This document shows, piece by piece, positions 1-33,016 of a stretch of 33,016 nt of DNA (the stretch's first letter is position 1; each line of letters begins with the position of its first letter). Both the position numbers and the translations under genes were made by a program. The stretch lies in assembly GCA_023512135.1 (NCBI GenBank), contig JAIMAG010000023.1:1-33016 (forward strand), in the 5' to 3' direction. Source of the DNA: Terriglobia bacterium. Lineage in GTDB: Bacteria > Acidobacteriota > Terriglobia > Acidiferrales > UBA7541. Under the pieces are notes generated by a model. That model did no database searches. It was not told the origin of the DNA and worked only from the letters and a program-made list of their open reading frames with translations.

Positions 1-3000
1 CAATCCGGAGTTGGGGTTTAGCCAGAACACGCCGTTTTCGGTGCGGAACACGCCGATCTGCTTCTTGAACTCTTCCATCGTCATGTTCCGCAGCACCGCC
101 GGTTCACCGATGAAGGCACCGGTGGTGATGCGCCCGGAGAACACCGTGAAGGGCGCTCCGCTGCTCCACCGCGTGAAGCCGGTGACGATCCACCCGCCGA
201 TGAACTTGTCCACGATGGGATGCACGTTCGCACCGAGCCACTTGCCCCGGCCGAACGGCAGCGGATACAGGAAGTTCATCGAGAACGAGTGGCGCACATC
301 GAACGCGGCCCGGAAGCGGTCACGCGAACGATTCAGCAACGACCGATACGTCTGGAACTCCTGCTGGCTGGTCAGGAACGTGGTATCGGTCAGCACTTTG
401 CTGAAAGTGTAGTTTGCCTGGAAAGTTAAGCCGCCGGCGAAACGACGGCGCAACTCGAACTCGCCACCGTGGTAGATGGACCAGCTCGAGTTGTCCACCA
501 GAATCGCAGAGTTGGCAAAGGGGTTGGGCACGAAGAAGTTCAGCGGGAAGAACTGCTCGCGGTTCGCGCGATACGTGTTCGACCGCCGAATCGTGTCCAT
601 CATGGACCCGATTTGCCCTTCGCTCAGCAGGGTAATGAACGTGCTGTTGGTGAATCCGCTGGAGAGTGCGAGCCCTTGGAACAGAGCCTCGAAAATCGGC
701 AGCGGAACCTGACCCGGCAGGCCGCGGTTGTCAAACCGCAGGGCGCCGGTGGGGGAGCCGGTGCAGGCAGTCCGGTTGGCCGCACAGATGGTCAGGTTGT
801 TCTGCGCGTTGCGGAACTCTGTCAGCAGGTTCGCCACCTGATTCCCACCGAACGAAAACGGATTGTTCAGCAGGTTAATTTCGTTGTAATCCGTGGAACG
901 ATACATCGCCGAAGCGTGGTTGCCCACGTAGCGGGCTTCAAACGCCCACCGGTTCCACAGCTCCCGTCCGACCGAAAGCGACCACTCCACAACCACCGGC
1001 GTGCGCAGTTTGGGATCGAAGACCCAGAGGTTCGTCGCCGTGTTGTTGATGAAGTTCTGTCGCTGGGAGACCGGGAAGCTGGCCACCGGTGCCGGCGGCA
1101 GGGGAACCGAAGCGGGGTTGAAGACGCCCACCGGTGTTGTGTTGGCTACCACGCTGAACAGACCGGTGTTGCCCGTCCCGACCAGCTGGAACAGCGTGAA
1201 ACCATCCTGCGGATAGTGGATGCTGGCGCCGCCACGGATCGAGGTTTTGCCGTCCGCCCAGGGATCCCAGGCGAATCCCAAGTACGGCGCGAAGTTGTTG
1301 ATGTCGCGCGCGTAGACAGGCTTCCCGTTCCGTGCGCCAGCAAAGTCCAGCAGAACATCATTCATCACCGGTGTGGTCCGCGGGGTGAAAAGGTTGCCCA
1401 CTCCGGCAGGGCCCCACAGGCCACTGATGCCGTCCACGGGCAGCAGAACCAACCCGTTCCGCAGGTCGAACACGCCTTGGAATTCATACCGCACCCCCGC
1501 CGTCAGGGTGAAGTTGCGGAACATCTTCCACTGATCCTGGAAGTAGAACGCCAAGTTGTGCTGGATCGGGTCGATTTCGCGCGGCACGCCCGGCACAAAG
1601 CCCGACGTGGGCGAGGTGTGGTTGAATCCCTGCTGAATCTGGCTCAGTTGACCAACCAGGATGTTGTAGATGTTGCTGGCACGGGTAAGGTCTCCGGAGC
1701 TGATGCCGCCCGGGAAGTCCGAGGCCGTAATCCCGTTCGGGTTGGCTGAGTTCGTTCCGATGAAAACACGGGGAACGACAGTGTTAAAGAAGAACGAGTT
1801 CGCTACAACCTGCTTGTACTCGCCCCCAAACCGGATCCCGTGCGACCCACGGAACCAGGTGAAGTGATCCATCACCTGGCGCACCGGGGTGTTCCGGCCC
1901 TGGGGCAGGTTGCCCTGGGTCAGAGTCGGGTCGGTGACGAGCGGCAGGTCAAGCTGCACTCCGCCGGTTGCCTGATAGGTCTCAAACAGCGCAAATTCAA
2001 CCGGTGCCCGCTGGAAACCCACGCGGACCTCGTTCGTCTTCGTTGGGCCGAAGTTCGCCAGCCAGGCCCAGACGACTACCTGCCGGCGCGACACTTGGGC
2101 TCCTCCGGTGGATTTGGGGAACAGCGGTTCAATCCCGTTCAGCAGGTCCGGAGTGGAGTCGAAGTCAGCTTGGTTGTAGACGAATTCGATCGCATGGTTT
2201 TTGGTGAGCTGGTGGTCCACACGGATCGTGTAGCGCTCCTGCTTGCTCTTGCCCGGCAGGTTAAACGTGAAGCACCGCACGTTGACGCCGTCACCACCGC
2301 AGCCCAGGTCGCCGTTTGGTTCGGGAACCAGGCTGTTATAGAAGTCCATCACGGCGGCGTTCAGGTCTGCCGGGGTGCTGGGACGCGAACCTGTCGGGGT
2401 GTTGATCTGTCCCAAGGTGAGCAGGTTGATCGTTTGCGGAGAGCCACCCGGCGGCGTCCAGGTGAAGAGCCCCTGGCGCGCAGCAGGGCTCAACACGCTG
2501 CGGGTACGGCTGCGGGAAAGCGGTTCGCGGAACAATTCAATGTTCCCGAACACCCAGGTGCGCTCCCGGCCGTCGTAAAGCTTGGGAATAAACACAGGAC
2601 CGCCCGCATTGGCACCGATCCGGTTCTGCAACTGGAACGGTCGCGGAATGCCCTGTGCGTTGTTGAACCAGGTGTTGGCATTCAACGCGTTGGTGCGCTG
2701 GTACCAGAACAGCGAACCGTGAAATTCGTCCGAACCACGCTGCGTACGGATGGAAACCTGGGCTGCGCCGAAGCCACCATCCACGCCTACGCCCGCTGTG
2801 GACACGGCAAACTCACCCACCGCATCCACCGTCGGAGCGCTGATAGCAAAGAATGAGCTGGTCTTGACGAAATTGTCTGCCACGTTGATGCCGTCCTGCG
2901 TGATGTTCGTCGAATTGCCGCGCAGGCCGTGCACAAAGGAATCAGCGATACCCGAGCTGGTAGGGGTCACAATGCCCGGCAGCGTCCGCACCAGGTCCAG

Positions 3001-3480
3001 CGGATTTCGAGTCGGCAACGCCAGGTTCATGATTTGCTGCCGGTCTACGCTGGCCTTCACTTCCGCGGATTGGGTGTCTACCAGCGCCTGCTCGCCCGTG
3101 ACCACTACCTCCGTGCCCACCCGGGCGACTTCCATCTTGGCATCGACGCGGGAAGTTTGCCCCACGAAGACTTGCACCCGTTCCACAACGAACTTGGCAA
3201 ACCCCTCCGCCTCGATCGTTACCTGATAGAATCCCTGTGGTAAGTTCGAGATGAAGAAGTTGCCTGAACTGTCCGTTGTGGCCGTAAATGACCGACCTGT
3301 TGCCAAGTCAGTCGCGGTGACCTTGGCTTCGGGTATCACGGCATCGGTCTGGTCTTTTACAGTTCCGGTCAACACTCCGGTCAGTACCTGCGCCGCAATC
3401 GGAGTGACCGTCAACAGGGCAACCAGAACCATGCCGATGCACCAAAAGCCTCGGAACTGAATCCTAGGATTCAGGTGCAT
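1..3480 (-). CDS. Oar-like TonB-dependent receptor with N-terminal carboxypeptidase-regulatory-like domain (3' end cut by the window edge)
   Basis: The reading frame runs without a stop from the ATG at 3480 to the left edge: 1160 codons, with the C-terminus missing. The product starts with a signal peptide (residues 1-30, ending TPIAAQ). A carboxypeptidase-regulatory-like beta-sandwich follows (about 33-115, with VTATDLATGRS and GFYQVTIEAEGF). Next comes a TonB plug (about 120-230, with LPTRNPLDLVRTLPGI and HGLRGNSTNITQDGINV) and then a long beta-barrel rich in aromatic strands (TLTAGVRYEFQ, FEARYVGNHASAMYR, FQANYTFSKVLTDT). This order is typical of the large Oar family, abundant in Acidobacteriota and thought to import or bind large polymers at the outer membrane; the substrate cannot be read from sequence. 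A strong Shine-Dalgarno (GGAGGAGGGAG) lies 5 nt before the ATG. The exported TPR gene upstream on the same strand shares the regulatory-like domain type. Confidence 0.93.
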   Translation of the reverse strand, partial: MHLNPRIQFRGFWCIGMVLVALLTVTPIAAQVLTGVLTGTVKDQTDAVIPEAKVTATDLATGRSFTATTDSSGNFFISNLPQGFYQVTIEAEGFAKFVVERVQVFVGQTSRVDAKMEVARVGTEVVVTGEQALVDTQSAEVKASVDRQQIMNLALPTRNPLDLVRTLPGIVTPTSSGIADSFVHGLRGNSTNITQDGINVADNFVKTSSFFAISAPTVDAVGEFAVSTAGVGVDGGFGAAQVSIRTQRGSDEFHGSLFWYQRTNALNANTWFNNAQGIPRPFQLQNRIGANAGGPVFIPKLYDGRERTWVFGNIELFREPLSRSRTRSVLSPAARQGLFTWTPPGGSPQTINLLTLGQINTPTGSRPSTPADLNAAVMDFYNSLVPEPNGDLGCGGDGVNVRCFTFNLPGKSKQERYTIRVDHQLTKNHAIEFVYNQADFDSTPDLLNGIEPLFPKSTGGAQVSRRQVVVWAWLANFGPTKTNEVRVGFQRAPVEFALFETYQATGGVQLDLPLVTDPTLTQGNLPQGRNTPVRQVMDHFTWFRGSHGIRFGGEYKQVVANSFFFNTVVPRVFIGTNSANPNGITASDFPGGISSGDLTRASNIYNILVGQLSQIQQGFNHTSPTSGFVPGVPREIDPIQHNLAFYFQDQWKMFRNFTLTAGVRYEFQGVFDLRNGLVLLPVDGISGLWGPAGVGNLFTPRTTPVMNDVLLDFAGARNGKPVYARDINNFAPYLGFAWDPWADGKTSIRGGASIHYPQDGFTLFQLVGTGNTGLFSVVANTTPVGVFNPASVPLPPAPVASFPVSQRQNFINNTATNLWVFDPKLRTPVVVEWSLSVGRELWNRWAFEARYVGNHASAMYRSTDYNEINLLNNPFSFGGNQVANLLTEFRNAQNNLTICAANRTACTGSPTGALRFDNRGLPGQVPLPIFEALFQGLALSSGFTNSTFITLLSEGQIGSMMDTIRRSNTYRANREQFFPLNFFVPNPFANSAILVDNSSWSIYHGGEFELRRRFAGGLTFQANYTFSKVLTDTTFLTSQQEFQTYRSLLNRSRDRFRAAFDVRHSFSMNFLYPLPFGRGKWLGANVHPIVDKFIGGWIVTGFTRWSSGAPFTVFSGRITTGAFIGEPAVLRNMTMEEFKKQIGVFRTENGVFWLNPNSGL

Positions 3481-3845
3481 GCAGCTCCCTCCTCCAAATG
3501 TGAATTTGCTCCCTACCCGAATGGGAGAAGGAAGATAGAGAATTTCCTTTTTCTTTTAGAACTCCCACCACGGGTCTACCCGCCGCACAGCAATTTTTTT
3601 GCCAAGACTTTCATATTCGAACTTCTTTCTTTTCATTGAGTTGTGAATGAAAAAAAATATCGCCTTCGTTAAAAATACGAAATTTTGTAGATTCATATAA
3701 ATAAAAATAGGTAGTTTCAGGAATTGCTTAAAGCACTCACCAACCTGGAAAATGCAGTTCCAGGGAAAACATAGTCCCTAAATGCCTATCGGAATTCTTT
3801 TGAGCTTGGGGGGAATAGCTTGCCGAATCGAGTTCGCCTCGAGGC
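3481..3845. other. AT-rich intergenic region, likely promoter region of the TonB receptor
   Basis: This 365-nt gap between the TPR gene and the receptor is strikingly AT-rich (about 3541-3720) against GC-rich surroundings. It contains A and T runs but no convincing ORF. It must hold the receptor promoter on the minus strand and about 60 nt of leader ending in the Shine-Dalgarno. I could not pick one -35/-10 pair with confidence because too many AT-rich hexamers compete. Confidence 0.6.
3744..3764. repeat. Inverted repeat, 7-bp arms, between the TPR gene and the TonB receptor
   Basis: CCTGGAA at 3744-3750 and TTCCAGG at 3758-3764 are perfect inverted arms around a 7-nt loop. The element lies about 80 nt past the TPR gene stop and 264 nt before the receptor start. 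No U-run follows on the minus strand, so a classic intrinsic terminator is unlikely. An operator or an RNA hairpin in the TPR transcript are alternatives. Confidence 0.35.
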
Positions 3846-4835
3846 TTAGCGGGGTAGATTGGCTTCAATTTGCTCCAAAGTTTTTCTAGCCAAACTTGCT
3901 AAGTTATGGTTCGGGTGGCTGAGCAGAAATTTTTGCAGCTCGGCCTTTGCCTCCAGTACACGTTCTGTTTTCAAGTATATGCCGGCGCGTAACAACTGGG
4001 CTTCTGGGGTATCAGGACTGGCCCCCCGTTCGATCTGTTCCAGCGCAGCCGTGGCCATGGCCAGATTGCCCAGTGCGAGAGCGGCAATGCCTCGTTCAAA
4101 TTGAGCCTGCCAGGCATTGGGTAGCAACGCGTTGGTTTTTTCAGCGGCTTCGATGGCCTCGGAATAGCGGCCTAGATGATTCAGCACCCGGCTGAGCAGC
4201 AGATAACCGTCCCCGTAGTTGTTATCAATCCGTACAGCCTGTTGTAGATGTTCCAGAGCCAGGTTCGGTTTTTCTTCCTGCAGCTCCAACGTGGCCAGCG
4301 CCAGCAATGCCTGAGGAAACTGGGGATAGATTTTTAGAGCATTTTCCAGATGTTTGCGGGCGAGTGTTCGATCGCCGGCTCGGAGTTGCTGGACACCTTT
4401 GCGAAATTCATCCCGTGCCTTGGGCGGGATGCGGAGCGCAGCCACCGAGACGCTGGGGTCGGTGGAAACATTGCGTTCCCCTGCCAGGGGACGCAGCAGA
4501 TACTGCACCGCCAGTGCACCGGTGCCGGGCGGCACATCCAGCAGCTCCCGCACCGGCATGTATCCATGGGCTTCGATGGAGATGTAATGCTGACCCACGG
4601 GCACGCCGGTGAAGACGAAGTTGCCGCCGGCGTCCGTCATCACCACGCGATGAAACGAACGGTTGGTTGATTCCAGGGTTACGACGACGTTCGTGGCGGC
4701 TCCGCCTGTGAGAACGACTTGTCCGCTGACCGTGCGGGTGGCCCCACCCCCGCCGAAGACCTGGGCTGAAGTCGTAACTGCTAGGCACAGCGAAAAACTG
4801 CCCAAAAAGGCAACCTTGCACAGCGGAGACAACAT
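3846..4835 (-). CDS. Exported TPR protein with carboxypeptidase-regulatory-like domain
   Basis: The 329-residue product starts with a clear signal peptide (MLSPLCKVAFLGSFSLCLAV, ending TTSAQ). A carboxypeptidase-regulatory-like domain follows (about 30-115; VSGQVVLTGGAATNVVVTL, FTGVPVGQHYISIEAHGY), then a helical part with at least four TPR-like units (about 135-325; ARKHLENALKIYPQFPQALL, ALEHLQQAVRIDNNYGDGYL). TPRs bind proteins, so I infer a periplasmic scaffold. The frame opens further upstream at 4883, but 4835 is preferred: it has GAAGGA about 9 nt upstream, it creates the signal peptide, and a good extended -10 (4874-4882) lies downstream of the longer start. The regulatory-like domain is shared with the receptor gene that follows on the same strand, so a functional pairing is plausible but unproven. 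Confidence 0.85.
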   Translation of the reverse strand: MLSPLCKVAFLGSFSLCLAVTTSAQVFGGGGATRTVSGQVVLTGGAATNVVVTLESTNRSFHRVVMTDAGGNFVFTGVPVGQHYISIEAHGYMPVRELLDVPPGTGALAVQYLLRPLAGERNVSTDPSVSVAALRIPPKARDEFRKGVQQLRAGDRTLARKHLENALKIYPQFPQALLALATLELQEEKPNLALEHLQQAVRIDNNYGDGYLLLSRVLNHLGRYSEAIEAAEKTNALLPNAWQAQFERGIAALALGNLAMATAALEQIERGASPDTPEAQLLRAGIYLKTERVLEAKAELQKFLLSHPNHNLASLARKTLEQIEANLPR

Positions 4836-4873
4836 GATTGGCAATCCTTCAGTCTGTGACGAAATCTGTGCGC

Positions 4874-4882
4874 ATGGTAACA
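4874..4882 (-). promoter_or_regulatory. Extended -10 promoter element of the TPR gene
   Basis: On the minus strand this reads TGTTACCAT: an extended -10 (TGn) followed by TACCAT. Transcription would start near 4867 and give a leader of about 31 nt containing the GAAGGA ribosome site. No good -35 is seen, as is usual for extended -10 promoters. Confidence 0.5.
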
Positions 4883-4989
4883 CAAACCGGAAAAGGTATC
4901 TAGCCCGGGCCGGACTTTTGCTGGGTTGTGTGCTCCACGCACGCGGCTGGGGGCGAGCTGCGGACTAACGCTTACGGCACAGAGTTCTA

Positions 4990-5019
4990 TTGACGGCATC
5001 CGGTGTCGCTGCCTACCAT
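4990..5019 (+). promoter_or_regulatory. Candidate sigma70-type promoter of the PilZ-like gene
   Basis: TTGACG (4990-4995) and TACCAT (5014-5019) are separated by 18 nt, about 80 nt before the PilZ-like start codon. The rest of the divergent gap 4836-5102 shows no gene. Confidence 0.35.
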
Positions 5020-5102
5020 GGGCTTTGCCGTTGCCAGCTTGCCAACGCCCTCCTGTATGTCCCTCTTGGGCTGCCGGATCGGATTCTTTCTGGGGGAAGG
5101 GA

Positions 5103-5444
5103 ATGCCGCAGCAGACTACGGAGATTCAGAATGGCAAGTATCGTCAACGGCGCCGCGGCGTGCGCGTGAATTCGCGCGTGCCGGTGGCTATCGAGTGGAC
5201 ACTGCCAGACAGCACCACGCAACGCCAGGAAGCGCACACACGCGTCGTCGGTCCATATGGTTGCCTCGTCGTGCTTCCGCAGGACCTCGCCCTGGAGCAG
5301 CGGATCCAGATCACCAATCTGGTCAATCAAAACAAAGTTGCCGCGGTCGTTGTCTGGAAAGGGAATCGTCGCCCGGAAGGCTGGGAGCTCGGCATCGAGT
5401 TGCAGAATCCGCGGATGGATTTCTGGGGTCTGGAACTGATGTAA
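5103..5444 (+). CDS. PilZ-like domain protein with degenerate c-di-GMP motif
   Basis: The product is a 113-residue single-domain protein. The start at 5103 is chosen over the longer frame because GGGGGAAGGGA directly precedes it and homology-like sequence begins there. The N-terminus has an arginine-rich PilZ-like segment (RQRRRGVRVNSRVPVAIEW, about residues 14-32) followed by a beta-barrel pattern ending in GWELGIELQNP and DFWGLEL. In canonical PilZ domains RxxxR is followed by (D/N)xSxxG. Here the second motif reads VVGPYG, so the Asp/Asn and Ser are absent. It may therefore bind c-di-GMP weakly or not at all and act through protein contacts. It is cytoplasmic, with no signal peptide. It lies upstream of a methyltransferase on the same strand; co-transcription is possible. 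An intact PilZ gene is present at 11536-11865. Confidence 0.75.
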   Translation: MPQQTTEIQNGKYRQRRRGVRVNSRVPVAIEWTLPDSTTQRQEAHTRVVGPYGCLVVLPQDLALEQRIQITNLVNQNKVAAVVVWKGNRRPEGWELGIELQNPRMDFWGLELM

Positions 5445-5539
5445 CGAATCGGCTGGCTGCCGGTTGGAATTTCGCAAAACCCCTCTCGGATTCCGCACGT
5501 CAAATTATCGGGAGTTGGCCTCTAGCAGAGCGAACGGTT

Positions 5540-6298
5540 TTGCACGGATCTCGTCCATTTCAAGGGCTGCGTCGGGCTGTACCGGTTGCCCTTCTGCTTT
5601 GTGCGCTGGCGGTTTTTCCGGCGCGGGTCGCGCGCTCACAACAGGATCGCGACCGCTGGCAGCGGCCGGCCGAAGTCATCGATGCGCTGGGCATCACGGC
5701 CGGCAGCCGCGTGGCCGATGTCGGTTGTGGCGAAGGCTATTTCGTATTGCATCTGGCGCAACGGGTGGGGACTTCCGGTGCCGTCTATGCCGTGGATATC
5801 GACCCGAAGGCGCTGGCGATTGCGCGCCGCAAGGTGGAACGCGCCGGCTTCTCGCAGGTGCGCCTGATCCTGGGCCGCGAAGACGATCCGCGGCTGCCCG
5901 AAGGCGAATTGGATGCAGTGCTGATCGTGAATGCCTATCACGAAATGCGCAAACACGATGCCATGCTGCAGGGCGTGTTCCGCTCCCTGAAGCCCGGTGG
6001 TCGGCTGGCGATCATTGACGGTGCCGGCGAGGAGCATCAAGATCGCAGCGCGCTGATGCGCCGCCACCGCATCTCGCGCAAACTGGTTCGCGAAGATGCG
6101 GAACGCAACGGCTTTCGCTTTCGCGAGGAACGACCGGGTTTTGACCGGCCCGGCCGCAACGCGCGCCATTTCTTCTTCCTGATTTTTGAAAAACCGGCAG
6201 AAGCTGTACGAAAGCGCGTCCGACCAGCAGAACGCAGAGTTTCTTCGTTGACATCCACTGTGAACGAGCTTACTTTCAACAAAATCGTTATGATGTAA
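5540..6298 (+). CDS. Class I SAM-dependent methyltransferase with signal-peptide-like N-terminus
   Basis: A Rossmann-type methyltransferase core is clear: motif I VADVGCGEGYFVLHLAQ, motif II AVDIDPKALAIARRK, an acidic-loop region DAVLIVNAYHEM and post-motif LKPGGRLAIID. The substrate is unknown; the family includes UbiE-, ArsM- and protein-type enzymes. No ATG or GTG lies before motif I in this frame. The best available start is TTG at 5540, giving about 252 residues, but it has no strong ribosome site, so the start is uncertain. From this start, residues about 14-35 read like a Sec signal peptide (VPVALLLCALAVFPARVARS), which is odd for an enzyme that needs cytosolic SAM. The promoter of the next gene seems to lie inside the 3' end of this one. 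Confidence 0.75.
   Translation: MHGSRPFQGLRRAVPVALLLCALAVFPARVARSQQDRDRWQRPAEVIDALGITAGSRVADVGCGEGYFVLHLAQRVGTSGAVYAVDIDPKALAIARRKVERAGFSQVRLILGREDDPRLPEGELDAVLIVNAYHEMRKHDAMLQGVFRSLKPGGRLAIIDGAGEEHQDRSALMRRHRISRKLVREDAERNGFRFREERPGFDRPGRNARHFFFLIFEKPAEAVRKRVRPAERRVSSLTSTVNELTFNKIVMM
6248..6276 (+). promoter_or_regulatory. sigma70-type promoter of the 1339-aa surface protein
   Basis: A perfect TTGACA (6248-6253) is followed after exactly 17 nt by TACTTT (6271-6276). It lies inside the last codons of the methyltransferase and would start transcription near 6283, giving a leader of about 37 nt that ends in GAGGTGGGGG. Confidence 0.5.
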
Positions 6299-6319
6299 CA
6301 TCAGTGAAAGAGGTGGGGG

Positions 6320-9300
6320 ATGGGCAGATTCCGCTCGGGCTGGTTCCGGCACGTGACGGCGAGCAGGCGAATTGCCTCAGCGCGGCTATGGCCCGCGGCT
6401 GGCCTGCTCGTCGCGTTGCTGTGGGCTGCCGCACCGGCTCTGTTGCAGGAACTGTCCACACAGATTGAATCTTCGAGCAAACCTGTTGCCGGACAGATTG
6501 AACCGGATAATCCCACTGCGCGCGCGGAATGGTTCTATCGCCAGCGCGCCTTCCCCCTGAAGGAAATTCCTCCCGGAGTGCGGCTGCGTGCTTTTGAACA
6601 GTACCGCGAAGTTCTTCAACGTGGCCCCGGGTATCTCTTTTCGGCTGCGCGCTCCGCAGCCCTTGCTCGCGAGTCCTTCGCCACCGCTGTGCCCGGCCTC
6701 TGGGTTCCCATCGGCCCGCAGCCGAGTTCGAGTGGTGATTTTCCTCCGTTCACTTCGGGACGCATCGGCGGCCTCGCGGTGGACCCGCGGGACCAGAACG
6801 TGATTTATGTCGGCGGGGCGCAGGGCGGCGTGTGGAAATCCACCGACGGCGGACAGACCTGGACTGCCTTGACCGATGATCAGCCTTCCCTGGCCATCGG
6901 CTCGATTGCGCTGGCACCTTCCAATCCCGACATCATCTACGTCGGCACGGGCGAGCAGACCTTTTCAGTCAGCAGCTACTACGGTGCGGGCATTCTGAAG
7001 TCCACCGACGCCGGCGCAACCTGGCAGCATCTGCCCGGGCCGTTTGTTGGCCCGTTCACTTCAGGACGTCTGGGCGGTGGTGCCTTTATCGGTTCGCTCG
7101 CCGTGGATCCCACTAACCCTGACATCGTCCTTGCCGGTGTGTTCCAGCCCGGTTCGAGCGCCAATTCCGGCATCCTGCGGTCCACCGATGGCGGGGTGAC
7201 CTGGTCGGTGCGGCTGTCGGGCGCACCGGGCACGGAAGTGGTTTTCGCGACACCGGACGGACAGCTTGCCTTTGCCGCCCTGGGTTCACCGAACGGCAGC
7301 TCATCCAACGGGGTCTACCGTTCGACCGACGGTGGCGTCAGTTGGACCCGAATCAGCGTGACCGGATTCCCGACGACCAATGTCGGCCGCATTGAAATTG
7401 CCGTCGCGCGCAGCAACCCCGACATCCTCTATGCGGGAATTCAGGATTCCAGCAGCTCGAATTTTGGCGCGCTGCTGGGCTTTTTCAAGACCACGAACGC
7501 GCGCAACCCGGACCCGGCCGGAGTCACCTGGACACGGCTCACCACCACGCCAGACTACTGCCGACCGCAGTGCTGGTACGACCATGTCGTGCGGGTACAT
7601 CCTTCCAATCCGAACATCGTCTTTGCCGGTGGCGCGGCGCAGTTCGATTCCCGTGGTCGGCCCACCTTCCCGGTGCGAACGCTGGACGGCGGCAACACCT
7701 GGGAAGGAGTGGGACGCAGCGGGTCCAGCGGGCCATTCATCCACGTGGATACGCACGCGATCGAGTTCGCCAATCCTCCTACGAAGCTGTATGTGGGCAA
7801 CGATGGCGGGGTCTGGAGCACCACGAACATAGAGTCGCCGGTAAGTAGCCTCATCTGGACGAACTTGAACGGGCAAGCAGGCAACCCGGCCAACAGCCTG
7901 GGCCTGGTACAGTTCTATCCGGGCGGCTCCATCCATCCCTCGACGCCGGACATTGCTTTCGGAGGTTCGCAGGACAACAGCACGCAACGGTACACGGGCG
8001 GCGCAGTTTGGGACATCGTCACCTGCGGCGATGGTGCCTGGACAGCATTTGACCCTCAGGTGCCCAGTACCGTGTACACCAACTGCCAGCGGATCGATGT
8101 GCGCCGTTCTTTCCGCAACGGCCTGGACGGCACGTTCGCTTCTGCCGAGGACGGCATCAACCTCGGCGATCGCGTGGCGTTTATCCCGCCGTTCATTCAC
8201 GACCCGAGGATTTCTGGCCGACTCTATTTCGGCACCTTCCGCGTGTGGCGCAGCGACAGCCACGGGGACGGCTGGCAGGCTATCTCCCCGGACCTGACCG
8301 GCGGCAATGGCACGATTTCCACGATTGCCGTGGCCGCTCCGGACAGCAGCGTCATTCTGACCGGCAGCAGTACCGGGCTAATTTTCCGCTCCGCGGACGG
8401 GGGAGCGACATGGACAAACTGCACCACGGCAGACCTTCCGCCGCGGTTCGTCACCCAGGTGGCGGCTCATCCGTTGGACCCGAGCATCCTCTTCGCCACC
8501 TACTCCGGTTTTTCCGGTTTTGTGGACAACCGGGGCCACGTCTTCCGCGCCATCGGCTGCGGCACGGTCTGGACGGACATTAGCGGCAATTTGCCGAATA
8601 TCCCTGTCAATGACATCGTGATCGATACCGACGCCGACCCGACCGGCAATACCCTCTACATCGCGACCGACCTGGGCGTTCTGGGCACGACCAACGGCGG
8701 CATCACCTGGGCGCCGCTGGCACCCGGGTTGCCCAACGTGGCCGTTCTGGCCCTGAAACTGCATCGCAATTCGCGCATCCTGCGCGCGTGGACGCATGGG
8801 CGCAGTGCCTGGGATTTGAAGCTCGACAATTTCACCCCGTCGTTCAACATCCACACGCTCGATCCAGCCACGGCCAACGCTGGCTCTGGGCCGCTGACCC
8901 TGCGCGTGCGCGGCCACGGCTTTGCTGCTGATGCGCGCGTCGTCTTCGACGGTACCGAGCTGCCACCGCCGACCCCGGCAACCAGCAATGAACTGGAAAC
9001 CAGCATCCCCTCGAGCCTGCTCAGCACCGCGCGGGCAGCTTCCGTCACCGTGCGCCAGAACGGCGGCAGTGCGGTCTCCAATGCCTTGACCTTCACCGTG
9101 CTGACCAGCAGCTCGCCGGCCATCAGCTCGATTTCTCCGATCACGGCGCCGCTGAACGGTCCGGCGTTTACACTGACCGTAAACGGCTCGAATTTCACGA
9201 CCAGCTCGGTGGTGCGCTGGAACGGGCAGAACCGCCCGACCACCTTCGTCAGCACAAGCCAGTTGACCGCTCAGATTCCCTCTAGCGACCTGACCGTTGC

Positions 9301-10339
9301 CGGCGTCGCTACCATCCGCGTGTTCGACCCGGCTCCGGGTGCCGGCTCTTCGAATTTGCAAACGCTGATCGTGCAGGCTACGGCGCCATCGAACGACAAT
9401 TTTTCGAATGCCGTCATTGTGAACACCACTCCCTTTAGCCACTCGGTGGCCACGACCGGAGCCGCATCGGCCACCGACGATCCGGCGCCCTCCTGTGTGG
9501 CGGGTCTGGGTGGACTGGCAGAGAACGGCCGGGCCCGGAGTGTCTGGTACCGGTTCACGGCCGCAGCCAACGGCACGGTGAACTTGAATACGCAGGGCAG
9601 CAACTACGACACGATTCTGGCCGTGTTTACCGGTTCCCCCGGGAATTTTTCGGAGGTCGCCTGCAACGACGACGTCGATCCGGGCGTCATTCGCCACTCG
9701 CAACTCAGCTTCAATGCTGTGGCCAACACCGCCTACTCCCTGATGGTGAGCGCGTTCGAAGGGGACGGCGGCAATCTGGCGCTGAATGCGAGCTTCGGTT
9801 TTGCTGCGCCACCTTTCCAGCTGGTGCCGAATCCGGTGCAGCAGACCGTCACCGCCGGTGGCTCGGCCAGCTATACGATTATCGTGGCGCCTGCGCCAGC
9901 CGGTTTCAGCAGCGCAGTCAGTTTGAGCTGCTCGGCACTGCCCACGGGCGCAAGCTGTGCCTTCCAGCCTGCATCGGTCACTCCCGGCACGAACAATACC
10001 AACGTCTCACTGACCCTCAGTACGAGGGCGCGCAGTGCTGTCACGACCGGCTCGGCCTGGAGCGGTTGGCTGTGGAATGCAGCGGGTTTACTCGGTGCGG
10101 CAGTCTGCTTCGCGGGTCTGATGTTGCGGCGAGCGGGCCGGCGTCGGCTGGCCTGGGCGCTGCCTGCTGTGACGTTGCTGGTGACGTTGGCTGCACTGCA
10201 GACAGGTTGCGGCGGTGGCGGCGGCGGGGGCAGTAACCCGCCCTCACAGGGTACTCCGGCAGGAACCTTCACCGTATCGGTGAACGGCACCTCCGGCACC
10301 ATCCAGCAATCAGTCAACATCATCCTGCGCGTGCAGTGA
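6320..10339 (+). CDS. Large exported sortilin/BNR-repeat protein with TIG, PPC-like and membrane-interrupted Ig-like domains
   Basis: This 1339-residue protein has a hydrophobic export segment at about 22-43. A long beta-propeller region follows (about 140-830) with repeated BNR/Asp-box motifs (KSTDGGQTW, RSTDGGVTW, RSADGGATW). Two IPT/TIG domains come next (about 840-930 and 932-1020), then a pre-peptidase C-terminal-like domain (about 1024-1157; NDNFSNAVIV, SVWYRFTAAANGTV). The last domain is Ig-like, but it is split by two membrane segments (about 1252-1269 and 1277-1293) around a basic RRAGRRR loop, then Cys1297 and seven glycines, before it resumes with GTPAGTFTVSVNGTSG. GAGGTG just before the ATG fixes the start. 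BNR propellers of this sortilin type bind proteins or glycans; I infer a membrane-anchored, extracytoplasmic binding protein. No catalytic residues are evident. Confidence 0.88.
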   Translation: MGRFRSGWFRHVTASRRIASARLWPAAGLLVALLWAAAPALLQELSTQIESSSKPVAGQIEPDNPTARAEWFYRQRAFPLKEIPPGVRLRAFEQYREVLQRGPGYLFSAARSAALARESFATAVPGLWVPIGPQPSSSGDFPPFTSGRIGGLAVDPRDQNVIYVGGAQGGVWKSTDGGQTWTALTDDQPSLAIGSIALAPSNPDIIYVGTGEQTFSVSSYYGAGILKSTDAGATWQHLPGPFVGPFTSGRLGGGAFIGSLAVDPTNPDIVLAGVFQPGSSANSGILRSTDGGVTWSVRLSGAPGTEVVFATPDGQLAFAALGSPNGSSSNGVYRSTDGGVSWTRISVTGFPTTNVGRIEIAVARSNPDILYAGIQDSSSSNFGALLGFFKTTNARNPDPAGVTWTRLTTTPDYCRPQCWYDHVVRVHPSNPNIVFAGGAAQFDSRGRPTFPVRTLDGGNTWEGVGRSGSSGPFIHVDTHAIEFANPPTKLYVGNDGGVWSTTNIESPVSSLIWTNLNGQAGNPANSLGLVQFYPGGSIHPSTPDIAFGGSQDNSTQRYTGGAVWDIVTCGDGAWTAFDPQVPSTVYTNCQRIDVRRSFRNGLDGTFASAEDGINLGDRVAFIPPFIHDPRISGRLYFGTFRVWRSDSHGDGWQAISPDLTGGNGTISTIAVAAPDSSVILTGSSTGLIFRSADGGATWTNCTTADLPPRFVTQVAAHPLDPSILFATYSGFSGFVDNRGHVFRAIGCGTVWTDISGNLPNIPVNDIVIDTDADPTGNTLYIATDLGVLGTTNGGITWAPLAPGLPNVAVLALKLHRNSRILRAWTHGRSAWDLKLDNFTPSFNIHTLDPATANAGSGPLTLRVRGHGFAADARVVFDGTELPPPTPATSNELETSIPSSLLSTARAASVTVRQNGGSAVSNALTFTVLTSSSPAISSISPITAPLNGPAFTLTVNGSNFTTSSVVRWNGQNRPTTFVSTSQLTAQIPSSDLTVAGVATIRVFDPAPGAGSSNLQTLIVQATAPSNDNFSNAVIVNTTPFSHSVATTGAASATDDPAPSCVAGLGGLAENGRARSVWYRFTAAANGTVNLNTQGSNYDTILAVFTGSPGNFSEVACNDDVDPGVIRHSQLSFNAVANTAYSLMVSAFEGDGGNLALNASFGFAAPPFQLVPNPVQQTVTAGGSASYTIIVAPAPAGFSSAVSLSCSALPTGASCAFQPASVTPGTNNTNVSLTLSTRARSAVTTGSAWSGWLWNAAGLLGAAVCFAGLMLRRAGRRRLAWALPAVTLLVTLAALQTGCGGGGGGGSNPPSQGTPAGTFTVSVNGTSGTIQQSVNIILRVQ

Positions 10340-10343
10340 AACG

Positions 10344-10365
10344 GGCGCGCGTTTCTCGCCGCGCC
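10344..10365. terminator. Weak hairpin between convergent genes, possible terminator
   Basis: GGCGCG (10344-10349) pairs with CGCGCC (10360-10365) over a 10-nt loop. It lies in the 42-nt space between the surface-protein stop and the convergent PLP-enzyme stop. There is no U-run, so termination activity is doubtful. Confidence 0.2.
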
Positions 10366-10381
10366 GTTGCCGGGGTTGCAT

Positions 10382-11332
10382 TCAAGCAAAGGGCAGCCGG
10401 GCCAGGTCCACGTTCCCGCCGGAGAGAATGACACCCACGCTGTGGACTTTGGTGGTCAGCGTGTGGCACAGCAGCGGAGCCGCCGACACCGCTCCGGAAG
10501 GCTCCACGACCAGCTTCAGCCGTTCCCACAGCAGTCGCATCGCTGCCACGATTTCTTCTTCGCGGACGAGCACAATTCGGCAGTTGCGCTCGCGCAAAAT
10601 CTGAAAGGTGAGCGGGCAGAGCGAAGCGCGCAGTCCATCGGCAATCGTCTGTGGGTTTTCCGCCGGGACGAGGCGGCCTGCCGCCAGCGACCGGAAGGCA
10701 TCGTCGGCGCCGGCAGGTTCAGCACCAATCACCTCTGCTTGGGGCCGGAGCGATTTCACGGCAATCGCGGTTCCGCTGAGCAGCCCACCGCCGCTGACCG
10801 GTGCGATGACCGCGTCCAGTTCAGGAACCTGTTCAAGCAGCTCCAGAGCGGCCGTGGCCTGCCCGGCGATAATGCGTTCATCGTTGTAGGGATGCACCAG
10901 CACCGCACCCGTCTGCTCGATGATGCTCTGCGCGGCGGCCTCGCGCGCGGCCAGGGTCGGCTCGCACAGCGTGATTTTTCCCCCAAAGGCTTCCACCGCC
11001 TGCCGCTTGACCAGCGGGGCATTCGAGGGCATCACGACATGGGCAGGTATCCCCCGCAGCCGCGCGGCATAGGCCACCGCTGTGGCATGATTGCCGGACG
11101 AATGCGTGACCACGCCACGGCGGGCTTCCGCTTCGCTGAGCGAAAGAACGGTGTTCATTGCGCCGCGGATTTTGAACGAGCCCGTCTTTTGCAGATTTTC
11201 ACACTTGAAAAACAGCCGCACGCCGGCCAACTCGTCGAGCGACCGCGAGGTCATCACAGGCGTGCGGTGAATATACGGGCGGATGCGTTCGTGCGCGGCG
11301 CGGATCGTTGCCAGGTCGGGTCCAGCAAGCAT
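10382..11332 (-). CDS. Threonine/serine dehydratase-type PLP enzyme (or serine racemase), no ACT domain
   Basis: The 316-residue protein is a fold-type II PLP enzyme of the threonine dehydratase/serine racemase group. Visible are the PLP lysine (Lys54 in KTGSFKIRGAMN), the substrate loop SSGNHA, the phosphate-binding glycine loop VSGGGLLSG and the C-terminal SGGN that contacts the pyridine nitrogen. The family turns L-threonine or L-serine into a 2-oxo acid and ammonia, and some members racemise serine. The length matches catabolic dehydratases and serine racemase, and there is no C-terminal ACT regulatory domain as in biosynthetic IlvA. GGGGAGAG sits 6-7 nt before the ATG at 11332, and an extended -10 lies at 11362-11370. 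The gene stands alone, so neighbours do not decide between dehydratase and racemase. Confidence 0.88.
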   Translation of the reverse strand: MLAGPDLATIRAAHERIRPYIHRTPVMTSRSLDELAGVRLFFKCENLQKTGSFKIRGAMNTVLSLSEAEARRGVVTHSSGNHATAVAYAARLRGIPAHVVMPSNAPLVKRQAVEAFGGKITLCEPTLAAREAAAQSIIEQTGAVLVHPYNDERIIAGQATAALELLEQVPELDAVIAPVSGGGLLSGTAIAVKSLRPQAEVIGAEPAGADDAFRSLAAGRLVPAENPQTIADGLRASLCPLTFQILRERNCRIVLVREEEIVAAMRLLWERLKLVVEPSGAVSAAPLLCHTLTTKVHSVGVILSGGNVDLARLPFA

Positions 11333-11361
11333 GCAGCTCTCCCCAGATGCACCAGCGGCTC

Positions 11362-11370
11362 ATTATGGCA
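11362..11370 (-). promoter_or_regulatory. Extended -10 promoter element of the PLP-enzyme gene
   Basis: The minus strand reads TGCCATAAT, an extended -10 with CATAAT (5 of 6 consensus bases). The start would fall near 11355, giving a leader of about 23 nt that contains the Shine-Dalgarno. Confidence 0.45.
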
Positions 11371-11397
11371 CACTGTCGCCACAGGATTCGCGCCCCG

Positions 11398-11413
11398 CAG
11401 GGCTGTAGCCCTG
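11398..11413. repeat. Short perfect inverted repeat, REP-like
   Basis: CAGGGCT (11398-11404) and AGCCCTG (11407-11413) form a perfect 7-bp inverted repeat with a 2-nt centre, followed by TTTCTT. It lies between two divergent genes, so it does not end an obvious transcript. Dispersed GGGCT-AGCCC palindromes are common in some GC-rich genomes, so a REP-like copy is my first guess. I found no second copy in this window. Confidence 0.4.
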
Positions 11414-11447
11414 TTTCTTAATCAGAAAATCTGTTTTTGGGCGGACT

Positions 11448-11477
11448 TTGCGTGTTTCATGCAGAATGGGATATGCT
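11448..11477 (+). promoter_or_regulatory. Candidate promoter of the intact PilZ gene
   Basis: TTGCGT (11448-11453) and TATGCT (11472-11477) are 18 nt apart, about 60 nt upstream of the PilZ start. The match is moderate only. Confidence 0.28.
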
Positions 11478-11535
11478 CACGTTGCTGAAGTTCGGGGAGG
11501 GGAGGGGTGAACCATTACTGGAACAGGAGTTTTGC

Positions 11536-11865
11536 ATGCCCATTGAAGAACGGCGGGCTTCGCCGCGGGTATCCCTCCTGCTGCCTCTGAAGCTCCGTCG
11601 TATCGACCGGCCCGGGGAACCAGTGCGAGACGCCGAGGTTGTGAACCTTTCGGAACGCGGTCTGCTGTTCGTGCTCGACCCGCCGATGGCCGAAGGCACG
11701 CCCTTCGAGATGTCGCTGGTGATGCCCGGTTCGGTAACGGGCGGGGTGCCGATGCGGGTCAGTTGCACGGCGCGGGTGGTGCGCGTCGAGCCGCGTCACG
11801 TGCGCGGGCTGCCGGCGAACGCGGCCCTGATCGAGCGCTACGATACGATTGTCGCCGAAGGCTGA
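11536..11865 (+). CDS. PilZ domain protein (intact c-di-GMP motif)
   Basis: The product is a 109-residue single PilZ domain. Both c-di-GMP signature parts are present: RRASPR near the N-terminus (residues 6-11) and NLSERG (about 37-42) matching (D/N)xSxxG. The remaining sequence has the expected beta-barrel alternation (GLLFVLDPPMAEGTPFEMSL, CTARVVRVEP). It should bind cyclic di-GMP in the cytoplasm and pass the signal on through a protein partner; the target is unknown. The start at 11536 is chosen over in-frame ATGs at 11437 and 11473 because AGGAG lies 6 nt before it and the PilZ homology starts there. The gene is monocistronic by position and convergent with the beta-propeller gene. The 120 nt between the two stops show no clear terminator. 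Confidence 0.88.
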   Translation: MPIEERRASPRVSLLLPLKLRRIDRPGEPVRDAEVVNLSERGLLFVLDPPMAEGTPFEMSLVMPGSVTGGVPMRVSCTARVVRVEPRHVRGLPANAALIERYDTIVAEG

Positions 11866-11985
11866 GCGCATCGCTGCCCAGCGCGGTGCGGCTAGCCGGC
11901 CATTCGTCCTTTCTTGCTTCGTTTTCCGTTGGTTTTGCTTCAGGAACGCACCTGCTTTGCTGCAAATCGGCAGTGGTTGCCTACG

Positions 11986-14364
11986 CTACCGCGGCCGCGC
12001 CGGCACGGTGAAGGTGACCTTTGCGCTGGTCGCATTCTCGAAACGATCGTAGACGCGCACGGCCACGGTGTGCTCACCGGGCGGCAGATTCTTCAACGTG
12101 AGCGAGTAGCTCTCCTGTGCGGAGTCGGTCACGCGGTCGGCAGGGAACAGCAGCGTCCATTCGCCGGCATTCAGGCTGTATTCGGCGCGTGCCACCGCGC
12201 TGGCGGAATCCCGGGCGAGGAAACGGACCAGCACCTCGGGGCTTTGCGGTGCTGCACTCAGATCGAGGATTTCGGGCGGAGAATTGTCCACCTCGAATCG
12301 CTCGCTGATGCGCTCGGCAGTCAGGGCTTCGTCCGGGGGATTCGAAGGAGCGTCCGAAGCGACAATCTTCAGATAGTAGGCTCCGTCAGGCATCGTGGTC
12401 GTATCCCAGGTGAAGTATCGCTGCTCGACTTTGTCCTTCAGCAGTTTCCAGTTCTGTTCGCCCTCGCCGCGGTAGTAGAGGGTGAAGACCAGTTCGTCGT
12501 CGTTGTCATCTTCGGCCGCCCAGAGCACAGACTGAAAGCCTCTCTGGATGAACCCTTGTGGCGGAGCTTCGGCCCGGCGGGTGGCGGGTTGCGGGTTCGC
12601 CGGGGACTGTGTCGAAATCAGCGGCTGCGTCGCGACGCTGGCGCGAGCGCGGCTGGAACGCGACGGCTGGCGCAGTTGCACCGGCTGCAGGTTCGTTGTC
12701 TGTTGAGGCGGCGTGAACCCCTGCACGCGCACCCCCGGGTCCTGCAGCGCAATGGCTTCGATCCGCGGAGCCATGTTTTTGGGTAGATAGGCCAGATTCA
12801 CCCAGACCAGGCTGGGTGTTTCTCCGGCCTGGTCGGCGGGCTGGTGGCGATGAGCGCGGAACACGGCCCTCCACTGGACGAAGCGCGCCGGCGGCACCTG
12901 CACCGTTTCACCGGCTGCCCTCCGATAGGGCCCGGCCCACGGACTCCAGTTTTTCTCCGGATTCGAGGTGTTGCCGGAGCGGACATAGAACTCCACGGCG
13001 CCGTTCGTGCTGCCATTTTCTCCCCACCAGGAAAGCTGTCCCCAGTGGGAGAAAATCTGGGCATCGAAAACCTGCGACGTGAAGCTGCCTTCCACTTCGT
13101 AGTCGGGTCCGAGCAGGAAGATTTTCCCCGGGTTGGCGGTGGCCACGAACGTGGCCCCGTTGGCGGCGCGGGCCAGGCCGGTGACCTGAGCCGAAGCCGT
13201 TTTTGCCAGATGGGAGAAAACTTCGTCGTGTTCAATCCGCAGTACCACTCCGCGATCGCCGGTGCCGAGCAGCAGACGGCCGTCTGCACCGATCCCCAGC
13301 GCATAGACAAGTTCGGTTTCCGAACTCCAGATGACTTCGGGTGCGCCATCGGGTGCGATCCGGTAGACCTGACTGCCACCCGGAATCGCCGGGAACGGCG
13401 TGGCAGGCCCCGCCTGAGCCACGATTTGTTGCTGACCGATTTGCACCACGTTGCCGGGCTGCTGCAGGGTGGCCGTGACGGCCGGATCGGTGACAGCGGG
13501 CGCGGTCGGTGCAGGTGTCGGCAGGGTGGGTCGGGGTGTGCGCGGGTCCTTGCGTCCGATCGAGGCAGCGAACAGATTGCCGCTGCGATCCGTCACCAGC
13601 GCGGTGACTTCTTTCCGGTCAGTTTCATAGATGACGAAGGCACGCTCGGCCTCCGTTTTGCCTGCCGCCGGCTTTTCGATGCGGAGAATCAATCCGTTCG
13701 GCTCGGTGCCGATCAGCAGCCGGCCTTCGCGGTCAAAGGCCAGCGAGCGCACATGGGTTTCGTCGGTTTTGTAGTAGACGCGGCCGGTGCCGTCGGGCGC
13801 GACGGCGAAAACTTCGCCCCGGTCGCCCGTCGCGACGAACAGCGTGCCGTCCCGATCCAGGGCCAGTGCCCAGATGTATTTCGTGCCCGGCTCGAAGAAC
13901 ACGCGGCTGGTGCCGTCCGGGGCGATGCGGTAGACCCGGCCATCGGGCGAGGTGGCCACGTAGAGGTGATCGCGGCTGTCGATCGCCAGGGCCTGGGCAG
14001 CCATTTCCTGCGATTCGAACACAGTGGTCGCGGCCCCGGATGCGTCGTAGCGCAGCACGCGCGCGTTCGAGCCGCCCGCGGCATACAGCCTTCCGCGCGA
14101 GTCCACGGCCAGCGCCCACAGGTAGGCCAGATTGGGATCGGCAAACTGGGTAAAGCGCGGTGCCAGCACCAGCGTCCCGTCGCTGCGCAGCGCTACCCCC
14201 CGGGCTTCTCCGCGTTCAAATTCGGCGAAGCTCGATTGCCGCCAGATTCTCGTCCGCTCGGCCTGTGCGGCCGGCACCAGCGCAAAGACCAGCAGCGCAC
14301 AGATACTGGCGCCCGCTGCCGTCCGCAGCCGGGCTGAACGGATAAGCCGCCATCCCAACCTCAT
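11986..14364 (-). CDS. Exported beta-propeller protein with C-terminal Ig/FN3-like domain
   Basis: The 792-residue product starts with a signal peptide (ICALLVFALVPAAQA just before the mature ERTRIW). A propeller of the NHL/SMP-30-like type follows (about 20-420), with repeated units such as LAVDSRGRLYAAGG, LAIDSRDHLYVATS and LALDRDGTLFVATGDRG. It is interrupted by a Pro/Ala-rich stretch. After it come a beta-sandwich-like part (about 430-530), a Ser/Arg/Pro-rich linker and a C-terminal Ig/FN3-like domain (PPGEHTVAVRVYDRFENA). No enzyme motif is evident, so a binding role outside the cytoplasm is likely. The frame opens at 14487, inside the upstream gene, but the ATG at 14364 has AGGGGG about 7 nt before it and starts the signal peptide. 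It lies 59 nt after the S55 peptidase, so the two are probably co-transcribed. Confidence 0.85.
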   Translation of the reverse strand: MRLGWRLIRSARLRTAAGASICALLVFALVPAAQAERTRIWRQSSFAEFERGEARGVALRSDGTLVLAPRFTQFADPNLAYLWALAVDSRGRLYAAGGSNARVLRYDASGAATTVFESQEMAAQALAIDSRDHLYVATSPDGRVYRIAPDGTSRVFFEPGTKYIWALALDRDGTLFVATGDRGEVFAVAPDGTGRVYYKTDETHVRSLAFDREGRLLIGTEPNGLILRIEKPAAGKTEAERAFVIYETDRKEVTALVTDRSGNLFAASIGRKDPRTPRPTLPTPAPTAPAVTDPAVTATLQQPGNVVQIGQQQIVAQAGPATPFPAIPGGSQVYRIAPDGAPEVIWSSETELVYALGIGADGRLLLGTGDRGVVLRIEHDEVFSHLAKTASAQVTGLARAANGATFVATANPGKIFLLGPDYEVEGSFTSQVFDAQIFSHWGQLSWWGENGSTNGAVEFYVRSGNTSNPEKNWSPWAGPYRRAAGETVQVPPARFVQWRAVFRAHRHQPADQAGETPSLVWVNLAYLPKNMAPRIEAIALQDPGVRVQGFTPPQQTTNLQPVQLRQPSRSSRARASVATQPLISTQSPANPQPATRRAEAPPQGFIQRGFQSVLWAAEDDNDDELVFTLYYRGEGEQNWKLLKDKVEQRYFTWDTTTMPDGAYYLKIVASDAPSNPPDEALTAERISERFEVDNSPPEILDLSAAPQSPEVLVRFLARDSASAVARAEYSLNAGEWTLLFPADRVTDSAQESYSLTLKNLPPGEHTVAVRVYDRFENATSAKVTFTVPARPR

Positions 14365-14423
14365 GGTTTCCCCCTGTCTTGCTGGCGCACCTTGCCTCCG
14401 CGTCACAGCCAAGTCCCGTGCTG

Positions 14424-16250
14424 CTACTTCACCGTGACAGGAATCACGTACTGGCCGGTGATCACCTGGTTCAACTGTGCAGACCATTCCCCAGCCACCG
14501 ACTCGCGCAGCAGCAGCGAGCTGCCCGGAGTGCGTCGCTGGTCGAGGATGCGGATTTGTGAGAGCGGAGCATTCGGCAGCTCTTTGTCTTCCAGCAGCAA
14601 GGTGGGGTTCGGCTGCAGCAGGGTCACGTAGAGCCGGTGGTTGCGCCGCTCCCGGTTCAGCAACGCAATCAACTGTTCCAGCCCGCCCAGCCGGCTCTGC
14701 GGCCCGAGCGAAAAGAAACGGCTCATCCGATTCAACGTTTCCGAATCGCTCACCAGGATGCGGAGCTGACCCTTGGGAGCCTGCGGCGGAATGGTGATGG
14801 GAATTTCGCGGATGAAGGGAGCGCCGCGGTAGGGCTTCAGCAGGACTTTTACGCGAATCTCTTCGCCCGGGCTGACTTCGCTCTTTTCGCTCCAGGCACT
14901 GTCGATCACCGCCCAGCGCCGCTCCGGAACGGCTTCCACACGCAACCGGATGCTGTTGATGCGTGCCGCTTCGTAGGAGTTGGTGAAGATGCGCGTAAAA
15001 ATCGTCTGCACGCTGTTCACAATGAACAGCGCATCGGGCAGCGGCAGATCCGTGGGGGCGAACATGTTTTCCAGGTTGACGGGCGTGTGTCCATCCACGG
15101 CAATCTCGCCGGTCAGGCGAAACGTTTGCCCCTCCCCGTAGAGCGGGTTGCCGAGCAACCCGTTCAGAGTGGCCAGGCCGACCAGCAGCGGCGTCAGCTT
15201 GGCGTGTTCGACCAGTTCGAAGCGGTACTGCTGCCGTCCGGCAGGCGTTACGCTTTCGAGCTCCATCGGGATCAGGCGCGGTGGCGGGCCCAGCCGACCG
15301 ATCACGCCGGTCAGACGGTCATCGGTAATCGAGCCGATCACACCACCGGCATTGACGATCTTCGTGGAAGACATCGCCGAAGCCAGCGTCGTGACCACGC
15401 GCCCGCGCGCCATCGGAGCGACCAGCTCACCGTAGCCCAGCACTGGGTGTCCGCAGAGCAGCAGGCGATCGCCGAAAATCGCGCTCACCGTGCAACTGGC
15501 CTGTACGGAAAGATCGCCCTGCATCAGCACCAGGCTGGCCATATCGCCCGGCTGCAGCAGGGCGTCGTCCGCTCGTGCCGCCGCTGTGCCTCCGGGAACC
15601 GCAACCCATCCAAAAGCCGCAAATTCGCTGGCAAACCGGGACAGCACCGCAGGATGAAAGCCGGAAAAAACCAGTGGAGTTTCGATCGGAGCCAGAAACG
15701 CGCCTTCCCCCAGCCCGAGCTGTTGTGCAAATTCTCCCGGAATCGGATAACCGGCGGCGCGAAAAGCTTCATTCAGTCCCGCCAGGCGGTTCCGGTCTGC
15801 GCCGCTGACCGGCAATTTCAGCATGTTTTCAATGGGCGTTACCCCTGCCAGCGGTTCTTTGGCGAACACACCGAAGCGCAGGGACAGCGCGCCGGCCAGT
15901 TTGCCTTCGAGGTACACCGGGCTCCCGCTCATGCCACCGGCTACTCCGGTGTGCTCCACCCGCGGACCCCGCAACCGCACCAGGATGATGTCTTGCTTCG
16001 GGCCCAGCAGATTCGGCAGCACGCCGACGACTTCCAGTTCGATGCGCTCGATCCGGTCACCCTCGAAAATGGTTTGCGCGTAGCCGGTCATCCCGGGCTG
16101 AATTTTTTCGAGCGGGAAAATTGCTGGCGGCTCGCTCCGCACCGGCGGAGACTGGGCTTGCAGCGGACCGAGGATGGATGCGAGCAGACTCCCACTGGCC
16201 AGCGCTGCAGCCAGGCAGTAGGCGCGGACTCTTGCTGGGCTGGGAAGCAT
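14424..16250 (-). CDS. SpoIVB-type S55 peptidase-domain protein, exported
   Basis: The 608-residue protein has a signal peptide (about 8-32, ending GPLQAQ). The following region matches the SpoIVB peptidase S55 domain: FPLEKIQPGMTGYAQTIFEG at the start, then GVAGGMSGSPVYLEGKLAGA with the nucleophilic serine in GMSGSP (residues 106-111) and a candidate catalytic histidine just before it (His100 in RVEH). In Bacillus SpoIVB this serine peptidase triggers sigma-K processing. Here there is no sign of sporulation, and the long C-terminal beta-rich part (about 300-608) is unlike SpoIVB. I infer a periplasmic peptidase or autoprocessing protein acting with the downstream beta-propeller protein. The start has no good ribosome site, and TATCAT lies 8 nt upstream, so the mRNA may be leaderless. 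Confidence 0.82.
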   Translation of the reverse strand: MLPSPARVRAYCLAAALASGSLLASILGPLQAQSPPVRSEPPAIFPLEKIQPGMTGYAQTIFEGDRIERIELEVVGVLPNLLGPKQDIILVRLRGPRVEHTGVAGGMSGSPVYLEGKLAGALSLRFGVFAKEPLAGVTPIENMLKLPVSGADRNRLAGLNEAFRAAGYPIPGEFAQQLGLGEGAFLAPIETPLVFSGFHPAVLSRFASEFAAFGWVAVPGGTAAARADDALLQPGDMASLVLMQGDLSVQASCTVSAIFGDRLLLCGHPVLGYGELVAPMARGRVVTTLASAMSSTKIVNAGGVIGSITDDRLTGVIGRLGPPPRLIPMELESVTPAGRQQYRFELVEHAKLTPLLVGLATLNGLLGNPLYGEGQTFRLTGEIAVDGHTPVNLENMFAPTDLPLPDALFIVNSVQTIFTRIFTNSYEAARINSIRLRVEAVPERRWAVIDSAWSEKSEVSPGEEIRVKVLLKPYRGAPFIREIPITIPPQAPKGQLRILVSDSETLNRMSRFFSLGPQSRLGGLEQLIALLNRERRNHRLYVTLLQPNPTLLLEDKELPNAPLSQIRILDQRRTPGSSLLLRESVAGEWSAQLNQVITGQYVIPVTVK

Positions 16251-16258
16251 CCCGTCCC

Positions 16259-16287
16259 ATGATACCTGCGCTCGTGGATGAGTTCAA
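16259..16287 (-). promoter_or_regulatory. Promoter of the S55 peptidase/beta-propeller operon
   Basis: On the minus strand TTGAAC (16287-16282) is followed after 17 nt by TATCAT (16264-16259). The start codon comes 8 nt after the -10, so the transcript should begin at or within 1-2 nt of the ATG. Confidence 0.55.
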
Positions 16288-16351
16288 TCCGACGCGGAGG
16301 CTGTGCGCAATGTGGCAGGTGGACCACTCGGCCGGCACGGCGCGGAGTGCA

Positions 16352-16360
16352 TGCTAGAAT
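16352..16360 (+). promoter_or_regulatory. Extended -10 promoter element of aroA
   Basis: TGCTAGAAT is an extended -10 with five of six consensus bases. It ends 6 nt before the GTG start, which predicts a leaderless aroA mRNA. No -35 is seen at the usual spacing. Confidence 0.5.
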
Positions 16361-16366
16361 CGAACT

Positions 16367-17653
16367 GTGGCCAGACGAATTCTCTATCCGGCGCGGACAA
16401 TTTCGGGAGCAGCATCGGTTCCCGGGGATAAATCCATCTCCCATCGCTATGCTTTGCTGGCCGCGTTGGCCGAAGGCACCAGCCAGATTCGCAATTTTTC
16501 TCCTGCCGAAGATTGCCGGCGCACGCTGGCTTGTTTGCAGCGGCTTGGTGTGCGCATCGTCCAGCAGGACGCCACCGTGAACATAGTCGGTGCCGGTCCA
16601 GCCGGTTTGCGTCCTTCCTGGCGTCGGCTGGATGCCGGCAACTCGGGCACGACAGCACGGCTGCTGGCCGGCGTGCTGGCCGCCCACTCGTTCGTCTCCG
16701 TCGTGGATGGGGACCGCTCGCTTCGCCGCCGGCCGATGCGCCGGGTGATCGAACCACTGGAACGGATGGGCGCGCGGATAACGGCGCGGGAGGGCGATTT
16801 TTTGCCCATGGAGATCGCCGGTGCGCCGCTGCGCGGCATTGACTACGAGCTGCCGGTGCCCAGCGCGCAGGTCAAATCGGCCGTGCTGCTGGCCGGACTG
16901 CTGGCCGACGGTATCACGACCGTCACCGAAACCGTTCGCACCCGCGATCACACCGAATTGGCGCTGGCGGAGTTTGGTGCCGAGCTGGAGCGCGGGGAGC
17001 GCACGATTCGCCTGCTGGGCCGGCAGCGTTTGCAGGCTCGGCAGCTCAGCGTGCCCGGGGACCTTTCCTCGGCCGTTTTCCTCCTGGCGGCCGCGCTCGT
17101 GCTCCCCGGCTCTTCTCTCACCCTGCACGGCGTGGGCTTGAATCCCACGCGCACCGCCGTGCTGGATGTTCTGGCGGGCATGGGCGCGCCGATGCGCATC
17201 TCCGGCCTGACCGTCCAGCACGGTGAACTGGCCGGAGATATCTCCATCGAATCGGCCGGCCTCTCCGGAGGGAAAATCGCCGGGCCGCACGTGGCCCAGA
17301 TGATTGACGAATTGCCTGTGCTCGCCGCCCTGGGACCCTACACGGAACAGGGCATCGAGATTCGCGACGCGCGCGAGCTGCGAGTCAAGGAAAGCGACCG
17401 CATCGCCGTGCTGGCAGAAAATTTGCGCCGCATGGGCGCTCGTGTGGAGGAATTCCCGGACGGGTTGCGGGTGGACGGCCGCACCCGGTTGCACGGTGCT
17501 GAACTCGACCCGGCCGGCGACCACCGTATGGCCATGGCCTGCGCCGTGGCCGCCCTCGGTGCCGAGGGTGAATCGCGCCTGCGTGACCCCGGTTGCGTGG
17601 CCGTCTCCTTCCCGAATTTCTTCGAGCTGCTCGACCAGCTCACCACCCGCTGA
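16367..17653 (+). CDS. aroA: 3-phosphoshikimate 1-carboxyvinyltransferase (EPSP synthase)
   Basis: The 428-residue length and motifs are those of EPSP synthase, which joins shikimate 3-phosphate and phosphoenolpyruvate in the sixth step of the shikimate pathway in the cytoplasm. Visible are GDKSISHR (Lys22, Ser23, Arg27, the same positions as in E. coli), the signature GNSGTTARLLAG, PVPSAQVKSAVLLAGL, the catalytic region QMIDELPVLA, and VKESDRI near the C-terminus. The start is GTG at 16367. There is no Shine-Dalgarno, but TAGAAT lies 6 nt upstream. It is divergent from the S55 operon with 116 nt between the start codons, and no other aro gene is nearby. The sequence is complete with no missing key residue. 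Confidence 0.97.
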   Translation: MARRILYPARTISGAASVPGDKSISHRYALLAALAEGTSQIRNFSPAEDCRRTLACLQRLGVRIVQQDATVNIVGAGPAGLRPSWRRLDAGNSGTTARLLAGVLAAHSFVSVVDGDRSLRRRPMRRVIEPLERMGARITAREGDFLPMEIAGAPLRGIDYELPVPSAQVKSAVLLAGLLADGITTVTETVRTRDHTELALAEFGAELERGERTIRLLGRQRLQARQLSVPGDLSSAVFLLAAALVLPGSSLTLHGVGLNPTRTAVLDVLAGMGAPMRISGLTVQHGELAGDISIESAGLSGGKIAGPHVAQMIDELPVLAALGPYTEQGIEIRDARELRVKESDRIAVLAENLRRMGARVEEFPDGLRVDGRTRLHGAELDPAGDHRMAMACAVAALGAEGESRLRDPGCVAVSFPNFFELLDQLTTR

Positions 17654-17695
17654 TTCCTCGGTTTGGCACAAGCAGGTGGCCAGTCCCACAGTCTG

Positions 17696-18613
17696 TCAGC
17701 CGAACACGGGTGCCGGTGGCCGAATCTCGAAGTGGATGTGATCGTCGTGGCCCGGAGCGGCCTGGCAAAGGCCCTCGGCGATCAACACGGGATCATTGAA
17801 CAATGTGCGGCGCCACAGAGGTTGGCGCCGAAGAGCGAGCAACATGGCCCGCGCGGCTTCGCGGTCATAGAGCGGGTGCTTCTGGTGGGTACCCGGCCGA
17901 TTCCAGGTGATGCCCCCGCTGGTGCCGTCGGTGCGCGGCAGCCGGCAGTCGCAGTCCAGGCCTGTTTCATGCGTGGTGTGATCGGGCGTGTTTCCTCCGC
18001 GAGGCAGACTGACGTCGTTGGTGGCGAGCAGGGCTGCTCGGGGATGTGTGGCGAGATAGGCGTCGCGGTAGGAGGCGCCGGCGGCGATGATGGTCTCCGC
18101 CATCCAACTGGTGCCGTAGTCGTGCTGGTCCGCCTCGTCGAGCAGCTCGAAGTTCAGAAAACCGGCCTCGCGTCCCCCGCGTGGCATCACCTGCCAGCGC
18201 GGCGCGTTCCAGGCCTGCAGCCAGCGATGCGTGCGGCCGTCCGGGTCAATGCGACCGTTGTTGCGCGGATGGTCCACACGGTGCAGGCCGTTTTGGATGG
18301 CCTGGAACAGGCGAATGGTGGCCATGGTGGATTCATCCATGGTGGTTGTGTCGTCCAGCCAGGCAAAACCCAGCTCCCGCAGCCTCTGTTTGACGGCGCG
18401 AACATCCGCTGGCCGGTTGGCTCCTCCGCGCCCGACCGAGGCTTCCAGCACCAGCGAACGTGCTGCGGCTGCAGCCCGGAGTTCGATCATCTCCGTGGCG
18501 CGGTTTGCCCGCCGCAGTTGCGGTAGCCCGCCGGCGCGGTGGCGCTGGCGGGTGCGAACGCGGCGACGCATACGTCGGCGGCGAGTCCAATTCGCAGTTT
18601 TTGGCCTGTTCAC
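17696..18613 (-). CDS. MepA-like murein endopeptidase (M74-type) with peptidoglycan-binding domain
   Basis: The 305-residue frame holds a PG_binding_1-like domain (about 65-110; ADVRAVKQRLRELGF, MDESTMATIRLFQ) and a C-terminal LAS-type zinc peptidase. Ligand motifs match MepA: HETGLDCD (His215, Asp222) and HDDHIHFEIRP (His289, His292, His294). MepA-type enzymes cleave D-Ala-meso-DAP cross-links in peptidoglycan. The N-terminus is unusual: the first 40 residues are very arginine-rich (TRRRRMRRRVRTRQRHR) with no hydrophobic signal core. The start is therefore uncertain. GTG 18613 is the longest; ATG 18571 and ATG 18487 are alternatives. The gene lies 82 nt downstream of the DUF4097 gene on the same strand, so it may belong to the sigma-factor locus or use its own promoter at 18647-18675. 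Confidence 0.82.
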   Translation of the reverse strand: MNRPKTANWTRRRRMRRRVRTRQRHRAGGLPQLRRANRATEMIELRAAAAARSLVLEASVGRGGANRPADVRAVKQRLRELGFAWLDDTTTMDESTMATIRLFQAIQNGLHRVDHPRNNGRIDPDGRTHRWLQAWNAPRWQVMPRGGREAGFLNFELLDEADQHDYGTSWMAETIIAAGASYRDAYLATHPRAALLATNDVSLPRGGNTPDHTTHETGLDCDCRLPRTDGTSGGITWNRPGTHQKHPLYDREAARAMLLALRRQPLWRRTLFNDPVLIAEGLCQAAPGHDDHIHFEIRPPAPVFG

Positions 18614-18646
18614 CGGTTTTGCTGGAACGGCAGTTGCCGCGCAGGA

Positions 18647-18675
18647 AAGTTACCAGTTCAGTTACTAAAAAGCAA
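18647..18675 (-). promoter_or_regulatory. Candidate promoter of the murein endopeptidase gene
   Basis: On the minus strand TTGCTT (18675-18670) is followed after 17 nt by TAACTT (18652-18647), with TGG just before the hexamer giving an extended -10. It sits in an AT-rich patch that also has the 10-bp palindrome TTTCCGGAAA (18682-18691) directly after the DUF4097 stop. Confidence 0.35.
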
Positions 18676-18695
18676 TTATTTTTTCCGGAAAGATT

Positions 18696-20060
18696 TCAAG
18701 GGCCTCGGCGCAGGCGGATGGTCCCGTAGGTGGTCTCCAGTCGAATATTCGGTCCGCGAGCCCCCACGCGGCCGCGCAGCTCGACTGCTTCCTCGCGGTC
18801 GGTCTTTTCCAGTCCCGCTCCGGTGAAATCCGATTCGATCTCCCCGCGCTGGGCGATCGCCTGCAGCGCAAACGTTGCTTCGGCCGGCAGCGTGAGTTCG
18901 ATATCGCCTTTTTCGTTGCGCACCTGTACGGGCTGCTGCGGCGGCCGCCGGAACTGGAGCCGGATATCGCCCGAAGAGCGGTTTTCGATTCGGAGTTCCC
19001 CCTCGATGTTTTCCATGGTGATGTCGTAGCTGCGCGTGATCAGGCTGACGGGGCCGGAAGAATCCGTCAGGGTGAGCTGGCCTCCGCTGAGTTCCAGCTG
19101 GCCGGCAATCCGGCCCACACTCAGATTCGTGCGCGAGGAGCGAAACGTGGTCTCGCCCTGCACCCGGCTGATCTGGATGGGACCGCTGAAGTTGCCCTGG
19201 ATGGTCAGCGCGCCGGCCACCTCGCTGACTTCGACCAGGTCGCCGGGGCCTTCGACGATCACATCGCCCCGCACCGCGTGGATGCGAACGTCGCCCTGAC
19301 GCAGCTTGACCCGCACGGCGCTGCCTGCGTTGCGGATTTCCACGTCACCGCGGCGCAGTTCCACATCCAGCCGGCCGGTCAGTCCCGCAGCGCGCAAATT
19401 GCCGCGCACCGATTGAATGCGCAGGGGCATCGAACGCGGGACATGCACGGTGAGGTCGAAATAGATGTTGCCGAGCCGGCGGCCTTCGCGCCATTCCGGC
19501 TGCAATGCGTAGCCCGAGTCGGTCTTCACGATGCGCAGGCTGGCCTGGTCGGCGGCGCGACGGGCATCGCGTTCGCTGAAGGCATACGCACGCTTGGAGA
19601 CGACGGCGCGGATCTGGCTGGCCTCTTCGGCCACGATTTCGATATTCCCGCGCGGGATCAAGATGTCGAGCGCGGCGTCGGTCGCCACCACTTCGGAGGT
19701 CACTTCTTCGGGAAAGGAAAAGGCCCGATCCCAGGGAAGCACCAGGTCGATCTGCCGATCCGGATCGGTGCGGATCTGCCGCACCAGACTGATCACACCG
19801 ACCACACCGATCAGCAGCAGCACCAGAACGAATTCGCCGGCGGTCAAGGTGCGTGGCGGTGCCTGACCCGCGCGGCGCGCGCTGCGGTAATCCACCAGCC
19901 GGGCCACGCCCCACAGAATCAGCAGCGCTGGCCAGTAGCGCCAGAACGCACTCCAGAGATTCAGCTCCGGCAGCAAGTTGGCCAACAGAAAGTAGGTGCC
20001 CAGCAGCGTCAGCAGCAGGCCGCCGAAGATCGAACGTCGTCTTGCCGGTGCAGGCTGCAT
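18696..20060 (-). CDS. DUF4097-type beta-helix-like protein with LiaI/LiaF-like membrane unit
   Basis: The 454-residue protein has an N-terminal two-helix membrane unit (about 10-55; GGLLLTLLGTYFLLANLL, WPALLILWGVARLV) like LiaI/LiaF (DUF5668). A third membrane segment follows at about 75-92 (FVLVLLLIGVVGVISLV). The long C-terminal part is made of short repeated beta-strands (VRGNLRAAGLTGRLDVEL, RRGDVEIRNAGSAVRVKL, RQGDVRIHAVRGDVIVEG), the pattern of DUF4097 putative-adhesin domains, and should lie outside the cytoplasm. Such proteins often accompany envelope-stress regulators, but their molecular role is not settled. The gene starts 7 nt after the small membrane gene upstream and is the last of the tightly packed sigma-factor operon. 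No strong ribosome site is seen; coupling to the upstream gene is likely. Confidence 0.82.
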   Translation of the reverse strand: MQPAPARRRSIFGGLLLTLLGTYFLLANLLPELNLWSAFWRYWPALLILWGVARLVDYRSARRAGQAPPRTLTAGEFVLVLLLIGVVGVISLVRQIRTDPDRQIDLVLPWDRAFSFPEEVTSEVVATDAALDILIPRGNIEIVAEEASQIRAVVSKRAYAFSERDARRAADQASLRIVKTDSGYALQPEWREGRRLGNIYFDLTVHVPRSMPLRIQSVRGNLRAAGLTGRLDVELRRGDVEIRNAGSAVRVKLRQGDVRIHAVRGDVIVEGPGDLVEVSEVAGALTIQGNFSGPIQISRVQGETTFRSSRTNLSVGRIAGQLELSGGQLTLTDSSGPVSLITRSYDITMENIEGELRIENRSSGDIRLQFRRPPQQPVQVRNEKGDIELTLPAEATFALQAIAQRGEIESDFTGAGLEKTDREEAVELRGRVGARGPNIRLETTYGTIRLRRGP

Positions 20061-20067
20061 GTCCGTT

Positions 20068-20295
20068 TCACCCGCCGAGGTTCCGGTTCCAGCGAATGGC
20101 GCTGATCACCTTGCCGATGCCCATCACGATCAGCAGCACCGGCCACAGATCCCAGAACGAGTAGGCCCAGCCGAGCTGCGTACCCAGGAGCAGGACGCCC
20201 AGCGCGATGAGCACCAGCGGGCCGGTGATTCCATCTTCGCGGGGTGCCGTCGGCGGAGCCGTTTGCGCAGGTCGTGGATGCACAGGAGCGCTCAT
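20068..20295 (-). CDS. Small LiaI/LiaF-like (DUF5668-type) membrane protein
   Basis: This 75-residue protein has a polar, proline-rich N-terminus (1-22) and two membrane helices (about 26-42, GPLVLIALGVLLLG; and 48-65, LWPVLLIVMGIGKVI). That is the same unit found at the start of the DUF4097 gene downstream and at the C-terminus of the zinc-finger gene upstream. The ATG at 20295 overlaps the upstream TGA by 4 nt (ATGA), a typical sign of translational coupling, and this decides the start within a longer open frame that continues upstream out of phase with the neighbouring gene. In Firmicutes LiaF-type units help sense cell-envelope stress; a similar role here is inferred from the operon only. 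Confidence 0.78.
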   Translation of the reverse strand: MSAPVHPRPAQTAPPTAPREDGITGPLVLIALGVLLLGTQLGWAYSFWDLWPVLLIVMGIGKVISAIRWNRNLGG

Positions 20296-20882
20296 GGTTG
20301 CGGCTGGCCTCCCGAAGTCGGTTGTGTGCGCTTGCGCAGCAGCCAGACCCCGATCAGGATCAGCACAATCGGCCAGAAATTCTCCACCCAGCGCCAGATT
20401 CGCAGGCCGGCCAGATTCTCGAGCAGCAGCAGAACGCCGAGCGCAATCAGCAGGAATGCGCCGATGGGCTGATTGCCGCCCAGTTCCGCAAAGGGGTCTT
20501 TCACCGGCTCGCCGAGCAATCGGGCCCGCGCCGTCTGGTAGGCTTCGATGGGCATGTAGACGTAGAAGGCGACGACGAACAGGCTGAACACGTTCACATG
20601 GCCGGCCAGGGTGATCAATCCGGCAAAAATGATCAGGTGAATCAGGGCCTTCATGTACTGGCCGTTGTAGACCGCGCCCAGGCCCGGAATCAACCCGAGC
20701 AGCGCAGCCAGCGAGGGATTGGGCGCGCCGGCCACCGGCTGCGGCTGCGCGAGCTGCGCGGCCAGGCAATCTTCGCAATAGAGGATGCCGCGGACATCCC
20801 GCGTGCAGGCAGCGCACAGCGCCTTGCCGCAATTCCGGCAAAAGCCGGTGGCATCCACTTCGGTGTGCACGGCGCACTTCAT
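20292..20882 (-). CDS. Membrane protein with N-terminal B-box-like zinc finger and LiaI/LiaF-like helices
   Basis: The 196-residue protein starts with a B-box-like double zinc site whose eight ligands are visible: Cys3, His6, Cys15, Cys18, Cys23, Cys26, Cys36 and Cys39. The middle part has a TM2-like hydrophobic region (about 55-115; LIPGLGAVYNGQYMKALIHL). The C-terminus has the two-helix LiaI/LiaF-type unit (about 140-180; GAFLLIALGVLLLLENLAGL, WPIVLILIGVWLL). The zinc finger should face the cytoplasm and bind protein, for example the sigma or anti-sigma factor; that is inference. The start overlaps the anti-sigma stop by 4 nt (ATGA), and its stop overlaps the next start in the same way, so the three genes should be made in fixed ratio. 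Confidence 0.8.
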   Translation of the reverse strand: MKCAVHTEVDATGFCRNCGKALCAACTRDVRGILYCEDCLAAQLAQPQPVAGAPNPSLAALLGLIPGLGAVYNGQYMKALIHLIIFAGLITLAGHVNVFSLFVVAFYVYMPIEAYQTARARLLGEPVKDPFAELGGNQPIGAFLLIALGVLLLLENLAGLRIWRWVENFWPIVLILIGVWLLRKRTQPTSGGQPQP

Positions 20883-21559
20883 GGTCGGATCCTCCCCGGC
20901 GGCAGTCCGGTTCCGTTCTGCAGGGTGAGCCCGAAATAGGCCAACAGCATTCGATGGTGCAGAATTTCATCCGCGTGGTTTTGCCGTCGTTGTTCCGGCT
21001 GTTCCGATTGCTTATTCGCTGGCGGCAGCTCCTGCGGCTCGCTGCCCTCGGGCGGGGTGGCTGGCTGCAGGCGCGATTGCAGCTCCTGAATCACGCGCAA
21101 ATCGTTCACGAATTTCACACCGCGCGCGTAGAGCAGATTCAAGCGGCGGTCGGCGGCGCGGTAGAGATGGCTGGGATGCAGGTCGGCCAGACTCACCTGG
21201 GACCAGGAAATGCCCAGCGCCTGGGAGAGAACCAGAAACGCGATCATCACGGTCACCGCTCCCATGGCAAATCGGGGCGTGAAGACCGGCAGCAGCCAGC
21301 CGGGCAGACGGCGGCGCCAGCCGCGGGCTGCTTCGGCGCCGCTGGTTTGTTCCAGAATGCGCTGCACCAGCCGGGGCGGAGGCTCGAGCGGCGCCAGCCG
21401 ATGCAATGCGCTCACGACACCGCCCAGATGTTCGACCCGGGGCCGGCAGCGCGGACACGCCTGCACATGCGCAGCAAATTCCGCGCGCTCAGCCGGGGTC
21501 AGCAATCGGTCGAGATACTCGCTGAGCCGCTGTTCGACGTGTTCGCAGGTCCACGACAT
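20879..21559 (-). CDS. Anti-sigma factor with zf-HC2 (ZAS-type) domain
   Basis: The 226-residue protein begins with a zinc anti-sigma (ZAS/zf-HC2) domain: Cys5, then HVQACPRC giving His31, Cys35 and Cys38. One transmembrane helix follows (about 96-116; AMGAVTVMIAFLVLSQ). The C-terminal part, presumably periplasmic, is polar and ends in a Gln/Glu/Pro-rich tail. The family binds its partner ECF sigma factor at the inner membrane and lets it go on a signal. It starts 14 nt after the sigma gene and overlaps the next gene by 4 nt. Zinc-type anti-sigma factors may respond to thiol stress or to proteolysis; the sequence does not tell which. Confidence 0.9.
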   Translation of the reverse strand: MSWTCEHVEQRLSEYLDRLLTPAERAEFAAHVQACPRCRPRVEHLGGVVSALHRLAPLEPPPRLVQRILEQTSGAEAARGWRRRLPGWLLPVFTPRFAMGAVTVMIAFLVLSQALGISWSQVSLADLHPSHLYRAADRRLNLLYARGVKFVNDLRVIQELQSRLQPATPPEGSEPQELPPANKQSEQPEQRRQNHADEILHHRMLLAYFGLTLQNGTGLPPGRIRP

Positions 21560-21573
21560 AACCCGAACTCCAC

Positions 21574-22149
21574 TCAGGCCGGCGACGGCCGCACGCCCAT
21601 CTGTTCCAGCAGCCGGGCCAGTTCGATCCGGCCACGATTGATGCGCGACTTCACCGTGCCCTCGGGCACTTGCAGCACCTCTTGGATCTCTTTGTAATCC
21701 AGCCCCTGCAGGTCGCGCAGTACGACAGCTTCGCGCAGCTCGGGCGAAAGCTGCAGCAGAGCGCGCTGCACCTGCTGGCTGAGTTCGCCCCGCGCGGCAG
21801 ATTGGTCGGGACGCGGCGCTGACGATTCCTTCTGCTCGATCACGGGCAAAACCTCTTCCAGCGAATCGGTCAGCCGGTCCCGACGGCTGCGGCGGTAGTG
21901 GTCGATCAGCAGATTGCGGGTCACGCTGGCGATCCAGGTGGTGAAACCGCCATGCACGGCGCGGTAACTGCCCAGCGTGCGATAGACGCGAAGAAAAACT
22001 TCCTGCGTCAAATCCTCAGCCTCGTGGGCATTGCCGGTGAACCGATAGCAGAGGTTGTAGATGCGCCGTGTGTGGCGTCGCACCAGCTCCTCCCAGGCCG
22101 AGCCATCGCCCCGGAGGCACCGCTGGACCAGTTGAACATCCGGTTCCAA
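21574..22149 (-). CDS. ECF RNA polymerase sigma factor (RpoE-like)
   Basis: The 191-residue protein has the two ECF regions. Sigma2 is at about 10-80 ([36 protein letters not shown]), with the -10 recognition part following in [18 protein letters not shown]. Sigma4 is at about 130-180 ([39 protein letters not shown]). The linker is longer than minimal and acidic. The start is TTG at 22149: an in-frame stop lies just upstream at 22165-22167, no ATG or GTG is available before region 2, and GAGAGG lies about 11 nt before it. The anti-sigma gene follows after 14 nt. A GGAACTT -35-like element lies about 70 nt upstream, suggesting self-activation. Confidence 0.92.
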
Positions 22150-22191
22150 CTTCGCATCTGCCTCTCAGCCTTTGGCCCTTCTGGCCTCACT

Positions 22192-22223
22192 GAAAGAAAC
22201 GATGCGGCGGGCCAAAAAGTTCC
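22192..22223 (-). promoter_or_regulatory. Candidate ECF (RpoE-type) autoregulated promoter
   Basis: On the minus strand GGAACTT (22223-22217) is identical to the E. coli sigma-E -35 consensus. TCTTTC (22197-22192) may be the -10, 19 nt on, slightly longer than ideal. It lies 43-74 nt before the sigma-factor start codon, the right place for self-activation. Confidence 0.38.
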
Positions 22224-22507
22224 TCGGGCGGCTGAGGCTTCCTCCTGTACCACACCCCGGGCCTCGTCAGGAGCACCACAACCGGCCGTCGTGCGCATCT
22301 TACTCGCCCCGCCTGACCTTGCCAAGCACGGAGAGTTTGCTCCGAGGCCTGAACGTGTTTCGAGAGCACCCTGGGATTCAGTTCAGCCGTGCCGCGCACC
22401 ACACCACGTTTCGCCCTGGCCCTGAGCAAGACAATGTCGTCGGGAGCGGCAGCTTGGCTATGCTGCGAATCGCTGCGCGGGACCGAAAAGCCCGCGGGTT
22501 ACATTTC
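22224..22507. other. Intergenic region between the sigma operon and the flippase gene
   Basis: No convincing gene is seen here. Open frames that cross it (for example a long plus-strand frame continuing to 24124) lack protein-like composition and only reflect GC-rich stop scarcity. It contains one hairpin: CGCGGG (22476-22481) and CCCGCG (22491-22496) around a 9-nt loop. Confidence 0.5.
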
Positions 22508-22536
22508 TTGACACCCCCTGAAGATGTTGTTAGCTT
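22508..22536 (+). promoter_or_regulatory. Promoter of the flippase-nrdR operon
   Basis: A perfect TTGACA (22508-22513), a 17-nt spacer and TAGCTT (22531-22536), with TGT just before the hexamer forming an extended -10. The ATG at 22545 lies 8 nt after the -10, so the transcript is probably leaderless or nearly so. Confidence 0.55.
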
Positions 22537-22544
22537 CGCGAAGC

Positions 22545-23663
22545 ATGTCTCGCGCCATCCGCTCGACGCTGCTGGTGATTCTGGCTCTTGTGGTTCTTGG
22601 AGCCTTGCTCTACCGCATGCGGGACAGCATCGGCCTGGAAGGATTCAGTTGGAGCCGGCTGAGCGATGTGCTGCGCCAGATTCGGTTCGGGCCGGTGCTG
22701 GTCGGCATCCTCGGCATCTACCTGACTTATGCGGTGCGCTCGCTGCGTTGGGCGCGGTTCTGCCGGCATCTGGGTCCCGCGCCGCTGCTGGCTGTCTACA
22801 GTGCCACGCTCGCCGGTTTCACCGCGCTGTTCCTGCTGGGCCGCGCCGGGGAACCTGTCCGACCGATTCTAATTGCAAGGAAACTGCGTCAGCCGTTCGC
22901 CAGCATGTTCGGCATCTACGTCCTCGAGCGCATCTTCGATATGGCCAGCACCGTGGTGTTGCTGGGTGTGGCCCTGCTGCTGTTTCCGCGACTGCTGCTG
23001 CCCGACGAGCCGGGCGGTGCCCTGCTGGCGGCGACGCGTTCGGTCGGCGGTTTTCTGCTGGTCACGCTGCTCGTCCTGATCGCCTTCCTGGTCTATTTTC
23101 ATCTTCATGGGGCGGAGTGGACCGGGCGCAGACTGGCCGTCTGGCAGCACGCAGGCGGGTGGCGTGCGCGGCTGGCGGATTTGCTGAGGGGCTTCGGCGA
23201 AGGTCTGAAGGCCATTCGTTCTCCATCCGACCTGCTCGCAGCGGTAGCTTACTCAGCCGTGCACTGGTTTTTCATCGTGGTGATTTACGACGTACTGGCG
23301 AGCAGCTTCGGAGGACGGCTGGCGGAACTGGGTCTGCCGGCCGCGGTGCTCGTGCTGGTCTTCAGCATGGTGGGCTCGATGGTGCAGTTGCCCGGAGTCG
23401 GCGGGGGTGCCCAGGTGGCTACCTTTATTGCCTACACCGTAGTCTTTGGAGTAGAAAAAGGGCCCGCCGCGGCAGCCGCGATTCTGATCTGGCTGGTCAC
23501 GTTTGCGGCGTGTTCGCTGGCCGGCGTTCCGTTGCTGATTCGGGAAGGCTGGTCGCTGGCGGAGTTGCGTCGGCTGGTGCGTGCCCAGGCCGCCTCCGCG
23601 GGAGATGGAGAAACCGCCCGGCGTTCGGAATCGGGCACCCGCGCGGAAAAGGCCAACCCATGA
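22545..23663 (+). CDS. Flippase-like membrane protein (lysylphosphatidylglycerol synthase TM/UPF0104 type)
   Basis: The protein has 372 residues and about eight hydrophobic helices. It resembles the membrane part of MprF-like lysyl-phosphatidylglycerol synthases and UPF0104/YbhN proteins: an arginine-bearing loop after the second helix ([16 protein letters not shown]), the conserved [15 protein letters not shown] segment, [12 protein letters not shown], and near the end [17 protein letters not shown]. The aminoacyl-transferase domain of MprF is absent, so a lipid flippase-like role in the inner membrane is the best guess; the substrate is unknown. The in-frame ATG at 22524 is an alternative, but it would lie inside the predicted promoter and has no ribosome site. 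The stop overlaps the nrdR start by 4 nt (ATGA). Confidence 0.83.
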
Positions 23664-24124
23664 AATGTCCCTATTGCCAGAAGGTCAAAGACCGGGTGAT
23701 CGATTCCCGCCAGGCGCGCAGCGGTGAGCTGATTCGACGCCGGCGCGAATGCCTGCACTGCGGCCGTCGCTTCACCACCTACGAGCGCATCGACGAAATT
23801 CCCTATATGGTCATTAAAAAGGACGGTCGCCGCGAAAAATTCGACCGTCAGAAAATTTTGCAGGGGTTGCTGAAAGCCTGCGAGAAGCGGCCCGTGCCCC
23901 CGGCGAAGCTGGAAGCGCTGGTGGAGGAAGCCGAACGCTTCGTCAGCGAAGCGCCCGACCGCGAGCGCACCACAAAAGAGGTCGGCGAACTGCTCATGAG
24001 CCGGCTGCGCAAGCTCGACAAGGTGGCCTACGTGCGTTTCGCTTCCGTCTATCTGGACTTCAAGGACGTCCGCGAATTCATGGACGAGTTGAAAGGCCTG
24101 CTGCGGGAGCGCGCGCGCCGCTAG
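23660..24124 (+). CDS. nrdR: Transcriptional repressor NrdR
   Basis: The length (154 residues) and domain order are exactly those of NrdR, the zinc- and nucleotide-binding repressor of ribonucleotide reductase genes. The zinc ribbon has Cys3, Cys6, Cys31 and Cys34 ([22 protein letters not shown]). It is followed by an ATP-cone (about 49-139; [40 protein letters not shown]) that senses ATP and dATP. The ATG at 23660 overlaps the flippase stop, which indicates translational coupling. The same frame stays open far upstream, but that part is the out-of-phase shadow of the flippase gene. No nrd structural gene or obvious pair of NrdR boxes was noticed in the window. The stop is shared, on the other strand, with the convergent acetyltransferase gene. 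Confidence 0.97.
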
Positions 24125-25101
24125 TCACGGCCTGCGCAGGCGCCTTCGGCTTTTTCCCGGGCCGGCCAGACCGCGGCCAAAAAAGTTTTCACCGTACGAA
24201 ATCCCAATCGCTGATAGAGTTCGGCGGCAGGCCGATTGCCGGCCGAAACGGTCAGCGTGTGCGCGCGAAAGCTGCGGGCCTGCAGGGCAGCGATGGTCGC
24301 CTGCATCAGCCGTCGCCCGAGCCCGCGGTGCTGGTAGTCCGCGCGCACGGCGATCTGGGTGGTGTGCGCCACCCGGGGAGAAACCTCCGAATTCAGCACC
24401 GCGGCCAGCAGTGCTTCGTTGCCCGGCTCCGGCACCACGAACGAAACGTCGGGCAAAAAGCGCCCGCAACCCGGCAGCAGAATGATGTTGCGCAAAAATT
24501 TGAGCGCGCCCGCTGTCGTGCGATACTGGTCGTTGATTTCGCTGTCGATGTGGGCGGTATAGGCGGATTGAATCAGCCGTGCGCAGGGAAGAAACCAGCG
24601 CTCGTTCCACGGTTCGATGCGCACGGCTCCGCAATCCGGCTGCGGCACCGTCTCCGCCAATTGCAACAGCATGAACTGACGGGGAAAAAGTCGAAAGCCG
24701 AGTGCAGACAAGGTCTCTTCATGCGAGCCGCCGAAGGGAATCAACTGGGCTTCGATCCGCACCACGCCGTGGAGACTTCGAAGCGCATGCACCAGCTCGC
24801 GCAGCAACGGCGCAGCCACCTCGTCGTGCGGATACCGCGCTGAGACGAACAGGTCGCCGAGCAGCCCCTTGTGTTCTTCCACCACATAGAAGCCGTATCC
24901 GGCTGGAACGTCGCCGTCGAAGACGGCGTAGCCCGACAGCGCGCGCGTCTCCAGAAATCTTCGCAGAATGTCGAGCGAGGGCCGATAATCCCAGAGCAGG
25001 ACCTCGAGCCAGCAGCGTTGCTCCTCTTCAAACAGAGGTTCGAGTGCCCGGACAGGTAATTGCCGGAGATCGATCAGGCGGAATCTTTGCTGCAGATGCA
25101 T
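24121..25101 (-). CDS. GNAT family N-acetyltransferase, probably two GNAT-like halves
   Basis: The 326-residue protein is about twice the size of a single GNAT domain. The C-terminal half (about 165-315) is canonical: beta4 and motif A read [20 protein letters not shown], with the acetyl-CoA pyrophosphate loop QHRGLG, and motif B reads [13 protein letters not shown]. The N-terminal half (about 1-150) has a GNAT-like strand order ([42 protein letters not shown]) but a weaker acetyl-CoA loop, so it may be a degenerate copy. The acceptor is unknown. The start ATG at 25101 has no strong ribosome site, but a perfect TATAAT lies 41 nt upstream. The stop overlaps the nrdR stop within CTAG (24121-24124). 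Confidence 0.83.
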
Positions 25102-25142
25102 CAGGTTCGGCCCGCGAGCGTGGGCCGTGGAACCACAGGTGC

Positions 25143-25171
25143 ATTATAGCGTCCGGGGCGGAGTGCTTCCA
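25143..25171 (-). promoter_or_regulatory. Promoter of the GNAT gene
   Basis: On the minus strand TATAAT (25148-25143) is a perfect -10, with TGGAAG (25171-25166) at 17 nt as a weak -35. The leader would be about 35 nt. Confidence 0.45.
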
Positions 25172-25214
25172 TTGAAACGTGCACCCCGGTAAAACCTGCT
25201 CACCTGTCTTCTCG

Positions 25215-25223
25215 TGTTAAGAT
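25215..25223 (+). promoter_or_regulatory. Extended -10 promoter element of the alpha/beta-hydrolase-fold gene
   Basis: TGTTAAGAT is an extended -10. It would start transcription near 25230, which argues for the GTG at 25259 rather than the GTG at 25214 as the start codon. Confidence 0.38.
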
Positions 25224-25258
25224 GCCGCTCGGACGTCCGAGGCGTCCGGTGGCTGAGG

Positions 25259-26191
25259 GTGACAGCTCCTCTGCAACTCCCGCAACGCAGCGGTACGGGC
25301 GGCAAACTGCTGGCCGCGGTGCTGACGCTGCTGGCGTTCTGTGCCCTGACGCTGCTCTCGATTTCCGCCTATCTGCTCTATCGTGCCCTCGCTCCCGAAA
25401 CCACGCCCATCCGGATTGCGCCAGAATCTCTGCTGGGTGACCCGGCCAGGATCGAATATCTGGCGCCGGACGGCACCACGCGGGATGGCTGGCTGTTTCC
25501 CGGTCGCCGCGGCGCGCCGACCATCGTGCTGGCGCACGGCTACCAGTCCAGCCGGGCCGACCTGCTCCCGCTGGCCGCCAGTCTGCAGGAGAATCGCTTC
25601 AATGTGTTCCTGTTCGACTTCTCCGGCCATGGCAACAGCCCCGGCCGCACGACTCTGGGTTTTGCCGAAACGCGAGAGCTGCTGGGCGTGATTGCCACAC
25701 TGGCCCAGCAGCCCGACCTGGACCCGGAACGATTCGGTGTCTGGGGCACCAACCTCGGCGCCTATGCGGCCCTGGCTGCCGCTGCACACGAACCCCGCAT
25801 CCGCGCATTGGCAGTGGGCTCGGTGTACGATCACCCGGAAATGCTGCTCCGCGCGCAGGTCGACCGCATCGGGCTCGGCACACTGCCGCTGGTGCATGCC
25901 TGCACGCGCTGGGGGTTCCGCCTGGTGCACTGGTCAGACCGCACGACACTGCCGCTCAGCGCAACCATCGACCGTCTGGGCGGCAGCGCCAAACTGTTCA
26001 TCCGGCCGCTGGATGACCCCCTCTTGGGTGAAGTCACTTTGCAACTGTTCCTGCGCGCTCCAGAGCCGAAACAGCAGGAAGTCGTGCAGAAGGGCGGCTA
26101 CGTCAACATGTTGGATACGGAAAAGCGCAGCTATGAGGCCCGAATCGTCAGTTTCTTCCTGCAATACCTGCCCGTGACCGTCTCCCGCTGA
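25259..26191 (+). CDS. Membrane-anchored alpha/beta-hydrolase-fold protein lacking the nucleophilic serine
   Basis: From GTG 25259 the product has 310 residues, with an N-terminal membrane helix (about 17-40; LLAAVLTLLAFCALTLLSIS) and then an alpha/beta-hydrolase fold. Visible are the oxyanion-hole segment IVLAHGYQSSRADLLPLA, the strand NVFLFDFSGHGNSPGRTTLG, and the nucleophile-elbow region FGVWGTNLGAYAALAAAA. The elbow reads G-T-N-L-G instead of G-x-S-x-G, so the catalytic serine is replaced by asparagine (Asn165 from this start). No clear catalytic histidine is seen near the C-terminus. It may thus be a pseudoenzyme or use another mechanism. An alternative start, GTG 25214, would add 15 residues of poor protein character. 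It converges on the glycosyltransferase gene with a 4-nt gap. Confidence 0.8.
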   Translation: MTAPLQLPQRSGTGGKLLAAVLTLLAFCALTLLSISAYLLYRALAPETTPIRIAPESLLGDPARIEYLAPDGTTRDGWLFPGRRGAPTIVLAHGYQSSRADLLPLAASLQENRFNVFLFDFSGHGNSPGRTTLGFAETRELLGVIATLAQQPDLDPERFGVWGTNLGAYAALAAAAHEPRIRALAVGSVYDHPEMLLRAQVDRIGLGTLPLVHACTRWGFRLVHWSDRTTLPLSATIDRLGGSAKLFIRPLDDPLLGEVTLQLFLRAPEPKQQEVVQKGGYVNMLDTEKRSYEARIVSFFLQYLPVTVSR

Positions 26192-26195
26192 GGCC

Positions 26196-27785
26196 TCATT
26201 CCGCGCGCACGAGAACAGCGCGCGGTGAGTGCGCCGGCAGGGCAAAGATGCTCCGACCCTGGCGGCGCATTTCTTCCAACCCTTCCTGCGAAGTCACCAC
26301 CCAGGCCGGCCCTGGCTCCGTGGGGTTCCACTGAGGCAATTCGCGTTCGAGGTAGAAGTTCAGGCCATAGTGCCAGGCGCGGTGCAGGCGATAGGCGTGC
26401 AAGCTGGCGCGCAGCGCTGCGTCGTCCGCAAGCATCCGAGCCGTGGCACGCGCAGACAGGTACGGGTCCAGCCGCGGGAGCACCACACGATTGGCCACTT
26501 CGACCAGTCCGGCCAGACTCAACGCCAGCACCACCAGAGCCGCCCTCCCCCGATACGCGAGGGCCAGCAGCAGGCTCGCCACACCAGCTCCGGCAGCGAT
26601 GCCCAGCCAGGGCAGCAGCTCGCGCGCTTCTGTCAGTCCGGATTCCGGTGGCAGCCGCTCGAGCCAGCCACCCGCGGTCAGCACCAGCACCACCATCGTG
26701 CCGCCTGCGCTCGCCAGCAGCCAGCGAGCGGTCCGCCTGTCGTTTTCAATAGACCGGCTCACACTGGCGGCCATGACCAGCGCCAGCGGTGCTACCGCCG
26801 GCAGAATGTAGCCCGGCAATTTCGACTGCGAGGCGCTGAAAAACAGCAGTGGAAATGCGGCCCAGCAAAGAAAAAATGCCGAAGCGGACTGCCTCCACTG
26901 CTGCCAGCCTCGCCAGGCTTCACGGACGGCCCCGGCCAGCAATGCAGTCCAGGGCAGCAGCCCCAGCAGCAGCACCGGACCGAAAAACCACCAGGGCTGT
27001 TCGTGGCGGAACACGGGTGTCAGGTAGCGCTGGAGGTTGTGCGCCAGCAGAAAGACGTTGACAAATTCCGGGTTCCGCTGTGCGCAGAGCACGTACCAGG
27101 GCATTGCGGTCAGCGCGAACCAGACGAGCACATGCGGATGCAGCGGACGGATGGCACGGCGCCATTGTCCGGTGAGCAGCGCCCAGCACACCACACTGCC
27201 ACCTGCCAGGATCACTCCGGCGGGGCCTTTGGCCAGTACCGCAGCCCCCAGAAAGATTCCGAGCATCGCCTGCGCCCATCGTGCCGGTGATGGACTGGAT
27301 GTCGGGCGCAACACGAGCTCGGCCGCAGCGCACATGGCTAGGGCGAGTGCGCTGCTGAAAACCATGTCCGTTGAAGCGCCGCGGGCAAAACCCAGCACCC
27401 CGATCGAGCTGGGGAAGATCAGCAACACAACGAATGCCGCGGCAGCGCCGTACTGGCGTCGTGCTGTCCAGGCCAGTGCGAGCACAGCCAGCAGCGCAGC
27501 CACGGCCGAGGGCAGTCGCGCCGATACCTCGTTTTCGCCAAACAGTGCAAACGCCGCAGCAGCGCCCCAGTAGTACAGGGGTGGCTTTTCCAGCCACGGT
27601 CGGTCGTAAAGCCGGGGAGTGACCCAGTCCCCCGACTCCTGCATGGCACGCGCCACCCAGGCGTAGCGCGGTTCATCGGGTCCGACCAGCCCGATCGCAT
27701 CCAGACGGCTGAACAGACAAAAATAGAGAACCGCGAGGACCACCAGCGTCGCCGCCACCGTGCGCATTTTGGAATCGGCAAACAC
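26196..27785 (-). CDS. GT39/ArnT-like polyprenyl-phosphate-sugar glycosyltransferase
   Basis: The 529-residue membrane protein has about 11-12 hydrophobic helices and the hallmarks of GT-C enzymes of the ArnT/PMT (GT39) type. A first periplasmic loop carries the acidic motif GPDEPRYAWVARAM (Asp37, Glu38), followed by YDRPWLEKPPLYYW. Further conserved-looking parts are ARGASTDMVFSSALALAMC and SKLPGYILPAVAPLALV. Such enzymes move a sugar from an undecaprenyl-phosphate carrier to lipid A, protein or glycan outside the inner membrane. The position back to back with lpxL and lpxD suggests lipid A or LPS modification, but the acceptor is inferred. The start is GTG at 27785, preceded by TGCTAGACT at 9 nt; ATG 27767 is an in-frame alternative. 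Neither has a Shine-Dalgarno. Confidence 0.85.
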   Translation of the reverse strand: MFADSKMRTVAATLVVLAVLYFCLFSRLDAIGLVGPDEPRYAWVARAMQESGDWVTPRLYDRPWLEKPPLYYWGAAAAFALFGENEVSARLPSAVAALLAVLALAWTARRQYGAAAAFVVLLIFPSSIGVLGFARGASTDMVFSSALALAMCAAAELVLRPTSSPSPARWAQAMLGIFLGAAVLAKGPAGVILAGGSVVCWALLTGQWRRAIRPLHPHVLVWFALTAMPWYVLCAQRNPEFVNVFLLAHNLQRYLTPVFRHEQPWWFFGPVLLLGLLPWTALLAGAVREAWRGWQQWRQSASAFFLCWAAFPLLFFSASQSKLPGYILPAVAPLALVMAASVSRSIENDRRTARWLLASAGGTMVVLVLTAGGWLERLPPESGLTEARELLPWLGIAAGAGVASLLLALAYRGRAALVVLALSLAGLVEVANRVVLPRLDPYLSARATARMLADDAALRASLHAYRLHRAWHYGLNFYLERELPQWNPTEPGPAWVVTSQEGLEEMRRQGRSIFALPAHSPRAVLVRAE

Positions 27786-27794
27786 AGTGCAGCG

Positions 27795-27803
27795 AGTCTA
27801 GCA
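27795..27803 (-). promoter_or_regulatory. Extended -10 promoter element of the GT39 gene
   Basis: The minus strand reads TGCTAGACT, an extended -10 ending 9 nt before the GTG start codon. It predicts a leader of 0-3 nt. Confidence 0.42.
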
Positions 27804-27839
27804 GAGCCCTGCCCCCGTTGTGCAGGCTGTCCGCGCCGG

Positions 27840-27848
27840 TGTTAGAGT
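27840..27848 (+). promoter_or_regulatory. Extended -10 promoter element of lpxL
   Basis: TGTTAGAGT is an extended -10 that ends 9 nt before the ATG at 27858, so the lpxL transcript may be nearly leaderless. It lies back to back with the GT39 promoter, 36 nt away. Confidence 0.42.
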
Positions 27849-27857
27849 ATGCGGCGG

Positions 27858-28763
27858 ATGCGCGAAGCGTTGGAGTATGCGGCAGCGTGGGGGATTCTGA
27901 AGCTGCTCGGTGTGCTGCCGCGTCGGTGGGCACGAGCGTGTGGCGCCGGCGTGGCCCGGCTCGCCCTTCTTTTGCGACCTCCACTGCGTCGTGCCGGGGA
28001 AATCAATCTGCGGCTGGCGTTCCCGGAATGGAGCGAAGCGCAGCGGCGCCGTGTGTTCCGCCAGATGGTACGTCACCTGGGCTGGATGGCCGCAGAGTTT
28101 GCCCGTTTTCCCCGCTACACGCCACAGGTGCTGCAGCGCATCGTCGTCTACGACGGCTTGGACAACTTCCTTCGGGCGCAGGCTCAGGGCCGCGGCGTGC
28201 TGGTTCTGACCGGTCACATCGGCGCCTGGGAGCTTTCTTCGTTCGCCCACGCCGTCTTCGGCTACCCGATGCACTTCCTGGTGCGTCCGATCCCGAACCG
28301 TCGCGTGGAGTCACTCGTGCACCGCTACCGCTGTGCCGCCGGCAATGTGGCGGTGGAGAAGACGAACGCGGCGCGGCAGATTTTTCAGGTCTTGCGCCAC
28401 GGCGGCACCGTAGGCATCCTGGCCGACCTGAACACACCGGCCACCGACGGTGTCTTTGTGGATTTCTTCGGCGTCCCGGCATGCATGACCGACGCTGTGG
28501 CCCGGATTGCGCTGCGCAGCGGGGCGCCGGTTGTGCCCGGATACATCTACTGGGACGAAGCGCAAGGCCACTACCGTTTGCGGTTCGAGCCGGAAGTCGA
28601 ACTGGTGCGCAGCGGCGACGAAGAGCACGACGTCATCGCCAACACGCAGCGCTTCGCCCGCATCCTGGAGGAAGTGATTCGCCGGCGGCCCGAACAGTGG
28701 CTCTGGGTGCACAAACGCTGGAAAACGCGGCCGCCCGGCGCACCCCCCATCTATCCCGAATGA
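27858..28763 (+). CDS. lpxL: Lipid A biosynthesis acyltransferase (LpxL/HtrB-type)
   Basis: The product (301 residues from 27858) is of LpxL/HtrB length and has the family acyltransferase motif H-x4-E in [11 protein letters not shown] (His120 and Glu125 from this start). Also visible are the N-terminal membrane-associated helix ([20 protein letters not shown]), the segment [18 protein letters not shown] and the C-terminal [12 protein letters not shown]. These enzymes add a secondary acyl chain to a hydroxyacyl group of Kdo-lipid A at the inner membrane, using acyl-ACP. ATG 27849 (9 nt earlier) is an alternative start, but it would overlap the transcription start predicted from TGTTAGAGT. lpxD follows after 31 nt, so they form an operon. 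Confidence 0.9.
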
Positions 28764-28794
28764 ACCGGCGCAGCTGCCGGAGGGTGAGGCAACT

Positions 28795-29808
28795 ATGACG
28801 CACACGGCTCGTGAACTGGCCGAATTCCTGCAGGCCAGGCTGGAAGGGGATGGCACGGTGACCCTCGCGGGCGTGGCCAGCCCGGAGCGGGCACGTCCCG
28901 AAGACCTGATCTATGTGGAGTCAGAGCGGCACCGCGCGCGGGCGTTGCGCTCGGCAGCGCGATGTGTGCTGGCTCCCGACGGACTCGATTTGCCCGGCGT
29001 GCCCGCCGTGGTCCGGGTCGGCCAGCCGCGCTTGGCGTTCGCGCGTGCGGCAGCCTGGCTGGTCCCGGCGCCGCCGCTGGCCGTCGGCGTACACCCGACC
29101 GCCATTGTGGCCGCAACAGCGCGGCTGGCTCCCACGGTTGCCCTCGGCCCCTACGTGGTGGTGGAAGACGGCGCCGAAATCGACGACCAGGTGCAGATTG
29201 CCGCGTTTTGTTTTGTCGGACGCGGAGCACGCCTGGGGCCGGGCTGCCGGCTGTATCCGCGCGTGACGCTCTATCCAGGCGTGCGGCTGGGCGCGCGCGT
29301 CACGGTGCATGCCGGTGCGGTGATTGGCAGCGATGGCTTTGGCTATGTGCGCACCGACAGCCACTACGAAAAATTCCCGCAGCTCGGCACCGTGGACATC
29401 GGCGACGACGTCGAAATCGGTGCGAACACGACCATTGACCGCGGTGCGCTCGACGCCACCACCATCGGACCGGGCACCAAGCTGGACAACCTGGTGCACA
29501 TAGCCCACAACGTGCGCATCGGTGCCCACACCATCATCGCCGCGCAGACGGGCATCTCCGGCAGCAGCCAGGTGGGTTCCGGCGTGGTGCTCGGCGGACA
29601 GGTGGGTATCGCCGACCACTGCACGCTGGAAGATGGCTGTGTGGTCGGAGCCCAGGCCGGCATCCCCACCGGCAAAACCATCCGCAGCGGCCAGTTTGTC
29701 TGGGGCACGCCGGCACGTCCGATGGAAAAATTCAAGCAGCAGTATGCCTGGTTCGCCCGGCTGCCCGAGCTGGCCGAGCGGATTCGCCGGCTCGAGCAAC
29801 AGCGGTAG
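28795..29808 (+). CDS. lpxD: UDP-3-O-acylglucosamine N-acyltransferase
   Basis: The 337-residue protein matches LpxD, which adds the N-linked 3-hydroxyacyl chain to UDP-3-O-acylglucosamine in lipid A synthesis, in the cytoplasm. It has the N-terminal uridine-binding domain (about 1-95; [20 protein letters not shown]) and a long left-handed beta-helix of hexapeptide repeats (about 98-300). The catalytic histidine is His238 in [10 protein letters not shown] (His239 in E. coli), preceded by the family signature [15 protein letters not shown]. The C-terminal helix ends [23 protein letters not shown] about 7 nt before the ATG makes the start secure. It belongs to the lpxL operon, and the next gene starts 9 nt after its stop. 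Confidence 0.96.
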
Positions 29809-29811
29809 AAT
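29806..29811 (+). promoter_or_regulatory. -10-like hexamer directly before the P-loop gene
   Basis: TAGAAT overlaps the lpxD stop codon and ends 6 nt before the GTG start, exactly as in aroA. It could allow a leaderless transcript in addition to read-through from lpxL-lpxD. No TGn and no good -35 are present. Confidence 0.3.
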
Positions 29812-29817
29812 ACGCTT

Positions 29818-30435
29818 GTGGCGCTGGTCGTCATCGGCGGGCATACGCGAAACATCGGGAAAACAGCGCTGGTCGTGGACCTGATCGGTGCCTTCCCGCA
29901 GGCGCGCTGGACTGCTGTCAAAATCACACAGTACGGCCATGGAGTCTGCTCTGTCCATGGCAGAGCCTGCGGCTGCGCGCCGACGGAACACGCTGTGGCC
30001 CTCGATGAAGAATTCGACCGCAATGGCCGTACGGACACTTCGCGGTTTCTGGCCGCCGGTGCCGAGCGCGCCTTGTGGCTGCGTGCCCGACAGGGACAAC
30101 TGGCCGCAGCCCTGCCCGTGCTCCGGCAGGTGCTGGCAGGTGCCGCGAACGCCATTCTGGAAAGCAACAGCGTGCTGGGGTTTCTGCGGCCTGACCTCTA
30201 TCTGGTTGTGCTCGACCCGCGTGTCGAGGATTTTAAACCCTCGCTGCGGCACGTACTGGACCGCGCCGATGCGCTGGTGTTGCGCGCGCCCCTGGGACCA
30301 ACCGCGTGGCGCGGCGTCTCTCTGCGGCAACTGGAAGCCCGCCCGCGATTCCTGCAGCCTCTGGGGGCACCTTTGCCCGGGGCCATGATCGAATTCATTC
30401 GGCCCCGGTTAGCGGCCGCTCAGCCGCCTGTTTGA
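29818..30435 (+). CDS. Unrecognised P-loop NTPase (MobB/dethiobiotin-synthetase-like) with Cys/His cluster
   Basis: I do not recognise a named family member for this 205-residue protein. The N-terminus (LVVIGGHTRNIGKTALVV) is a phosphate-binding loop of the form G-x5-GKT (Gly8, Lys15, Thr16), as in dethiobiotin synthetase and other SIMIBI-class NTPases; the strand pattern also recalls MobB. Next comes a possible metal site, VCSVHGRACGC (Cys44, His47, Cys51, Cys53). A later part (ILESNSVLGFLRPDLYLVVL) resembles the switch-strand region of this class. The rest shows no membrane segment or signal, so it is cytoplasmic. It starts with GTG 9 nt after lpxD and ends 215 nt before shc, which suggests a link to lipid A or hopanoid synthesis, but a cofactor-related role is equally possible. 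Confidence 0.72.
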   Translation: MALVVIGGHTRNIGKTALVVDLIGAFPQARWTAVKITQYGHGVCSVHGRACGCAPTEHAVALDEEFDRNGRTDTSRFLAAGAERALWLRARQGQLAAALPVLRQVLAGAANAILESNSVLGFLRPDLYLVVLDPRVEDFKPSLRHVLDRADALVLRAPLGPTAWRGVSLRQLEARPRFLQPLGAPLPGAMIEFIRPRLAAAQPPV

Positions 30436-30457
30436 CCGTTTGATAACATTTTCACAG

Positions 30458-30486
30458 TTGACCGGCGGCCAATGGACTAGAATAAT
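30458..30486 (+). promoter_or_regulatory. Promoter of the shc-hpnH operon
   Basis: TTGACC (30458-30463) and AATAAT (30481-30486) are separated by exactly 17 nt, each with five of six consensus bases. Transcription would start near 30493. A second TTGACC lies 26 nt upstream (30432-30437). Confidence 0.55.
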
Positions 30487-30492
30487 CGCTTT

Positions 30493-30650
30493 GCAGGGCT
30501 TATCCTTCTGAACCTGGGGGCAGATGGACAGGTTGACGAACGCTCACCAGTCCGGCGCGCCTGCCTGCAAATTCCCCCGTCACAGAATGCTTCGTGCAGC
30601 GTTTTGCTGTGCGGTGAGTTGCGCGCGGTGAAGGAGACAGAAAGCAGCCA
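30493..30650 (+). other. Long 5' leader of shc
   Basis: If the promoter call is right, shc has a leader of about 158 nt, unlike most other genes here. It contains AAGGAG 14 nt before the ATG, farther than usual. I recognise no riboswitch class in it, and the only hairpins visible are short. Confidence 0.35.
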
Positions 30651-32672
30651 ATGGCACACGGAACCCAGATCGGATTCGAGCTTCCAACCGAGCCGGCACA
30701 GTTCGAGGCTCGACTGAAAGCGGCGATCGAACGGGGTGTCGAGCACCTGCTCGCCTTGCAAACTCCGGAAGGATACTGGCACGCCGAACTGGAAGCGGAC
30801 ACCACACTGGAATCGGACTACATTTTTTATCTCCATCTGTTGGGCAAGGCCGACCCGGAGCGCGTGGCCAAGCTGGCCAATTACGTCCGCCGGCGCCAGT
30901 TGCCCGACGGGGGCTGGAACATCTACTACGGCGGGCCGGCCGAGGTGAACGCCACCGTCAAAGCCTATGTCGCGTTGCGGCTGGCCGGCGATGCAGCCGA
31001 AGCGCCGCACATGCAACGCGCCGCCGAACGAGTCCGCGCCCTGGGTGGGTTGGAGCGCACGAATTCTTTCACCCGCTTCTATCTGGCCATGGCCGGAGCC
31101 ATTGAGTGGGAAAAGGTTCCGGCCATTCCCCCCGAGCTGATGCTGGCACCGGACTGGTTCTTCTTGAACATCTACGAGATGTCTTCCTGGACGCGGGCCA
31201 TCGTCGTGCCGATGATGATTCTGTATGCGCAGAAGCCCTCCTGGAGGCTGCCGGCCGGCGTTCGTGTGGACGAGCTGTATCGCGATCCAGCGCGGCAGAT
31301 CCCGTCGTTTGCCTGGGATCGCGAGCTGTTCACCTGGCGGAACCTGTTCCTGGCGGCCGACCGCGTCTTCAAGCTCTATGAACGCCTGCCCTGGAAGCCG
31401 TTGCGTCGCCGTGCCCTGCGTGCTGCCGAGCGCTGGATGTTCGAGCATCTGGAACGCAGCGACGGATTGGGTGCGATCTATCCGGCCATGATGAATTCCA
31501 TCTTCGCACTGCTCGCGCTGGGCTACGGTGCCGATGACCCGCTCACGGCCCGCGAAGTGCGGCAACTGGCCCGGTTTGAAATCGAAGAGGACGATACGAT
31601 TCGCGTGCAGCCCTGCCTGTCGCCGGTCTGGGATACCTGCATCGCCATGGTGGCTCTCGAAGAAGCCGGGCTGCCGCCAGACCACCCCGCGCTGGTCCGG
31701 GCTGCTGGCTGGCTGCTCGACCGGCAGATTCTCGGCCCGGGTGACTGGCAGAAGAAGTGCGACGGGCGACCGGGCGGGTGGGCGTTCGAGTTCCGCAACG
31801 ATTTCTACCCCGACGTGGACGACACCGCATTCGTCCTCATGGCTCTGCAACGGGTGGACTACCCCGACCGCAGCCGGTTCGAGCAGGCCATCCGCCGCGG
31901 CATTGAGTGGCTGCTCAGCATGCAGAACCGCGACGGCGGCTGGGCTGCGTTCGACAAAAATAACGATCGCTGGGTGCTCACCCAGGTGCCCTTTGCTGAC
32001 CACAACGCCATGATCGATCCTTCAACCGCTGATGTCACGGCGCGGGCCCTTGAGTGTCTGGGCCGTTATGGCTGGCCGGCGGAGCATCCGGTGATCCAGC
32101 GCGCGGTTTCCTTCCTGCGCCGCGACCAGAACTCGGATGGCTCCTGGTACGGGCGCTGGGGCGTCAATTACCTCTACGGCACCGGCGGTGTGCTGCGCGC
32201 ACTCGAGCCCCTGGGACTGGCCGCGCGCGATTTCGCCCGCCGGGCAGTGGAATGGTTGCGCGGCGTCCAGAATCCAGACGGCGGCTTCGGTGAATCGATT
32301 GCCTCCTACGACGATCCGTCGCGCAAAGGGCAGGGCACCAGCACTCCGTCGCAAACTGCTTGGGCCTTGATCGGTCTGCTGGCGGCCGCCGCGCCGGAGC
32401 CGAATGCGCGTTGCAGCGACCCGGCGGTCGTTCGCGCCATCGAATATTTGTTGGCCACGCAGAAGCCGGATGGCTCCTGGGAGGAGGCCGAATTCACGGG
32501 CACAGGATTCCCCCGCGTGTTCTATCTGAAATATCACCTCTATCGGAATTACTTCCCGCTGTATGCGCTGGCGCGCTATCGCAATCTGCTTAGCGGCGCA
32601 GAGCCGTTCTGTGCCGTGAAGCTGGGGCCGGATGCCCGGACTCCGGGTGGGCCAAGGGAGGCCGGACAGTGA
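30651..32672 (+). CDS. shc: Squalene-hopene cyclase
   Basis: The 673-residue protein is a squalene-hopene cyclase, which folds squalene into hopene/hopanol at the membrane. The acid motif DXDD is present as DVDD (residues 388-391). Several QW-type repeats are visible (LQTPEGYWHAELE, RQLPDGGWNIYYGG, MQNRDGGWAAFDK, QNSDGSWYGRWGVNYLYGTG, VQNPDGGFGESIASY, QKPDGSWEEAEFTGTGFP). Length is normal for the family (about 630-720). The signature GTGFPRVFYLKYHLYRNYFP is typical of the bacterial enzyme. The stop overlaps the hpnH start by 4 nt (GTGA), which makes a hopanoid operon with translational coupling. Upstream lipid A genes are on the same strand, but shc has its own promoter. Confidence 0.97.
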   Translation: MAHGTQIGFELPTEPAQFEARLKAAIERGVEHLLALQTPEGYWHAELEADTTLESDYIFYLHLLGKADPERVAKLANYVRRRQLPDGGWNIYYGGPAEVNATVKAYVALRLAGDAAEAPHMQRAAERVRALGGLERTNSFTRFYLAMAGAIEWEKVPAIPPELMLAPDWFFLNIYEMSSWTRAIVVPMMILYAQKPSWRLPAGVRVDELYRDPARQIPSFAWDRELFTWRNLFLAADRVFKLYERLPWKPLRRRALRAAERWMFEHLERSDGLGAIYPAMMNSIFALLALGYGADDPLTAREVRQLARFEIEEDDTIRVQPCLSPVWDTCIAMVALEEAGLPPDHPALVRAAGWLLDRQILGPGDWQKKCDGRPGGWAFEFRNDFYPDVDDTAFVLMALQRVDYPDRSRFEQAIRRGIEWLLSMQNRDGGWAAFDKNNDRWVLTQVPFADHNAMIDPSTADVTARALECLGRYGWPAEHPVIQRAVSFLRRDQNSDGSWYGRWGVNYLYGTGGVLRALEPLGLAARDFARRAVEWLRGVQNPDGGFGESIASYDDPSRKGQGTSTPSQTAWALIGLLAAAAPEPNARCSDPAVVRAIEYLLATQKPDGSWEEAEFTGTGFPRVFYLKYHLYRNYFPLYALARYRNLLSGAEPFCAVKLGPDARTPGGPREAGQ

Positions 32673-33016
32673 GATTCCCGCTGCGCATGACCGCACGGAT
32701 GACCGGCTACATTGCCGGCAAGCGCCTGCGGGGCGAAGAGAAATTCCCGCTCGTGCTGATGCTCGAGCCGCTGCACGCCTGCAATCTGACCTGCACCGGT
32801 TGCGGCCGGATCCGCGAGTACAAACAGACGATCGACGAAATGCTGACCGTCGAGCAGTGCGTGGCTGCGGCCGAGGAGTGCGGCGCACCGGTGGTTTCGA
32901 TCTGCGGCGGCGAGCCGCTGATCTACCCGGAGATCGGCCGGCTGGTTCGCGAGCTGCTCGACCGGGGCCGCTACATCTACCTCTGCACGAACGGCATGTT
33001 CATCCGCAAGCGCCTG
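32669..33016 (+). CDS. hpnH: Hopanoid biosynthesis radical SAM protein HpnH (3' end cut by the window edge)
   Basis: The first 116 codons are present. The radical SAM cluster motif is complete: HACNLTCTGCG (CxxxCxxC). It is preceded by GYIAGKRLRGEEKFPLVLML and followed by EECGAPVVSICGGEPLIYPE and YIYLCTNGMF, all in the order known for HpnH. HpnH joins the 5'-deoxyadenosyl radical to hopene to make adenosylhopane, the first step of extended C35 hopanoids. The start is GTG at 32669, inside the shc stop, with GGGAGG about 7 nt upstream. The neighbouring cyclase supplies the substrate. The C-terminal two thirds lie outside the window. Confidence 0.95.
   Translation, partial: MRFPLRMTARMTGYIAGKRLRGEEKFPLVLMLEPLHACNLTCTGCGRIREYKQTIDEMLTVEQCVAAAEECGAPVVSICGGEPLIYPEIGRLVRELLDRGRYIYLCTNGMFIRKRL

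Follow-up and report, generated by a model that had tools for sequence, protein, structure and literature searches.

What a large exported protein would do with an Ig-like domain that is interrupted by two membrane helices is the question raised by an ORF in the window analysed here, which is the whole 33,016-nucleotide stretch of DNA from a Terriglobia bacterium. As read from the translation of 6320-10339 (+), which encodes 1339 aa, an Ig-like domain takes up the final 175 residues and is broken by a first helix (TM1), the loop RRAGRRR, a second helix (TM2) and Cys1297-Gly7, in the order ...LSTRARSAVTTGSAWSG-[LWNAAGLLGAAVCFAGLML]-RRAGRRR-[LAWALPAVTLLVTLAALQT]-G-C1297-GGGGGGG-SNPPSQ-GTPAGTFTVSVNGTSG...ILRVQ (stop). 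The 19-residue hydropathy means for TM1 and TM2 are 1.78 and 1.69, and the sole other peak in the protein is the N-terminal export signal. By hydropathy and sequence, the h-region of TM2 comprises 20 uncharged residues after RRAGRRR, and the C-terminus lies about 42-43 residues past Cys1297. An earlier note, made from the letters alone, had described such a split domain at 10073-10336; translation, hydropathy and the family match given below confirm the feature, but the Ig-like domain really starts at about 9809 (Table 1). Elsewhere in the window, the ORFs at 469-1746 (+), 1840-2853 (+) and 30480-32003 (-) have no Pfam match at E 0.001, and a 608-aa ORF at 14427-16250 (-) has a weak SpoIVB peptidase S55 match, below the cut-off.

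Table 1. Features of the protein and of its C-terminal tail, in window positions
Feature	Positions	Strand	Basis
ORF, 1339 aa: exported beta-propeller (BNR/Sortilin-Vps10) + TIG + PPC + split Ig tail	6320..10339	+	translation, hydropathy, Pfam, NCBIfam
Probable N-terminal export signal, hydrophobic core, residues 23-42 after RRIASAR	6386..6445	+	hydropathy, sequence
TIG / 'choice-of-anchor Z' repeat, best copy, residues 932-1017	9113..9370	+	Pfam PF01833; NCBIfam NF058597 144.8 bits
PPC-like domain, weak, residues 1075-1145	9542..9754	+	Pfam PF04151 E 4e-4, below cut-off
Ig-like domain first half, strands A-E, residues 1164-1239	9809..10036	+	AlphaFold2 pLDDT 96-98; VIA alignment
TM1 helix, about residues 1247-1271, predicted N-out, stop-transfer	10058..10132	+	hydropathy; AlphaFold2 helix H93-117
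Basic loop RRAGRRR, residues 1270-1276, predicted cytoplasmic	10127..10147	+	sequence; K/R 527 vs D/E 9 in 118 tails
TM2, lipoprotein-signal-like h-region + lipobox -4 to -1 (LQTG), residues 1277-1296	10148..10207	+	hydropathy, AlphaFold2, 118-tail comparison
Cys1297, invariant lipobox cysteine	10208..10210	+	118/118 tails (Cys used in finding them)
Gly7-SNPPSQ flexible linker, residues 1298-1310	10211..10249	+	sequence; AlphaFold2 pLDDT <55 around here
Ig-like domain second half, strands F + G, residues 1311-1339	10250..10336	+	AlphaFold2 pLDDT 97-98; T158, G161, Y163, V184 (tail numbering) conserved

The tail is a member of a family already named in NCBIfam and apparently unpublished. The model NF058595.1 (invert_tail, lipo-invert putative C-terminal anchoring domain; June 2026 release) matches it with 80.2 bits (cut-off 37, E 1.4e-22, model 2-113/113), and with 86.8 bits in the search of the organism's own genome; the match runs to the final residue, 1339, of a protein with an N-terminal hydrophobic signal, which places it C-terminally on an exported protein. 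The remark in the earlier note that such tails lack a named function no longer holds, as NCBIfam names this one as a putative C-terminal anchor. A literature search found no paper on NF058595 or lipo-invert or on its working, and a search on internal lipoboxes gave nothing useful. The name of the model suggests the same idea as that proposed below, an inverted lipoprotein anchor; new here are the split Ig fold, the cases with inserted domains and the reading in which the tail is cut and then clamped.

Genomes with matches above the NF058595 cut-off make up 184 of the 299 sampled genomes of the same class, in 56 of 106 genera and often with ten or more copies, and 36 of the 297 genomes of a phylum-wide sample, mostly of the same class; another class contributes at least two genomes with real tails (G216, G272). 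A non-exhaustive scan of all 84,980 species with one peptide pattern, taken from a six-row alignment, returned 31 loci, all titled Acidobacteria or subgroups. The tail is not confined to one protein, and the objection that the earlier note had named, a tail restricted to this protein, does not apply. The plasmid collection gave no match, and no relative was found among viral contigs. The cargo varies widely and includes beta-propellers, subtilisin-like proteases and repeat proteins. Chance is excluded because of the curated NF058595 match together with the C-terminal recurrence on diverse proteins across the class.

The organism's own genome has only one intact tail. It also has a half-tail (L002 1525-1700 (-), C44:225422-225586; LLIAIGLFQLAC...GTPPGTYTVTVTASSGSLQRTTNVTLIVR), which lies directly behind the stop of another ORF, at a T6 tract, and is either what a frameshift or decay has left of a tail or a very small F-G piece that stands alone and is lipidated. 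In two further loci (L054 and L164, near 3096 and 1509, respectively), the G strand is shortened and the protein ends in ...TRSTC before the stop, possibly by a frameshift.

The two halves are predicted to form one Ig-like domain. AlphaFold2, run on the tail as one uncut chain with an alignment of 29 natural tails, gives an overall pLDDT of 95-98 over the Ig-like part, with one complete bacterial Ig-like sandwich built from both halves and with helices of lower confidence at model residues 93-117 and 120-139 between them. Using VIA-align, the uninterrupted Ig-like domain of the Micromonospora viridifaciens sialidase (PDB 1eut, 2ber; chain residues 404-502) fits model residues 10-185 over 98 residues at 1.9 A (Z 12.4); the fold is the same over both halves, but the sialidase chain is continuous and has no hairpin. 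In the natural tail, Pfam DUF5980 picks up the right half alone (E 0.048, 67-94/97), and it matches at near full length when the hairpin is excised (E 5e-5, 12-94/97, just below the cut-off). Additionally, 19 uninterrupted copies of the tail's Ig-like domain are present upstream in 12 of the tail proteins. With our own profile, the spliced window sequence scores 107.7 bits against 75.5 and 34.1 bits for the halves, and as the spliced score is no higher than their sum, nothing is gained over the evidence of the 19 intact copies. From the model, the structural alignment, the spliced DUF5980 match and the intact upstream copies, the domain is read as a normal Ig-like one apart from the hairpin, which occupies its E-F loop, and the structure prediction thereby agrees with the suggestion of the earlier note that the fold is completed across the hairpin.

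In three of the tails, whole domains separate the Cys from strands F and G. These include an Fn3 domain (Pfam E 2e-7) in L049 (311-1126), one Ig-like unit in L047 (2281-3099) and several Ig-like units in L052 (922-3150), which extend the distance from the Cys to the end to 141, 134 and 606 residues, respectively, from 33-54 otherwise. All three retain a recognisable GTPAGTYT...V F-G pair at the extreme C-terminus. In L049, the only one of the three that was modelled, the Ig fold closes across both the hairpin and the Fn3 domain (4-272; 94 residues, 2.4 A, Z 10.6). Since L047 is related to L052, the insertions count as about two independent events. These tails argue that the F-G pair is kept for completing the A-E half and not through mere adjacency to the linker.

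The selection for tails was passed by 119 of 121 sequences, and both failures are short fragments, one truncated by a contig end and the other a 50-residue piece without the hairpin and the Cys. Among the 118 distinct tails compared, the Cys is present in every one, an invariance that is partly built in because the Cys was used in finding them. The residue at -1, which played no part in the selection, is G/A/S in 118 of 118 (G 78, A 29, S 11) against a background of 32% for these residues at positions -12 to -2 of the same tails. As a control of geometry only, 13 N-terminal hydrophobic-then-Cys stretches from 400 kb of one genome, which were meant as N-terminal lipoproteins and are mostly false positives, have G/A/S at -1 in 5 cases. 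The presence of G, A or S directly before the Cys is the rule for LspA sites. A charged residue at -12 to -1 is found in a single tail. Because the loop is rich in K/R (Table 1), the predicted topology has the N-terminal part outside, the loop inside and the Cys outside.

A PROSITE-like lipobox core is matched by 91 of the 118 tails and the strict form [LVI][ASTVI][GAS]C by 39. The window's lipobox, LQTGC, has the G-C pair and follows a basic n-region and an uncharged h-region, as in substrates of Lgt and LspA, but it has Q at -3, outside the usual lipobox, in place of the hydrophobic residue of the classic one; L is the commonest residue at -3 across the tails, and Q occurs in six. The residues after the Cys are G and S, and long poly-Gly is not general, the Gly run having a median of 2 and reaching 7 in the window's protein alone. 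A likely orthologous tail in the same genus (L131 of G529, at the end of contig C45) has about 16 Gly after the Cys, and its lipobox, SSQLAC, is as imperfect as the window's, with Q at -3. TM1 has no conserved point in the tail alignment comparable to the lipobox, and no protease-like motif was found there; a near-invariant Pro ahead of TM1 lies in a gap-rich part of the alignment and is not relied on. The conservation profile reads as that of a lipoprotein signal peptide set within a protein, and the -1 rule together with the basic loop makes TM2 and the Cys look like an internal type II (lipoprotein) signal, which strengthens the earlier impression that the Cys recalls a lipobox.

With the type II lipoprotein signals handled by Lgt and LspA, the tail shares the basic n-region, the hydrophobic h-region, G/A/S-Cys and the G/S-rich linker that follows; however, the window's signal is internal, behind a stop-transfer helix and near the C-terminus, and has Q at -3. 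The enzymes for such processing are encoded in the same genome (2.8 Mb), with two LspA and two Lgt matches over the cut-off, and LspA was found in all 12 tail genomes checked. One LspA and one Lgt gene are adjacent (C34:70124-71455), and the second copies are on other contigs (C29:3230-3649 and C49:40309-41019).

The resemblance of the poly-Gly to GlyGly-CTERM tails, which the earlier note had raised, does not hold. A Gly-rich stretch, a helix and a basic cluster are all present in the window's tail. However, in GlyGly-CTERM the order is the Gly-rich motif, the helix and the basic C-terminal end, and the partner enzyme is rhombosortase, whereas the window's Gly run comes after TM2 with 35 residues beyond it and its poly-Gly is not conserved. 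The GlyGly-CTERM model gives no match at E up to 10, and the rhombosortase model TIGR03902 stays below its cut-off in all of the 12 tail-bearing genomes searched, the organism's own included. In MYXO-CTERM, an invariant Cys is proposed to be lipidated and the exported proteins are lipid-anchored C-terminally (PMC11980579). The window's tail shares an invariant Cys with a proposed lipid, a helix with an Arg cluster and a proposed C-terminal lipid anchoring. In MYXO-CTERM, the Cys precedes the helix, the Arg cluster forms the C-terminal end and there is no defined lipobox (PMC11980579), whereas the window's Cys follows TM2 in an LspA-type site with about 42 residues beyond. Identity with MYXO-CTERM is rejected, as the Cys order is opposite and its model gives no match at E up to 10.

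Here it is proposed, with slightly more confidence than doubt, that the tail is a C-terminal lipid-anchoring module consisting of an internal lipoprotein signal, a probable cut and a split-Ig clamp. The module may have originated when a hairpin of two helices was inserted between strands E and F of an ordinary bacterial Ig-like domain. Judging from its sequence, the protein would be exported by its N-terminal signal, after which TM1 would stop transfer or reset the topology, leaving the RR-rich loop in the cytoplasm, and TM2 would re-enter as an internal lipoprotein-type signal with Cys1297 in the periplasm, as the positive-inside pattern suggests. Lgt would then lipidate the Cys and LspA would probably cut just before it; for Cys1297 we infer both steps from the lipobox Cys, which is invariant, and from the strict requirement for G/A/S at -1. 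In the predicted structure, strands A-E, which would belong to the long chain, and strands F-G, which would belong to the short lipidated one, pack into a single Ig fold, which for that reason would clamp both chains after the cut, much like the GAIN domains of cleaved adhesion GPCRs, and the large protein would be tethered through a lipid at its C-terminal end. A more specific picture is put forward tentatively, at a little under an even chance: the chain would be cut by the lipoprotein pathway halfway through an Ig-like domain, a pair of lipidated beta-strands would anchor the rest of the protein non-covalently, and some lipidated chains would carry whole extra domains. The hairpin may remain in the inner membrane once LspA has acted, and would then go on holding the long chain there, so that surface display is not accounted for by the lipid alone. 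Alternatively, a further cleavage at TM1 may release the complex towards the outer membrane; such a step would be required for placement in the outer membrane or at the surface, but no signature of it was found at TM1.

The anchor may also be used uncut, with the two helices holding the protein in the inner membrane, the Ig-like domain closing outside and the Cys perhaps lipidated in an intact chain. A two-helix hairpin suffices to anchor a protein, and the Ig fold is complete only with both halves together. The Q at -3 in the window is a poor lipobox residue, and with the strict lipobox fitting only a minority of the tails, it counts against the action of LspA. However, a plain hairpin needs no invariant Cys and gives no reason for following the LspA-site rule at -1 in every tail, and we regard the uncut anchor as rather unlikely. 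An insertion accident, or a functionless pseudogene tail, could be suspected from the truncated half-tail in the same genome; this is scarcely credible for an architecture common to so many genomes of the class, with many copies each and a conserved lipobox, and the idea of a functionless tail is refuted by that conservation.

Cleavage on the TM1 side of a sorting tag by a dedicated protease (rhombosortase, a myxosortase-like enzyme or another rhomboid), with the Cys and Gly as part of the recognition signal, would suit the layout of TM1 followed by an Arg cluster, as in GlyGly-CTERM, MYXO-CTERM and PEP-CTERM tails, the higher Gly + Pro content of TM1 (17.2% vs 9.5% in TM2) and the four rhomboids of the organism's own genome. 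The lack of matches to the GlyGly-CTERM and MYXO-CTERM models at E up to 10, and of rhombosortase-model matches over the cut-off in the 12 genomes searched, speaks against it, as does the conserved point, which is the lipobox and not a site in TM1; a dedicated enzyme is also less likely for a genome with a single intact tail, and this explanation is judged improbable. A release or tension device, in which LspA cuts, the hairpin keeps the long chain and the F-G clamp is pulled apart for release or signalling, draws on the same evidence of a cut within a beta-sandwich and on the GAIN domains of adhesion GPCRs, which act likewise, the terminal beta-strand on the membrane-attached chain staying bound after the cut (PMC13197933). 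The likeness of the clamp is one of working, a beta-rich domain with its terminal strand on a separate membrane-attached chain, with no claim of homology; GAIN domains cut themselves autocatalytically, and what sits in the membrane there is a 7TM receptor. However, no signalling partner was seen beside the gene, and the cargo types resemble ordinary secreted or surface proteins, which makes such a device very improbable.

The mechanism proposed for this family, lipidation, a cut before the Cys and clamping by the split Ig fold, is unusual, and the tails with inserted domains make it testable. If it is true, large exported proteins would be anchored by the general lipoprotein enzymes at the C-terminus instead of the N-terminus, with no dedicated sortase involved, and every tail-bearing genome is predicted to yield a lipidated fragment starting from the invariant Cys. 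A natural tool for split-Ig pairing would also be on offer. Furthermore, the tethering of many proteins of Terriglobia and Acidobacteriota would be explained.
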